Positions 1 to 62,063 of a stretch of 62,063 nucleotides of DNA are shown one piece after another (positions within the stretch are counted from its first letter, which is position 1; each line of letters opens with the position of its first letter). The notes beneath the pieces are model-generated. The model was not told where the DNA came from and did not search any database. It saw only the letters and a program-made list of their open reading frames with translations. A program made the position numbers and the translations under genes. Source of the DNA: Nitrospira sp. (GTDB lineage: Bacteria > Nitrospirota > Nitrospiria > Nitrospirales > UBA8639). The stretch lies in assembly GCA_028819435.1 (NCBI GenBank), contig JAPPLK010000049.1:1-62063 (forward strand), in the 5' to 3' direction.

Positions 1-83
1 GACAGTTGGAAGCCAGAATAATCAAGCGGTTGCGTGAGTTCATGAAGGCCGAATTGCAGGATTTCGACGCCTTACGGAACTAG
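1..83 (+). CDS. C-terminal fragment of an unrecognised protein (cut by window start)
   Basis: An open frame enters from the left edge (codons in register from base 3) and ends at TAG 81-83. The visible 26 residues are charged and look helical (LEARIIKRLREF, then MKAELQDFDALRN). I do not recognise the family. The stop abuts a palindromic repeat that begins at base 84. Confidence 0.4.
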   Translation, partial: QLEARIIKRLREFMKAELQDFDALRN

Positions 84-226
84 GGAACCTCTGATTTACT
101 GCACTATCGGGCGCAGGGCTGCGTTGTGTCCTCGCTCAACCTTCACCTATCTCTATGATAAGCCTCAGGTTTCGCTCCGGGACGCCTTGCCCTGCATCCC
201 GCTATCACAATAAATCAGAGGTTCCT
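84..226. repeat. 143-bp imperfect palindromic repeat (MITE-like)
   Basis: The left arm starts GGAACCTCTGATTTA and the right arm ends TAAATCAGAGGTTCC. The arms stay alignable for about 55 bases each with scattered mismatches, leaving a central stretch near 141-169. No open frame of note lies inside. The structure resembles a non-autonomous miniature element; its mobility is an inference. Confidence 0.7.
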
Positions 227-407
227 TGAGCCTCCCATTCCCCCATCCACATTTTTTTGTTTCAGGAGCTTGACTTTTGGAAAACAGGATTTACCTCTTG
301 CTTTGACCATTTCATGAAGTCCTCGAACCATCAGGGTTTCCGAATATTATCATACAGTTACCACACATCGAAAACCGAGATTATTAACTAAAGGAGGAAG
401 TTGTCAC

Positions 408-722
408 ATGGCCACACAAACCAAGGAAAAAGAAGAAACCAAGGGCACGGCGGCCAAGGGCTTTTTGCCCCTTGGCGACCGCATTTTCGTGACCTATACG
501 GAAGAACTCGAACGCACGGCCGGAGGGATCTACGTGCCGGATTCCGCCAGGGAAAAACCCCAACGGGGAACGGTTGAAGGTGTCGGAAGAGACGTCAAAT
601 CCCTGAAAGTCGGAGACCAGGTCCTCTTCGACAAATATTCCGGAACCAAGATCAGGATCGAAAACGATGATTGCCTGATTCTGAGAGAGGAAGACATCCT
701 GGGCGTCTTCGTCGATTCCTAA
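408..722 (+). CDS. groES: Co-chaperonin GroES
   Basis: A 104-residue cytoplasmic cap protein of the GroEL chaperonin that closes the folding chamber. The GroES barrel is recognisable: FLPLGDRIFVTY at the N-terminus, GGIYVPDSA at the mobile-loop region, then GTVEGVG, the VGDQVLFDKYSG segment and a C-terminal CLILREEDILGV. There are about 12 extra charged residues before the usual N-terminus. A strong ribosome site (AAAGGAGGA) precedes the ATG. groEL follows after 61 bases, the standard operon. I found no CIRCE operator upstream, so HrcA control is not indicated by the sequence. Confidence 0.97.
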   Translation: MATQTKEKEETKGTAAKGFLPLGDRIFVTYTEELERTAGGIYVPDSAREKPQRGTVEGVGRDVKSLKVGDQVLFDKYSGTKIRIENDDCLILREEDILGVFVDS

Positions 723-783
723 ATATTTAAGTAACCCCAAAGAATAAAATTCAAGTATGACTTTAATTTGATGGAGGAACATT

Positions 784-2421
784 ATGTCTAAGCAGCTATT
801 GTATAGTGATCAAGCCAGGAGCGCGATTCTCCAGGGTGTGAACCAATTGGCCAATGCCGTCAAAGCCACGTTGGGTCCCAAAGGCCGGAACGCCATTCTG
901 GACAAGAAATTCGGCGCCCCCACGATCACCAAGGACGGCGTGACCGTCGCCAAAGAAATCGATCTCAAGGATCCCTACCAGAATATGGGAGCCCAACTGG
1001 TCAAGGAAGTGGCCAGCAAAACCAGTGACGTGGCCGGTGACGGTACCACGACCGCCACGGTGTTGGCCCAGGCCATTTTCCGCGAAGGCGTGAAGCACCT
1101 CAGCGCCGGCGCGAATCCTATGGAATTGAAGCGCGGGATTGAAAAAGCCGTTGAAACGGCCACCTCGGAACTGAAGAAGCTCAGCAAACCCTGTCAGGAC
1201 AAGAAAGAGATCGGGCAAATCGGCGCCATTTCCGCCAACAACGACTCCACCATCGGCGACCTGATTGCCGAAGCCATGGACAAAGTCGGCAAAGACGGCG
1301 TCATTACCGTTGAAGAAGCCAAGTCCATGAGCACCTCGCTGGACGTGGTCGAAGGCATGCAATTCGACCGCGGGTACATCTCCCCCTACTTCGTCACCAA
1401 TGCCGAACGCATGGAATCCTCTCTCGAAGATGCGTTTCTCCTGATCCACGAAAAGAAAATCAGCGCCATGAAGGACCTGCTCCCCATCCTGGAGCAAGTG
1501 GCCAAAATGGGCAAACCGCTCGTCATCGTGGCCGAAGACGTCGAGGGTGAAGCCCTGGCGACCCTGGTCGTGAACAAACTGCGCGGCACCCTGAACATCG
1601 CCGCGGTCAAAGCACCGGGCTTCGGTGATCGCCGGAAAGCCATGCTGGAAGACATCGCCATCCTGACCGGTGGCCAGGTGATTTCCGAAGAAGTGGGCGT
1701 GAAACTGGAGAACGTGAAACTCACGGACCTCGGTCGCGCCAAGCGCGTGACCATCGACAAGGACAACACCACGATCGTGGAAGGCGCCGGCGACCCCAAG
1801 CAGATCGAAGGCCGGGTCAAACAGATCAAGGCGCAAATCGAGGAAACCACCTCGGATTACGACCGTGAAAAACTGCAAGAGCGGTTGGCGAAGATCGTGG
1901 GCGGCGTGGCGGTCATCAACGTCGGGGCCGCGACGGAAACCGAAATGAAAGAGAAGAAGGCCCGCGTGGAAGACGCGTTGCACGCGACGAAAGCGGCCGT
2001 GGAAGAAGGGATTGTCCCCGGCGGCGGCGTGGCGCTGCTCCGGTCGGTTCCCGCGTTGGAAAAAATGAAACTGGACGGCGATCAACAATTCGGCGTCAAC
2101 ATTGTCCGGCGGGCATGCGAAGAGCCGATCCGGCTGATCGCGGAGAACGCCGGAGTCGAAGGCTCGATCGTGGTGGACAAAGTCCGTAGCGCCAAAGCCA
2201 GTAACGGGTACAACGCGGCCACGGACGAATACGTCGATCTGGTGGATGCCGGTGTCATCGACCCGACCAAAGTGACGCGCTGCGCGTTACAAAACGCCGC
2301 AAGCGTCGCGGGCTTGATGCTCACCACCGAAGTCACCGTGACCGATCTGCCGGAAGAAAAGAAAGAACCAGCCATGGGCGGCCACGACCACGGCATGGGC
2401 GGAATGGGCGGCATGATGTAA
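784..2421 (+). CDS. groEL: 60-kDa chaperonin GroEL
   Basis: A 545-residue ATP-dependent chaperonin that works with GroES as a double ring. Diagnostic stretches are visible in order: [20 protein letters not shown], the nucleotide-binding [14 protein letters not shown], the [10 protein letters not shown] region of the apical domain, [18 protein letters not shown], and [14 protein letters not shown] near the C-terminus. The Gly-Met-rich tail (GMGGMGGMM) is typical. The length matches the family. It is the distal gene of groESL and is followed by an intrinsic terminator. A long minus-strand open frame inside it is only a shadow. Confidence 0.99.
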
Positions 2422-2453
2422 GAGCTTCGAAGCATTGCGCTTCGTGTTTAAGC

Positions 2454-2496
2454 AACGCAGGCCCGAGGGAATGTTCCTCCGGGCCTGCGTTTTTTT
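2454..2496 (+). terminator. Rho-independent terminator of groESL
   Basis: A GC-rich stem with arms ACGCAGGCCCGAGGGA and TCCTCCGGGCCTGCGT around a short loop is followed immediately by a run of T (2490-2496). It starts about 30 bases after the groEL stop. Confidence 0.92.
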
Positions 2497-2526
2497 GAGG
2501 CTGCTTCGTATTCCTGTCATTTCCTT

Positions 2527-2562
2527 CTTCTGTAGCCGCGCCATCTCATGACGCCTTCTTTT
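2527..2562. repeat. Dispersed repeat E, copy 1
   Basis: The segment containing TGTAGCCGCGCCATCTCATG and ending in TCTTTTAAG reappears in reverse orientation near 6654-6690 with a few mismatches. The rest of 2497-2644 holds no gene that I can see. Confidence 0.6.
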
Positions 2563-2644
2563 AAGGGGCCATTGATACGAAAATAGCCTCCTTGTTGTCA
2601 TCCCCTACTATCCCCCTCTGTCATCGTTGTCTTTTCTCTTTCCG

Positions 2645-3655
2645 TCATTCTTGCTTTCTTTCCTCGAAACGCGACAGATCAAAAACAGCAAAAAGCGGCA
2701 GGTGGTCCGAATACTTGCCCGCCTTGGCATCAAAAGATGTTTTTGCTTCAACTATCAGGCCATCCAGGGCCTGATTGTAAATGACGTGATCGATGGCGTA
2801 AGGGTATTTCCGATTAAAGGGCTTCGGATGTTTGACTCCGTGCAGCGCTTTTTCCAGGTCAACATATGTTCCGGTCTTGCCACCGGCTTCCAGTCGTAAC
2901 CATACGGCGTCGCTCAACCAGTCAAGCTGCCTGTTGAAGTCGCCGGCAATGATAAAATTCTGTCCTGAGCGGTCGCGAGCATTGATCCAGGCAGACAATA
3001 CGTCAATCTGCTTATTGAGGATGCCGCACGGACCGGAGTTTTTGCCCTCCACAGCTTGGTACCTACATCCCGATTTCAGGTGTATGGAAAGCAGGTGCAA
3101 TGGCGCGCCGGTTGCTACCTTGTTTTCTCCATCAACGTGCTCCAAGACGAGATAGACGCCCCTGCGTCCCGAACCATAATCCCCTTCCAGTTCCCTGACG
3201 TCAGGTTGTCGAACCACCCGTATTCCCAAGCGCTCACTCATGTCTTTGCGAACGGCAAATCCCGTACGCTGCATCAATCTGTTGTTGGCAGAATGAGAAC
3301 AAACCGCGAACTTACGGCTGGGTCTTTCCGATATGTGAATATCATAATCCGCAACCGGAAATATTCTCTTTGCCGCACTCAGATTCTCTACTTCCTGGAA
3401 CGCAACCACGTCCGCACCAGTCCGGTCCAGGTACCTCCTGAGGTCCTCATACTGCGATGAGTCCCGTGGCCGGCAACCCTTATCATCAGCAGCAGCCAAG
3501 TGTTCAATATTCCAGGTGGCCAGGGTGAGAATCCGGTCGTCGGCAATACCCGGAACGGGCATCCATATCAGCAATAGCGCACTAACCAGCCACCCTGGTA
3601 TTTGCCGGACGGCCAAATGGAGAGCGTGGTGAACGTATTTAGAAATCAACCGCAT
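2645..3655 (-). CDS. Secreted endonuclease/exonuclease/phosphatase (EEP) family protein
   Basis: 336 residues with an N-terminal hydrophobic signal segment (PGWLVSALLLIWMPVPGIA) followed by the EEP fold. EEP motifs appear in order: TLATWNIEH (metal-binding Asn), FQEVEN (metal-binding Glu), IAGDFNRQ (the DxN catalytic pair), IDHVIY and the final SDHLPLFA with the catalytic Asp-His. Members hydrolyse phosphodiesters or phosphomonoesters; the substrate cannot be deduced. The signal peptide places it outside the cytoplasm. The ATG has a good ribosome site (GAGGT) inside the end of the preceding small gene, and the two overlap by 17 bases, which suggests coupled translation with the brnTA operon. 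Confidence 0.85.
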   Translation of the reverse strand: MRLISKYVHHALHLAVRQIPGWLVSALLLIWMPVPGIADDRILTLATWNIEHLAAADDKGCRPRDSSQYEDLRRYLDRTGADVVAFQEVENLSAAKRIFPVADYDIHISERPSRKFAVCSHSANNRLMQRTGFAVRKDMSERLGIRVVRQPDVRELEGDYGSGRRGVYLVLEHVDGENKVATGAPLHLLSIHLKSGCRYQAVEGKNSGPCGILNKQIDVLSAWINARDRSGQNFIIAGDFNRQLDWLSDAVWLRLEAGGKTGTYVDLEKALHGVKHPKPFNRKYPYAIDHVIYNQALDGLIVEAKTSFDAKAGKYSDHLPLFAVFDLSRFEERKQE

Positions 3656-3794
3656 CGGCTACCTCAACTTTCAAAACTTTTTGTCCCGCCATAATCTTTC
3701 TATGACGTTCCTGTGCAGGTAACGTTTCCAGATGCTGCACCATAATATTTGCCATTTCTCGTGCAATTTCTCTAGCTGATAGCTTACGCTTCAT
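3639..3794 (-). CDS. Small 51-residue protein between brnA and the EEP gene
   Basis: A short frame starting MKRKLSAREIAREMANIM and ending VLKVEVADAVDF. It is charged and likely helical with a short beta-like tail. It begins 10 bases after the brnA stop and overlaps the EEP gene by 17 bases, so it closes an otherwise odd gap in a tightly packed minus-strand operon. I recognise no named family. Reality is supported by the overlap geometry and the protein-like composition, not by homology. Confidence 0.6.
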   Translation of the reverse strand: MKRKLSAREIAREMANIMVQHLETLPAQERHRKIMAGQKVLKVEVADAVDF

Positions 3795-3804
3795 GGGTGC
3801 CAAT

Positions 3805-4053
3805 CTAGTTCTTGAGTGAGCCTTCCACCGCCCGGCGAATGAATTTTTGGTACGAAATGCCTTCCTGCGCCGCTCGTTTGCGGACGGCGTTCAATAGCGG
3901 TTCGGAAAACCGCAGATTGACTTGCCTGGTCTTGGGCAACAACTTAAACGTAACGGGGGTAAACTGTTTCAGATTCAGGTAGTCCGTCAGATCCCGCTCC
4001 AGAAACTGTTCGGCTTCCTGATCGGTCTTAAATCTTGGCACTTTCTTCTTCAT
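3805..4053 (-). CDS. brnA: BrnA-type antitoxin (ribbon-helix-helix)
   Basis: 82 residues from the chosen ATG at 4053 (MKKKVPRFKTDQEAEQFLER); a start seven codons upstream is possible. The N-terminal part (FKTDQEAEQFLE) is typical of BrnA, and the C-terminal RQVNLRFSEPLLNAVRKRAA followed by YQKFIRRAVEG forms the RHH DNA-binding segment. BrnA neutralises the BrnT ribonuclease and represses its own operon. It overlaps the end of brnT by 26 bases, the normal toxin-first order for this system. Confidence 0.88.
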   Translation of the reverse strand: MKKKVPRFKTDQEAEQFLERDLTDYLNLKQFTPVTFKLLPKTRQVNLRFSEPLLNAVRKRAAQEGISYQKFIRRAVEGSLKN

Positions 4054-4336
4054 ATTTCCGGGCCTCCTTCTCATGCATGTACCGAGCGCTGATTGGACGG
4101 AGCCGCACCGTGTCGTCGACTTTCCTGATGGTGAAGACTACCAGCATCGGTTTTGCCGTTTGCGCCCGACCGATAGCCAGATTGCGCTCCTCTTGTTTGG
4201 CGTGCCGCACATCAGGCGCAACCAACAGGTTATCCTGCTGCAAGAAGTATTCGATCTGTTTGGGGCTGAGTCCATGTTTTTGGCAATGCTTCCGATTCCC
4301 CTCATCCCATTCAAAGCCAGAGAACGCTAGTTTCAT
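4028..4336 (-). CDS. brnT: BrnT-type ribonuclease toxin
   Basis: 102 residues matching BrnT along its length: FEWDEGNRKHCQKHGLS, then a D-x-R-H-A-K-Q-E-E-R segment, LAIGRAQ, LVVFTIRK and RPISARYMHEKEARKYEE. BrnT has a RelE-like fold and cleaves RNA, lowering translation. It is the first gene of a minus-strand operon with brnA, a small gene and a secreted EEP enzyme. A perfect inverted repeat directly upstream (4347-4366) is the likely autoregulatory site. Confidence 0.9.
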   Translation of the reverse strand: MKLAFSGFEWDEGNRKHCQKHGLSPKQIEYFLQQDNLLVAPDVRHAKQEERNLAIGRAQTAKPMLVVFTIRKVDDTVRLRPISARYMHEKEARKYEEESAKI

Positions 4337-4346
4337 TATAGGAAAA

Positions 4347-4366
4347 GTATATATATTCTTATATAC
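4347..4366. promoter_or_regulatory. Inverted repeat upstream of brnT (candidate BrnA operator)
   Basis: GTATATA and TATATAC flank the six-base centre TATTCT, a perfect 7-bp palindrome 11 bases before the brnT start. RHH antitoxins commonly bind such AT-rich palindromes over their own promoter. Confidence 0.6.
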
Positions 4367-4428
4367 AAATAGCTACAGAAAATGTTGGTTCTGAAGAAAA
4401 TAGAAAGAAGACAACAAGGCAAAGACCC

Positions 4429-4495
4429 TGTATCCCCAATCTGGTCGGGGATGACGGCAACGGAAATGCGGATTCCTCGCTACGCTCGGAATGAC
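4429..4495. repeat. Dispersed repeats G (part) and C between brnT and the AAA ATPase gene
   Basis: ATCCCCAATCTGGTCGGGGAT is a palindromic relative of the repeats at 6700-6800 and 54910-54960. It is followed by GATTCCTCGCTACGCTCGGA at 4471-4490, a copy of the family also present near 6630 and 8650. No gene is seen in 4367-4588. Confidence 0.6.
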
Positions 4496-4532
4496 TATGT
4501 TAGGGATGATCAGACATGATAAAGACCGTAAA

Positions 4533-4562
4533 ATTGACAATATATTTGTCAATTATCATAAT
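4533..4562 (+). promoter_or_regulatory. Sigma-70 promoter overlapped by a 21-bp palindrome
   Basis: A -35 box TTGACA (4534-4539), a 17-base spacer and a -10 box CATAAT (4557-4562) precede the AAA ATPase gene. The perfect palindrome ATTGACAA-TATAT-TTGTCAAT occupies 4533-4553 and so covers the -35 box. A repressor bound there would block transcription. Confidence 0.75.
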
Positions 4563-4588
4563 ATTCACCAAATTACATAATTTTTGTC

Positions 4589-5770
4589 ATGGCTATGTCT
4601 GCTCCAAATATTACACGCTATCTTGATGCCCGAGCGCTTTTGCAACAGAAGTCCTGTTTTCTGTTCGGTCCACGGCAGACGGGGAAATCCACGTTGATCC
4701 GCCAGCAGCTCTCTGATGTCCGCACGTATAACCTGCTCGATCAGACGCTCTTTATCCGTCTCTCCAGAAATCCGGCGTTGATCAGGGAGGCGCTCACCCC
4801 GGACACTCAGCTCATTGTAATCGACGAAATTCAAAAGATGCCGGCGTTGTTGAACGAAGTCCAACTCATGATCGAAGAGTACGGCATTCGCTTTTTCCTG
4901 ACCGGATCAAGCGCACGGACGTTACGCCGCAAAGGCGTTAATTTACTCGGCGGCCGGGCGCGCTCCCGCGTGCTGCATCCATTTGTGCGTACCGAACTCG
5001 GCGAACATTTTCGTTTGGAAAGGGCGCTGGAATTCGGCTTGCTGCCGTCGATTTATTTTTCCGACGCGCCGGAAGAAGATCTGGCCGCCTACTCGGGAGA
5101 TTATCTCAAGGAAGAAGTCGCAGCCGAAGCCCTGGTCAGGAATATCGGCGCATTCAGCCGGTTCCTTGAAGTGGCGGCACTCTCACACGGCCAGATGATC
5201 AATTTCTCGCAGATTGCGAGTGACGCCCAGGTTCCTGTCTCCACAGTTCGAGAGTATTACGGTATTCTTCGAGACACGTTCATCGCACACGAAGTCCCCG
5301 CCTATACCGAAACCCGCAAACGCAAGGCGATCTCGACTTCCAAGTACTATGTGTTTGACGTTGGTCTGGCGCGGCACCTGCAGGGGCGTCGTGGTCTGGC
5401 CTTGGGCACAGTCGAGTACGGCGAGGCGTTCGAGACTTTTGTATTACAGGAAATCAAGGCATTCTGCGATTACCACCAGCTCAGCCCGCCAAGATACTGG
5501 CGTTCCAAGTCCCAATTTGAAGTGGATTTTGTTGTCGGCACACTCGCCATCGAAGTGAAGGCCAAGAAAACCATATCACACCGGGACCTGAAAGGATTAC
5601 TGGCACTCCGGGAAGAAGCCCTGATGTCACGCTACGTGCTGGTGTCCATGGAACCGACGGCTCGCCAAGTGGATGGCATTATCATTCTGCCCTGGCAGGA
5701 GTTTCTTGATCGACTCTGGAACGGCGAGTGGATGACCAACATGGAGCCTTCGTCACATTCTGCAAAGTAA
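4589..5770 (+). CDS. AAA-type ATPase with DUF4143 nuclease-like C-terminus
   Basis: 393 residues. The N-terminal AAA_14 domain carries Walker A FGPRQTGKST near residue 27 and Walker B LIVIDEIQKM, followed by the sensor FLTGSSAR. The C-terminal half is DUF4143 with the winged-helix region (QIASDAQVPVSTVREYY) and a PD-(D/E)xK-like core, FEVDFVVG...AIEVKAKK. Family members are often near toxin-antitoxin genes; their target is not established. No ribosome site precedes ATG 4589, and a second ATG six bases later is possible; the predicted transcript start lies only about 20 bases upstream. The promoter palindrome implies tight repression. Confidence 0.85.
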   Translation: MAMSAPNITRYLDARALLQQKSCFLFGPRQTGKSTLIRQQLSDVRTYNLLDQTLFIRLSRNPALIREALTPDTQLIVIDEIQKMPALLNEVQLMIEEYGIRFFLTGSSARTLRRKGVNLLGGRARSRVLHPFVRTELGEHFRLERALEFGLLPSIYFSDAPEEDLAAYSGDYLKEEVAAEALVRNIGAFSRFLEVAALSHGQMINFSQIASDAQVPVSTVREYYGILRDTFIAHEVPAYTETRKRKAISTSKYYVFDVGLARHLQGRRGLALGTVEYGEAFETFVLQEIKAFCDYHQLSPPRYWRSKSQFEVDFVVGTLAIEVKAKKTISHRDLKGLLALREEALMSRYVLVSMEPTARQVDGIIILPWQEFLDRLWNGEWMTNMEPSSHSAK

Positions 5771-5832
5771 CGTCATTTTTGTAGTCGGGGATGACAGGGA
5801 AAAAAGATTCTGGCATTTCTGGCGACCCAACG

Positions 5833-6252
5833 TCACCGTGTCTGCCACGGATTGACCACCTGTACCTCTAAAACGTCGAAATCTCTGACGTTGCGGGTTA
5901 CTATGGCGAGGTCATGGGTTTTCGCGGTTCCCGCGATCAGCGCATCGCCCAAGTCCAGCGTGCGTCCGAACCGGTGCGCTTGCGCCCGAAACCGGGCTGC
6001 CCATTCCGCCCCTACTCTCTCCAAAGGCAGGATGCGGTCTTCGTATTCAGCAATAACCCCCAGCAGACTATCCTGCAGACCGGATCGTCGTTGTCCTTGC
6101 GCCATACGCTCTAAGCCATATTCCAACTCGTGTATTACAATTGACGACAGCCATAGGTCGTCGTGTTTGGTGAGAAACGTGACGACGCGTGTGTGCGGAG
6201 TGCTTCGTATGACCTCTGAGATGACGTTCGTATCCAGAAGATAGCCGTTCAT
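5833..6252 (-). CDS. vapC: PIN-domain ribonuclease toxin (VapC/FitB-like)
   Basis: 139 residues with the PIN-domain acidic set: LLDTNVISE at the N-terminus, the Glu of IVIHELEYGLER, then LDLGDALIAGTA and the closing LAIVTRNVRDFDVL. VapC toxins cleave tRNA or rRNA. It overlaps the upstream antitoxin gene by four bases (ATGA type), the standard translational coupling of the system. Confidence 0.9.
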   Translation of the reverse strand: MNGYLLDTNVISEVIRSTPHTRVVTFLTKHDDLWLSSIVIHELEYGLERMAQGQRRSGLQDSLLGVIAEYEDRILPLERVGAEWAARFRAQAHRFGRTLDLGDALIAGTAKTHDLAIVTRNVRDFDVLEVQVVNPWQTR

Positions 6253-6530
6253 GCTCTTTCTTCATCGATGAACGGGATCTTCCGGTCAGAACGGCGGCTC
6301 GGGACTTGAAGCTCTATTCCACGCGGCATGTTCTCAACCAGCCACTGGCCCAACGGCTTGCGTGGCGGCGTTTTCGCGTCCCACGTAGCGGCGGGCACGA
6401 CCACGAATGACCGGCGGGTGCCGATTCGCTGTGGTCCTTCCTCTTCGGCAAGACGTAGAATTTCGGACAGTCGCGCCTTGGCTTCGGCCACGGTCCACGC
6501 CCGGTTGAGTTTGGCATGTTTGGTAGTCAT
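6249..6530 (-). CDS. Phd/YefM-type antitoxin of the PIN toxin
   Basis: 93 residues from ATG 6530, chosen because GGAGGG sits six bases upstream; earlier in-frame starts extend into the promoter region. The N-terminal AWTVAEAKARLSEILRLAEE is the Phd/YefM DNA-binding helix pattern and FVVVPAATWD the strand that follows. The C-terminal tail (GIELQVPSRRSDRKIPFIDE) probably wraps the PIN toxin. The protein neutralises the toxin and represses the operon. Confidence 0.85.
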   Translation of the reverse strand: MTTKHAKLNRAWTVAEAKARLSEILRLAEEEGPQRIGTRRSFVVVPAATWDAKTPPRKPLGQWLVENMPRGIELQVPSRRSDRKIPFIDEERA

Positions 6531-6552
6531 AGGCCCTCCAATCAACATTTTA

Positions 6553-6569
6553 TAGTCCAATATAGACCA
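6553..6569. promoter_or_regulatory. Near-palindrome upstream of the antitoxin gene (candidate operator)
   Basis: On the minus strand TGGTCTATATTGGACTA has dyad-related positions (TxGTCxA / TxGACxA) and lies about 23 bases before the antitoxin start. It is AT-rich at the centre, as expected of an autoregulated TA promoter. Confidence 0.45.
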
Positions 6570-6629
6570 TGTTTGAGGTTGAATCAAGAAGTCTCAGCCC
6601 CCCCCAAGTTTGATACGGCTAATAGCAGA

Positions 6630-6810
6630 TTCCTCGCTTCGCTCGGAATGACCGCTTAAAAGACAGTGCCATGAGATGACGCGGCTACAAATACAAAGCC
6701 CCTGGATTCCCGATCAGGGCGGGGATAACAGAAGAAGAAAGGCAACGACCTTGGACTTTCGATTGAGATCCCCGATTAAAAATGTCGGGGACAAGCGTCG
6801 AGGATGGTGA
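6630..6810. repeat. Cluster of dispersed repeats C, E and G
   Basis: In the gene-free stretch 6588-6852 there is ATTCCTCGCTTCGCTCGGAA (C), then TTAAAAGACAGTGCCATGAG continuing to CGGCTACA (E, also at 2527), then two facing G units: CTGGATTCCCGATCAGGG and GATCCCCGATTAAAAATGTC. I see no gene in this region. Confidence 0.65.
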
Positions 6811-6870
6811 AAAGACGGCTGAGTTATGCGTATCTTGTTCCTCGAATGATGAGTGCGGTATGTTGCCGGG

Positions 6871-8007
6871 ATGCCTGACAATGACTTGACCATCACGCTC
6901 GGGGTTGAAGAGGAATTTTTCCTGGTCGACCCGGAATCACGGGACCTGATTGCTGATCCCGATCCTGCGATCTTTGAAACCTGCGAGCGGGCCAGCGGAC
7001 CGCATACCGTGGTGCGCGAATTTCTTCGATCTCAAATCGAGACCAACACCCGGGTTTGCGCGAATTTCGTTGAATTGCGTAACGCGCTGACCGAAACACG
7101 TCGATTGGTTATTGATGCAGCGAGGCAGCACGAAGTCGCGGTGATGGCCTCATCCACGCATCCGTTTGCCGACTGGCGACTGCAACTCCCAACGCCGAAG
7201 GAGCGATACCAACGACTGGCGATTACGCTTCAGGAGCGACGGTCTCTTCTCGTGGGCGGCATGCACATTCACGCCGGATTCGGCGACCCGGAATCACGCA
7301 TCCGGATCATGACTGCCCTCAGGCGCTACCTCCCGTTGCTGAATGCCTTGTCCGCGTCGTCACCGTTCAGTGCGGGCAGAGAGACCGGATTCAAATCCTA
7401 CCGGCTCAACCTTTTGAACGTGATGCCGCGTTTCTGTCTCCCGCCGGCATTTTCCACGCGACGCGAATATGAAAACCTGTTGGAAACGTACCAGTCTCTC
7501 AAGTTTATTGAGAACGGTAGCGAGTTCTGGTGGGATCTCCGGCCATCGCCGAAATACCCCACGATCGAGTTGCGTATCTGTGACGTCTGCACCAGCCTTG
7601 ACGACGCACTCGCCGTTGCAGCCGTGTATGCTTCTCTTATCCGCAAATTGCTCCGCCAGGATGCCGCCGGCGCGTTACCACCGGAACCGGCATCCGAAGT
7701 CATTGTCGAGAATCGATGGTTGGCTTCACGCTACGGTGTGATGGCGTTTTTCGGCGACCCCACCGTGGGCGGGCGCGTCGATATCAGTGATCAAGTGTCG
7801 GCGCTTGTCGAAGGTCTCACAGAAGATGCCGGGGCACTCGCTTGCGAGAAGGAGTTACGCCATTCTCTCACCATCATTCGGAATGGCGCCGGCGCGGACC
7901 GGCAACTCGATCACTTCCGGCTTTGCCGGCTCGAAGGCGACGGCATCCCGGACGCGGTGCGTTCCGTGACCGATCTGGTCATTCGGGAAACGATGGACGG
8001 TACATAG
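6871..8007 (+). CDS. YbdK-type carboxylate-amine ligase (GCS2 family)
   Basis: 378 residues from ATG 6871; a GTG 18 bases earlier (6853) is the alternative. The N-terminus ITLGVEEEFFLVDP carries the glutamate-rich metal site of the glutamate-cysteine ligase 2 family. Other matches are GGMHIHAGF, the PLLNALSASSPF segment, GSEFWWDLRPS and TIELRICDVCTS. Members form amide bonds with ATP and show weak glutamate-cysteine ligase activity; the true substrate is unknown. The gene stands alone between two repeat-rich gaps. Confidence 0.85.
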   Translation: MPDNDLTITLGVEEEFFLVDPESRDLIADPDPAIFETCERASGPHTVVREFLRSQIETNTRVCANFVELRNALTETRRLVIDAARQHEVAVMASSTHPFADWRLQLPTPKERYQRLAITLQERRSLLVGGMHIHAGFGDPESRIRIMTALRRYLPLLNALSASSPFSAGRETGFKSYRLNLLNVMPRFCLPPAFSTRREYENLLETYQSLKFIENGSEFWWDLRPSPKYPTIELRICDVCTSLDDALAVAAVYASLIRKLLRQDAAGALPPEPASEVIVENRWLASRYGVMAFFGDPTVGGRVDISDQVSALVEGLTEDAGALACEKELRHSLTIIRNGAGADRQLDHFRLCRLEGDGIPDAVRSVTDLVIRETMDGT

Positions 8008-8032
8008 CAACGTTGCTGTTTTTTCTTTCCGG

Positions 8033-8115
8033 CCCCCTCACCCCGGCCCTCTCCCGCGATGGGGAGAGGGAGAAAACAGCGAAGCTGTCAGGTTACGCTT
8101 CGCTAACCTGCCTAC
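8033..8115. repeat. Dispersed repeats B and D
   Basis: CCTCTCCCGCGATGGGGAGA (family B, also at 28486, 32959, 37936) is followed by CAGGTTACGCTTCGCTAACC (8089 on; family D, also at 13237). Both are palindromic. The gap 8008-8198 shows no gene. Confidence 0.65.
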
Positions 8116-8198
8116 GGGACTTGCTCTTGTGATCCAAGCGTTCTATTGTAGGGAAAATTTTGCTGTTTCCGGGATCAAAAAATCGAAAGAGGACTCGC

Positions 8199-8588
8199 AT
8201 GAAGAACCACTTGGCATTGTCTCTGGTATTCGTCGCAAGCGGAATCCTGTTCATGAACGGCACGGTGGCCTATGCCGAACCCCGGACCGAATCGATCTGT
8301 AATCTGGGAATGGTGAAGGGAGAACAAGGCCGCACGTGTGAGGTGCCGATCCCATCAGGATGCACAGTTGCAAATTTTCCCGGATATGATGATCCGTGGG
8401 TTGATATCTCCAAGGGCGGCAAGACAAGCTGCGCTATCGATGAGAAACAAACCGACTGGAAAACTAAAATCGTGGGCTCCTGTAGTGCCTGCGGCACGGA
8501 CAATTGTTCGGCCCGGTTCAGCGTGATGTTCGCGTGCGGTGACAGTCAACCCATGACCACGCAACCGAGAAAAGTCTACAAGGATTAA
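8199..8588 (+). CDS. Small exported cysteine-rich protein of unknown function
   Basis: 129 residues from ATG 8199 (ribosome site AAGAGGA); an upstream TTG would precede a poor signal. The signal peptide is clear: MKNHLALSLVFVASGILF then cleavage after AYA. The mature part has eight cysteines, including the set CSACGTDNC, which suggests disulfides or metal binding in the periplasm. I recognise no domain. It is flanked on both sides by repeat-bearing gaps and has no operon partner. Confidence 0.75.
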   Translation: MKNHLALSLVFVASGILFMNGTVAYAEPRTESICNLGMVKGEQGRTCEVPIPSGCTVANFPGYDDPWVDISKGGKTSCAIDEKQTDWKTKIVGSCSACGTDNCSARFSVMFACGDSQPMTTQPRKVYKD

Positions 8589-8604
8589 GGAAAAAGGCTG
8601 AAGT

Positions 8605-8675
8605 CTCTACCTCCCCTCGCCCCTCCTTACAAAGGAGGGGAGCAGGCAGATTCCTCGCTTCGCTCGGAATGACCA
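8605..8675. repeat. Repeat A half-unit followed by repeat C
   Basis: CTCTACCTCCCCTCGCCCCT running into CCTTACAAAGGAGGGG (8605-8640) is repeat A. AGATTCCTCGCTTCGCTCGG follows at about 8649, then AATGAC. Both families recur many times in the window. Confidence 0.75.
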
Positions 8676-8723
8676 CTTGGGCATCTTGCTTGGAATGGCA
8701 GAAGGAAAAGAGGGGTCCCTTTC

Positions 8724-9707
8724 GTGTCGTCAACTACCCGTCTTTTAAAACAAGCTGCGCTTGAGCAGGGGTTTCATGCCGTAGGCATCGCCCGCGTCCC
8801 GTCTTCAACTACTGACCAGGATTGCTCTCCGTCCGGTCATTCCCAAACCAGCCTGCTCGACCGCCTGCGATATTGGCTGACCCAAGGCTACTACGGCACC
8901 ATGGAGTGGATGCGACGTACTCCGGAACGCCGTGCCGATCCCACGCAGGTCTTGCCCCACTGTCGTTCGATTATTGCCCTCGGGCTCAATTACTGGACCG
9001 ACGCGATCCCGGATGAGCGTCGGGGCAACGGCCGGATTGCCCGGTATGCCTGGGGAGAGGATTACCACCGCGTATTCAAGAAAAAACTCAAACAACTTGA
9101 ACGGGTGCTCAAGTCTCTCGAACCGGATTGCGCCACACGCAGCTACGCGGATACAGGCCCGGTGATGGAAAAATTCTGGGCGCAACAAGCCGGCTTGGGG
9201 TGGATCGGCAAACATTCCAATCTCGTTTCCCCGACTTTTGGTTCGTGGTTGCTGCTTGGAGAAATTTTGACCACCATGGAACTGGAGGCTGATGAACCCG
9301 GCACCGATCTCTGTGGGACCTGCACCCTATGCGTGCGAGCTTGTCCGACCGGCGCCATTGCCGAACCCTACGTCGTCGATGCCACGAAATGTATTTCCTA
9401 TCTCACCATCGAATACCGCGGAGACGGGCCCTCACTGGATGAGGGCCTGCAAACCCGCATGGGGAACCGCATCTTCGGTTGTGACGATTGTCTGGACGTA
9501 TGCCCGTATAATGCGTTTGCTCCGGCAACAAACGAACCAGGCATGCAACCCACGGCCCTGACGCAAGGACCAAACCTGTCACGGCTCTCGGCATTGAGCG
9601 AAGAAGATTTTTCCCGGACCTTTGCCCATTCCCCTATCCGGCGCGCGAAGTTTTCGGGATTCCAGCGCAACGTAGCCATTGCCCTGACGAACGAACCGCG
9701 AACTTGA
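8724..9707 (+). CDS. queG: Epoxyqueuosine reductase QueG
   Basis: 327 residues, GTG start with AGGGG upstream. The enzyme reduces epoxyqueuosine to queuosine in the tRNA anticodon using a cobalamin and two [4Fe-4S] clusters. The corrinoid-binding half shows YGTMEWMRRTPERRADP and RYAWGEDYHRV. QAGLGWIGKHSN precedes the paired ferredoxin motifs CGTCTLCVRACPTGAI and CDDCLDVCPYN. The protein is somewhat shorter than the 370-380 residues of well-known homologues, with a truncated HEAT-like tail. It converges on mutS2 with 13 bases between the stops. Confidence 0.93.
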   Translation: MSSTTRLLKQAALEQGFHAVGIARVPSSTTDQDCSPSGHSQTSLLDRLRYWLTQGYYGTMEWMRRTPERRADPTQVLPHCRSIIALGLNYWTDAIPDERRGNGRIARYAWGEDYHRVFKKKLKQLERVLKSLEPDCATRSYADTGPVMEKFWAQQAGLGWIGKHSNLVSPTFGSWLLLGEILTTMELEADEPGTDLCGTCTLCVRACPTGAIAEPYVVDATKCISYLTIEYRGDGPSLDEGLQTRMGNRIFGCDDCLDVCPYNAFAPATNEPGMQPTALTQGPNLSRLSALSEEDFSRTFAHSPIRRAKFSGFQRNVAIALTNEPRT

Positions 9708-9720
9708 AGGTTCCGCCGGA

Positions 9721-12141
9721 CTACGTCAGCTCCGCTATTGTCACGCCGTCGCCTCCTTCTTCCTGACTCCCAGGTCGATACACGGCCACGTATGCCGACT
9801 GCGCGAGAAATTCTCGAATCGCGGTCTTGAGTTTCCCGGTCCCATGCCCATGAATGATCCGGACGGACCTGGAATTCCGCAGTAAAGCCTGATCCAATTG
9901 GGCCGTCAATTGCTCAAGGGCTTCCTCCGCGGTCTGTCCCCGCAAATCGATACCAGCGAAATCCGACGCCGCTGGTTCCAAACCTGCGTTCCCGCTTGAT
10001 CGTGACGACGGTTTCGTCAAGCGCGGCGCGGGACTTTTTGCTTGCGGGACAACGTCCGGCACACTCCCCCCTTTACTAACGCCCACAAGCCGCTCCACGT
10101 GGACAGAGAGTTCGGATGACCCAACCTGCACACGAACGGATTTCTTACCCTCAGGCTTTTCCAGTAACCGGCCCAGCGTGTCCAGGTTGGCGATTTCCAC
10201 CACGTCGCCTTCTTCAAGAGACGTAACCGGAACGGATTCCGATACCGTGTGTCGATTGATCGTCGCTTCCGCTTGGTGTAACAAGCCTTGCGCCTCCTGC
10301 GCATGAGTCCACGTCCGTTGCCGTTGCAATGACTCGGTGATCCGCCGAACCTCGGCGCGGGCCGTCGCCAACTCCTCCCGAAACTTCTTTTTCATCTTTT
10401 TGATTTCGTCGCGTTCAATGGAACGCAATCGTTCTGCAATCGTCCGGGCTTCCGCTGCCTCACGACCGGCTGTTTCTCGCTGGCTCCTGGCTTCCTCAAG
10501 TTCTTCTTTCAATTTCTGATGGGTGCGTTGCAGGTCCGTGAACACGTGATCGAGTTTCCGGTCTTCACGATCAACCAGATCCAAAGCCTGGGTGAGAATC
10601 GATTGATCCATACCCAAACGTCCGGCAATATCCAACGCGGAGGACCCGCCGGGGATGCCGGGGATAAAGCGGTAGGTTGGAGCCAGCGTATTGACGTCGA
10701 ATTCGAGGCTCGCGTTCAAGAATCCGGGCGTCGAAAGGGCCAACGTCTTCAGCGCATTGTAGTGCGTCGTCACGACGACCTTGAGGTTGAGTTCGGCAAA
10801 ACGGCGAAGCAGCGCCTCGGCCAGGGCCGCGCCTTCGGCAGGATCGGTTGAACTGATGACTTCGTCCAGGAGCACCAGCGTTCGCGGAGACTCCTCACCG
10901 GTACGGTGTTCGATGCTCTTGAGCAAGCTGATCAGTTTTCTGATATGCGCGGAAAAACTGGACAGGTCCTTGGTCAAGTCCTGCGCATCGCCGATGTCCG
11001 CGAAGGTTTCCTCGAAAAACGCCATCTCCGACCCGTCCCCGCACGGCACGTGAAGTCCGCTACGCACCATCAGACTGTAAAGGCCCAGCAGCTTCAGCAG
11101 CACGGTTTTTCCGCCGGTATTGGGACCGGAAATGACCAACACGGCGGAATCCCGCTCGAACATGACGTCGTTGGCTACAACCTCTTCTTTCGTCAACAGC
11201 AACAAGGGATGCCGGGCCTTCCATAAACGAACGTGCCCGTCCGTATTGAGACGGACCGGCGCACCGTTCATGCGGGTACTCAAGCGCGCCTTGGCCCCGA
11301 TACAGTCCAAGGTGGTCAGGACCTGCAACAGGCTCCGCAAATCATCCAGGTGTTGGACAACCCGGCTCGTGAGTTCCTGCAAGATGCGGGTGATTTCCCT
11401 GTCGACCTGAAGCTCGGCCACTTTGATCTGATTGTTCAGGTCGATGAGTTCACGAGGCTCCATGAACACCGTAGCGCCACTGGCCGACATGTCATGCACG
11501 ATTCCGGGAAGATCATGCTGGCGCTCGGCCTTGACCGGCAGGACGTACCGATTCTCCCTTTGCGCATAGTACGGTTCCTGCAACAACTCCCTGTAGCGTG
11601 AAGACGCCACCATGTTCTCCATGCGCTGGCGTATACGGTGCTTCAATCCCTGCGAAAGGCGGAGTGCTTCATACAATGCCGGTGAAGCGTGGTCGAGTAT
11701 TTCCCCTTCCGCGCTCACGCATGTATCGATCTCCTCCCGCAGTTCAGAAAGATCCGGCAGGGATCCATAGTAGGCAAACAAAGCCGCCGCGGTCTGCTGA
11801 TTCGCCACGAGACAACGCCTCACTGCTCCGGCCACGCTGATGAGGCTGGAAACATCCCTCAACGTCTGAAGATCCAGGATGCCGCCTTTTTCAGCCTTAT
11901 GCAGAGCTTGCGACGAGTCCTCGAATTGCACGGCAGGGAACGGCACGGGAGCATGGGACAGTTCGAGCATGTCCGTAGTTTCCTGCATGCGACGTTGCGC
12001 AAATGCAAGCGAGTCCTCCAACGGCAATCGCCGGCACAACTCGGCTCCGGACGCCGAATGCGCCTGTCCGGCCAACGTCTCCAGGACTTGCGGCCATTCA
12101 AGAGCTTGGTGCGTTTCTGAAATAGTGGGGAGATCAGACAC
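9721..12141 (-). CDS. mutS2: MutS2 / RqcU endonuclease-ATPase with C-terminal Smr domain
   Basis: 806 residues. The core and clamp region carries QRENRYVLPVKAE and DMSASGATVFMEP. The ATPase has Walker A GPNTGGKT (residues 339-346), FADIGDAQDL, LVLLDEVISSTDP and VVTTHYNALK. A charged coiled coil (about 505-620) and a KOW-like stretch follow, then a Smr domain (about 730-806) with IDLRGQTAEEALEQL and the catalytic HGHGTGKL. MutS2 limits recombination and, in Bacillus, senses collided ribosomes for the RQC pathway. An RqcH homologue is in the same window at 39999. Confidence 0.96.
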   Translation of the reverse strand: MSDLPTISETHQALEWPQVLETLAGQAHSASGAELCRRLPLEDSLAFAQRRMQETTDMLELSHAPVPFPAVQFEDSSQALHKAEKGGILDLQTLRDVSSLISVAGAVRRCLVANQQTAAALFAYYGSLPDLSELREEIDTCVSAEGEILDHASPALYEALRLSQGLKHRIRQRMENMVASSRYRELLQEPYYAQRENRYVLPVKAERQHDLPGIVHDMSASGATVFMEPRELIDLNNQIKVAELQVDREITRILQELTSRVVQHLDDLRSLLQVLTTLDCIGAKARLSTRMNGAPVRLNTDGHVRLWKARHPLLLLTKEEVVANDVMFERDSAVLVISGPNTGGKTVLLKLLGLYSLMVRSGLHVPCGDGSEMAFFEETFADIGDAQDLTKDLSSFSAHIRKLISLLKSIEHRTGEESPRTLVLLDEVISSTDPAEGAALAEALLRRFAELNLKVVVTTHYNALKTLALSTPGFLNASLEFDVNTLAPTYRFIPGIPGGSSALDIAGRLGMDQSILTQALDLVDREDRKLDHVFTDLQRTHQKLKEELEEARSQRETAGREAAEARTIAERLRSIERDEIKKMKKKFREELATARAEVRRITESLQRQRTWTHAQEAQGLLHQAEATINRHTVSESVPVTSLEEGDVVEIANLDTLGRLLEKPEGKKSVRVQVGSSELSVHVERLVGVSKGGSVPDVVPQAKSPAPRLTKPSSRSSGNAGLEPAASDFAGIDLRGQTAEEALEQLTAQLDQALLRNSRSVRIIHGHGTGKLKTAIREFLAQSAYVAVYRPGSQEEGGDGVTIAELT

Positions 12142-12243
12142 AAAAATGATGGATGGGTTTTAGGGTACGCTTACTTCTCTTCAGGTAGGATTCCCGCGCC
12201 AGAAAAGAGCCTCAAATTTCGTTCCAGAAAAGGCGCATGTCGA

Positions 12244-13173
12244 TTACAGGTCTTCCGACTCGAAATAGTCCTCGTCGATCCGTTTGACCTTGTACTCCAT
12301 CTTCGGTCGAATGCCAATATCATGCTCGACCATGAGTCGCGCGAGTTCTTTCCCGTCGATCAGGATGATGCGTTTGGAACTCTTTCCCACATAGGCTTTG
12401 GCGGATTTCGTAAAACTGGATGTAGTGACAAACACGCCCTTGGTCGTGCCCGTCGCGTCAATTGCGCCAACGAAGTCGCGCAAATCACCTTCACCTACGG
12501 AGTTGCCAGCAGCGTATCTCTTAGCCTGAAGATACACCTCATCCAGGCCGAGTGCGTCTTCTCTGATTTTTACGTCAATCCCACCATCGCCTGGACTCCC
12601 AGTCACCTGCCCCATCGCAGCATCGCCTTTACCATAGCCCATGGCTACAAGCAGGTCCTTCACTACCCGTTCGAGAAACGCAGGCTCCGCCTTCCGGACA
12701 CGTTCCAGTACTTCCGCCTCCAGTTCATTGCGTAATTCCCAAACAGCGCGCTCCAGTGCCTCCTCCGGCGTGACCGACGCATTTTCTGTAATTGTAAGCG
12801 TGGGAGCACTCTCCTCCGAAGGAGTACCCTTTCCCATCTGCCACTCGGCATAAGCCGAATAGTTACTTAGAACTTTAAGGTCGATCCGCGTAGGAGTTTG
12901 AACCAACAGCCGTTCGCCTTCAACTGTCAACCGATAGACACCACGCCGAACCTTTTCCACCAGCCCGGCATGGCTCATATGCGCCACTGCCCAAGCGATC
13001 CGATTAGTAAAAACCGGCTGCTTGCCACTGGGGAGCAATTCTCGTACCTCTTCAGACGTCAGCCCTTCTGCGCTAGCTACGTGGGATCTCACCTCAGAGA
13101 TTGGTGTTTCAAATCCGACGGACAGCGCCTTGAGGACCGGTAGCATAAGTGATTGAAAGTCGGGAATCGGCAT
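12244..13173 (-). CDS. Mrr-type restriction endonuclease
   Basis: 309 residues with the two-part Mrr layout. The N-terminal winged helix (about 1-95) includes TNRIAWAVAHMSHAGLVEK and RGVYRLTVEGERLL. The C-terminal PD-(D/E)xK nuclease (about 165-290) has GSPGDGGIDVKI, then VYLQAKRYA (QxK variant) and GVFVTTSSFTKSA. Mrr enzymes cut DNA carrying certain methylation patterns and act as defence. It precedes an AbiE pair, so 12.2-15.2 kb looks like a small defence patch. Confidence 0.9.
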   Translation of the reverse strand: MPIPDFQSLMLPVLKALSVGFETPISEVRSHVASAEGLTSEEVRELLPSGKQPVFTNRIAWAVAHMSHAGLVEKVRRGVYRLTVEGERLLVQTPTRIDLKVLSNYSAYAEWQMGKGTPSEESAPTLTITENASVTPEEALERAVWELRNELEAEVLERVRKAEPAFLERVVKDLLVAMGYGKGDAAMGQVTGSPGDGGIDVKIREDALGLDEVYLQAKRYAAGNSVGEGDLRDFVGAIDATGTTKGVFVTTSSFTKSAKAYVGKSSKRIILIDGKELARLMVEHDIGIRPKMEYKVKRIDEDYFESEDL

Positions 13174-13236
13174 AGGGCAATCGACGCTTCTTCATATTTG
13201 AGTTTATGCTGCCATTTGGTTAAACATCAGCAAAGA

Positions 13237-13264
13237 GGTCAGGTTACGCTTCGCTAACCTGACC
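13237..13264. repeat. Palindromic repeat D (REP-like)
   Basis: GGTCAGGTTA and TAACCTGACC flank CGCTTCGC in a perfect 10-bp stem. The same core is found at 8087-8110. It lies in the 208-base gap between the mrr-type gene and abiEii, which otherwise shows no gene. Confidence 0.75.
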
Positions 13265-13381
13265 TACGGGGCCTTCAACTTCACCCTAGTCAACCTTCCG
13301 GTATGCGTCAATAGTAATGGCAGTTTGTGCCTCATTCGGCACATCATACCTCGTCACCTGAGCCATAATCGCCAAAGCACT

Positions 13382-14305
13382 TCAACTCATCTGTGTCAGC
13401 ACCTCCTCAAGTCGAGCAATGGCTTTCGCTCGCTTTTGTGCGTCCATGCGCGACAGATTTTCCAGCTTCCAGCGTACGGCGGGTAATGTTTGCGCATTGG
13501 GCACATCGAGTAACAACCAGTCGGGCTCTCCTTTCTTGAAAGAGAGTAGGAAGCGTCTGTGCGCATCAGGCATCCGGTCGACGATTTCAGCGATCAACTC
13601 TTCGCGGGCTTGGATAAGGTCTTCGAGCCTGACGGCAACTTCGGTTATCCCGTCAAAGCCTCGGGCAAACTCCCTTGATATGTCATGCCTTACGGGCGCT
13701 AGGACTTCTGCCATCGGTCGGCTGTGGCTGATGAGATACACGATGAACGCGTTGCGGAGCCGTGTGTCGATGCCTTCGTTGACGAGTAACTCGCGCACAT
13801 CGAACAGGTCACGTGGATGCTGCCGGTCAAGCGCCGCTACCAGTTTACCGGCATACAAGTCGGCAAAGGACACCACTTGAATCGCAGCAAAGCCGAACTG
13901 CTCTTCAACGACGTCTGAGACGGCCTTCTCTTCCGGCTCATACACACAACCGCGCAACACCGGCATGACCTCTATCTTGATCTGCCTGCTCCGTTCACGG
14001 ACGAAGAGCTTGTTGACAGTGCCTTTGTCTTGCAGCCACCCCCTTTGGATGCGAGCTGACGGAATAGATCCTGTGACGCGTTCCTCGATCCTGCGCAACG
14101 CCGTCTCGATGCCTTCGAGCGATTCTTCACGATCAACTACTGGCAGATACATCAGATCGATATCGACCGACAGACGGGGCATATCCCTGATAAACAGATT
14201 GATCGCCGTGCCGCCTTTGAGGGCAAAGCATTTTTCCTGTGCGATAAGCGGCAGGGTACGTATAAGCAGAGCAACTTGACGCCGATATTGCTCATCCGCC
14301 GGCAT
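13382..14305 (-). CDS. abiEii: AbiEii nucleotidyltransferase toxin
   Basis: 307 residues from ATG 14305. This start overlaps the antitoxin gene by 14 bases and fits the family better than an upstream start that would add about 39 residues of antitoxin-frame shadow. Nucleotidyltransferase motifs are FALKGGTAINLFI and VDIDLMYLP (the DxD metal pair). The later PRDLFDVRELL and the basic tail also match. AbiEii modifies tRNA or a similar target with NTP and arrests growth or aborts phage infection; AbiEi keeps it in check by repression. Confidence 0.9.
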   Translation of the reverse strand: MPADEQYRRQVALLIRTLPLIAQEKCFALKGGTAINLFIRDMPRLSVDIDLMYLPVVDREESLEGIETALRRIEERVTGSIPSARIQRGWLQDKGTVNKLFVRERSRQIKIEVMPVLRGCVYEPEEKAVSDVVEEQFGFAAIQVVSFADLYAGKLVAALDRQHPRDLFDVRELLVNEGIDTRLRNAFIVYLISHSRPMAEVLAPVRHDISREFARGFDGITEVAVRLEDLIQAREELIAEIVDRMPDAHRRFLLSFKKGEPDWLLLDVPNAQTLPAVRWKLENLSRMDAQKRAKAIARLEEVLTQMS

Positions 14306-15176
14306 TAAGGTCCTCCGGAACGGTGATCTGGTATTTCGGGTCGAAACGTCCGCCGCGTACCAGCATGCGCTTCCCGGTCCCGAGGTCGATTCCCTCTCGA
14401 GTAAGCTCTTCGAGCCATGCATGGCAATGCCGATCTGCGAACCACAGGAACAGTCGCTTGACCTTGACGTTACGGCACTCCCGCAAAAGACGGTTCAACC
14501 GTTTGGGGCTGAGGTTTGTAGAACCTGCCAGCAATACGTCGGCTTGGTGAAACGTCTCCTTGTCCGGAAGCTCGTCGAGTAATTCCATGACCGCTCGTTC
14601 CGGCGTTGAAAGCACAAATGGCCAGTGCCAGTCGCCGATATCCATCCATGTCAGGCTACCATGTATGGGGGTACGGAAAGACGGCTCGTCACTTGACATG
14701 ATGGCGTTGAGCGTCTTGAAGCCTTTGACGATTGGTTCCGTACGAAAGAGCTTCCTGGCGTTGTGAAACACGAAGGGCGTCTCAATAGGAAGCTTCTTGA
14801 GCCAACCAGGCGCGGACTCGTCACCGTACAGATGGACTTCCCGCGGACCGGAACTGGACATATAGTGGGAGAAGCCTCGAAGTTCCAGCGCGGTCCGGCC
14901 ACCTACCACGATTGGACGCTCCATTACCATTTGAAGGGAGAGAACGACGTGCTGCCAGTTCAATGGCACCGCCTCGTGTTGAAGGCCAGGTTTGTACAGC
15001 GGGCGGCGGAATACGCCTCGTGTGACTTTTTGCAGCTGACCGCCGACGAGGTAGTGGCTCCGCAGAGAACTCGGATAGCCCATGCGGGTAAGCCAAGCGG
15101 CATCAGCCAAGAGGCCTTCTGGCAGAAGATGCTGCAATCGGTTTAGCTTCGTCCGTTTTCGATACTTGAATTTCAT
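14292..15176 (-). CDS. abiEi: AbiEi-type antitoxin and transcriptional repressor
   Basis: 294 residues. The N-terminal winged helix (about 13-55) includes LLADAAWLTRMGYPSSLRSH and KVTRGVFRRP; the middle has VGGRTALELRGFSHY, typical of type IV AbiEi antitoxins, and the C-terminal PERAVMELLDEL plus RLLRECRNVKVKRLFLWF match the same family. AbiEi binds inverted repeats ahead of its own operon. A 23-bp palindrome lies 54 bases upstream of its start. Confidence 0.9.
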   Translation of the reverse strand: MKFKYRKRTKLNRLQHLLPEGLLADAAWLTRMGYPSSLRSHYLVGGQLQKVTRGVFRRPLYKPGLQHEAVPLNWQHVVLSLQMVMERPIVVGGRTALELRGFSHYMSSSGPREVHLYGDESAPGWLKKLPIETPFVFHNARKLFRTEPIVKGFKTLNAIMSSDEPSFRTPIHGSLTWMDIGDWHWPFVLSTPERAVMELLDELPDKETFHQADVLLAGSTNLSPKRLNRLLRECRNVKVKRLFLWFADRHCHAWLEELTREGIDLGTGKRMLVRGGRFDPKYQITVPEDLNAGG

Positions 15177-15514
15177 GGTGATTAAAATAGATTATTCTTA
15201 AACCCAATTCAAGTTTATAATTACAATAATTTAGTTAATAATATTAACTAAAATTTATATATTTTTAAACTTAATAAATCAATAGAGGTTTATAATTACA
15301 CATATTTAATAAATTGTATAAATTAAAATTTCCATTTTTTTAAACCAATATCCGGTGCCAATATGGGACGAGGCAATTAAAAACCGGGCCTTGACAGGGT
15401 TAGACTGTGCTGTGTCAGATGTTCTAGTAAAACGTACAGTGGCTTCCTAGAGATGCCTTGTATGGTTGAAAGAAAACATCTGATATGTAGCGTGAACTTC
15501 TGGGGAATCCTGTT
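15177..15514. promoter_or_regulatory. AT-rich control region between abiEi and the nickel permease gene
   Basis: 15230-15252 is a palindrome with perfect 10-bp arms, TTTAGTTAAT and ATTAACTAAA, around AAT. GTTTATAATTACA occurs twice, at 15213-15225 and 15288-15300. TAAAC blocks recur. The stretch 15180-15350 is far richer in A and T than its neighbours. It has no open frame and probably holds the abiE promoter and operators; the downstream part should also drive the permease gene. Confidence 0.65.
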
Positions 15515-16231
15515 ATGACGAGCATTCTTCTTATGGGGCTTTTACTCGGCATGCAGCATGCGTTGGAGGCTGATCACGTGGCGGCCGTGTCGTCGCTTTG
15601 TACGGGCACGCGGTCGGTTCGCCGGATTGCCACCCATGGCGCCGTTTGGGGCCTGGGGCATTCGTTGACTTTGTTTATCTTTGCCGGTGCGGCTGTCCTT
15701 TTGGATCTCCGTTTCGGAGAGATCCTTGCACAAGTGCTGGAGGGCGTGGTCGGCGTGATGCTGATCTTGCTGGGCGGACAGGTGCTCTTTCGCCTGTGGC
15801 GGGAACGCCTCCATTTCCATACGCATCGTCACTCCGACGGCCGGACCCATTTTCACGTCCATAGTCATCTTGGTGAGAACGTGGACCATGATCCAGACCA
15901 TCACGTTCATGCCCATGCGAACAGACTGCCCCTGCGCACACTGGTGGTGGGCATGGTGCACGGTTTGGCCGGGTCAACTGCCCTGGTGGTTTTGACTGCT
16001 GCGACGGTACAGGACCCGGTCATCGGCCTGCTATACGTCGGGCTGTTCGGCCTGGGGTCGATTGCCGGCATGACGGTGCTTTCGTCGTTGCTCGCCGTGC
16101 CTATGGCCTGGACGGCGCAGGCTTTCACCTGGGCTCATCGCAGCCTGCAGGCCGTCGTGGGGCTCGCCACGATGGGGCTCGGAACAGCCTTACTGGTGGA
16201 GGCTGGCATCACTTTCCTTCTGCAAACTTGA
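15515..16231 (+). CDS. UreH-type nickel/cobalt permease
   Basis: 238 residues, about six membrane segments. The first helix has the nickel-transporter signature QHALEADHVAAV (HxxxxDH). A second matching HG segment is GMVHGLAGSTALVVL. Between them a cytoplasmic or periplasmic loop near residues 105-140 is packed with His (FHTHRHSDGRTHFHVHSH), which would bind metal. The family moves Ni or Co across the inner membrane. It lies 27 kb from the urease genes, which lack the nickel chaperone UreE, so supplying nickel to urease or hydrogenase is a reasonable inference. Confidence 0.85.
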   Translation: MTSILLMGLLLGMQHALEADHVAAVSSLCTGTRSVRRIATHGAVWGLGHSLTLFIFAGAAVLLDLRFGEILAQVLEGVVGVMLILLGGQVLFRLWRERLHFHTHRHSDGRTHFHVHSHLGENVDHDPDHHVHAHANRLPLRTLVVGMVHGLAGSTALVVLTAATVQDPVIGLLYVGLFGLGSIAGMTVLSSLLAVPMAWTAQAFTWAHRSLQAVVGLATMGLGTALLVEAGITFLLQT

Positions 16232-16315
16232 AACTGTCATTTCTCTTCCCCTCCCCTTGTCCTAGCCAATCCTGTTTCCTTAAAATTACAGACGTGTATT
16301 CCTTGATAATTTCCA

Positions 16316-16500
16316 TTGCCTTTGTCATCCCTGTATGTGTTCGTTCATTTATTGACGGTTTCTTCCCCTCCTTTGTAAGGAAGGGTGAGGGGAGGTAGAG
16401 CTGAAACCGCAGGAGACAAACCGCGGGTGGCATCAGTGCTGGTGCCCCTTGGACCTGCGCCTCTACCCCACCTGACCTCCCCTTACAAAGGGGAGGAAAA
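16316..16500. repeat. Composite repeat A: two inverted half-units with shared left flank
   Basis: The left half (16363-16400) reads CCCCTCCTTTGTAAGGAAGG into GGGAGGTAGAG; the right half (16461-16497) reads CTCTACCCCACCTGACCTCC into CCTTACAAAGGGGAGG. The 60-base middle differs from other copies. The left flank TGTATGTGTTCGTTCATTTA resembles the flank of the copy at 61478, so the unit extends beyond the palindrome. The rest of 16232-16551 shows no gene. Confidence 0.8.
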
Positions 16501-16551
16501 GAGCCTGCTGTCCCTGTTTAAAAGGATGAGGCATGACCGAAAGTTCCCACC

Positions 16552-17778
16552 ATGACCGAGGATGAAGCTCGTTCATACCTGAATTATCTCCTGACGTTGA
16601 GTCTCCGTCGCGAAGAGGCGTTTGGTCCGTTGGCGATCGCGTTTCTGCGCGAACAGGACCTGGCGTCTCTCGGCATCGCTCCGGAAGAACAATTCAGCCT
16701 GCTCATCGCCACGATCCAGGCCATTGCCCCGGAACCAAAACGGTATTCGCTTAAATTGGAACTGCTGCAAAAAGCCCGTCAACTGCTCGCGACCACGCGG
16801 TTCTTCGACCCTGAATTGGACAAGGACCTGGAGCATGATATTCAGAAAACCACTGCCGAGTTGGCTATCTATAACGACGCCATGAAGTCGTCCCGGAATG
16901 CGTCGGTCGATCGTCACACGTTGATTGTCGAGACGGACCTTCCGGACTATTTTCTGGACCTGGCCCAAAAGCGAGCCGGGGCGTATTACCAGAATAAATA
17001 CCGGCTGACCAAGGAGGCCAAGACCGCGCAACATTTCGGTGGCACGCCCAAGCGATTTGAGCCTGAAAATGAAGCCCTGCATAAGGAATTTCCCGGTGCC
17101 TGCGCGCCTTTCATGGCCGTTCGGACGAACGGGTTTCATATGATGCTTCCCTTCGACCTGAAGATCAGCCGGCGCCCCGATGACCCACTGGAAGCGGGTA
17201 TCCGGATTTTTTACGCAAAAATGGGGTATTCGTATCCTCTCCGGTACGAAATGGGTAAGCTGTGCAGTTACCAAGACGGGCAGATCTATGATATTGCCCT
17301 AGACGACCCCAACCTCTTATTCGTGTCCTTTTCCGGCATCAAGGATGCCGAGTTTCCATCCCAGGCCGTGCCGGCTTCCGGAGACGTGCCCCCGGAATAT
17401 GCCTACCCGCTCGCCGTGCTCGAACATACCGGCAGTCTCGGACCATTCATCCAGGTCAGTTGTAATTTCAAAGTCTGGTTCGACGCCTCTAAAGTGGCCG
17501 TCCTGATCCAGGGCGCACCGGACCTGTACGAATACGGTCTTCAAGGCGGCGCGGGGCTGATGACCAGATCGTACGCTTCGGACAAGGTCCCGACCTATGC
17601 GGAAGCCCAATCACAACCCTGGCAGGAAGGGTTGAGTTTCAATTTCGTAAATCTCCATCTGACCTTGAGCCCGGGAACGGACACCGGCCTTATTCCGCAC
17701 AGCACGCCAATCTTCACGGTCTTTCCCGTCCTGAGCAAACAATGCTATAAATTCGACCGGTTGGCGTCCTCGTCATAG
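16552..17778 (+). CDS. Conserved-looking protein of unknown function
   Basis: 408 residues, soluble, with no signal peptide or membrane segment. Residues 1-110 are helical and acidic (DEARSYLNYLLTLSLRREEA). A second part (about 150-408) is richer in aromatic residues and beta pattern, including FMAVRTNGFHMMLPFDLKIS and FIQVSCNFKVWFDASKVAVL. I recognise no domain or catalytic motif. Base composition is like its neighbours. It stands between repeats on both sides and appears to be monocistronic. Confidence 0.7.
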   Translation: MTEDEARSYLNYLLTLSLRREEAFGPLAIAFLREQDLASLGIAPEEQFSLLIATIQAIAPEPKRYSLKLELLQKARQLLATTRFFDPELDKDLEHDIQKTTAELAIYNDAMKSSRNASVDRHTLIVETDLPDYFLDLAQKRAGAYYQNKYRLTKEAKTAQHFGGTPKRFEPENEALHKEFPGACAPFMAVRTNGFHMMLPFDLKISRRPDDPLEAGIRIFYAKMGYSYPLRYEMGKLCSYQDGQIYDIALDDPNLLFVSFSGIKDAEFPSQAVPASGDVPPEYAYPLAVLEHTGSLGPFIQVSCNFKVWFDASKVAVLIQGAPDLYEYGLQGGAGLMTRSYASDKVPTYAEAQSQPWQEGLSFNFVNLHLTLSPGTDTGLIPHSTPIFTVFPVLSKQCYKFDRLASSS

Positions 17779-17811
17779 AGATGGCAAGGCCACGCACGTC
17801 TCGATCTCCCG

Positions 17812-17900
17812 GACAGGCACGGGGGCCTGTCCCTACAACTGGGAGCGTGTCCTGTAGGGGACGGCCTGCGCCTGCCCTGAGCGAAGCCGAAGGGTGCCGT
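17812..17900. repeat. Repeat F with nested module H
   Basis: GACAGGCACGGGGGCCTGTC opens a palindromic group. GTAGGGGACGGC and GCCGTCCC form the stem of a repeat F copy, also present near 30276. In its apex sits CCTGCCCTGAGCGAAGCCGA followed by AGGG (17871-17894), the module also found inverted at 49808-49831. Confidence 0.7.
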
Positions 17901-17964
17901 CCCGAATGATTGCCGTCGAGGTGATTGAGAATACGATTCCTCTCATAAAAAATGCGCGAGTGCC

Positions 17965-17994
17965 TTGATACAGAATTCAGTCTTGTGCTAGAAT
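17965..17994 (+). promoter_or_regulatory. Sigma-70 promoter with extended -10
   Basis: TTGATA (17965-17970), an 18-base spacer and TAGAAT (17989-17994) preceded by TGC. It is the best promoter match upstream of the CNNM/CorC gene and lies about 190 bases before it. Confidence 0.65.
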
Positions 17995-18006
17995 TTTCAA
18001 CACCCA

Positions 18007-18174
18007 ATGGATGACGACGGTCCCAGACGATACTTCCGTCAACAGCGCTCTAGCCCCTACCCGCCATTTCAGTTTTTCTTTGCCTTTTTCCCAACTCATG
18101 ACCGCCACAAAGCAAAGAGCTTGATTTCTCTATGCTTTCCAGACCTACTGCCCCCTGTCAGGGGTTTGCTCTGA
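18007..18174 (+). CDS. Possible 55-residue leader or small protein
   Basis: ATG 18007 falls about six bases after the transcript start predicted from the 17965-17994 promoter, so translation would be nearly leaderless. The frame (MDDDGPRRYFRQQ, then an F-rich PPFQFFFAFFP segment) closes at 18174, nine bases before the start of the next gene. I recognise nothing in it; it may be a coupling leader or chance. Confidence 0.3.
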   Translation: MDDDGPRRYFRQQRSSPYPPFQFFFAFFPTHDRHKAKSLISLCFPDLLPPVRGLL

Positions 18175-18183
18175 TTTGATCCC

Positions 18184-19455
18184 ATGGAATACGTCGCCAT
18201 TGTGATCTGCTTGCTGCTTTCCGGCTTGTTTTCAGGAGCGGAAATCGCGTTCTTTTCCCTTTCCGAGACCAAGTTGCAAACCATGGCAGAGGAAGGCCGC
18301 CGGGCAGCGAAACTGGCGCTTTCCCTCAGACAGAATCCTCAGCGACTGCTTTCGACTATCCTGATCGGAAACAACGTCGTCAACCTGACGGCCGCTGCAT
18401 TGGTTTCCATAGTGACGTTTGAACATTTCGGGTCCGAAGCGGTTGCGATTGCAACCGGCGCGTTGACGATTTTTGTGCTGATTTTCGGAGAGATCGTCCC
18501 TAAGACGCTATCCACCAAACACGCACCCTCCGCCGTCCAATTCTTCGCGTACATGATCTATTGGATGGAAAAACTTTTCGCGCCGGCCCTGTTCCTGTTG
18601 GAACCTCTGATTCTGAAATTGACCGGAGGACGAGGATTAGCCGTCCCATTCGTGACGAAAGAAGAACTGAAAATCATGATCGAGGCCGGAGGGAAAACCG
18701 GAGTGCTCGAGACCGAAAAGGTCGAGATGATCAAGAATCTTTTCGAGTTCACCGAGCTCACGGCCAGGGACGTGATGACCCCGAGAATCGACACGGTTGT
18801 CATCGACAGCAACCTGTCTTTGGACGAAGCCAAGGACGACCTGTTCAATACCAAACATTCACGGATTCCCATTTATGATGGTATCCGCGACAACATCACG
18901 GGCATTCTGTATCGTACGCATGCTTTGATCGAATTGGCCCAGGGGAATCGCACCATTAAACTCAAGGAATTGGCCCTCCCCCCGCTCTTCATACCCATTT
19001 CCAAGCCGGTCGGTGACCTGTTGAAGCAATTTCAGCAGGAGAAACGCCACATTGCGATCGTCGTCAATGAATTCGGTGGGGTTATGGGAATCGTCACCAC
19101 GGAAGATCTGTTGGAGGAAGTCGTGGGTGACATACTCGACGAGACGGATGTCAGCGAAGAACTGATCAAGCGGACCGGCAAAAACGAGATTTTGGTGAGC
19201 GGTCGAACGGAAGTTCGCAAAATCAACGAATTTCTGAAGGTGGCCTTGGATAAAGACGAAGACGTTGTCTTCTATACCATCAGCGGGCTTATCCAGCAGC
19301 ACCTCGGCCATATCCCTGCGGTCGGGGAGGAACTCCAAGTGGCCGGTTGTCTGTTAACCATCCGTGAAGCCGATAACCGATCCATCAAGAGCGTCCAGAT
19401 CCTCAAACAGGAGGACGTATCCCAGGAAGAACCGGAACCCGCCCAAGCCGTATAG
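18184..19455 (+). CDS. CNNM/CorC family membrane protein (DUF21-CBS-CorC_HlyC)
   Basis: 423 residues. The N-terminal DUF21 domain (about 1-180) has three to four membrane helices and the family [20 protein letters not shown] and [14 protein letters not shown] pair follows with [16 protein letters not shown] and [22 protein letters not shown]-terminal CorC_HlyC domain covers about 335-410. Members handle Mg2+ or other divalent cations at the inner membrane; the exact transport role here is not fixed by sequence. The start has only a weak ribosome site. Confidence 0.9.
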
Positions 19456-19495
19456 CGCCGGCAGGGTTTTCTTTCCTCCCTCCTTTTCATAGTCT

Positions 19496-19520
19496 CCACC
19501 TCCCCTATCCCCTCCTTACA
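19496..19520. repeat. Truncated repeat A half-unit
   Basis: CCACCTCCCCTATCCCCTCC then TTACA matches the first 25 bases of a repeat A half and stops at the apex. It lies between the CNNM gene and the HicB-like gene. Confidence 0.6.
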
Positions 19521-19597
19521 GGAACTTCTCGCTTGATTGTGGAAAAGTTGGGGGCGTATGATCCCGTATAGCGGTTGTGAATGGGGTAAAATAGAAT

Positions 19598-19927
19598 ATG
19601 TTTCGGAAATTATTCTCTAGATGGTGGTCAAGGAAAAAGCTTCGAGTCCTGATTTGCCATGAGTATGGGTGGGTGGTCGCACAATGTTTGGAATATGATG
19701 TTTGTGCCCAAGGGAAAACGGTTCAGGATGCCTTGACCCATTTGACGCTCGCCCTTCTAGAATTGGAGAAAGATAGTTTGCAACGACATGGACAAGCCTT
19801 TGCTCATATCAAGCCCGCCCCTGAGAAATTTCACGCCATGTGGAATAACGGCACGGCAAAAGTCTATCCTCGCCAACAAGGCAAAGACGATGCGCATGTC
19901 TTCGCACTAGATTGTGCTACGGTGTAA
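19598..19927 (+). CDS. HicB-like protein (orphan)
   Basis: 109 residues. The pattern WVVAQCLEYDVCAQGKTVQD followed by ALTHLTLALL is that of the partial RNase H fold of HicB-type antitoxins and related DUF1902 proteins. A basic N-terminal stretch (MFRKLFSRWWSRKK) precedes it. There is no HicA-like gene next to it, so it may be a solitary member or part of a degenerate pair with the small frame at 19986. Confidence 0.6.
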   Translation: MFRKLFSRWWSRKKLRVLICHEYGWVVAQCLEYDVCAQGKTVQDALTHLTLALLELEKDSLQRHGQAFAHIKPAPEKFHAMWNNGTAKVYPRQQGKDDAHVFALDCATV

Positions 19928-19985
19928 GGGGCACTGGTCTCTTGCCTTTTTACTGGCCTTCGCCCACGTTTGGTGAATACAGTGA

Positions 19986-20183
19986 GTGGATGGAGAGCAG
20001 CAAGGATTTATCGTCGAGTACGGCGAACGCTTTGGGACGCCTTTTCTCAAGATCACGACACAGGATGGGGTTAGTGCAGTGCATTTTGGCTTAGAGTTAG
20101 ATGAATCAATGACACCTTCCATTGTTAGTAATATCGACCGAGTTCTCAATGTTCGGTCTCCGTGGAATCCGGATAATTTGTGA
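19986..20183 (+). CDS. Possible small protein downstream of the HicB-like gene
   Basis: 65 residues from GTG 19986 with no strong ribosome site. Its composition is protein-like (FIVEYGERFGTPFLKITTQD) and it follows the HicB-like gene by 58 bases on the same strand. No family recognised. Confidence 0.35.
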   Translation: MDGEQQGFIVEYGERFGTPFLKITTQDGVSAVHFGLELDESMTPSIVSNIDRVLNVRSPWNPDNL

Positions 20184-20252
20184 TAATTCTTGAGACGCAC
20201 TCAGACCACATTTCGTGACCCCTTTGGAGATTTTGCTACATAAGTCCCCTTG

Positions 20253-24942
<4,690 letters not shown>

Positions 24943-24948
24943 GGACGT

Positions 24949-25908
24949 TTATCTGTCGGGATGCAGTGGATCATCGGGTTCAAAAAAGAAATCCCCCAAT
25001 CCTCGCGGAAGCGATTGCTCGCCGACTGCTCGTTTCCGCTCTTGCGCCAAGGCATCCAAATCCAACGCCTCTTCACCAAGTACCTTGATGAGTGCCTCCC
25101 GCCACACTTCGTCCCGGGACAAGGGATGCGACGGATCCAGCGCCAACCGTTTGAGCGCATACTGCACCAGGTGAATGCCATCCCTTACCGAAAACCCCAG
25201 GTCGAGTCGATGCGCCCTTTGCAGAAACTCGACGGTGACGTTCAGGATTTCCTGCGGAGAAAACGGCAAATGATACCGGAGAATGGCCAACTCGTGCTCA
25301 TGAGCCGGGAACTCGAGTTTTAAACTGGGCTGGAGACGTGACAGGATGTAATCAGGCACTTCATAGGTGGAAGCATCTTCATTCATCGTCACGCAACACC
25401 GGAAATCTCGTTGGGCTTTAACCCGGATGCCGGCCACCACGGATTCCACCGAGCGACGGTGATCGAGCAAGGGAGCGAGCGACGCCCAACTTTTCTCGTT
25501 CATCCGATTGCCTTCATCCAATAAACACACCCCGCCGGTCAACATCGCGGTCACTAACGGAGATGCTTGATATTGAATCGTGTTGCCTTCGGCGATCACC
25601 GGGGTCACCAATAAATCCTCGGGCCTCGTATCGGCCGTACATTGATAGACGTAGAAGTCCTGTTTTCGTTCACGCGCTACGGACGTCGCCAGGGTTGTTT
25701 TGCCGATGCCGGGCTGACCGATGATCCTCGGACACAACGGAAGGTCTTTTTCATCGACGACGAGCCAGCACGCAAGGAGTTGCTGAAGGACTTCCCGGTC
25801 GCCGATCCATTCCTGTTGAGACGTATCAGGCTGGGCCAGGCGCAAGGGAATCCCCTCAACTGTCATCCTGTCACGCGACTCCGTGTATCGCTGAGAAGTA
25901 TCAGACAT
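24949..25908 (-). CDS. MoxR-type AAA+ ATPase
   Basis: 319 residues from ATG 25908 (a GTG at 25950 would add 14). Walker A GQPGIGKT lies at about 64-71 and Walker [11 protein letters not shown] near 130. The sensor-1 region is [16 protein letters not shown], and the arginine-finger segment [13 protein letters not shown] follows. Such ATPases act as chaperones that remodel or mature a partner, usually encoded next door. Here the partner is the unknown 629-residue protein. No VWA protein, the usual third member, is nearby; an oversized DNA ligase is. Confidence 0.88.
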
Positions 25909-26001
25909 GGGGTATCGTGTTTGACAAAACGGAGAAGTACGACTCAACACAAGCTAGCACAGGCATTTTCGAGGGTCAATAAACCGGCTTTTATCCAGCA
26001 T

Positions 26002-26031
26002 TTGACATTCCTGCGCGTCTCTCTCTATTCT
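26002..26031 (+). promoter_or_regulatory. Sigma-70 promoter of the first lipoprotein gene
   Basis: TTGACA (26002-26007), an 18-base spacer and TATTCT (26026-26031). The paralogous gene downstream has the same -35 and -10 sequences at 26651-26679. Confidence 0.7.
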
Positions 26032-26108
26032 CAAATAACAGGCTGTTCATAAGTATCTACCCAATCTTTTCTCCAGACTGACGCTGAAAGTCAAAAGAGG
26101 ACCTGCTG

Positions 26109-26600
26109 ATGATTCAAAAACCGCAGACCGGACTGCAATGCCAAACGACGTCTCACCTCTACTCGACCAGAGGAATGTTTTACCTCAGCATTCTCTGTCT
26201 GCTGGGCATCATCCTGCAATCCGGATGCGTCAGTTCCGAAAGACTCAAGGCGGAAAAAGTTCGAGGCTTGAACTTTCAACGTCTGTTGGCACAAGAGGAA
26301 AAACGCGCCAACACATTGACTGCTCAATTGGCGGAAAAGGATAAAAAAATTGACGAACTCACGACCCAATTAAAAGAGACCAAGACTAAAATTGAGGCAT
26401 TGGAATCGCAAAATCGAACCCTGACTGCTGAACGTAATGCCCTCCGAAAGGAAAATCTTGCTCCACAGGAACAGAAAGCGGTTCAGGACTCCCTTGATCT
26501 TTCTCAGGACCCCGACACGACCAAAGACAGTCCGCCTTCCGAACCATCGCTATCCGATCCTTTTATGAGCGATGAAGAATTATTGAAAATTCTTGAATAG
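26109..26600 (+). CDS. Coiled-coil lipoprotein, paralogue of the next gene
   Basis: 163 residues. A long n-region is followed by a hydrophobic segment and a lipobox-like QSGC, then CVSSERLKAEKVRGLNFQRL. The segment LNFQRLLAQEEKR is shared almost exactly with the neighbour at 26781. Residues 55-120 form a charged coiled coil; the tail is acidic and lacks any LysM. The protein is probably anchored to the outer membrane through its lipid. The ATG at 26109 has AGAGGA upstream; a shorter start at 26175 would give a more typical signal length. Confidence 0.75.
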   Translation: MIQKPQTGLQCQTTSHLYSTRGMFYLSILCLLGIILQSGCVSSERLKAEKVRGLNFQRLLAQEEKRANTLTAQLAEKDKKIDELTTQLKETKTKIEALESQNRTLTAERNALRKENLAPQEQKAVQDSLDLSQDPDTTKDSPPSEPSLSDPFMSDEELLKILE

Positions 26601-26650
26601 TCTTGAATAACCCGATAATTCACCACATTCCACAAAGCCACTCTTCAGGA

Positions 26651-26679
26651 TTGACATTTTCAGGCTCTCATTTTATTCT
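26651..26679 (+). promoter_or_regulatory. Sigma-70 promoter of the LysM lipoprotein gene
   Basis: TTGACA (26651-26656), a 17-base spacer and TATTCT (26674-26679), matching the promoter of the upstream paralogue. Confidence 0.7.
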
Positions 26680-26780
26680 ATTCTTAGTATAGATGGTCGT
26701 CGTTTTTCTTCCAGCCCAACCATCTACAGTGACGTTTCCTCTCAAACCTACACGGATAAAACCAGAAAGAGAGCCTGACG

Positions 26781-27449
26781 ATGACCTTCAACACTCAGAC
26801 TATAGCACGGCACCCACAAAACCTTGGCCCATTTTCAAAGAGATTCACGCCTCGGTTCGGAATGCTTTGCCTGATGAGTGCCGTCCTGCTATCAGGCTGT
26901 GTCAGTACAGGTCAATACGAGGCTGAAAAAGCTAAAGCTCTCAACTTCCAACGCCTGTTGGCACAAGAGGAACAGCGAACGGATGAACTCGACGCCCGCT
27001 TGCAAGAAATGCAACAGGAAGTCTCGTCGTTAGGATCTCAAAACCGTGAGTTGGCCGCTGAACGTGACGCCCTGCGTAACCAGGTCTCGCTTCAGCAGAC
27101 ACGTGTTCAGGACGCCAACGCATCTGATTCTGCAAGCGACATGGACATCTCTCCCGATATGTCCTTTTCCGACCCTGCACTATCTGAGTTTGAGTTGAGT
27201 GATTTTTCGTTTGACGAATCAGAGTTCAACGACTTGGGCATAGAGAAAGCAGAGGCCGGCAGTATGGATATGGAGCAATCCGATACCACCGGCATGGGCA
27301 CACCAACCTACTACACGGTTATAAAGGGAGATACCCTCTACCGGATCTCCCGCACGTATGGCGTGACCGTTGAGCAATTGAAAAAGTGGAACAACCTGAC
27401 GGATAACATCATCAGCATCGGTCAACGATTGATCGTCAGCCAGCCATAA
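26781..27449 (+). CDS. LysM-domain lipoprotein with coiled coil
   Basis: 222 residues. Signal with lipobox LLSGC, then CVSTGQYEAEKAKALNFQRL and a coiled coil to about residue 105, an acidic Ser/Asp/Phe-rich linker (about 110-165), and one C-terminal LysM repeat: YYTVIKGDTLYRISRTYGVT to IGQRLIVS. LysM binds peptidoglycan, so the protein can link the outer membrane to the wall. It is a tandem duplicate of the preceding gene with an added (or retained) LysM. Confidence 0.85.
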   Translation: MTFNTQTIARHPQNLGPFSKRFTPRFGMLCLMSAVLLSGCVSTGQYEAEKAKALNFQRLLAQEEQRTDELDARLQEMQQEVSSLGSQNRELAAERDALRNQVSLQQTRVQDANASDSASDMDISPDMSFSDPALSEFELSDFSFDESEFNDLGIEKAEAGSMDMEQSDTTGMGTPTYYTVIKGDTLYRISRTYGVTVEQLKKWNNLTDNIISIGQRLIVSQP

Positions 27450-27483
27450 CCGTTGTCTTTACAACCATACTTCTTTCAAAGAT

Positions 27484-27522
27484 CTCTACCTCCCCTTCCC
27501 CCCTCCTTACAAAGGAGAGGAA
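27484..27522. repeat. Repeat A half-unit that supplies a stop codon
   Basis: CTCTACCTCCCCTTCCCCCC running into CCTTACAAAGGAGAGGAA. On the minus strand its TAA (27507-27509) ends the methyltransferase gene. Confidence 0.75.
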
Positions 27523-28466
27523 AGTGAAGAGTGGCGGTCTGTAACCTCCAACAGGGAACCCTTGGTGCTGGAATGTTCAAACCGCAACCCGTTCACTGAA
27601 ATATTCCAATGCCAGTATTCTCCATTTTGGCTTGAAGACATTTCGACGTCGATACGGTTGCCGCGGTTCACGGACACGGGGCGGTCAATGGGGAAAAAGG
27701 CCAGCCCCCAATGCGAGGCTTTATCCTGGGGGCCATTGGAGATAGAAAGCCCGGGCATCAATTCGGCGTTGAACCAACCTGCCAGTCCGTGAAGCCAACC
27801 CTGCCGCCTTGCATGAATGGTGAAGCCTGCCTTGACTTCCGCTTGCGTCGTTTCCCCGAATTCAATTTCCTGTACGCGCAAAGGATCACCCAAAAACGTT
27901 CCTTCGTGCAGTTTTAACGGATGAAAGTTATTCACTGTCAAATGCCGAACGGGTGAGAAGTCAAACCCCTGACACCGGTTCACCCAAAAATCGACCACGT
28001 GTTCGTAAAACTGAGGCAGTTCGACGGGAACGAGGAACAGGTCTACGCCGTGGGGGATGAGTCTTCCGCCTCTTTTAAGGAAGCGCTCCCGGGCATCGGT
28101 CAGGGATCCAAGAATTCCTTCTTCAAACCCAAACGTGCCCATCGTCTCGGTCACGATGACGTCTGCAGGTTCAGGCAACTCCACGTTGAAAGACGAGGCA
28201 TTGTAAAACGTGATCCGATCTTGAAATCCGTTTTTCGCAGCCACAAGTTCGGCAATATTGATGACGGGTTCACTCTCAATGGCGTACACGTGACGGGCGC
28301 CGGCACGGCATGCAAAAAACGAGAGAATACCGGATCCACAGCCCACGTCCACCACCACGTCACCCGGGTTCACCACTTTGGAAATGGCTTGACCGTAGGC
28401 GCCCGTCCGCGTCTCATCAACCAGCATCGACAGATGATAATTGATGAAGTCGGTGTATTGCGTCAT
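27507..28466 (-). CDS. PRMT-like SAM-dependent methyltransferase
   Basis: 319 residues from ATG 28466; upstream in-frame starts run through a repeat and are rejected. Motif I is VDVGCGSGILSFFACRAGA (from residue 39), with acidic Glu64 closing strand 2. TETMGTFGFEE (about 106-116) resembles the double-Glu loop of protein arginine methyltransferases, and the C-terminal half is beta-rich like the PRMT barrel. Bacterial members are uncommon and their substrates are poorly known. The last residues (SSLSSPL) and the stop come from repeat A. Confidence 0.8.
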   Translation of the reverse strand: MTQYTDFINYHLSMLVDETRTGAYGQAISKVVNPGDVVVDVGCGSGILSFFACRAGARHVYAIESEPVINIAELVAAKNGFQDRITFYNASSFNVELPEPADVIVTETMGTFGFEEGILGSLTDARERFLKRGGRLIPHGVDLFLVPVELPQFYEHVVDFWVNRCQGFDFSPVRHLTVNNFHPLKLHEGTFLGDPLRVQEIEFGETTQAEVKAGFTIHARRQGWLHGLAGWFNAELMPGLSISNGPQDKASHWGLAFFPIDRPVSVNRGNRIDVEMSSSQNGEYWHWNISVNGLRFEHSSTKGSLLEVTDRHSSLSSPL

Positions 28467-28485
28467 GACGATTCTTCTCCATCCG

Positions 28486-28522
28486 GCGCCCTTGCCCCTT
28501 GAGGGAGAGGGTCGGGATGAGG
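28486..28522. repeat. Repeat B copy
   Basis: CCCTTGCCCCTTGAGGGAGA followed by GGGTCGGGATGAGGGG is the same palindromic family as 8033, 32959 and 37936. It lies just before the methyltransferase start. Confidence 0.6.
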
Positions 28523-28665
28523 GGTTCTTCGTGACGTGATCATGTCGCCCCTCCATATCCATTCGAGGACGCCTCATACTAGAGCATGGTACACTGCCGG
28601 GCAAGGCCCTGACATCATCAAACCTCAATGACGAAACACCGCAGCTTTTGGATTATCGAGAAAAC

Positions 28666-30222
28666 ATGCAGACCACTTCACAGTCATGGCGGGATTCCCT
28701 GCAGTCGCTCGGCCACCCACGGTTCATCACGATGTTGTTTCTCGGCTTCTCGGCCGGCCTTCCTCTCCTGTTGATTTTTTCCTCACTCTCTTTGTGGCTG
28801 CGTGAAGCCGGAGTCGAACGGGCAGCCGTTACCTTCTTCAGTTGGGCTGCCTTGGGCTACTCGTTCAAATTCGTCTGGGCCCCGCTCGTGGACAGGCTCC
28901 CCATCCCGCTCCTGACTTCGAGGTTGGGACGGCGACGCGGATGGATGCTGCTCGCACAGGGATCCATTATTGCGGCGATTGTAGGCATGGCCTTTATCGA
29001 TCCTGCCGAAGGACACTTGACCATGATGGCCTTGGCCGCTGTACTGCTGGGTTTTTCATCCGCCACACAGGACATCGTCATCGACGCTTATCGCATTGAA
29101 TCCGCGGACGTCTCGCTTCAAGCCCTGCTGTCATCTGCCTATATCGCGGGGTATCGCATCGGGATGCTGGTATCGGGAGCCGGGGCATTATTCCTTGCCA
29201 GTGCATTCGGATCAGCGAAAGGCGCGTATGACTATCAAGCATGGCAATGGGCGTATCTCGCCATGGCCGCGGCCATGGCGACTGGCGTCCTCACGACGCT
29301 CGTTATTTCCGAACCGGCCGCCCATGAACGGCCTGAACCATCCGATTCAACCGGAGATTATGCGCGGGTCCTGTTCCTGTTCATCGCGGCCGTCGCCGGA
29401 TTCATCATGATTTTTTATTATTCAGCCGGAACTGCAGCCTGGCTCAGCCGAATACTGACAGACATACTCGATACTGAAACCGCCGCGAGGTTCGTGGTCG
29501 AAACTGCACGACTGGCTATGGGGCTGGCAACGGCTTGGTTCATCGCCACTCTGATGATTCAGGCCGGAATCGTCAGCCGGGACATGATGCAGGACACCTA
29601 CATCGCCCCGTTGAAAGATTTTTTCAAACGATACGGGCTGAAACCCGCTTTGCTGCTTCTGTTGCTGGTCGGGGTTTACAGAATTTCCGACGTTGTATTG
29701 GGTGTCATCGCCAACGTGTTCTACCAGGACATGGGATTCACTAAACCGGAAATTGCCGGTGTTGTCAAAACCTTCGGACTCTTCATGACTATTGCCGGCG
29801 GATTTCTGGGAGGTCTGCTGTCCGTCCGATACGGCGTGCTCCGCATTCTCCTGTTTGGGGCCTTGTTGTCCGCCGCCACCAATCTCCTTTTTATTGCGTT
29901 GGCCGCAGTGGGGCACGACCTGAGCATGCTCTACGTGGTGATTTCCATTGACAATCTGTCAGCAGGACTGGCCAGCACAGCCTTTGTTGCCTTTCTCTCC
30001 AGCCTCACCAATATCCGATTTACTGCCATGCAATATGCCATTTTCAGTTCGCTCATGACCTTATTCCCTAAAGTCCTGGGCGGTTACTCCGGCACCATCG
30101 TAGACAGCCTGGGGTATTCATACTTCTTCATGCTCACCGCCTTACTGGGATTGCCCGTACTCGCGCTCATCCGGCAAGCACGAAAATATTTGGACCCGCC
30201 CACGAAAACGAACAGGTCATAA
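28666..30222 (+). CDS. AmpG-like MFS permease
   Basis: 518 residues from ATG 28666 (a TTG 18 bases earlier is possible), with 12 to 14 membrane helices. AmpG features are GFSAGLPLLLIFSSLSLWLR, SFKFVWAPLVDR, RRGWMLLAQG and SSATQDIVIDAYR. AmpG imports anhydro-muropeptides into the cytoplasm for cell-wall recycling; the wider clade includes other substrates, so the assignment is by family. It is divergent from the methyltransferase gene. Confidence 0.85.
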   Translation: MQTTSQSWRDSLQSLGHPRFITMLFLGFSAGLPLLLIFSSLSLWLREAGVERAAVTFFSWAALGYSFKFVWAPLVDRLPIPLLTSRLGRRRGWMLLAQGSIIAAIVGMAFIDPAEGHLTMMALAAVLLGFSSATQDIVIDAYRIESADVSLQALLSSAYIAGYRIGMLVSGAGALFLASAFGSAKGAYDYQAWQWAYLAMAAAMATGVLTTLVISEPAAHERPEPSDSTGDYARVLFLFIAAVAGFIMIFYYSAGTAAWLSRILTDILDTETAARFVVETARLAMGLATAWFIATLMIQAGIVSRDMMQDTYIAPLKDFFKRYGLKPALLLLLLVGVYRISDVVLGVIANVFYQDMGFTKPEIAGVVKTFGLFMTIAGGFLGGLLSVRYGVLRILLFGALLSAATNLLFIALAAVGHDLSMLYVVISIDNLSAGLASTAFVAFLSSLTNIRFTAMQYAIFSSLMTLFPKVLGGYSGTIVDSLGYSYFFMLTALLGLPVLALIRQARKYLDPPTKTNRS

Positions 30223-30272
30223 GGGTTCACTCATGCGCTGACCGAATGAAGACCCGTCCGTACATCATTTCG

Positions 30273-30356
30273 GTGTAGGGGACGGCCCCTGTGCCGTCCC
30301 GTATGAACCCCTGCGGACAACCACAGGGGGTTGTCCCTACAGCAAAAGGAGGGGAA
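30273..30356. repeat. Repeat F group plus a repeat A remnant
   Basis: GTAGGGGACGGCCCCTGTGC then CGTCCC is a repeat F palindrome without a nested module. ACAACCACAGGGGGTTGTCC is another palindrome, followed by AAAAGGAGGGGAA, a piece of repeat A. No gene is seen in 30223-30382. Confidence 0.6.
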
Positions 30357-30382
30357 CTGAAGAGTGAGACGCGCAACCCTTT

Positions 30383-31183
30383 TTACCCTTCCTCGGAAAC
30401 GGAATTGACAAGCGTCCCAATCCGTTCGATTTCGATGGCAACCCTGTCGCCCTTCTTCATAAAGACCGGCGGATTTCGCGCAAACCCCACACCTTGCGGG
30501 GTACCCGTCAGGATGACTGTCCCCGGCAACAACGTCGTCCCTTCACTCAAGAAGCTGATCAGGGACGGCACGTCGAAAATCATGTCCGCAGTGGTGGAAT
30601 CCTGCATGGTTTTGTCATTGAGCGTGGTTTTGATCCTGAGAGTATTGGGATCCGGAATTTCATCGGTAGTAACCAGGCAGGGTCCGAGAGGACAGAACGT
30701 ATCAAATGATTTTCCCCGGCACCACTGCTTGCCTCCACCTTCTTTTTGCCAGCGCCGCGCGCTGACGTCGTTGGCACAGGTGTATCCCAGCACGTGGTCG
30801 AGAGCCCGGCGCCGTTCAATGTTCTTTCCGGGCTTTCCGATGACCACTGCCAATTCGCCCTCGCAATCGACCTGCTCCGGGGCAACCCTGGGAATGATGA
30901 TTGGATCACCGGGATGGGCCAGTGTATTCACCGCCTTGATGAACAGCACGGGATATTCGGGAATCCTCGCGCCCGTTTCTCCCGCGTGCTGCCTGTAGTT
31001 CAATCCCACACAAAGAATAGTCCGAGGTTCAACCGGGGCGAGGAGCGTTCTCATGGCAACCACCTGGTCGGTGACCCGGTAAGTCTCAAGAAGCGTTCCT
31101 TCGATGAGCCGGGCCGATCTTTCGTCCACCCACTCGCCGTGACGGATGGCACCTGTATTGTCTTGAAAACGGATAATTTTCAT
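30383..31183 (-). CDS. Fumarylacetoacetate hydrolase (FAH) family protein
   Basis: 266 residues from ATG 31183 (MKIIRFQDNTGAIRHGEW); upstream codons are rejected because they lack family similarity. The FAH core includes ILCVGLNYRQHAGETG, the metal ligands in DCEGELAVVIGKPGKN, YTCANDVSARRWQ and GTVILTGTPQGVGFARNPPV. Members hydrolyse or decarboxylate 2-keto acids or act on oxaloacetate-like compounds; the substrate is not deducible. It is divergent from nirK. Confidence 0.9.
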   Translation of the reverse strand: MKIIRFQDNTGAIRHGEWVDERSARLIEGTLLETYRVTDQVVAMRTLLAPVEPRTILCVGLNYRQHAGETGARIPEYPVLFIKAVNTLAHPGDPIIIPRVAPEQVDCEGELAVVIGKPGKNIERRRALDHVLGYTCANDVSARRWQKEGGGKQWCRGKSFDTFCPLGPCLVTTDEIPDPNTLRIKTTLNDKTMQDSTTADMIFDVPSLISFLSEGTTLLPGTVILTGTPQGVGFARNPPVFMKKGDRVAIEIERIGTLVNSVSEEG

Positions 31184-31307
31184 GAGACGTTCATGTGGAC
31201 GGCATAACCAAAATTTTCGCTGCGTTGCCCTACCCGCCCGTTTCCGGCCTGATTGTCTTAATGGAACAAGAAGTATATCATGCTTATCGGGGCAATTTTC
31301 CAAATGA

Positions 31308-31328
31308 CCTTCACGTTACCCGTGAAGG
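31308..31328. promoter_or_regulatory. 21-bp palindrome upstream of nirK
   Basis: CCTTCACG and CGTGAAGG flank TTACC, a perfect 8-bp dyad about 75 bases before the nirK start. It could be an operator or an RNA hairpin; no T-run follows, so it is not a terminator. Confidence 0.55.
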
Positions 31329-31403
31329 CCATAAACGCCAATCACATTCACCCAGGTTCTTTTTGAGGAAAGCCAAAAGTCCGTCAAACCAGGAGGTTGA
31401 ACG

Positions 31404-32402
31404 ATGCAGAAACCATATTCCCGAAAAGTCCGTAGTACATGCCTAGCCGCCCTGTGCCTGGCCGGCTGCCCTGTCCTGGCGTCCGCAGAAACCATCAAAG
31501 CTCAGCTTTCGACGGCACCGAACGTTCCGCCTCCCATTACCCGTACCAAGACGGCAACGGTCGTGGTTGAAATGGAAGCGAAGGAATACGTCGGCACAAT
31601 TGCCGAAGAGAAGCAATATAAATTCTGGAGTTTCAACGGCACGGTGCCGGGTCCCATGATCCGGGTCCGGGTTGGCGATACGGTGCAAATCCATTTAACC
31701 AATGGCAAGGACAGCTCCGAAAGTCATAATATCGACTTCCATGCGGTCAACGGGCCGGGTGGCGGTGCCGCGATGCTGAATACCAAACCTGGAGAGACAA
31801 CCGGGCTGAGCTTCAAAGCGATTAATCCCGGGCTTTACGTGTACCATTGCGCCACTGCGTCGCCGTCGATTCCGGCTCACATTGCAAACGGTATGTATGG
31901 CATGATCCTGGTGGAACCGGAAGGCGGCCTGCCGCCGGTGGACAAGGAATTCTACGTCCTCCAAAGCGATTTCTACACCAAGGAAGGCAAGGACGGCGTC
32001 CTGGAATTCGATCACAAAAAAGGATCGGACGAACGTCCCACTTACGTAGTGTATAACGGTATGGCCGGTTCCCTGGTGAAAAATCCGCTCAAGGCCAAAG
32101 TCGGCGACAAGATACGGATTTTCTTCGGCAATGCCGGTCCCAACCTGGTGTCGTCGTGGCACATTATTGGCGAAATCTTCGACAAAGTCTGGACTGAAGG
32201 CTCGCTCACGACGCCGCCCCTGGAAAACGTACAGACCACACTGGTGCCGGCAGCGGGATCTTCCATCGCGGAATTTGTCGTCGAAGTCCCTGGCACGTAT
32301 ATCTCGGTGGACCATTCGATCTTTCGCATCGAGAAAGGCGCCTTGGGTCTGCTGAAGGTGGAAGGGAAAAAGAACCCCGACGTCTACAAAGGTCTCCAGT
32401 AA
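31404..32402 (+). CDS. nirK: Copper-containing nitrite reductase NirK
   Basis: 332 residues with a signal peptide (cleavage probably near ASAE) and two cupredoxin domains. It reduces nitrite to NO in the periplasm. Type 1 copper ligands are His108, Cys149, His159 and Met164; type 2 ligands are His113, His148 and His304; the catalytic Asp111 and His253 are also present. All key positions of the family are therefore intact. The ribosome site AGGAGG is strong. The protein is of the short form without extra heme or cupredoxin domains. It converges on def. Confidence 0.93.
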   Translation: MQKPYSRKVRSTCLAALCLAGCPVLASAETIKAQLSTAPNVPPPITRTKTATVVVEMEAKEYVGTIAEEKQYKFWSFNGTVPGPMIRVRVGDTVQIHLTNGKDSSESHNIDFHAVNGPGGGAAMLNTKPGETTGLSFKAINPGLYVYHCATASPSIPAHIANGMYGMILVEPEGGLPPVDKEFYVLQSDFYTKEGKDGVLEFDHKKGSDERPTYVVYNGMAGSLVKNPLKAKVGDKIRIFFGNAGPNLVSSWHIIGEIFDKVWTEGSLTTPPLENVQTTLVPAAGSSIAEFVVEVPGTYISVDHSIFRIEKGALGLLKVEGKKNPDVYKGLQ

Positions 32403-32411
32403 GCTGGTCCC

Positions 32412-32945
32412 TTACCTCTTCCAGAATTTTTCATATTCGCGCAAGTGGGTGAGTGTTTTCAGGTCCGGCAACCGATCCAAAAAGACCTTGCCGTTCAAAT
32501 GATCGACTTCGTGCTGGATCACGCGGGCGAAAAATCCTTCGGTTTCCAATTCCACGCCTTGCCCGTGACGGTCAAGACCGCTGATCTTGACCCTTGTCCA
32601 ACGGGGCACAAGTCCGCGTAAATCCGGCACGCTCAAGCAACCTTCCCACTCTTCCACGGTGGTCTCCGCGTGATTCATGATCATGGGATTGAGCAACACC
32701 ATGAGCGGGACAGCCGGATGGTTCGGATAACGCGGATTTTCCGTGGACACTTCGATGGCAATGATCTGTTTGGACACGTGAACTTGCGGCGCGGCAATGC
32801 CCACGCCATTGGCATCCCGCATGGTTTCAACCATGTCATCAATGAGTCGCTGGATTGTCTGCGAATGCAATTCCTCCGAAGAAACCGGTTCAGTTCCCTG
32901 TCGAATCTTCGGATGACCCAGCTTGGTAATTTTTAACAATGACAC
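32412..32945 (-). CDS. def: Peptide deformylase
   Basis: 177 residues. It removes the N-formyl group from new proteins using a metal ion. The three motifs are present: GVGIAAPQV, EGCLSVP (metal Cys) and IQHEVDHLNG (HExxH). The protein length fits the family. It is not next to fmt here; its stop is nine bases from the nirK stop on the opposite strand. Confidence 0.96.
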   Translation of the reverse strand: MSLLKITKLGHPKIRQGTEPVSSEELHSQTIQRLIDDMVETMRDANGVGIAAPQVHVSKQIIAIEVSTENPRYPNHPAVPLMVLLNPMIMNHAETTVEEWEGCLSVPDLRGLVPRWTRVKISGLDRHGQGVELETEGFFARVIQHEVDHLNGKVFLDRLPDLKTLTHLREYEKFWKR

Positions 32946-32958
32946 AATCGATTCTCTC

Positions 32959-33000
32959 CTTCACCCTCACCTTGATCCTCTCCCATCAAGGGAGAGGAAA
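32959..33000. repeat. Repeat B copy between def and trpE
   Basis: CTTCACCCTCACCTTGATCC then TCTCCCATCAAGGGAGAGG. The same family in reverse lies at 37936-37978. No other feature is clear in 33001-33188. Confidence 0.7.
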
Positions 33001-33188
33001 TAAAGGCCGATGCAGATTGGATCAGCATAGCGTCATGCAACACGGTCATTAGCGCCCTACTGTATTCGTACCGAACAACGCTATCAAGCATTTCAGACCG
33101 CGTTAACATCCAAGTGCCGCAAGGAGAAAAAGGTCCTCATTTTGTGTTTCATTGACTTGTTTTGAAGTCGCATGATACCGTTCAGGCC

Positions 33189-34685
33189 ATGAAAAAGCCT
33201 TGTTATTCAATAAGTTTCGATCAATTCCGCCAGTTGGCCACAATGGGGAATCTCGTGCCGGTCTATCGTGAAATTCTGGCGGACCGGGAAACGCCGGTTA
33301 GTGCATTTTCGAAAATCAACACCGGCCGGACGGCATTCCTGTTTGAAAGCATCGAGGGTGGTGAACGTTGGGCACGATACTCCTTTTTAGGCAACAGCGC
33401 CACACAAGTGCTATGGGAAAAAGACGGCGTCCTCTACCTCAATAAAGGGCGGAAAACCGAAACCTTTCCCTTGGGAGACAATCCGTTAGACCTTATCAGG
33501 ACGATCATGTCCGAGTTTCAGCCGGTACGGGTACCCGACCTCCCGCGCTTTGTCGGAGGCGCCGTTGGTTACCTGGGGTACGACGTCGTACGATCTTTCG
33601 AGGCGATTCCCGAATATCCCAAGGATTCGGCAGGGCTGCCACTGTTCGCCTTTTTCGTCACGGATACGCTTGTGATCTTCGATAACGTGCGACATACGGT
33701 CAAAGTCGTGGCCAATGCGCATATTGTCTCCTCTAAGAAATCGGACGTCATGTCAGCCTACGTGGATGCGACGACCCGCATCGAAAAAATGATCGCAAAG
33801 CTCAAAACACCCTTGCGGCAACGGCCTTCACCCACGCGCAAGCACGTTCTCCGCTTCACCTCCAATATGACCCAGACCACCTTTGAAAAGATGGTAATGC
33901 GGACCAAAGAATATATTCAGGCCGGCGATATCGTCCAGGCAGTGGTTTCCCAACGATGGCAAACCAGGATTCGGACGTCGCATTTGGAAATCTACCGTGC
34001 GTTGCGGGTCATCAATCCGTCACCATACATGTTCTATCTCCGGGTAGCGGGGATTGAATTGGTGGGATCCTCACCGGAAATTCTGGTCCGACGTGAAGAG
34101 GACCAGGTCGTCGTTCGGCCAATCGCCGGAACCCGAAAGCGTGGGGATACGGTCGCGAAAGACCAGGCGTTAGCCGATGAACTGTTGGCTGATACAAAGG
34201 AACGCGCCGAACACGTCATGCTGGTCGATTTGGGACGAAACGACGTTGGCCGCGTAGCGCAAACGGGTACCGTCGCGCTTGATCCGTTCATGAAAATCGA
34301 ACGTTACTCTCACGTCATGCACATTGTCTCACAGGTAACGGGCACGCTCTCTCCCGGCAGAGACGCCTATGACGTGATGAAAGCCTGCTTCCCGGCCGGC
34401 ACGGTCTCGGGAGCGCCGAAGATCCGCGCCATGCAGATCATCGAAGAACTTGAACCCACGAAACGAGGCCCCTATGCCGGTGCCGTGGGCTATTTCAGTT
34501 TTTCGGGCAACATGGATACCTGCATCAATATTCGAACCATTGTCTTTAAAGGCCGGGACGCCTTTATTCAAGCCGGCGCCGGAATTGTGGCCGATTCGGA
34601 CCCGACCAGGGAATACGAAGAAACGTGCAACAAAGCCCGCGCCATGATGCGCAGCATCGAAATGGCCGAAGAAGGGTTGGAATAA
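33189..34685 (+). CDS. trpE: Anthranilate synthase component I
   Basis: 498 residues from ATG 33189; a TTG 27 bases earlier is possible. It converts chorismate to anthranilate with ammonia from TrpG. Family motifs include [19 protein letters not shown], the region [36 protein letters not shown] and [18 protein letters not shown], with a C-terminal [13 protein letters not shown]. First gene of a compact trpEGDCFBA operon. I saw no leader peptide or attenuator upstream. Confidence 0.97.
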
Positions 34686-34689
34686 TTTT

Positions 34690-35283
34690 ATGTTGCTCAT
34701 GATCGACAATTACGACTCGTTTACGTACAACCTGGTGCAGTACCTGGGAGAACTGGGTGCTGATATTGAGGTGTATCGAAACGACAAAATCACGATAGAT
34801 GAAATTACGGAACTGGACCCGAAACACATTGTCATCTCTCCCGGTCCATGTACGCCTAACGAGGCGGGCATTTCCGTGGAGGTCATCCGGCAATTTGCCA
34901 GGCGCGTTCCGTTGTTGGGCGTCTGCCTCGGGCACCAATCTTTGGCCTTTGCCTTCGGTGGTGAAATCATTCGTGCCGATCGCCTGATGCACGGCAAAAC
35001 GTCACTGGTCGAACACGACAATCAAACGATTTTTGAAGGCCTGCCCAACCCGTTCGAAGCCACGCGGTATCATTCGTTGATCGTCAACAAGACAACCTTA
35101 CCAACTGATTTTGAAATTTCAGCACTGACGGAGGAAGGCGAGATCATGGGCCTCCGGCATCGACCGACCGGTGCAGAAGGCGTGCAGTTCCACCCCGAAT
35201 CCATCCTCACGAGAGCCGGCATGGACCTGTTGCGAAATTTTCTTGAACTCGGCTTCGGCAAGGGCAAGGGGAAAATGGCATGA
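34690..35283 (+). CDS. trpG: Anthranilate synthase component II (glutamine amidotransferase)
   Basis: 197 residues. It provides ammonia to TrpE and may also serve aminodeoxychorismate synthase. Class I amidotransferase motifs are [27 protein letters not shown], the nucleophile in [15 protein letters not shown], and the catalytic His-Glu in GVQFHPES. It starts four bases after trpE and overlaps trpD by four. Confidence 0.97.
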
Positions 35284-36299
35284 TCAAGGACGCGCTCACA
35301 AAATTGGTTGACGGCATCAACCTGACGGAAAAAGAAGCATACGACGTCGTGCTGGAAATTATGCAGGGGGTAACCACCGAATCCCAGATTGCCGCCTATC
35401 TCATGGGCCTTCGGATGAAAGGCGAGACCGTCGAAGAAATTACGGGCTCGGTCAAAGCCATGCGTGAAATGGCCGTGCGGATCCACGTGGGAGATCCCCA
35501 GGTCATCGATACCTGCGGGACCGGCGGAGATCGATCCAATACGTTCAACATTTCCACCGCGACCGCCTTCGTGGTTGCCGGAGGAGGGATGACCGTTGCC
35601 AAGCATGGGAACAGGTCGGTGTCTTCACGGTCCGGAAGCGCAGACGTGTTGGCTGCCATGGGCGTCAAGATCGACCTTCCTCCGGAACGAGTGGAAGCAT
35701 GCGTCAATGAAATCGGCATCGGCTTCCTCTTCGCACCACTCTACCATGGCGCCATGAAGCATTGCGCCAAGCCTCGCTCTGAGATGGGCATACGAACGTT
35801 GATGAACATCATGGGCCCGTTGGCCAATCCCGCCGGCGCCGGCATTCAGATCATGGGCGTGTACGATCAGGCCCTGACCGAAAAACTTGCCCAAGTCCTT
35901 ATCCGTTTGGGCACGCAACATTGTTTTGTCCTGCACGGCAAGGACGGATTGGATGAAATGACCTTGACCGATTTCACCTACGTGTCCGAAGGTAAAGCCG
36001 GACGGATTTCGAGTTATCACCTTGCCCCGGAAGATTTCGGATTGCCCCGGGCAAATCCGAAAGACCTGCGCGGTGGAACTCCCGAAGATAACGCCGCCAT
36101 CATCCAAGATCTTCTCAAGGGACATCAGAGTGTCAAACGTGACGTGGTTCTCATGAATGCCGCTCCGGCGTTCGTGGCCTGCGGGAAAGCCAAAAATCTG
36201 AAAGAAGGGTTCGCCCAAGCCGCAAGCGTGCTGGATAGCGGTGCCGCGCATGAAAAATTGCAGAAACTCGTCAAGTTCTCCAATAAGGCAACAGCATGA
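35280..36299 (+). CDS. trpD: Anthranilate phosphoribosyltransferase
   Basis: 339 residues. It joins anthranilate and PRPP. The PRPP-binding [20 protein letters not shown] is clear, as are [20 protein letters not shown] and the [16 protein letters not shown] segment. ATGA-type overlaps link it to trpG upstream and trpC downstream. Confidence 0.98.
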
Positions 36300-37123
36300 T
36301 CCTCGACCGTATCCTGGAACATAAAAAGGCTGAACTTCGCCGAAAAAAAACCCGCGGATACTTGGCCGAACTCAAAGGGAGAATAGCCGACCGCCCCGCG
36401 CCATCCGGCTTTATCAACGCCTTGGAGGAAGCCCGTGCTGCGAACCATCCTGCCCTCATTGCGGAAGTCAAGAAGGCGTCGCCCAGCCAGGGATTAATGC
36501 GACCGGAATTTGCCGACCGGTATGAACCTGTTGGCATTGCCAACACGTATAAGGAGCACGGAGCGGCAGCAGTCTCGGTATTGACGGACCAGGAATTCTT
36601 TCAGGGGCATTTAGATCACTTGGCTAGCGTCAAGGACCACGTGGGGCTGCCGTCGCTGAACAAGGAATTCATGATCGAAGATCTCCAATTTTATGAAGCC
36701 CGGGCCCATGGAGCCGATGCCGTTCTGCTGATCGTGGCGGCCTTGGATCGGATTCAGCTTGAAGACTTGTATTCAATAGCCAAGGGCTTGGCGCTCGACG
36801 TGCTGGTGGAAACACATCATGAATCGGAAGTTGACAGGACCTTGGAACGAATCCCCGACGCAACCCTGATCGGCATCAACAACCGGGACTTGAAAACCTT
36901 CTCGACCGATCTCTCGGTGACCCAACGGCTAGCCCGCCGGATTCCATCGGAAAAAGTCATCGTCAGCGAAAGCGGAATTCACAAACGCGAGGACGTCGTG
37001 CAGATTCTGGAAGCCGGAGCCAAAGCCATGCTGGTGGGTGAATCCCTGGTTCGAGCCAATGATGTTGGCGTCAAGATCCAGGAACTGTGTGGAGCAAAGG
37101 ACTCTGCTTCCACTCCTTTGTAA
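36296..37123 (+). CDS. trpC: Indole-3-glycerol phosphate synthase
   Basis: 275 residues, a TIM barrel that closes the indole ring. Motifs are LIAEVKKASPSQGLMRPEF, AAAVSVLTDQEFFQG, GADAVLLIVAALD, IGINNRDLKTFSTD and ESGIHKREDV. The last residues (KDSASTPL) and the TAA stop are contributed by an inserted repeat A, giving a tail slightly longer than usual and separating trpC from trpF, where overlapping stops would be expected. Confidence 0.97.
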   Translation: MILDRILEHKKAELRRKKTRGYLAELKGRIADRPAPSGFINALEEARAANHPALIAEVKKASPSQGLMRPEFADRYEPVGIANTYKEHGAAAVSVLTDQEFFQGHLDHLASVKDHVGLPSLNKEFMIEDLQFYEARAHGADAVLLIVAALDRIQLEDLYSIAKGLALDVLVETHHESEVDRTLERIPDATLIGINNRDLKTFSTDLSVTQRLARRIPSEKVIVSESGIHKREDVVQILEAGAKAMLVGESLVRANDVGVKIQELCGAKDSASTPL

Positions 37124-37218
37124 GGAGGGGCGAGGGGAGGTAGAGGGGTTCTCTGGTAAGGGCGACCAGCCGGTCGCCCCTACACCCCACCTGACATCCC
37201 CTTGCAAAGGGGAGCAAA
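37113..37218. repeat. Composite repeat A inside the trp operon, with a nested palindrome
   Basis: The left half CTCCTTTGTAAGGAGGGG runs to GGAGGTAGAG (37145) and the right half CCCCACCTGACATCCCCTTG to GGGGAG (about 37185-37214). Between them GGGCGACCAGCCGGTCGCCC forms a further palindrome. The trpC stop lies in the left half. Confidence 0.8.
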
Positions 37219-37244
37219 ACTTTTCTCGATACGGCTTCTCAGTC

Positions 37245-37880
37245 ATGACTCTGCCAAAAATCAAAATCTGTGGCATCACGAACCAGATCGACGCCTTACA
37301 AGCCGTCGACGCGGGGGCCGATGCGCTCGGTTTCGTCTTCTATAGGAAAAGCCCTCGCCACGTGAATCTGAACGTGGTCAGGTCCATTGTGGCTGATTTA
37401 CCGCCGTTCGTGTTGCCGGTCGGGGTATTCGTCAATGAGGAATCCGAGAAGGTGCGCAAGACGATGGACGAGTGCGGATTGGCACTCGCGCAAATTCATG
37501 GAGACGAATCAGCCGAATATTGTGAATCGCTGGGGCGTCCGGTTATCCGAGGGATCAGGCTTCGTGACCACAACACCTTGTTTGCCATGGCCGAGTACAA
37601 GGGACGGGCGCGCGTTCGAGGATTCGTACTGGATGCCTTTTCAGAGGCAGCCTATGGAGGCACCGGCAAAACCGCAGACTGGAACCTTGCCACGAAAGCC
37701 GCTCAATCGTTTTCTTTTTTGCTGGCAGGAGGGCTCACCGCGAACAACGTTCAGGAAGCGATCCGAACAGTGCAACCTTACGGCGTGGACGTCAGTAGCG
37801 GCGTCGAGGCCAATCCGGGCAAGAAAGACCCGGCCAAAGTCACGGCCTTCATCCGGGCCGTTAAACTTGTGTCATCATAA
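37245..37880 (+). CDS. trpF: Phosphoribosylanthranilate isomerase
   Basis: 211 residues from ATG 37245 (MTLPKIKICGITNQIDALQA); the longer frame upstream reads through repeat A and is rejected. It opens the ribose ring of phosphoribosylanthranilate. KICGI carries the catalytic Cys, DALGFVFYRKSPRHV and the phosphate-binding LAGGLTANNVQEAI and GVDVSSGVE are present. Confidence 0.97.
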   Translation: MTLPKIKICGITNQIDALQAVDAGADALGFVFYRKSPRHVNLNVVRSIVADLPPFVLPVGVFVNEESEKVRKTMDECGLALAQIHGDESAEYCESLGRPVIRGIRLRDHNTLFAMAEYKGRARVRGFVLDAFSEAAYGGTGKTADWNLATKAAQSFSFLLAGGLTANNVQEAIRTVQPYGVDVSSGVEANPGKKDPAKVTAFIRAVKLVSS

Positions 37881-37935
37881 ATCCAGCCGGTATAAAGTAG
37901 AGGCCGCAAGGAAGTTATCCAACTACTCCACCAAG

Positions 37936-37978
37936 TTTCCTCTCCCTCGATGGGAGAGGATCAAGGTGAGGGTGAAAA
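37936..37978. repeat. Repeat B copy between trpF and trpB
   Basis: TTCCTCTCCCTCGATGGGAG then AGGATCAAGGTGAGGGTGAA. It is the inverse of the copy at 32959. Confidence 0.75.
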
Positions 37979-37993
37979 TAGAAGTAAGACACC

Positions 37994-39187
37994 ATGGCGC
38001 GAATTCCCCTTAAAAAAAGCCGGTTCGGCAAATATGGAGGGCAATATGTTCCCGAGACCCTCATGCCCGCCATCATGGAACTGGAACACGTCTATGCAAC
38101 ACTCCGGACCGACCGCGGTTTCCAAAAAGAATTTCACGAATGTCTCAAACAATACGTGGGTCGTCCGACGCCGCTGTACTTCGCCAAACAACTCACCAGG
38201 ACCTTGGGCGGAGCCAAAATCTATCTCAAGCGGGAAGACCTCTGTCATACCGGCGCACACAAGATCAACAACACCGTGGGCCAGGCATTGTTGACCAAAC
38301 GCATGAAAAAGCGGCGAGTCATCGCGGAAACCGGTGCAGGACAACACGGTGTCGCGGTTGCGACCATCGCAGCCATGTTCGGGCTGGAAGCTGAAGTATA
38401 CATGGGGACCGAAGACATGGCGCGCCAGGCGCTCAACGTGTTTCGCATGCGATTGCTCGGAGCAAAAGTCACGGGCGTGGACGCGGGCAGCCGGACACTC
38501 AAGGACGCCATCAGTGAAGCCATGCGTGATTGGACGACAAACGTGCGAACCACGCATTACCTGCTGGGTTCCGTGCTGGGCGCGTATCCCTACCCGATGA
38601 TGATCCGTGACTTTCAATCAGTAATTGGACGGGAAACCCGGCGACAGATCATGGCAGCCGAAGGAACGCTCCCGCATTGTCTGGTGGCTTGCGTCGGAGG
38701 AGGAAGCAACAGCATTGGCCTGTTCTACCCGTTTCTCAAGGATGCGCGGACCGAAATGATCGGAGTGGAAGCCGGTGGCATGGGCTTGACCAGCGGCAAA
38801 CATGCCGCTCGATTTGCCGGCGGCGTACCTGGCGTGCTGCATGGAACGATGACCTACCTGCTCCAGGACCGGCACGGCCAAATCAACGGCACGCACTCGG
38901 TGTCGGCCGGTCTTGATTATCCCGCGGTCGGCCCCGAACACGCCATGCATCATGACTCGGGCCGCATCCAGTACACCTCGGCGACCGATCAGGAAGCCTT
39001 GGAAGCCTTTGACCTCTTGTCTCAAGAGGAAGGGATTATTCCCGCCCTGGAAAGCGCGCATGCAGTAGCTGAAGTCATCAAGCGGGCGCCGAAGATGAAG
39101 AAAAACCAAATCCTGATTATGAACCTGTCCGGGCGCGGTGATAAAGACGTCAACCAGGTCGCCCAAATGCGGGGCATCCAGTTTTGA
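37994..39187 (+). CDS. trpB: Tryptophan synthase beta chain
   Basis: 397 residues. It condenses indole with serine using [19 protein letters not shown] opens the protein. The PLP lysine is Lys90 in [19 protein letters not shown] and the phosphate loop [10 protein letters not shown] are intact. It works in a complex with TrpA, whose gene starts two bases downstream. Confidence 0.99.
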
Positions 39188-39189
39188 TT

Positions 39190-40005
39190 ATGGCCGCGCC
39201 TTCCAATCGCATCACCGCCACGTTTGACCGTCTTCGCCGGCAAGGGGAAAAGGCGCTGATCCCCTATATCATGGCAGGGGACCCTTCATTGGCCGAAACG
39301 GAAACCCTGGTGGTGGCCTTGGAAAAAGCCGGGGCCGACCTGATTGAACTTGGCGTTCCGTTTTCTGATCCCATCGCCGACGGACCCGTGATCCAAAAAG
39401 CGGCTGAACGTGCGTTGCGGACAGGCACTTCGTTGCGCGGAATTTTACAGTCCGTCAAATCCTTGCGAACCAAAACTCAGGTCCCGCTTATTCTGATGAC
39501 TTACTACAACAACATCATGGCCATGGGGGAGTCGGAATTCTGTGACGCGGCAGTTCGTGCCGGGGTCGATGGCGTCATCATCCCGGACATGCCGCCAGAA
39601 GAAGCCGACTCGTTGCAACGAGCCTCAGCGGAAAAAGGGCCATGCCTGATCTTTCTGCTCGCGCCGACGAGCACCACAGCCAGAAAAGCCGAGGTCATCA
39701 AACGCACCAGCGGATTTATTTATTACGTGTCCATTACCGGAATCACCGGGGCAAAACTACGGGACCGGGATTCCATCAAACGCAACGTGCGCGTGCTCCA
39801 AAAGAAAGCCGGGAAACCCGTGGCTGTAGGATTTGGCATTGCCACACCCGACGATGCCCGGCAAATCGCGGCTTTCTCCGACGGCGTCATCGTGGGCAGT
39901 GCCCTCGTGCGAAAAATAGAAGAATTCCAGCATTCCACCGACTTGGTCCCGGAAATCAGCCGGTTTACAGCCGGATTGAAAACCGCCCTCTCCGATTCGT
40001 GTTGA
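39190..40005 (+). CDS. trpA: Tryptophan synthase alpha chain
   Basis: 271 residues from ATG 39190. It cleaves indole-glycerol phosphate and passes indole to TrpB. DLIELGVPFSDPIADGPVIQ contains catalytic Glu and nearby substrate residues; DGVIIPDMPPEE holds the second acid; YYVSITGITGAK and VGFGIATPDDA match. The end overlaps the rqcH start. Confidence 0.98.
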   Translation: MAAPSNRITATFDRLRRQGEKALIPYIMAGDPSLAETETLVVALEKAGADLIELGVPFSDPIADGPVIQKAAERALRTGTSLRGILQSVKSLRTKTQVPLILMTYYNNIMAMGESEFCDAAVRAGVDGVIIPDMPPEEADSLQRASAEKGPCLIFLLAPTSTTARKAEVIKRTSGFIYYVSITGITGAKLRDRDSIKRNVRVLQKKAGKPVAVGFGIATPDDARQIAAFSDGVIVGSALVRKIEEFQHSTDLVPEISRFTAGLKTALSDSC

Positions 40006-41444
40006 GTTTTGATGACGTAAACGCCGTTCTCACGGAAATGGCGCCGGCTTGTGCCGGAGGATTTATCCAAAAAATCCAGCAGCCAACGCCCGATACGATC
40101 ATCCTTTCACTGCGCCGGTCCGGACGTTCTCTTTCACTTTTACTTTCAACCCATTCCCAATACGGACGGCTGCATATCCTGAGTCAAAAAATGCCGTCTA
40201 TTCCAACGCCGCCGTTGTTCTGTCAATATGCACGTGCCCATCTCTTGGGAGCACAAATCCACCGTCTTGCCCAAACCCCTGATGACCGCATCGTGTGGTT
40301 CGAGCTAAAAAGAGGCGAACGGGTGTTCTTGTTGGTCGTTGCATTAACCGGCCGTTCGGCCAATATCTTCATCCTGGATGCGGGGACCACGGTGCTTCGG
40401 TCCCTCAAACCGAGTCGACAGGCCATTGGAGAACCGTTTAACCTCGCTCCCTGTCCTTGGAAGGGCGACAGTTCAATAGAAGCGTTTCCACCCATGCCTG
40501 ATACGGAGAAGATGGTTTTTCCCGTTTCTGAACGAATCGAAGCGTCTTATTCCACGTCCGAACTGAACGCGACTCTCGAAGATGAACGTCATCGACAAAT
40601 CGCGCACGTCCGCAAACACGTAAAAAAATTGCAGCGACGGATCGAGAAATTGACGCACGATTTTGCAAAAGTCGATGCGTATCGTGAATATGGACGGTAC
40701 GGCGAATTGTTGAAGAGCCACGTCTCTGCTCTCGGCAAAGGGCAGAAACACGTTACAGTCGTTGATTACTTTGATGACGGACTGCCGGAGATCACGCTAC
40801 CGTTAAATCCGGAAAAAGACGGACCCGAGAACCTGAAAAACTATTTCACGAAATACGGAAAATTTACGGGAGCCCAGGAAAACCTTGTGCCCCGGCTTAA
40901 GCAAGCCAAAACGGAATTGACGAAATATAAACAGGAATTGGAAGCCTTGGAGAGTGGAGAATTGGCAAACCCACAAGAAACCGAACCGTCTTCGGCACTG
41001 CCGAAGCGGCAGGTACCGCTACTCGCCCCACAACGTTCCAAACAAAAAAACCAACCTGCCGTCCCATACCGCAAATTTTCCTCTCAGGAAGGATGCCTTA
41101 TCCTGGTCGGCAAAACTGCCAAGGATAATGACGCCGTCACGTTCAAGGTATCCAAGCCAGATGATCTTTGGCTGCACGCCAGGGGAACTCCGGGGTCGCA
41201 CGTGATCGTCAAGCTGGAAAAGAAACAGCAGGTTCTTCCGGAAACCTTGAAGGATGCCGCGACCCTGGCTTTATTTTACAGCGATCTACGAAAAAGCGGA
41301 AAAGGCGAAGTCATCTATACCTTGAGAAAAAACGTCAAGAAACCCAAGGGTGCGAAGCCTGGATCGGTCACCGTGACCCAGGAAAAGAACCTGTGGGTCT
41401 TCGTGGATCAGGCCCGTTTGGATCGACTGAAAGAATCCGGTTGA
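39999..41444 (+). CDS. rqcH: RqcH / NFACT-family ribosome quality-control protein
   Basis: 481 residues from GTG 39999 (TTG 40002 also possible), overlapping the trpA stop; upstream codons are a shadow of trpA. The NFACT-N domain has GGFIQKIQQPTPDTIILSLR and the Asp96-Arg97 pair in PDDRIVWFELKR, equivalent to the DR motif needed for alanine tailing. A coiled coil covers about 175-310, and NFACT-R about 360-460 with FKVSKPDDLWLHARGTPGSH. RqcH binds stalled 50S subunits and adds Ala tails. It is shorter than the 570-residue Bacillus protein. Its place at the end of trp is unusual. Confidence 0.9.
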   Translation: MLSFDDVNAVLTEMAPACAGGFIQKIQQPTPDTIILSLRRSGRSLSLLLSTHSQYGRLHILSQKMPSIPTPPLFCQYARAHLLGAQIHRLAQTPDDRIVWFELKRGERVFLLVVALTGRSANIFILDAGTTVLRSLKPSRQAIGEPFNLAPCPWKGDSSIEAFPPMPDTEKMVFPVSERIEASYSTSELNATLEDERHRQIAHVRKHVKKLQRRIEKLTHDFAKVDAYREYGRYGELLKSHVSALGKGQKHVTVVDYFDDGLPEITLPLNPEKDGPENLKNYFTKYGKFTGAQENLVPRLKQAKTELTKYKQELEALESGELANPQETEPSSALPKRQVPLLAPQRSKQKNQPAVPYRKFSSQEGCLILVGKTAKDNDAVTFKVSKPDDLWLHARGTPGSHVIVKLEKKQQVLPETLKDAATLALFYSDLRKSGKGEVIYTLRKNVKKPKGAKPGSVTVTQEKNLWVFVDQARLDRLKESG

Positions 41445-41500
41445 TATGTAGACCAAGACAGGCAACGGAGAAAACAAGAGGTGCGCGAAAGGAGCACGAC

Positions 41501-42115
41501 ATGAACGATTCACTGACGGAAGAAGTACGGACACGGAGAAAGCCGAACTATGAGGTGCATCCTCTTATTCTGAACCGATGGTCTCCCCGTTCGATGACCG
41601 GGGAAGAATTATCCGACGACGAACTCATGCCGTTGTTTGAAGCGGCTCGTTGGGCACCATCGTCGAATAATGCGCAATTGTGGCGATTCGTTTATGCAAA
41701 ACGCCAAACGACGTCTTGGGAGACATTCGTGGATTTGCTAGCCGAAGGTAATAAAGTATGGGCCCGGCAGGCAGCCGCACTGGTCGTTGTCACCTCCAGG
41801 AAGCTCTTCGAACGGAACGACAAACCCGCGGTCACGTATGCCTTTGATGCCGGCGCGGCATGGGAAAATCTTGCATTGGAAGGAACCCGACGAGGGTTCG
41901 TCGTACACGGGATGCAAGGATTCGATTACGAGAAGGCCAGGAGAGCACTTCACGTACCCGAAGACTACGACGTCCTGGCCATGATTGCCGTTGGGAAGCG
42001 CGCGCCAAGGGAATCCCTACCCGATCACCTTCAAGAGAGAGAGCACCCAAATGACCGGCGGCCATTGACTGAAATCATCGTGTCCGGCCGGTTCGGAAAT
42101 GAAGAACGTCCTTGA
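41501..42115 (+). CDS. Nitroreductase-family flavoprotein
   Basis: 204 residues from ATG 41501 with AAAGGAG upstream; earlier codons lie in the rqcH shadow. Typical features are the N-terminal RWSPRSMTGEELSDDELMPL, the FMN-binding EAARWAPSSNNAQLWRFVYA, and a C-terminal AMIAVGKRA. Members use FMN to reduce nitro compounds, quinones or other acceptors; the substrate is not known. Confidence 0.88.
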   Translation: MNDSLTEEVRTRRKPNYEVHPLILNRWSPRSMTGEELSDDELMPLFEAARWAPSSNNAQLWRFVYAKRQTTSWETFVDLLAEGNKVWARQAAALVVVTSRKLFERNDKPAVTYAFDAGAAWENLALEGTRRGFVVHGMQGFDYEKARRALHVPEDYDVLAMIAVGKRAPRESLPDHLQEREHPNDRRPLTEIIVSGRFGNEERP

Positions 42116-42160
42116 GACCACTTCACTTTTTGGCAAGAAAATTCATTGTGGCCATTTGCC

Positions 42161-42189
42161 TTGACATTTAAATTCTACTCCGATATAAG
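42161..42189 (+). promoter_or_regulatory. Strong sigma-70 promoter upstream of the urea operon leader
   Basis: TTGACA (42161-42166), a 17-base spacer and TATAAG (42184-42189). Transcription would begin near 42196, about 285 bases before the fmdC start. Confidence 0.8.
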
Positions 42190-42195
42190 CCCTTA

Positions 42196-42310
42196 GACAT
42201 AAGATGGCACGGTCGGGAAACGAGGAAGTTTTCCTTACCGAACCTTAAGAACAAGCAAGGACATCGACGTCCTTTTGGTTTGTGGTTCAGACCAGAAGGG
42301 CGTTTTTTTT
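42196..42310 (+). ncRNA. Structured leader or small RNA with intrinsic terminator
   Basis: Three competing helices are visible. CGGT (42210-42213) pairs with ACCG (42237-42240) over an inner GGAAA/TTTCC. AAGGAC (42257-42262) can pair with GTCCTT (42269-42274). The same GTCCTT is part of the 5' arm of a 12-bp terminator stem: CGTCCTTTTGGT (42268-42279) with ACCAGAAGGGCG (42291-42302), followed by eight T. The upstream hairpin and terminator are mutually exclusive, as in attenuators. I could not match it to a known riboswitch class (guanidine-I or -II signatures are not present). It may also be a free small RNA of about 115 bases. Confidence 0.6.
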
Positions 42311-42480
42311 GTCCATTTCATTGATGACGGCAAAAGAAAGTGACAAGCGGATGAACATGACGTTTCGTCCCGCTGAAGGAAACAACGGTGTTTCCCGCAT
42401 TGCCGAAACAGGAAAATTTTGGGGTGCCTGCATAAGACAATCTTGCAAAATCGACTCTGACACGAAAAGGACATATATCC

Positions 42481-43695
42481 ATGAATATGCTCAAACAAAG
42501 CACGTTCACTATCGTTTTCTTCGCGATACTCTTGATTGCATTGCCTGCATTCGCCGGTCCGAAACTCGAATTCGGCGATGACAAATGGCTCAGTATTGGT
42601 GCCGGAGCACGGGTGCATTTCTTTACGCAGGAGGATGGTGCCGCGGACGGTGAGAATTGGAGCAAGCATTTCGGGTTGGAGAATATGCGGCTCTACGTCA
42701 ACGGACAATTCCACAAGTACCTGAAAATCGAATTCAACACGGACTGTACGAATTGCCTCGGCGACAACAGCAGTGGCACGATGATCGTCCTGGACGCCAT
42801 CGGCAAATTCGAGTTCAACCAGTACGTCAACATCTGGGGCGGACGGCAATTGGTCCCATCGGATCGCGCTGAACTCGACGGGCCGTATTTCCAAAATACC
42901 TTTGACTTCAATAAAACACCTTTTTACCCGTCGGATTTCGGCAATTTTGTGGCTGGCCGGTTCGGCCGTGACGACGGGATAAACCTCTGGGGAGCTTTTT
43001 TTGAGGACAAGAGGCTGACGTACGTCGTGGGCGTGTTTGACGGAGTCGATCATTCGAATATGCCTGGGCGTCCGAATACGGGTGACAACCTGCTTTGGGC
43101 GGGCCGTTTCAGCTACAACTTCTGGGACGTGGAAAAAAACCCGGGCTATTACACCAGCAGCACCTATTATGGTAAAGGAGGAGACATTCTAACCTTGGCT
43201 TTCGCCATACAGCACCACGAAGACGGAGCCGGCACAGCCGCCAATCAATCGGATTTCACCGGCTACAGTACCGATCTCCTGATGGAAAAAGTCCTGCCGA
43301 ACAAGGGCGTCCTGACCTTTGAAGGAGAATATAAAGCGTTTGATACCGGAATGTCTCAAACTACTTTCGATGAAGCTTTGGGTGAAGGTGGCCCCGGCTG
43401 CTTTTGCCTGTTCGACGGAGATTCCTGGACGGCAACGGCGTTGTATCTCTTTCCCGAGAAATTGGGAATCGGGCAATTGCAGCCTTATGTCCGATATACG
43501 GCAAACAATCCTGACTTCAGCACCAGCCGGAGTGAAATCGAATTCGGAACGAATTACATCATCGACGGGCACAACGCCAAAATCGCACTGTTCTATCAGT
43601 ATGGCGATATTGCCACGAAAGGAAGAAATTGGACGCCTGGTGTCACCGGTGACGACGTGAGTGTCATCAAGCTGGCCCTGCAGTGGCAGATCTAG
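42481..43695 (+). CDS. fmdC: Outer-membrane porin, FmdC-like (amide/urea uptake)
   Basis: 404 residues. A signal peptide (MNMLKQSTFTIVFFAILLIA, cleavage near FAG) precedes a beta-barrel with alternating aromatic and polar residues, LRLYVNGQFHKYLKIEFNTD-type strands and a terminal hydrophobic strand ending in LALQWQI. The layout is that of OprO/P-like porins. The name is given from context: it is first in front of urtABCDE and ureABCFGD, where FmdC-type porins for short amides and urea occur. The ribosome site AAAAGGAC is close to ATG. Transcription probably passes the leader terminator at 42310. Confidence 0.8.
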   Translation: MNMLKQSTFTIVFFAILLIALPAFAGPKLEFGDDKWLSIGAGARVHFFTQEDGAADGENWSKHFGLENMRLYVNGQFHKYLKIEFNTDCTNCLGDNSSGTMIVLDAIGKFEFNQYVNIWGGRQLVPSDRAELDGPYFQNTFDFNKTPFYPSDFGNFVAGRFGRDDGINLWGAFFEDKRLTYVVGVFDGVDHSNMPGRPNTGDNLLWAGRFSYNFWDVEKNPGYYTSSTYYGKGGDILTLAFAIQHHEDGAGTAANQSDFTGYSTDLLMEKVLPNKGVLTFEGEYKAFDTGMSQTTFDEALGEGGPGCFCLFDGDSWTATALYLFPEKLGIGQLQPYVRYTANNPDFSTSRSEIEFGTNYIIDGHNAKIALFYQYGDIATKGRNWTPGVTGDDVSVIKLALQWQI

Positions 43696-43762
43696 CGATC
43701 AATCGACTGTTTGACAAAATGGCAAACCAATATTCCATGATATTTTAGAGGAGACGCAAAAC

Positions 43763-45136
43763 ATGAATTCACCAAAAGACCTTATCCCCGAAACCATGAA
43801 CAACAAGGCGGAGAATTCGCTCGACCTGACACCTGAGAAAAGCCGGCGCCAATTTTTTACGGACGCCGGGAAGACCGCGGCAGGATTCGGCATCGCGGCG
43901 CTTCTGGGCAACCTGGGAAATTATGCGCTGTCCTATGCCGCGGGCAAAGAACCCATTAAGATCGGCATCCTCCACTCGTTGAGCGGCACGATGGCCATCA
44001 GCGAAGTTTCATTGCGAGACGTCGTGCTGATGGCGGTCGAGGAAATCAACGCCGCGGGCGGCGTCCTCGGCAGGATGATCGAACCCGTTGTGGTCGATCC
44101 CGCGTCGAATTGGGATCTGTTTGCGGAAAAAGCCAAGCAACTCCTCCTGGTCGACAAGGTCTCCGTCGTGTTCGGGTGCTGGACGTCCGTGAGTCGCAAA
44201 TCCGTGCTCCCCGTGTTTGAAAGCAACAACGGGTTACTCTTTTATCCCGTGCAATACGAAGGAGAAGAATGTTCGCGCAACGTGTTCTACACGGGAGCCG
44301 CGGTCAACCAACAAGCCGTTCCCGCCGTCGAGTACCTGATGAGTGAAGAAGGCGGCGGATACAAGAAGTTCTATCTCCTGGGAACGGATTACGTGTATCC
44401 CAGGACAACGAATAAAATCTTACGGGCAATGTTGCTCGCCAAAGGCGTCCCCGCTTCCGGTATTGGCGAAGAATACACCCCGTTCCACCACCAGGACTAC
44501 CAAACCATTGTCAGTAAAATCCGGCAATTTTCCCGTCGCGGAGACGCGGCCGTGATCAGTACTATCAACGGTGACAGCAACGTGCCGTTTTACAAGGAGT
44601 TCGCCAATCAGGGGCTCCGGTCCGAAGACGTGCCCATCATGGCATTCAGTGTGGCCGAGGACGAACTCCGCAGCATGGACACAACCGCGTTAGTCGGGCA
44701 TTTGACGGCCTGGAATTACTTCCAAAGCATCGATTCTGCCGGAAATAAAAAATTCGTGAGCGACTTTAAATCCTATTGCAAGAAAAACGGTCTGCCCGGC
44801 GGAGCGCAACGGGTCACGGATGATCCGATCGAAGCCGCCTATTTTGGGGTACACGTCTGGAAACAAGCCGTGGAAAAAGCCGGTGGCACGGACGTAGACG
44901 CCGTGCGCAAAGCCGTCTACGGATTGGAGTTCGATGCACCCGGCGGCAAGAAGAAGATGGATGCGGTCAATCATCACACTCACAAGCCCGTGCTCATCGG
45001 GGAAATTCGCAAAAACGGACAATTTGCGATCATTTCTCATACCGACCTGGTCAGGCCGGAGCCATGGAGCGAATACACCAATCCGGAAAAAGGCTGTGAC
45101 TGGGTCAAGCACAAAGGCACCTACAAGAAAACCTAA
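43763..45136 (+). CDS. urtA: Urea ABC transporter substrate-binding protein UrtA
   Basis: 457 residues. A twin-arginine type N-terminus (SRRQFF, Arg28-Arg29) followed by a hydrophobic stretch suggests Tat export. The mature protein matches UrtA: KIGILHSLSGTMAISEVSL, VEEINAAGGVLGRMIEPVVV, VFGCWTSVSRKSVLPVFE, LLFYPVQYEGEECS and DDPIEAAYFGVHVWKQA. It captures urea in the periplasm. Ribosome site GAGGAG. First of five urt genes. Confidence 0.96.
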   Translation: MNSPKDLIPETMNNKAENSLDLTPEKSRRQFFTDAGKTAAGFGIAALLGNLGNYALSYAAGKEPIKIGILHSLSGTMAISEVSLRDVVLMAVEEINAAGGVLGRMIEPVVVDPASNWDLFAEKAKQLLLVDKVSVVFGCWTSVSRKSVLPVFESNNGLLFYPVQYEGEECSRNVFYTGAAVNQQAVPAVEYLMSEEGGGYKKFYLLGTDYVYPRTTNKILRAMLLAKGVPASGIGEEYTPFHHQDYQTIVSKIRQFSRRGDAAVISTINGDSNVPFYKEFANQGLRSEDVPIMAFSVAEDELRSMDTTALVGHLTAWNYFQSIDSAGNKKFVSDFKSYCKKNGLPGGAQRVTDDPIEAAYFGVHVWKQAVEKAGGTDVDAVRKAVYGLEFDAPGGKKKMDAVNHHTHKPVLIGEIRKNGQFAIISHTDLVRPEPWSEYTNPEKGCDWVKHKGTYKKT

Positions 45137-45218
45137 GCCCGTTGCGGGCTCGGGAGCAACTTCGATCCTGAGCCCGCGCTCTTGCTCACTGAACCCCGAA
45201 CGTCAGATTAACTCATTC

Positions 45219-46772
45219 ATGAGACGCAGCATCAGACGATCGCCCATCCCTATTTTGTCCGCGTGGCTTCTCCTCTTTTTAGGGGCCCCGTTGAGCCTGG
45301 CAACGGCACAGGAAGAACCGACGTCGCCCCCCGCATTCATGACGACGCAAGAAGCCATGACCGCACTGCACGAAAGCCCGTGGCCGGACAAAAAACTGGC
45401 AGCCGGCTATCTCTTGAAAAATGGAGATCCCGCCCTGCTCCCCCAATTTGAAGAACTTCGCTCAAACACAAACCGGCGCGTTCGCAGGTTGATCAAACCC
45501 GTCATCAACCTGCTCAAAAACAAAGCGGGCCTCGCCAGCCCGGACAAGGGAACCCGTCGCGCCGCGGCCAGGGATCTCGGGGCACGCGGCACGCCGGAGG
45601 CGTTGCCGGTCCTCAAGAAAGCCTTGTCCAATGAAAAAGAGCATTGGGTTCGATACGACTTGGAAGAGGCCATACAATTACTCAACCTGGAGAATGGCGA
45701 CCCACAAGTGAAATTTATGGCCATTCAGCAACTGGGCGATATGCGCAGTGCCGCGGCCCTCCCGATTTTGCAGGATTTGGCAAAGCAGCAGGCAGGCAAC
45801 CTCGAACAGCAAACGCTCAAGGATGAGGCGGAAAAGGCCAGCCGCCTGATACAGAAATGGCAAGACGTGACCCGCGGCATCGAAATGCTGCTACAAGGCC
45901 TGAGCCTGGGGTCCATCCTCCTCCTCATGGCCTTGGGGCTGGCCATTGTGTTCGGTCTCATGGGCGTCATTAATATGGCGCATGGGGAAATGATGATGAT
46001 CGGAGCCTATGCCACGTTCGTCGTTCAGGAAACGTTCAGAATGTACCTGGGCGAACACCTCTTTGATTATTATTTCTTTTTTGCCCTCCCCTGCGCCTTT
46101 TTCGTCGCGGCGTTCATCGGCTGGATACTTGAGGGCACGCTCATCCGTTTCCTCTATGGAAGGCCTCTCGAAACGTTGCTTGCGACTTGGGGCGTCGGGC
46201 TGGTCTTGATCCAAACCGCCCGCCTCATCTTCGGCGACCTGACGGCAGTCCAGGCCCCAAGCTGGCTCAGGGGCGGCGCGCAAGTCGTGGTTGGCGTGCA
46301 ACTGCCTTACAACCGGCTCTTCATTATCCTGTTGGCCCTGTTCAGCGTCGCCGGCATCTACCTGCTGCTGTTTCGGACAGGCGTCGGACTGCGGGTCCGC
46401 GCAGTCCTGCAGAATCGCGATATGAGCGCCTGTTTGGGCATCCCAACAAGAAAATTGGACGCCTATACGTTTGCCTTCGGCTCAGGCTTGGCAGGGTTGG
46501 CCGGCAGCGCCCTCACCTTGGTCGGGAACGTTGATCCTGAACTCGGGCGGAATTACATCGTCGATTCATTCATGGTCGTCGTCGCCGGCGGAGTCGGAAA
46601 ACTCGCCGGAACGATTACAGCCGCGTTCGGCATCGGCACGCTGAATAAACTGTTGGAACCCGGTTTCGGCGCCGTGTACGGCAAAGTGATCATTCTCGTA
46701 CTCATCATTCTGTTCCTCCAGGTGAGACCATCCGGACTCTTTGCATTGAAGGGACGACACCTTGACTCCTGA
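45219..46772 (+). CDS. urtB: Urea ABC transporter permease UrtB with N-terminal HEAT-like domain
   Basis: 517 residues from ATG 45219; the upstream frame is a shadow of urtA. A signal peptide (about 1-30) is followed by a periplasmic alpha-helical HEAT-like region (about 40-215; repeats such as DKGTRRAAARDLGARGTPEA). The permease part (about 225-517) belongs to the LivH family and has about eight helices, with MGVINMAHGEMMMIGAY and the C-terminal GVGKLAGTITAA. HEAT-bearing N-termini are known for UrtB. It overlaps urtC by 11 bases. Confidence 0.95.
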   Translation: MRRSIRRSPIPILSAWLLLFLGAPLSLATAQEEPTSPPAFMTTQEAMTALHESPWPDKKLAAGYLLKNGDPALLPQFEELRSNTNRRVRRLIKPVINLLKNKAGLASPDKGTRRAAARDLGARGTPEALPVLKKALSNEKEHWVRYDLEEAIQLLNLENGDPQVKFMAIQQLGDMRSAAALPILQDLAKQQAGNLEQQTLKDEAEKASRLIQKWQDVTRGIEMLLQGLSLGSILLLMALGLAIVFGLMGVINMAHGEMMMIGAYATFVVQETFRMYLGEHLFDYYFFFALPCAFFVAAFIGWILEGTLIRFLYGRPLETLLATWGVGLVLIQTARLIFGDLTAVQAPSWLRGGAQVVVGVQLPYNRLFIILLALFSVAGIYLLLFRTGVGLRVRAVLQNRDMSACLGIPTRKLDAYTFAFGSGLAGLAGSALTLVGNVDPELGRNYIVDSFMVVVAGGVGKLAGTITAAFGIGTLNKLLEPGFGAVYGKVIILVLIILFLQVRPSGLFALKGRHLDS

Positions 46773-47910
46773 ACGCTCCATCACGTCACGCCTCGCAGCC
46801 GCGGCCTCGAACGTCGGAGCAGGTCCCGCGTTCTGGATCATAGGAGCGCTCCTGTTTGCCGGAGTGCCCTTGCTCAATTTGCTGCCCGATGATTCGTTTT
46901 TTCACGTTTCCGACTTTACCTTGAACCTGTTGGGAAAATTTTTTGCGTTTGCCATTTTGGCATTGGGGATCGACCTGATTTGGGGCTATACCGGCGTCTT
47001 GAGTCTGGGGCACGGCGTGTTTTTCGGCCTGGGAGCCTATGCCATGGGGATGCACCTGATGCTGGGGATTGGAACGGAAGGCGTCTATGGCAACGCCCTT
47101 CCCGACTTCATGGTGTGGAACCAGGTCGAAGAGCTTCCCTGGTTTTGGAAACCATTTTACAGCCTGCCATTTTCATTAGCCGCCATTGTTCTGGTGCCGA
47201 TGGCCGCCGCGGCAATGTTCGGGTACTTCGTGTTCCGCAGCCGGATTCGCGGCGTCTACTTTTCCATTATCACGCAAGCGCTCGCGCTCGTCGCGTGGCT
47301 GGTCTTCAATCGCAATGAAACCAACCTGGGCGGAACGAACGGGTTGACCAACTTCAAACACATTCAGGGATTTTCCTTGAACGACCCCTCTACCCAGCTC
47401 GTCATGTACATGGTCACTATCCTGTTCCTGGGCCTGGCCTACGTGCTCTGCAGGTGGATTACCCAATCCCGGGCGGGACGTGTGCTCATCGCCATTCGCG
47501 ATTGCGAACAGCGCGTATTTTTTTCCGGGTACTCGCCGGCCAATTACAAATTGTTCGTCTTTGTAATCTCGGCCGGATTGGCCGGTCTCGCCGGCGCACT
47601 CTACGTACCACAGGTCGGGATCATCACGCCTAACCAAATAGGCGTCCTGCCTTCGATCGAGATGGTGATCTGGGTGGCCGTGGGTGGACGGGGAACCCTA
47701 TCCGGTGCCATTATCGGAGCTGCTGGCGTCAACTTCATGCGCAGTACGTTGACCAATCATTTCCCCGAACTCTGGCCATTTTTTCTTGGCGGCCTATTCA
47801 TTGCCGTGGTCATGTTTTTTCCGAAAGGAATCGTGGGATTACTCCGAAAGATGTCAGTGATGCTGCCTTCCAGAAAATCCAAAGTCGAAAACGCGGCGAC
47901 AACCGACTAA
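46762..47910 (+). CDS. urtC: Urea ABC transporter permease UrtC
   Basis: 382 residues, TTG start inside urtB. A LivM-family membrane protein with about ten helices, IDLIWGYTGVLSLGHGVFFG, a large periplasmic loop around residue 100-135, NETNLGGTNGLTNF and VGGRGTLSGAIIGA. It forms the channel with UrtB. The TTG start and overlap suggest coupling. Confidence 0.95.
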   Translation: MTPERSITSRLAAAASNVGAGPAFWIIGALLFAGVPLLNLLPDDSFFHVSDFTLNLLGKFFAFAILALGIDLIWGYTGVLSLGHGVFFGLGAYAMGMHLMLGIGTEGVYGNALPDFMVWNQVEELPWFWKPFYSLPFSLAAIVLVPMAAAAMFGYFVFRSRIRGVYFSIITQALALVAWLVFNRNETNLGGTNGLTNFKHIQGFSLNDPSTQLVMYMVTILFLGLAYVLCRWITQSRAGRVLIAIRDCEQRVFFSGYSPANYKLFVFVISAGLAGLAGALYVPQVGIITPNQIGVLPSIEMVIWVAVGGRGTLSGAIIGAAGVNFMRSTLTNHFPELWPFFLGGLFIAVVMFFPKGIVGLLRKMSVMLPSRKSKVENAATTD

Positions 47911-47926
47911 TTGTTTAAGTCATGCC

Positions 47927-48757
47927 ATGAATGAAAGTATTTCGATCCCCAGAGAGATAGCTGGCGAACGAAAAGTCATCGGCTCCCGCCACCAACGTTC
48001 GATCATTTATCTCGACAACGTGACAGTTGATTTCGACGGGTTTAAAGCCTTGAATCAACTAAACCTGATCGTGGACTACCACGAGCTTCGCGTGGTGATC
48101 GGCCCCAACGGCGCCGGCAAAAGCACGTTATTGGACGTGATCTCCGGGAAAGTTCAACCGGCGTCCGGACGTGTGGTCTTCGGTCAGGCCACGGACTTGA
48201 TCGGTCTCAGGGAAAATCAAATCGCGGCGTTGGGCATCGGCAGGAAATTCCAAACCCCCTCGGTTTATACCACCCTCCCCGTGTGGGACAACCTCGACCT
48301 TTCGCTCCGTCGAAAAAACAAAGGGTTCATTGCCACCTTGTTATCAAAGCTGAATTCGGAAGAATCGGATAAGATTGCCCTGACCTTGGAGACCATCGGG
48401 TTAACGAAGAAAGCCCGCGTGCTTGCCGGCCAACTGTCACACGGCGAAAAGCAATGGCTGGAAATCGGCATGGTCCTCCTCCAAGACCCCGAACTCCTCC
48501 TCATTGATGAACCCGTTGCAGGTATGACGGAACAGGAAACGGAAAAAACCGGCGAACTCCTGAAATCCCTCACGGACAAGCATTCCCTTATCGTGATCGA
48601 GCATGATATGGAGTTTGTCAGACAAATTGCGAAAATGGTGACGGTCCTGCATGAAGGCACCGTGTTGTGCGAAGGATTCGTGGAGCACGTCCAAAACGAT
48701 CCTCGCGTGATCGAAATTTATCTCGGACGACAAAAAGAAGCCAATGCTCCGGTGTGA
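47927..48757 (+). CDS. urtD: Urea ABC transporter ATPase UrtD
   Basis: 276 residues, with about 20 more at the N-terminus than usual. Walker A is GPNGAGKST, signature LSHGEKQWLEIGM, Walker B LLLIDEPVAGMT, and the switch His lies in VIEHDMEFV. It powers urea import with UrtE. It overlaps urtE by 14 bases. Confidence 0.96.
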   Translation: MNESISIPREIAGERKVIGSRHQRSIIYLDNVTVDFDGFKALNQLNLIVDYHELRVVIGPNGAGKSTLLDVISGKVQPASGRVVFGQATDLIGLRENQIAALGIGRKFQTPSVYTTLPVWDNLDLSLRRKNKGFIATLLSKLNSEESDKIALTLETIGLTKKARVLAGQLSHGEKQWLEIGMVLLQDPELLLIDEPVAGMTEQETEKTGELLKSLTDKHSLIVIEHDMEFVRQIAKMVTVLHEGTVLCEGFVEHVQNDPRVIEIYLGRQKEANAPV

Positions 48758-49454
48758 CGCACTCAACGTTTTCTATGGGGAAAGTCATATCCTGCGTGAT
48801 GTTTCCATCGACGTGCCCGCGGGTCAGGTCACTTGTCTCATGGGACGAAACGGCGTGGGCAAAACCACGCTCTTGAAAACCATCATGGGTTTACTCAAAC
48901 CCCAGACCGGACACGTGTACCTGCACGACGAAGAGGTCACCGAACAATCTCCGGATCAACGGGTACGCCGGGGCATTGCCTACGTGCCCCAGGGCCGTGA
49001 ACTGTTTCCGCATTTAACGGTCGAAGAAAATCTCCGGTTGGGGTTTGAAGCCAGACAAGGCCCCCAGGATTCCCGAACCGCAGAGTCATCCTATGATGAA
49101 GTCTATACGTTGTTCCCGGCTCTGCCGGCACTGCTCGGACGTCCGGGAGGCGTCCTCAGCGGCGGGCAACAGCAACAGGTCGCCATTGCCCGGGCCTTGC
49201 TCACGCAACCCAAATTGCTGCTGTTGGATGAACCCACCGAAGGGATCCAACCGTCGATCGTGATCGACATCGAGCGCGTCATCGAGGGCTTTAAAAATCA
49301 ACGCCGGTTCGCTATCTTGTTGGTGGAACAATATTTTGAATTTGCAGCCCGACTGGCCGATACGGTTGTGCTCATGGCCAAAGGCGCCATCGTGGCATCG
49401 GGCCCCGTCTCCGAACTAACGGAAGAAATCGTCCAACAACACTTGGTGGTATAA
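48744..49454 (+). CDS. urtE: Urea ABC transporter ATPase UrtE
   Basis: 236 residues. Walker A GRNGVGKTT, signature LSGGQQQQVAIARALL, Walker B LLLLDEPTEGIQPS and VEQYFEFA at the switch. This LivF-type subunit pairs with UrtD. ureA begins only three bases after it, which joins uptake and hydrolysis in one transcript. Confidence 0.96.
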   Translation: MLRCDALNVFYGESHILRDVSIDVPAGQVTCLMGRNGVGKTTLLKTIMGLLKPQTGHVYLHDEEVTEQSPDQRVRRGIAYVPQGRELFPHLTVEENLRLGFEARQGPQDSRTAESSYDEVYTLFPALPALLGRPGGVLSGGQQQQVAIARALLTQPKLLLLDEPTEGIQPSIVIDIERVIEGFKNQRRFAILLVEQYFEFAARLADTVVLMAKGAIVASGPVSELTEEIVQQHLVV

Positions 49455-49457
49455 ACG

Positions 49458-49760
49458 ATGCACCTAAGCCCGAGAGAACAAGAAAAACTCCTGATTTACG
49501 TTGCAGGACAACTTGCGAAGGACCGTAAGGCCCGTGGACTCAAGCTCAACCACCCCGAGGCAGTGGCGTACATTACTGCTGCCATATTGGAAGGCATTCG
49601 GGATGGCCGCTCCGTCTCGGACCTGATGAGCTATGGAGCCACCCTGTTGACCAGGGAAGACGTCATGGACGGCGTACCGGAAATGTTGGCGGATATTCAA
49701 GTGGAAGGGACGTTTCCCGATGGAACGAAGCTGGTCACCGTGCATAATCCCATCCGATAA
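49458..49760 (+). CDS. ureA: Urease gamma subunit
   Basis: 100 residues, full family length. [40 protein letters not shown] and [18 protein letters not shown] are signature segments. It packs with UreB and UreC in the cytoplasmic trimer of heterotrimers. Confidence 0.98.
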
Positions 49761-49782
49761 GGCAAAGGCTATATATTCACTA

Positions 49783-49841
49783 TCTACCTCCCCTCACCCC
49801 TCCTTACCCTTCGACTCCGCTCAGGGCAGGCAAAGGAGGGG
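49783..49841. repeat. Repeat A half-unit split at its apex by module H
   Basis: TCTACCTCCCCTCACCCC and TCCTTAC (49801-49807) form the left part and AAAGGAGGGG (49832-49841) the right. In every other copy TTAC and AAAG are adjacent. Here CCTTCGACTCCGCTCAGGGC then AGGC (24 bases, 49808-49831) sits between them. Confidence 0.85.
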
Positions 49842-49900
49842 AAGTGGAGCACAGCAGTAAGCGGTGGAAATTGGCAGTGAATACCGATGGAGCTTTGATA

Positions 49901-50404
49901 ATGGTAAAAAAACAGCCCGCAAAAAAATCTCCTTCTCCAAAGAAACCGCAACAAGCCCAGGTTGCGGCAAAGAACACAACAGCTACCAGACCGAAGGCCG
50001 TTCGTGAAACTGAACGCGCTCCTCTCATTCCCGGTGAGATTGTATTGGGTACGGGTGACATTGTCGCGTTGGCCGATCGTCCGACTCTGGCCCTGACGGT
50101 GACGAACCACGGCGACCGGCCCATCCAGGTGGGCTCACATTGCCACTTCTTCGAAGTGAATCGTGCCTTGCGGTTTTCCCGGGAACAAGCCTTCGGCTTT
50201 CGTCTGAACGTTCCGGCAGGCACAGCAGTACGATTCGAACCGGGAGAAGAGAAACGGGTCACGCTCGTTGCCTTTGGAGGAAACCGGATTGCCCATGGCA
50301 TCAACAGCTTGACCAATGGCACACTCGATAATGCCCGGGTCAAAGCCCAAGCGCTTGCCCGCGCCGTCAAATTGGGATTTTGCAAAGAGGGGAACGCCCA
50401 ATGA
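49901..50404 (+). CDS. ureB: Urease beta subunit with basic N-terminal extension
   Basis: 167 residues from ATG 49901; the family usually has 100-130. The core begins at about residue 42 with [11 protein letters not shown] and contains [36 protein letters not shown] and VAFGGN. Before it lies a Lys/Pro/Ala-rich tail ([20 protein letters not shown]) of low complexity. The gap to ureA is filled by a repeat, and it overlaps ureC by four bases (ATGA). Confidence 0.96.
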
Positions 50405-52128
50405 AGATACCGCGCCGTCAATACGTGGATTTATTCGGTCCTACCGTTGGCGACCGCATCCGCTTGGCTGATACCGAGCTACTCGTGGAAGTCGAACAGG
50501 ACCTGACGACCCCCGGAGAAGAGGCCAAGTTCGGCGGAGGGAAAGTCATTCGGGACGGGATGGGACAATCTCCGACTGCTACGCGAGCCGGCGGCTCTTT
50601 GGACGTGGTCGTGACCAATGCGGTCATTCTTGACTATTGGGGCATCGTCAAAGCGGATATCGGCATCCGTGACGGACGTATCGTCGCCATCGGAAAGGCC
50701 GGCAACCCCGACCTCATGGCCGGTGTTTCGCCGGGCATGACGATCGGTCCGGGCACGGAAGTCATCGCAGGGGAAGGCAAAATCGTGACGTCCGGCGGCA
50801 TTGAAAGCCACGTGCATTTCATTTGCCCGCAACTGATTCAGGAAGCGTTGTCCTCGGGAATGACGACCCTGTTGGGCGGTGGAACGGGACCGGCAACCGG
50901 CACGAACGCCACGACCTGCACTCCCGGTTCCTGGAACATCGGTCGCATGCTGGAGAGTGCAGACGCATTCCCGGTCAACCTCGGTTTTCTCGGAAAAGGC
51001 AACGCCTCCCTCCCCGAGGCGTTGGTCGAACAAGTCAAGGCAGGCGCCATCGGCCTGAAATTACACGAAGATTGGGGGACGACGCCGGCCGCCATCTCAA
51101 CGTGCCTCGATGTTGCGGATGACTATGACGTGCAAGTTGCCATTCATACGGATACGTTGAACGAGGCGGGCTTTGTAGACGACAGCATTCGCGCGTTTGC
51201 AGGACGAACCATTCATACCTTTCACACCGAAGGAGCAGGAGGCGGCCATGCCCCGGACATTATCCGCGTCTGCGGGGAATCAAACGTCCTGCCGTCCTCC
51301 ACCAATCCAAGCATGCCGTTTACGGTCAATACCATCGACGAACACCTCGATATGCTCATGGTCTGTCATCACTTGAGCCCTCGTGTCCCTGAAGATATTG
51401 CGTTTGCCGAATCGCGCATTCGCGGAGAAACCATTGCAGCGGAAGACATCCTTCACGACATGGGCGCCATCAGCATCATGTCATCGGACTCGCAAGCCAT
51501 GGGCCGAATCGGTGAAGTGATTACAAGAACGTGGCAGACCGCCCACAAAATGAAAGTCCAACGAGGACACCTGAACCCGTCGGACGTTCGGCCGGTAAAG
51601 AAACAACATGACAACTTCCGGGCCAAACGCTACGTCGCCAAATACACCATTAATCCGGCCATCACGCATGGGATCTCCTCGGAAGTGGGATCGGTGGAAG
51701 TCGGGAAATTGGCCGACCTCGTGATCTGGAACCCGGCCTTCTTCGGAGTCAAGCCGGATCTCGTCATCAAGGGAGGTTTTTTGGTGGAAGCAGCCATGGG
51801 AGACCCCAATGCCTCCATTCCCACGCCGCAGCCGGTGGTGAGTCGCCCCATGTTCGGGGCTTGGGGAAAGGCTCTCTTCAGCACAAGCGTGACGTTTCTG
51901 TCACAGGCGGGAGTCGAGCACCGGATTCCCGAACAACTCGGTTTGCAAAAGCGGATCGTAGCCGTTCGGAATTGCCGCCGTATCGGCAAACGTGACCTGA
52001 AACTGAATGACACCACGCCCAACGTCGAAGTCGATGCCGAAACCTACGTGGTGAAAGCCGATGGGCAACGTTTAACCTGCGAACCCATGGCGGTCCTGCC
52101 GATGGCACAGCGATACTTTTTATTCTAG
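50401..52128 (+). CDS. ureC: Urease alpha subunit (catalytic)
   Basis: 575 residues. It hydrolyses urea to ammonia and carbamate at a dinickel site. Nickel ligands and catalytic residues are in place: His137 and His139 in ESHVHF, carbamylated Lys220 in GLKLHED, His249, His275 in [15 protein letters not shown], Cys322-His323 in MVCHHLSP, and Asp in SSDSQAMGR. The start ATG overlaps the ureB stop. Confidence 0.99.
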
Positions 52129-52164
52129 TGTTCCGTTCATGACCCCAGGTTGACGAACATCTCA

Positions 52165-52851
52165 ATGGACACTCGCCTGCTTCTTCAAGGGTTCCGCTAT
52201 CTCGATACGTTTTTCCCGTCCGGCGGATTCGCCTTTTCCTCGGGTTTGGAAGCCGCCGTCCAGGAAGGCCACGTCCGAACCATCAAAGACTTGGATCAAT
52301 ACGTCGTGGATTTCTTCCGGTGGGGATTGGGGACATGCGAAGCCGTCACTCTGGCCCAAGCCTACCAGGCTTCCTGCAAGAGAGATCTCGATGGTGTCAT
52401 CCAAACCGATCACGCCCTTGAGGCGATGAAATTATGCCAAGAAACACGGGCAGCCAGTCGTCAAATGGGGCGCAGCCTGTTACACCATGCCATTCCACCG
52501 CACAACAACCAGGGAATCATTGAAGAGTTCTCTGCGGCGGTATATTCAGGACGTTCCCCTGGTCACTTGGCCGTGACTTTCGGAGTCGTGTTCCAAGCAA
52601 TCGGGTGGGATCAACCACAGACGATTGCCGGTTTTCTGTATCAAGCCGGCGTCGGGTTCGTATCGGCTTCATACAAATTACTGCCTATTGGCCAACGGGA
52701 AGGCCAGCGCTTGTTGGAGTCGTGGGTCCCCGTGATCGAAGAACTCAGCCGGACCATTGATGCCCGGATGATCCTGATGTCCTGGACGCCGGTCCAGGAC
52801 ATCTACTCCATGCGACATTCACAATTAACCTCCAGGCTCTTCAGGTCATAA
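52165..52851 (+). CDS. ureF: Urease accessory protein UreF
   Basis: 228 residues from ATG 52165; a TTG 15 bases earlier is the alternative. Helical protein with [34 protein letters not shown] and the C-terminal [13 protein letters not shown]. It bridges UreD and UreG on apo-urease. No ureE precedes it, unlike many operons. Confidence 0.95.
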
Positions 52852-52855
52852 CGCC

Positions 52856-53518
52856 ATGCATCTCATTGAGAATGTACCGGGCGGCGGAACGCCCATCACA
52901 CGATCCGGGAACGTCACCGTCATTGGCATCGGGGGGCCCGTTGGTTCAGGTAAAACGGCCCTGGTCGAATCCTTATCTCGTACGCTGCAATCCCGCATGC
53001 AAATTGCGGCTGTCACAAATGATATTTTCACAAAAGAGGACGCCGAGTTTCTGACCAGGCGGGGCGTGCTCCCAGAAGAACGAATTCTCGGTGTTGAAAC
53101 CGGAGGCTGCCCCCATACGGCCGTCCGCGAAGATACCTCCCACAATCAAAGCGCCATCGAGGAACTGATCAACCGTATCTCCGGCTTGGAACTGATCTTT
53201 CTGGAAAGCGGGGGCGACAACCTGGCGGCTACCTTTAGCCCAGACTTGGTGGATGACGTCATCTATGTTATCGACGTGGCCGCGGGAGATAAAATTCCTC
53301 GAAAAGGTGGTCCGGCTATCACACGGTCAGGACTGCTCGTCATTAATAAAATCGACTTGGCTCCGCACGTTGGCGCCGACCTTGCCGTGATGGATCGGGA
53401 CAGTCGTCTCATGCGCGGGGAACGACCGTTCGTTTTCACCAACCTGCACTCGGGAGAAGGACTCGACCAGGTGGCAGAATGGGTGGAACGCCACGTCCGT
53501 TCACGCACCTCAAGCTGA
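52856..53518 (+). CDS. ureG: Urease accessory GTPase UreG
   Basis: 220 residues. It uses GTP to deliver nickel to urease. G1 loop [15 protein letters not shown], nickel-binding Cys85-Pro-His87 in [22 protein letters not shown], and the guanine-specificity [14 protein letters not shown]. It starts four bases after ureF. Confidence 0.98.
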
Positions 53519-53524
53519 CGACTC

Positions 53525-54436
53525 ATGCGCCGGCAACACGGTCTTCAGGCTGAAACGCCTCCCCTGCCGTTTGAGTCACGTCCATCTTCCGATACGGAAC
53601 GTTCTCATTTTCAAAAAGGTGAGCTGTTCCTCGAATGCGCAAAACGGAACGGTAAAACCGTTTTCACCCGGTCACGCTGTTCGTACCCCTGGTATGTTTT
53701 CCAGCCCTTGTATCTTGACCACACGGGTTGCGCCACGACGTTCCTCACAAATCCGTCCGGAGGACTGGCCGGAGGAGATACATGTTCTCTTCTGGCAACG
53801 TTAGGAAAAGACTCACACGTGCTCTTTACGACCCCCTCGGCGACCAAGGTCTATCGAACACTCGAGAAACCCGCTGTCCAGTCAATCGACCTGAACGTTG
53901 GTGCCAACGCCAGATGTGAATGGATGCCCGAATCCACCATTCCATTCGCCGGCTCATCGTTTGAACAAACGGTCACCGTGCGACTCGAAACAGGTGCGTC
54001 TCTTATTCTCTGGGATGCCCTGGCAGCCGGGCGGATCGTCCGGGGAGAACGGTGGACGTTTTCCTCTTATGCGAACCGGATCAGGATCCTGCTTGCGGAC
54101 GGGAGATCCCTCGAAGAGCGGTATCGCCTCTCACCGGACCACGACAATCTTTGTCTCCCATTCAACCAGGCATGGAATTACACGGGGTCGCTCTTCATCG
54201 TGAACGACCAAGTGCCAGGGTCAACATGGGAACGAATCAAGCAAGATATGACGACAGCGATCGAGAACCATACCGGCAAGGTTTTGGGAGGCATATCAGA
54301 ACCATCCGTCCCAGGTTTGGTCGTGAAATTGCTGACGCGCTCAGCACCCGACCTCAATACCGCGCTGGAACAACTGTGGCGAGTCGCGCGCCTGCATTTA
54401 TGGAATACGCCGATCCCTTCCCTGCGACGTTACTAG
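53525..54436 (+). CDS. ureD: Urease accessory protein UreD (UreH)
   Basis: 303 residues. Scaffold that binds the urease apoprotein and channels nickel from UreFG. Recognisable segments are TNPSGGLAGGDTCSLLATLG, FTTPSATKVYRTLEKPA, EWMPESTIPFAGSSFEQTV and LILWDALAAGRIVRGE. It ends the operon. The order ABC-F-G-D is complete apart from ureE. Confidence 0.95.
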   Translation: MRRQHGLQAETPPLPFESRPSSDTERSHFQKGELFLECAKRNGKTVFTRSRCSYPWYVFQPLYLDHTGCATTFLTNPSGGLAGGDTCSLLATLGKDSHVLFTTPSATKVYRTLEKPAVQSIDLNVGANARCEWMPESTIPFAGSSFEQTVTVRLETGASLILWDALAAGRIVRGERWTFSSYANRIRILLADGRSLEERYRLSPDHDNLCLPFNQAWNYTGSLFIVNDQVPGSTWERIKQDMTTAIENHTGKVLGGISEPSVPGLVVKLLTRSAPDLNTALEQLWRVARLHLWNTPIPSLRRY

Positions 54437-54497
54437 GAAAATGAGGCGTGAAAATTGAGAGCGACCTAAGCCAACTCAATCAGACTCCTGTATTTCT

Positions 54498-54523
54498 CAA
54501 GTGACCAGACAAGGCGTCACTTG
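54498..54523. promoter_or_regulatory. Inverted repeat between ureD and the CopG antitoxin gene
   Basis: CAAGTGAC and GTCACTTG flank a 10-base loop. No T-run follows, so it is either a weak terminator of the ure operon or an operator ahead of the extended -10 promoter at 54548. Confidence 0.5.
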
Positions 54524-54547
54524 ATGTTCTCCAACGGATCTTGCGTA

Positions 54548-54556
54548 TGCTATAAT
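54548..54556 (+). promoter_or_regulatory. Extended -10 promoter of the CopG antitoxin gene
   Basis: TGCTATAAT: a perfect -10 box with the TGn extension, 36 bases before ATG 54593. No good -35 box is seen at the expected spacing. Confidence 0.65.
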
Positions 54557-54592
54557 TTGAAACCATTGTCATCATGTTACGCGAGGAAATTT

Positions 54593-54823
54593 ATGGTCAA
54601 TAGTACGCGAACGACGGTCTATTTGGAACCAGAGATCTACCGTGCTCTGAAGTTGAAATCGGCAGAAAGTGACCGAACGCTCTCCGATATCGTCAACCAA
54701 GCGGTGCTTGAACTGTTAAGGGAAGATTCTGTCGATTTGGCGGCTGTTGAAAAACGGCGGGGGGAACCGAGTCGTTCATTCGAGGAGGTGCTCAAGGACT
54801 TAAAGCGTGACAAGCTCATATAA
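54593..54823 (+). CDS. CopG/RHH-type antitoxin
   Basis: 76 residues from ATG 54593 (GAGGAA upstream). MVNSTRTTVYLEPEIYRALK is an RHH DNA-binding strand plus helix, then SDRTLSDIVNQAVLELL. The C-terminal part (FEEVLKDLKRDKLI) would bind a toxin. An overlapping frame downstream starts like a RelE toxin but soon decays. Confidence 0.85.
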   Translation: MVNSTRTTVYLEPEIYRALKLKSAESDRTLSDIVNQAVLELLREDSVDLAAVEKRRGEPSRSFEEVLKDLKRDKLI

Positions 54824-54862
54824 TGTCAGGATCAAGAATCCCTCATGCAGGCTTGCAGCCTG
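54807..54862 (+). pseudogene. Remnant of a RelE/ParE-type toxin gene
   Basis: GTG 54807 lies 17 bases inside the antitoxin gene, the usual overlap for relBE-like pairs. It encodes MTSSYNVRIKNPSCR, which resembles the first strand of RelE toxins (xYxVxIKxSAxR). At about 54850 the coding similarity stops at GCAGGCTTGCAGCCTGC, a palindromic repeat, and only repeat sequence follows. The toxin thus seems truncated. Confidence 0.45.
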
Positions 54863-55030
54863 CACGTCAAGCGATGAAAATGGGACAGGTGGCACCATTC
54901 TGTTATCCCCGGTTTTCTTTTCCGTCATTCCCGACATTTTTAATCGGGAATCCAGGGGTTTTTGCTTTTCTTTCGAATTGCGAAGACAAAAGACCCTGGA
55001 TCCTCGCGTTCGCAAGGATGACAGATGAGA
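54845..55030. repeat. Cluster of dispersed repeats after the antitoxin gene
   Basis: GCAGGCTTGCAGCCTGC is a short palindrome. TCATTCCCGACATTTTTAAT then CGGGAATCCAGGG is repeat G, inverted relative to 6710-6800. GATCCTCGCGTTCGCAAGGA is a further palindrome. No gene is evident in 54863-55191. Confidence 0.6.
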
Positions 55031-55191
55031 GCTATTTTCATGCCAAGTCAGCAGAAAAAGAGTTGCGGGGGACTTCCAAAAAAAATCTGAAACAAATTTT
55101 CTCTCGCATCCGTGCCTTCTGATTCATAAAGTTTTTTCTCGCACATGACAAATTGGCCCCTAAGGTAAGATGAGAACAAAAGAGAACGCTA

Positions 55192-55983
55192 TTACTCCCC
55201 GACCCGAACCAACATGCCGCGGTCTTTACACGTAGCGAACGTGTATTGATAGATCGCAATCATGCTCAGCAAATACAGGCCGTTCAGACCCATCGCCCAC
55301 CACAGGTGTGACCACGGTACAACCTGATTCAACAAGACCTCCCGCATGCCTTCAAACACATGCGCGGCCGGATTCGCCATGGCCAACGGTTGCAGCCATC
55401 CCGGCAAGACGGAGAGCGGATAGAATACACAGGAGATCGGTTGGAACAGAAAGACCAGCCCCCATGCCAGGACTTCGGCTTGTTGGCCGAATCGCATAAT
55501 CACGGACGTGGTCAAAATTCCGATAAGCCATCCAGAGGCAATCAGGTTCATGACGAACGGGATCAGGGTCAATCCCATAATGAAGACGTTGTAGGAATAA
55601 AAGAACAAGGCGGCGAACGCCATAATGATGGACACCGCGGCGACCTTGAAAATACTCATAGCCATCATCGCCGCGAGAAATTCTCCGGCGGTGAGAGGGC
55701 TCGCGAACAAATTCATAAGATTTCTCGACCAGATTTCTTCGAGAAATGAGATGGTAATCCCCTGTTGTGCCCGAAAGAGAATGTCCCAGAAAATAAGCGC
55801 TCCCAGAAAAAAGACAACGGCCCCATGCAATCCCTTACCTTCCTGGGCCAGGTACACGGTGATGAATCCCCAGACCACCAAATCCAGCAAAGGCCAATAA
55901 AAAATCTCCAACAACCGCGGAAAACTCCGGCGATAGAGAAAAAGATGGCGGGAAATCAATGCAGATATACGACCAATATTCAT
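55192..55983 (-). CDS. ABC-2 type transporter permease
   Basis: 263 residues with six membrane helices, of the ABC-2 family. PLLDLVVWGFITVYLAQEGK, FLEEIWSRNLMNLFASPLTA (cytoplasmic coupling segment) and VFEGMREVLLNQVVPWSH are typical. Its natural partner is the ATPase at 57264-57992, but a HEPN gene and a DUF559 gene lie between them. Substrate unknown (drug, polysaccharide or lipid export are the usual options). Confidence 0.88.
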   Translation of the reverse strand: MNIGRISALISRHLFLYRRSFPRLLEIFYWPLLDLVVWGFITVYLAQEGKGLHGAVVFFLGALIFWDILFRAQQGITISFLEEIWSRNLMNLFASPLTAGEFLAAMMAMSIFKVAAVSIIMAFAALFFYSYNVFIMGLTLIPFVMNLIASGWLIGILTTSVIMRFGQQAEVLAWGLVFLFQPISCVFYPLSVLPGWLQPLAMANPAAHVFEGMREVLLNQVVPWSHLWWAMGLNGLYLLSMIAIYQYTFATCKDRGMLVRVGE

Positions 55984-55992
55984 GTGAATATC

Positions 55993-56667
55993 TTATTCTG
56001 GTCTCTCGGATTCGCCTACTCTTGGATAATTGAGGCTTCCCCAAACATTCGAATCAGGACTCTTGGCAATATCATCCTGCATGATCTGCAAAATTAATGG
56101 CATAATAGTTTCCATAATGCGACGGCCGTCTCTTAGTTGGTCGCGGCCCCAACCTTCAGCAAAAGTCGTACCGCCATGGATAATCTGGTTGCGTAATACA
56201 TAGAGTCTCGCCAAGACCTCTTCGAGGACACGGGAAACATCATGTCTTCCCAAGGCTTCTAACACCCGCTGTTTTCTTTCCTTAAATTTTGACTCCCAAT
56301 CTTTATCTGCCGGTTTTTCTCTTTCTTGCACCCAACTCCAGAAAGGGCCGAATACAAACTTGTTCTCCAACAGAACACGGACAGGGCCAGAGAATGAGTC
56401 CCAAAGCATGTTTTCAATAGCTCTTTCACGATCTCGTTCCACAATCTTGTTCGCAAAATCTGCAAGTCGGTCTCTTTCGGTGATTCTATCATCGTCACTT
56501 GTATCGGGAAGCTCTGCCCCATAGACCGCGTTGAATGCAATCCAGAGGAAGATGAATTTCTCATCGTCGGACTCAGATTTCTCGCTCAGATTCAACCAGA
56601 TCCAAGCTCGCCGCATACGAGTTTCATTTTGCTCGCGTTGGGGTATATCTCTACTTCTTCTTACCAT
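55993..56667 (-). CDS. HEPN-domain protein (Apea-like)
   Basis: 224 residues. The N-terminal half has FIFLWIAFNAVYG, a pattern common in Apea-type HEPN proteins, and the C-terminal half contains Arg159-Asn160 with His164 in LRNQIIHGG, the RNxxxH motif of HEPN ribonucleases. Such proteins are often RNA-targeting toxins or defence effectors; activity here is inferred. A strong ribosome site (AGGAGGTGA) precedes ATG 56667. It ends nine bases before the ABC permease gene. Confidence 0.75.
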   Translation of the reverse strand: MVRRSRDIPQREQNETRMRRAWIWLNLSEKSESDDEKFIFLWIAFNAVYGAELPDTSDDDRITERDRLADFANKIVERDRERAIENMLWDSFSGPVRVLLENKFVFGPFWSWVQEREKPADKDWESKFKERKQRVLEALGRHDVSRVLEEVLARLYVLRNQIIHGGTTFAEGWGRDQLRDGRRIMETIMPLILQIMQDDIAKSPDSNVWGSLNYPRVGESERPE

Positions 56668-56705
56668 AACCGCTCACCTCCTCCATTTTTAAGTTGGAGT
56701 CCTCT

Positions 56706-57119
56706 CTAATTCCCCCTCCTTTGTAAGGAGGGGTGAGGGGAGGTAGAGTCCGAGGATAGCACTCCAAGCAGATGTTCAAGAACGCCATCCAGATTGTTCA
56801 GCACTTCATAATTCGTATAACGAATAATTTGAAGGTCCAGGGAACGCAAATACCTTTCACGCTGCCGGTCTTTTGTGATCTTCGTCTCTTCGGCATGAAC
56901 GTCGCCGTCAATTTCAACGACCAATAATTGTTCCGGACAATAAAAGTCGACAATGAACGGACCAATGGCATGTTGCCGGCGAAATTTCAATGAGTCACAT
57001 TGTTTTGAACGAAGTTTGTTCCATAGAAGCTGTTCGGCTGGAGTCATTGCAGTCCGAAGCTTCCGCTTCAAGGGAAGAACCTTCGGGGGGCCTTGTTGGG
57101 TTCGTTGCCTGTGCTTCAT
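56706..57119 (-). CDS. DUF559 endonuclease-like protein (Vsr-type fold)
   Basis: 137 residues. MTPAEQLLWNKLRSKQ starts the conserved region; FRRQHAIGPFIVDFYCPEQL then VVEIDGDVH carries the PD-(D/E)xK set (Asp58, Glu69). It is cytoplasmic and likely nicks or cuts DNA. The last dozen residues ([13 protein letters not shown]) are encoded inside repeat A, and an inverted half of the same repeat lies just upstream of its start, so the gene is bracketed by the two halves. Confidence 0.85.
   Translation of the reverse strand: MKHRQRTQQGPPKVLPLKRKLRTAMTPAEQLLWNKLRSKQCDSLKFRRQHAIGPFIVDFYCPEQLLVVEIDGDVHAEETKITKDRQRERYLRSLDLQIIRYTNYEVLNNLDGVLEHLLGVLSSDSTSPHPSLQRRGN
56711..56748. repeat. Repeat A left half at the end of the DUF559 gene
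   Basis: CCCCCTCCTTTGTAAGGAGG then GGTGAGGGGAGGTAGAG. Inverted partner at 57130-57170. Confidence 0.8.
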
Positions 57120-57129
57120 GAATGCTTGG

Positions 57130-57170
57130 CTCTACCCCTCCTAACCTCCCCTTACAAAGGGGAGGAAAAG
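57130..57170. repeat. Repeat A right half upstream of the DUF559 gene
   Basis: CTCTACCCCTCCTAACCTCC then CCTTACAAAGGGGAGGAAAAG. With the copy at 56711 it brackets the DUF559 gene as inverted terminal sequences. The stretch 57171-57263 shows no gene. Confidence 0.8.
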
Positions 57171-57263
57171 TCGGCCATTCCTGCTTGATGCTCCTCTCTT
57201 GGTCGTTCCCTCTTGATTCTCGTCCTTGTCCTGCCTGATAGCGAGGGGAAGCAGAGAAGATTC

Positions 57264-57992
57264 TCACCTTTCTCTGGCGATTTTGAGGAAGACTTGTTCT
57301 AGATCGTCTTCGCCGTATTGGACGATGACTTCCTGGGCGGTGCCTTCGGCGATGACTTTTCCTCGTTGCAAGAATACGATTCGGTCGGACATTTCTTCTA
57401 TCTCCCGCATGTTGTGTGAGGTGTACAACATGCTCAGGCCGGAGGTTGCACGATATTCTTTTAAAAATCCTTTGACTTTGTGGGCGATATCCGGGTCCAG
57501 ACTGGCGGTGGGTTCATCTAGAAACAGGATCTTCGGTTCGGTCAGGACCGCCTTGGCCAACGTCAATCGCGTCATCTGTCCTGACGACAATTTACGGGCT
57601 ATTTTATGGCGCATGTCCTCCATTTCGAGTTTTTTGATCACGTCGTCGATCCGCCTGTCGATACCCGATACTCCATACAACCGGCCGATCACCCGGAGAT
57701 TTTCTTCTACGGTCAGGGCGTACGGCATCGAGATGTAGGTAGAGGAAAAATTGACCTGCCGAAGAATCTCTTCACGATGATGGAGGAGATCAAGTCCCAA
57801 CATTTCGATCGTTCCATGCGTGGGCGTAATCACCCCGAGGAGCATTTGAAACGTTGTGGTTTTTCCCGCGCCATTTGGCCCGAGCAGTCCGACGGTCTCT
57901 CCTGGTTGGATCTCGAACGACACGTGATCCACCGCGGTAAAATCGCCGAACCGTTTGGTCAGGTTTTGAACGCGAACGATCGGTACAGACAT
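57264..57992 (-). CDS. ABC transporter ATP-binding protein
   Basis: 242 residues. Walker A GPNGAGKTT, Q-loop region VNFSSTYISMPYALTVEENL, signature LSSGQMTRLTLAKAVL, Walker B ILFLDEPTASLDP and switch TSHNMREIEEMSDR. It resembles DrrA/NodI-type exporter ATPases. It follows the cytochrome gene by 19 bases. Its permease (55192) is separated from it by 1.28 kb. Confidence 0.92.
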   Translation of the reverse strand: MSVPIVRVQNLTKRFGDFTAVDHVSFEIQPGETVGLLGPNGAGKTTTFQMLLGVITPTHGTIEMLGLDLLHHREEILRQVNFSSTYISMPYALTVEENLRVIGRLYGVSGIDRRIDDVIKKLEMEDMRHKIARKLSSGQMTRLTLAKAVLTEPKILFLDEPTASLDPDIAHKVKGFLKEYRATSGLSMLYTSHNMREIEEMSDRIVFLQRGKVIAEGTAQEVIVQYGEDDLEQVFLKIARER

Positions 57993-58011
57993 CGGTGCCG
58001 TTTACCAGAAG

Positions 58012-58713
58012 TTAAAATAAAAAATCTCCGATTTTGTCCGGGAGATGACAGACTTCACAATCTTTGCTCAGCACTGTGCCTGCGTAGGTAGTTTTGTTGT
58101 CGTGGCACCGTACACAATCCGCCAGGGCAGATTTCCACAATGCCGAACCCTCCGGATGATTCGGATGGTGCGGCTCCATGTCCAATTTGACGTGACCGCG
58201 CGGGATTACGATGGGATACCCTTTAACGGGTTTCCCATGCACCACGCGCGCGTGGCAGGTCGTACAGCCTTCACCGTGCCCGCGTTTCTCAAAAGCTTCC
58301 ATGTGCTTCCGGTGACTCATGATCAACCCGACATCCTTGACGGGCTTGGGCAAATCTCTCATGGACACTTCCGTCACCCTGAGGACCGCACGATGGCAAC
58401 CCAAACAGACGTTTGAATCAATGCGCGCCTGCAAGTCATGAGGTTCGGTTGGCGTGCCGAACCACGTGATCGCCACGTCTTTCAAGCCGGCATACACTTT
58501 ATCTTCGAGAAACCCTTGCAGGCCCGGTCGAACGTGGCACGCGACGCAAGTGACGTCTTTGTGGGAAGACGTTTTCCAACTCTCAACAGAAGGACGAATC
58601 GTGTGGCAGGACGCGCAGAACTCCGGATGGTTGGTAACGGGAATGGCTGCCGTCCCGGCTAAGCCAAGGACCACGACAGCGACCAGGAGGACGATGACGG
58701 TCCTTCGGTTCAT
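58012..58713 (-). CDS. Membrane-anchored hexaheme cytochrome c (NapC/NrfH-like)
   Basis: 233 residues. An N-terminal uncleaved anchor (IVLLVAVVVLGLAGTAAI) is followed by six CxxCH sites at 33-37, 56-60, 103-107, 150-154, 200-204 and 219-223. The first two with HPEFCASCH and CVACHVRPGLQGF resemble NapC/NirT quinol oxidases; extra His residues (such as SHRKH, HHPNHP) can serve as axial ligands. A role in quinol-to-periplasm electron transfer is likely. It sits in the mob/moe operon, one base after the mobB stop. Confidence 0.88.
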   Translation of the reverse strand: MNRRTVIVLLVAVVVLGLAGTAAIPVTNHPEFCASCHTIRPSVESWKTSSHKDVTCVACHVRPGLQGFLEDKVYAGLKDVAITWFGTPTEPHDLQARIDSNVCLGCHRAVLRVTEVSMRDLPKPVKDVGLIMSHRKHMEAFEKRGHGEGCTTCHARVVHGKPVKGYPIVIPRGHVKLDMEPHHPNHPEGSALWKSALADCVRCHDNKTTYAGTVLSKDCEVCHLPDKIGDFLF

Positions 58714-58714
58714 G

Positions 58715-59218
58715 TCAGGTGGACGGCGGCTTGGGGTAATGCTGGATAATCAACCTGGCCAGCCCCGCAATATCATCACGGTCGATGCACGGCACCGACG
58801 CTTCGATGGGTTTCATCGAGACGATGGCCAATAACCCGTCGACGGCAACGTTCACTTCTTCCAGTTGTTCGCGGACAACGGCAATTTTCGGATAGCCTTC
58901 GCTTTTCCAGCCCTCCGCAATAATGAGATCCGTTTGGCTGTCGAGAAACCGGTCGCGGACTTCTTCGACTTTTATTTCTTCAGCGACGTCGGCAAACATG
59001 GCGAGGCTTCCCTTGGAGATCACGATGACGGCATGAGCCCCGGCCTGTTTATGCCGCCAACTGTCTTTGCCTTCCGTATCCAACTCGAACCCGTGTCCCG
59101 CGTGCTTGACGGTCGCGATCCGATACCCTGCGCGGGTCAGTTCGGGAATCACCCGTTCGATCAACGTGGTTTTGCCGCTATTGGAACGGCCGACAAAAGA
59201 TAGGATAGGTGGCGCCAT
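58715..59218 (-). CDS. mobB: Molybdopterin-guanine dinucleotide synthesis protein MobB
   Basis: 167 residues. GTP-binding P-loop VGRSNSGKTTLIERVI at the N-terminus, then VKHAGHGFELDTEGKDSWRH and DLIIAEGWKSEGYPKIAV. MobB assists MobA in attaching GMP to molybdopterin. No mobA is in the window. It starts three bases after moeA. Confidence 0.95.
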   Translation of the reverse strand: MAPPILSFVGRSNSGKTTLIERVIPELTRAGYRIATVKHAGHGFELDTEGKDSWRHKQAGAHAVIVISKGSLAMFADVAEEIKVEEVRDRFLDSQTDLIIAEGWKSEGYPKIAVVREQLEEVNVAVDGLLAIVSMKPIEASVPCIDRDDIAGLARLIIQHYPKPPST

Positions 59219-59221
59219 GGG

Positions 59222-60448
59222 TTAAAAGTTCTTACTGAGTACTTGCACGCGAACGGTATCACCGGGATTGATCTTTTCCACTTCTTCCGGAATGTCGATC
59301 AACCCGTTGGCCTTCACCATCGACGTCAAAATCCCCGAACCCTGTGGCCCGGTGGTCCGAACGGTGAGTTTCCCGTTTTTTTGTTCCAGGATCCCGCGAA
59401 GGAAATGCCGGCGGTCAGGATGTTTGGAAAATTTTTCCTGAAACTCGGCCTCGACCACCGGACGGTCCAGGTGCCGGCAGCCGCCCATCTTCATGACCGC
59501 CAACCGGACCAACTGTTCAAACGTGACCATGGACGACACGGGATTCCCTGGCAACCCGAACGCCAATTTGCCCTGGATTTTTCCGAAGGCCAGAGGTTGC
59601 CCCGGGCGAATCGCCAGCTTCCAGAAATGCATGTCGGCACCAAGTTCCGCGAATACGACCTTGGTAAAATCGTAGTCACCCATGGAGACGCCACCCGAAA
59701 GCACCAGGATGTCACACCCCAATCCTTGCGAGATCTTTTCTTTGAGAGATTCAGGCGTATCCCTGGCAATGCCCAGCAAAAGCGGAATTCCGCCCGCCTC
59801 TTGAACTGCCGCCGCAATGCCGTAGCTATTGGAGTTGACGATCTTATTCTCGTCAAATTTCTCATCGAGGTCAGCGAGTTCGTCACCGGTTGACAGGATG
59901 GCAACCCGGGGACGCTGATGCACCAGCACGAACGACTTCGCCAGGATCGCAAGCATGCCGATTTCCGCCGGGCGCAGTTGGGTTCCCTTGGGAATGATGC
60001 ATTCGCCTTCCCTAACGTCTTCACCCTTGGGACGAATGTTGGCGCCCTGGGGTTCGGGCTGGAAAATCCTGACGCTGGTGTCGGACGGTTCCGTGAACTC
60101 GACTCGCACCACTGTATCGGCTCCGGCCGGAACCGGTGCACCGGTCATGATGCGGATAGCTTCGCCAGGTCCTACGGATTTCCCGGCAACCTGGCCGGCC
60201 GGCACGTCTTCGACGATGGTCAACTCCGCCGGTTTGGTGATTTCATGCTCTTTTTTAATGTCTGCCCAGCGGACGGCAAACCCGTCCATGGCCGAATTAT
60301 TCCACGGGGGATTATCCCGTGGTGCCACGATGTCTTCGCCCAAAACCCGCCCCAGGGCGTCCAGCAATCCGACTTTCTCGCACCCCAACGGCGTCGCGGC
60401 GTCCAGCACGATTTGTTGCGCTTGCGTGAGAGAAGTTAACCCGTCCAT
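59222..60448 (-). CDS. moeA: Molybdopterin molybdotransferase MoeA
   Basis: 408 residues. It inserts molybdate into adenylated molybdopterin. DNPPWNNSAMDGFAVRWADI, RIMTGAPVPAGADTVVRVE, ILSTGDEL, VLSGGVSMGDYDFTKVVFAE and LPGNPVSSMVTFEQLVRLA are family segments in order. C-terminal domain IV is complete. Confidence 0.97.
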   Translation of the reverse strand: MDGLTSLTQAQQIVLDAATPLGCEKVGLLDALGRVLGEDIVAPRDNPPWNNSAMDGFAVRWADIKKEHEITKPAELTIVEDVPAGQVAGKSVGPGEAIRIMTGAPVPAGADTVVRVEFTEPSDTSVRIFQPEPQGANIRPKGEDVREGECIIPKGTQLRPAEIGMLAILAKSFVLVHQRPRVAILSTGDELADLDEKFDENKIVNSNSYGIAAAVQEAGGIPLLLGIARDTPESLKEKISQGLGCDILVLSGGVSMGDYDFTKVVFAELGADMHFWKLAIRPGQPLAFGKIQGKLAFGLPGNPVSSMVTFEQLVRLAVMKMGGCRHLDRPVVEAEFQEKFSKHPDRRHFLRGILEQKNGKLTVRTTGPQGSGILTSMVKANGLIDIPEEVEKINPGDTVRVQVLSKNF

Positions 60449-60454
60449 ACGTTT

Positions 60455-61411
60455 TTATTTTTTCTTGAAGGGACTCTTGGAGGCAACTTGCACCAACGAC
60501 CCTTTTTTCTTGCAAAAATCATCGACCTTATTGGCAATGTCGTGATATGCGTCAGCCGTGGGCAAATCAGAATGGAACAAGGCATAGGGTTCGCCGTAAT
60601 CGCTTTGCCTCACCACTTCAGGATCGAGCGGAATCCGTCCCAAAAAGGGAACACCCATATCGTGGGCAGATGCTTCTCCTCCGCCTAATCGAAAGACTTC
60701 GATGTGCTGATGGCAATGCGGACAATCCAAGCCGCTCATATTCTCCACGATGCCGATGATCGGCAATTCGCTGTCCCGTGCGAAGGTGACGGACTTCCTG
60801 GCGTCGAGCAAGGCGACCTCCTGCGGAGTCGAAATAATCACGCACCCGGTCACCTCCCCGATCAGATCAATCGTCGTGACCGACTCATTGCCGGTTCCCG
60901 GAGGCAAATCCACGATGAGAAAATTCAAATCCTGCCATTCGACGCCACCGAGTAATTGATTGATGAATTCAAATTTATAGGCGTCGCGCCAGATAATGGG
61001 ATCATCGGAATTTTGGAGGAGGAACGACATCGAGGCAATCTTCATGTTGTAGGCTTGATGGGGAATAATGCCGCCTCCCGTGCTGATCTTGAGACGCTGG
61101 CCTTCGGCGCCGACCATTTTGGGAATATTGGGGCCATGAATATCCATGTCGCAGATACCCACCTCATAGCCTTTCAAGGCCAAGCTGACGGCCAGGTTGG
61201 TGGAAACGGTACTCTTCCCAACCCCGCCTTTGTTGCTCATGACGAGGATCTTGTAGTCGATCCGCTCCATGCGTTTGGCTACCAGCCACCGGCTGTGGCC
61301 TTCCTTGTCTTTTTGACACGTTTCATTTTCGTCACAAATCGCGCACGCCCACATGTACGTGCAGGCATCGCCTTGTGTCGCAGGTTGAAACATTTTCAAT
61401 TCAGCACTCAT
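60455..61411 (-). CDS. mrp: Mrp/NBP35-type iron-sulfur carrier ATPase
   Basis: 318 residues from ATG 61411 (an ATG four codons upstream exists). A short N-terminal Cys region (Cys17, 23, 26, 32) precedes the deviant Walker A KGGVGKST (61-68), CDMDIHGPNIPKMVG and VDLPPGTGNE; a CPHC motif lies near residue 233 (DCPHCHQHI). Such proteins bind and pass Fe-S clusters. The N-terminal Cys set differs from standard Mrp. It heads the moeA-mobB-cytochrome operon on this side. Confidence 0.9.
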   Translation of the reverse strand: MSAELKMFQPATQGDACTYMWACAICDENETCQKDKEGHSRWLVAKRMERIDYKILVMSNKGGVGKSTVSTNLAVSLALKGYEVGICDMDIHGPNIPKMVGAEGQRLKISTGGGIIPHQAYNMKIASMSFLLQNSDDPIIWRDAYKFEFINQLLGGVEWQDLNFLIVDLPPGTGNESVTTIDLIGEVTGCVIISTPQEVALLDARKSVTFARDSELPIIGIVENMSGLDCPHCHQHIEVFRLGGGEASAHDMGVPFLGRIPLDPEVVRQSDYGEPYALFHSDLPTADAYHDIANKVDDFCKKKGSLVQVASKSPFKKK

Positions 61412-61477
61412 GAATGCCTCCAAGTCTTCCAGTCATTGATATGGAAGTATCTGTCATTGGCATGAAAATAGCCCCTC

Positions 61478-61630
61478 TTCTGTCATTCTTGTATGTGCTC
61501 AGTAATTCGTTGACAAGTTCGGCCTGTTCCTTCCCCTCCTTTGTAAGGAGGGGATAGGGGAGGTAGAGCCGGCGCCCTTTGCGTCTGCAACTCTACCCCA
61601 CCTATCCTCCCCTTACAAAGGGGAGGCAAA
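61478..61630. repeat. Composite repeat A between mrp and moaB/mog
   Basis: Left half 61531-61568 (CCCCTCCTTTGTAAGGAGGG to GGAGGTAGAG), right half 61591-61628 (CTCTACCCCACCTATCCTCC to GGGGAGGCAAAG). The flank TTCTTGTATGTGCTCAGTAA resembles that at 16316. It separates two molybdenum-cofactor genes. Confidence 0.8.
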
Positions 61631-61642
61631 GACATCGCCCCC

Positions 61643-62063
61643 TTATCTCGATTCTTTCCCCACCTCATTGGAGGACACACCCGATATTTTTCCAACAGTG
61701 TGATCGAGAATCGGAAGCAGCGTGGCTAAATTGTCGATCACGCCTTTCGGACTGCCCGGAAGGTTGACCACCATGATCTTCCCTCGAATACCAGCCGTTC
61801 CCCGGGACAGCATGGCCGTCCTCATTTTTTTCAGACTCTCTGCCCGCATGGCTTCACCAATACCCGGGATTTCTTTTTCAATGACGTCCCGCGTGGCTTC
61901 GGGAGCCCAATCCGTAGGCCGAACGCCGGTTCCTCCTACAGTGAAAATCACCTGGAGATCCTGCTTTTCACACAGGCTCACCAAATGCTTGCGAATGACT
62001 TCACGGTCATCCGGCACGACTTCATAACTGGCCAGACGAAGCGCGTGGTCCTGTAAATATCGA
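61643..62063 (-). CDS. MoaB/Mog-type molybdopterin adenylyltransferase (start beyond window)
   Basis: At least 139 residues are visible and the frame stays open to the right edge, so the N-terminus is missing. YEVVPDDREVIRKHL, IFTVGGTGVRPTDWAPEAT and VNLPGSPKGVIDNL are the molybdopterin-binding motifs of the family. It adenylates molybdopterin before MoeA acts. Part of the same minus-strand cofactor cluster, with a repeat between it and mrp. Confidence 0.93.
   Translation of the reverse strand, partial: RYLQDHALRLASYEVVPDDREVIRKHLVSLCEKQDLQVIFTVGGTGVRPTDWAPEATRDVIEKEIPGIGEAMRAESLKKMRTAMLSRGTAGIRGKIMVVNLPGSPKGVIDNLATLLPILDHTVGKISGVSSNEVGKESR

Follow-up and report, generated by a model that had tools for sequence, protein, structure and literature searches.

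The RNA targets of ANTAR regulators, as described for EutV and common to NasR and AmiR, consist of two hairpins with six-base loops, in which the loop carries A at position 1 (A1) and G at position 4 (G4), and the second hairpin excludes a terminator (PMC3369931). In eutP, changes at loop position 1 or 4, or in the closing pairs, reduced or abolished the induction, and with EutV a linker of 14 nt already impaired it (PMC3369931). A selection with NasR yielded a closing C:G pair together with A1 and G4 (PMC7496416). This is an established class, and the ANTAR targets listed in 2012 already include urea and ammonium transporters, PII and glutamine synthetase (PMC3369931). Nitrospira is not named in the main text of that paper, and a literature search of open-access papers by title found no link between ANTAR and Nitrospira. 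Here we analysed a stretch of 62,063 nucleotides from Nitrospira sp. (the window), in which the leader of the urt genes is very probably an ANTAR-type transcription attenuator that releases the porin-urt-ure operon.

Results

The urt leader and its operon

The window belongs to an assembly of 2.6 Mb in 114 contigs, of which the closest named relatives are assemblies of the Nitrospirales, which are major nitrifiers. The features of the locus are as follows.

42161..42189, + strand: promoter, −35 TTGACA (42161-42166), 17-nt spacer and −10 TATAAG (42184-42189), read from the sequence
42215..42234, + strand: P1 hairpin, GGGAAAC-GAGGAA-GTTTTCC, six-base loop 42222-42227 with G1 and G4; compensatory changes in homologues
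42257..42274, + strand: P2 hairpin (putative antiterminator), AAGGAC-ATCGAC-GTCCTT, loop 42263-42268 with A1 and G4; paired in 26/26 homologues
42266..42310, + strand: intrinsic terminator, 17 pairs including G-U (42266-42304) and T8 (42303-42310)
42378..42395, + strand: P3 hexaloop hairpin, GGAAAC-AACGGT-GTTTCC, with A1, G4 and closing AC/GU
42481..43695, + strand: outer-membrane porin, gene 1 of the operon (called fmdC in the earlier note), weak ExtI match
43763..54436, + strand: urea ABC transporter and urease genes, five products checked, the rest named by position only
43763-45136, + strand: UrtA, checked
within the ORF 44934-46772, + strand: UrtB, checked
46762-47910, + strand: UrtC, checked
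49458-49760, + strand: UreA, checked
50380-52128, + strand: UreC, checked

The earlier note, made from the sequence alone, had described a near-consensus promoter, and this was borne out (TTGACA-17-TATAAG). The −10 element matches the consensus at five of the six positions and lacks the final T, for which reason it escaped the promoter scan. Nine genomes of the genus, the divergent G008 included, have kept this promoter, and transcription would start at about 42196. The porin scored 92.6 bits against the ExtI model NF040900, which is below the cut-off of 150, and showed no Pfam match. Within the urease genes, an Rfam match to 5_ureB_sRNA was found at 50547-50845 on the minus strand, antisense to the urease alpha-subunit gene (93 bits; gathering score 40). 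It may merely reflect the conserved urease coding sequence.

Predicted folding of the leader

The core of P1 carries a basal extension that reaches about 42210-42240, in agreement with the additional 5' hairpin noticed before. P2 is a 6-bp stem formed by AAGGAC (42257-42262) and GTCCTT (42269-42274), and its 3' arm sits inside the 5' arm of the terminator. The terminator had been described with a 12-bp stem and eight T; the T-run was confirmed, and the stem actually comprises 17 pairs including G-U. The leader folded at −49 kcal/mol, as compared with −30.8 ± 3.4 for its shuffles (z −5.3; none of 200 shuffles was as low). When the folding was predicted stepwise, P2 was present at transcript ends from 42275 to 42295 and the terminator took over at 42299-42303. 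The predicted folds support the claim that P2 and the terminator, which share GTCCTT, are mutually exclusive. A strict scan for P1, P2 and an overlapping terminator found one site in 62 kb on both strands, and the combination was absent from all 60 shuffled versions of the window (dinucleotides preserved).

Conservation and covariation in homologous leaders

At the DNA level, seven further genomes of the genus proved to carry the leader, with 81-91% identity. The P2-terminator part was also found in two genomes of another family, where it precedes genes that resemble outer-membrane proteins and have no Pfam match. In other Nitrospirota the element recurs 5' of urtA, mostly about 1.6 kb ahead, which is the expected place of the porin gene. 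In the alignment of 26 homologous leaders, all sequences have G4 in the P1 and P2 loops, and both stems are closed throughout by A-U and C-G (AC/GU). Position 1 of the P2 loop is A in all 26, and P1 has A there in 17 leaders and G in nine (the window and eight others). Outside the genus, P1 position 1 is A in all sequences but one; within it P1 begins with G, except in the divergent G008, which has A.

The outer five pairs of P1 vary on both sides in 35 cells versus 13 ± 2.9 in the shuffled control, which leaves the kinship among the sequences in place, and slid registers gave lower counts. P2 hardly varies and so has no covariation support of its own; this is as expected, because the strand must pair in two ways. 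The linker between P1 and P2, counted by stem ends, is 22 nt in the window and 16-27 nt in the homologues, with lengths up to 35. By inspection, the extra linker sequence of G008 can fold into its own hairpin. The 5-12 nt of the E. faecalis eut leaders is thus exceeded here, although this range comes from measurements on EutV alone and might not hold for the whole class, and the basal extension of P1 shortens the effective distance between P1 and P2.

The exclusive pairing of P2 and the terminator would by itself permit a metabolite riboswitch (for urea, guanidine, ammonium, glutamine or Ni2+), with P1 as the aptamer and P2 plus the terminator as the expression platform. However, Rfam searches at the gathering score and at a loose threshold gave only chance-level matches in the leader, and the small P1 hairpin changes its stem freely through compensation, with only loop position 4 and the closing pairs constant, which suits recognition by a protein rather than an aptamer. 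The occurrence of the element, moreover, follows that of the ANTAR protein, as described below, and we regard a riboswitch as very improbable. From the alternatives raised previously, a riboswitch or a protein-controlled attenuator, the latter is the one that stands.

The ANTAR protein and further sites in the genome

The genome encodes a single ANTAR protein, at L124:33-1331 on the minus strand; it has 432 aa, and two GAF domains precede the C-terminal ANTAR domain. The RNA-contact residues reported for EutV (PMC8934654) were compared, using a numbering of the EutV chain that is offset by two from the paper: R142, K143, K149, E160, M172, N173 and R175 are kept, and Y164, K147, R168 and R177 are replaced by F, R, Q and S, respectively. 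For the first GAF domain, the best relatives among solved structures include the GAF domains of PtsP-type phosphotransferases. Domains of this type have nitrogen-linked ligands, and one may speculate that the GAF domains here sense the nitrogen status, for example through glutamine or 2-oxoglutarate.

As proposed in the earlier note, the same structure was sought upstream of other nitrogen genes, and a covariance model built on P1 plus the terminator did find it, together with the P1 covariation given above. In the genus, the model matched the urt leader, a porin-glnB-amt-glnA site and a nadE-glnD site. In the genome of the window, the former site lies on contig C18 before a BBP2 porin, glnB, amt and glnA. 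The latter lies on contig C67 directly 3' of the ANTAR gene and 5' of nadE and glnD (gene families checked on the G011 copy); the contig edge runs into the apparent 3' end of the ANTAR gene. The nadE sites have no recognisable P1. An additional site, seen in relatives, stands before a sigma-54 activator and a formate/nitrite transporter.

Among 60 genomes, the one analysed here included, the model matched 43 of the 51 that bear an ANTAR protein and none of the nine that lack it (Fisher p 1.6e-6, a statistic that ignores kinship). In the genus g12, three sites were found in the lone ANTAR-bearing genome and none in the five ANTAR-less genomes. All eight ANTAR-bearing genomes without a match belong to one family, f2. 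At four of the seven ANTAR loci examined in this family, a GGAC-GATGMC-GTCC hairpin is followed by a T-run, and three of these four hairpins are found a short way 3' of the ANTAR gene and are preceded by a hexaloop hairpin. The paired hairpins (L097, L098 and L118) have G at positions 1 and 4 of both loops and AC/GU closings. The covariance model probably misses a variant element in this family.

The 70 model hits all have G4 in P2, whose loop has seven bases in 13 of them. G4 is also present in P1 of all 61 hits in which P1 was recognised by the closing-pair rule, and nine have no P1 by the strict rule. A match at G011:C1:1318089 (E 0.03), which resembles a plain terminator, was not counted. 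These data bear on a third explanation, namely that the terminator is partial and constitutive, or that the attenuator depends on a different protein or on the translation of a leader peptide. It is true that P1 of the window breaks the A1 rule, and that ANTAR binding to the leader is what we infer. Nevertheless, specific loop and closing-pair rules hold across the 70 hits, the combination was absent from the shuffles, the element co-occurs with ANTAR, and no leader peptide is evident between the start site and the terminator. There is consequently little chance that this explanation is right, and control by the ANTAR protein is the reading that we prefer.

Several variations of the element were noticed in relatives. 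At the sites before the sigma-54 activator, the P2 loop has seven bases, AATGAAC or AATGAGC, where it was checked in the genus (L139-L147 and L137). Tandem elements were found about 110 nt apart (G020:C60:122512-122722 and G038:C5:1046371-1046575) and about 1.1-1.2 kb apart (L060:282-1584 and L038:3308-4521). In other Nitrospira an element stands before a large ORF (L039:2419-2519 and L065:1053-1163), and the ORF behind the L039 element is a Cache-PAS histidine kinase. The sigma-54 activator behind the element is NifA/NtrC-like (L158, L161 and L171), and antitermination may feed a sigma-54 cascade in those relatives.

A third hairpin beyond the terminator

On the + strand of the window, the strict hairpin rule is satisfied by P2 and P3 alone, and the single strict hit on the minus strand is the reverse complement of P3. 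The position of P3 is kept in six other genomes of the genus. Four amt leaders of relatives (L134, L135, L153 and L154) have a hairpin 45-52 nt past the element with another stem and the same rule; the window genome's own amt leader has no counterpart of P3. Such a hairpin was found within the next 220 nt at 11 of the 70 elements, where the background rate predicts about 1.8, but the 11 cases span only two gene families, so that the independent evidence for P3 is small. A coding role for P3, in a small ORF from 42351, was not favoured, as by inspection the changes in the conserved stretch do not cluster at third codon positions. A general DNA operator was not favoured either, as GGAAAC-N6-GTTTCC hardly occurs at other places in 14 genomes of the genus. 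It is conceivable, as a tentative idea, that the leader has three ANTAR hairpins, and that P3 offers a second ANTAR contact on read-through transcripts only, which would act on elongation, translation or stability.

The strong promoter and terminator and the short transcript between them would also suit a separate small RNA with a fixed end at 42310, porin-urt-ure then being read from a promoter of its own, as the earlier note had allowed. On the other hand, a simple scan of the + strand from the terminator to the porin start found no promoter-like site, the same element stands before several nitrogen operons, and the stretch from the terminator to the start codon contains a conserved hairpin. 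An independent small RNA is accordingly unlikely, with only a slim probability left to it.

Discussion

On its sequence, the leader fits the ANTAR dual-hexaloop antiterminator of the EutV/NasR/AmiR type in most of the defining features: two tandem six-base-loop hairpins, G4 in both loops, a P2 that overlaps the intrinsic terminator, and an ANTAR protein encoded in the genome. This supersedes the statement that no known class could be fitted. The most likely mechanism, by analogy with EutV and NasR, is default termination with ANTAR-dependent antitermination. The polymerase starting at about 42196 would halt at the intrinsic terminator (42266-42310) by default. The active GAF-GAF-ANTAR protein would grip the nascent RNA at the two six-base loops (P1 and P2) in a loop-dependent manner and hold the AAGGAC/GTCCTT pairing of P2, which would block the terminator, and the polymerase would continue into porin-urt-ure. 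The direction of control in this scheme is taken from those relatives. The same protein would also release porin-glnB-amt-glnA and nadE-glnD, and these genes would form one nitrogen-assimilation regulon. One protein and one RNA element would thus likely control urea uptake, ammonium uptake, glutamine synthetase and PII modification, which makes a testable regulon. The range of ANTAR targets would be widened by loops with G1, long linkers and a third hairpin, and this matters for searches that rest on A1/G4 and short linkers.

As compared with the EutV leaders of E. faecalis eutP/G/S/A (PMC3369931, PMC8934654), the locus likewise has two G4 hexaloop hairpins, a P2 over an intrinsic terminator and an ANTAR regulator. 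The closing A-U and C-G pairs are those of eutP P1 by the positions of the paper (PMC3369931). However, the P1 loop starts with G in the window, the linker is longer than in eut, a hairpin past the terminator is present here, unlike in the eut leaders, and the regulator is a GAF-GAF-ANTAR protein whereas EutV is a phosphorylated response regulator. The NasR/nasF leader of Klebsiella (PMC7496416) also combines a one-component ANTAR regulator, tandem hexaloop hairpins and nitrogen genes, but NasR senses nitrate/nitrite by a NIT domain, while the regulator here has two GAF domains. The sites behind the ANTAR gene and before nadE-glnD do not appear in the main text of PMC3369931. The ANTAR nitrogen regulon predicted for Desulfotomaculum acetoxidans (PMC3369931) resembles the one proposed here in that several elements per genome stand before nitrogen genes.
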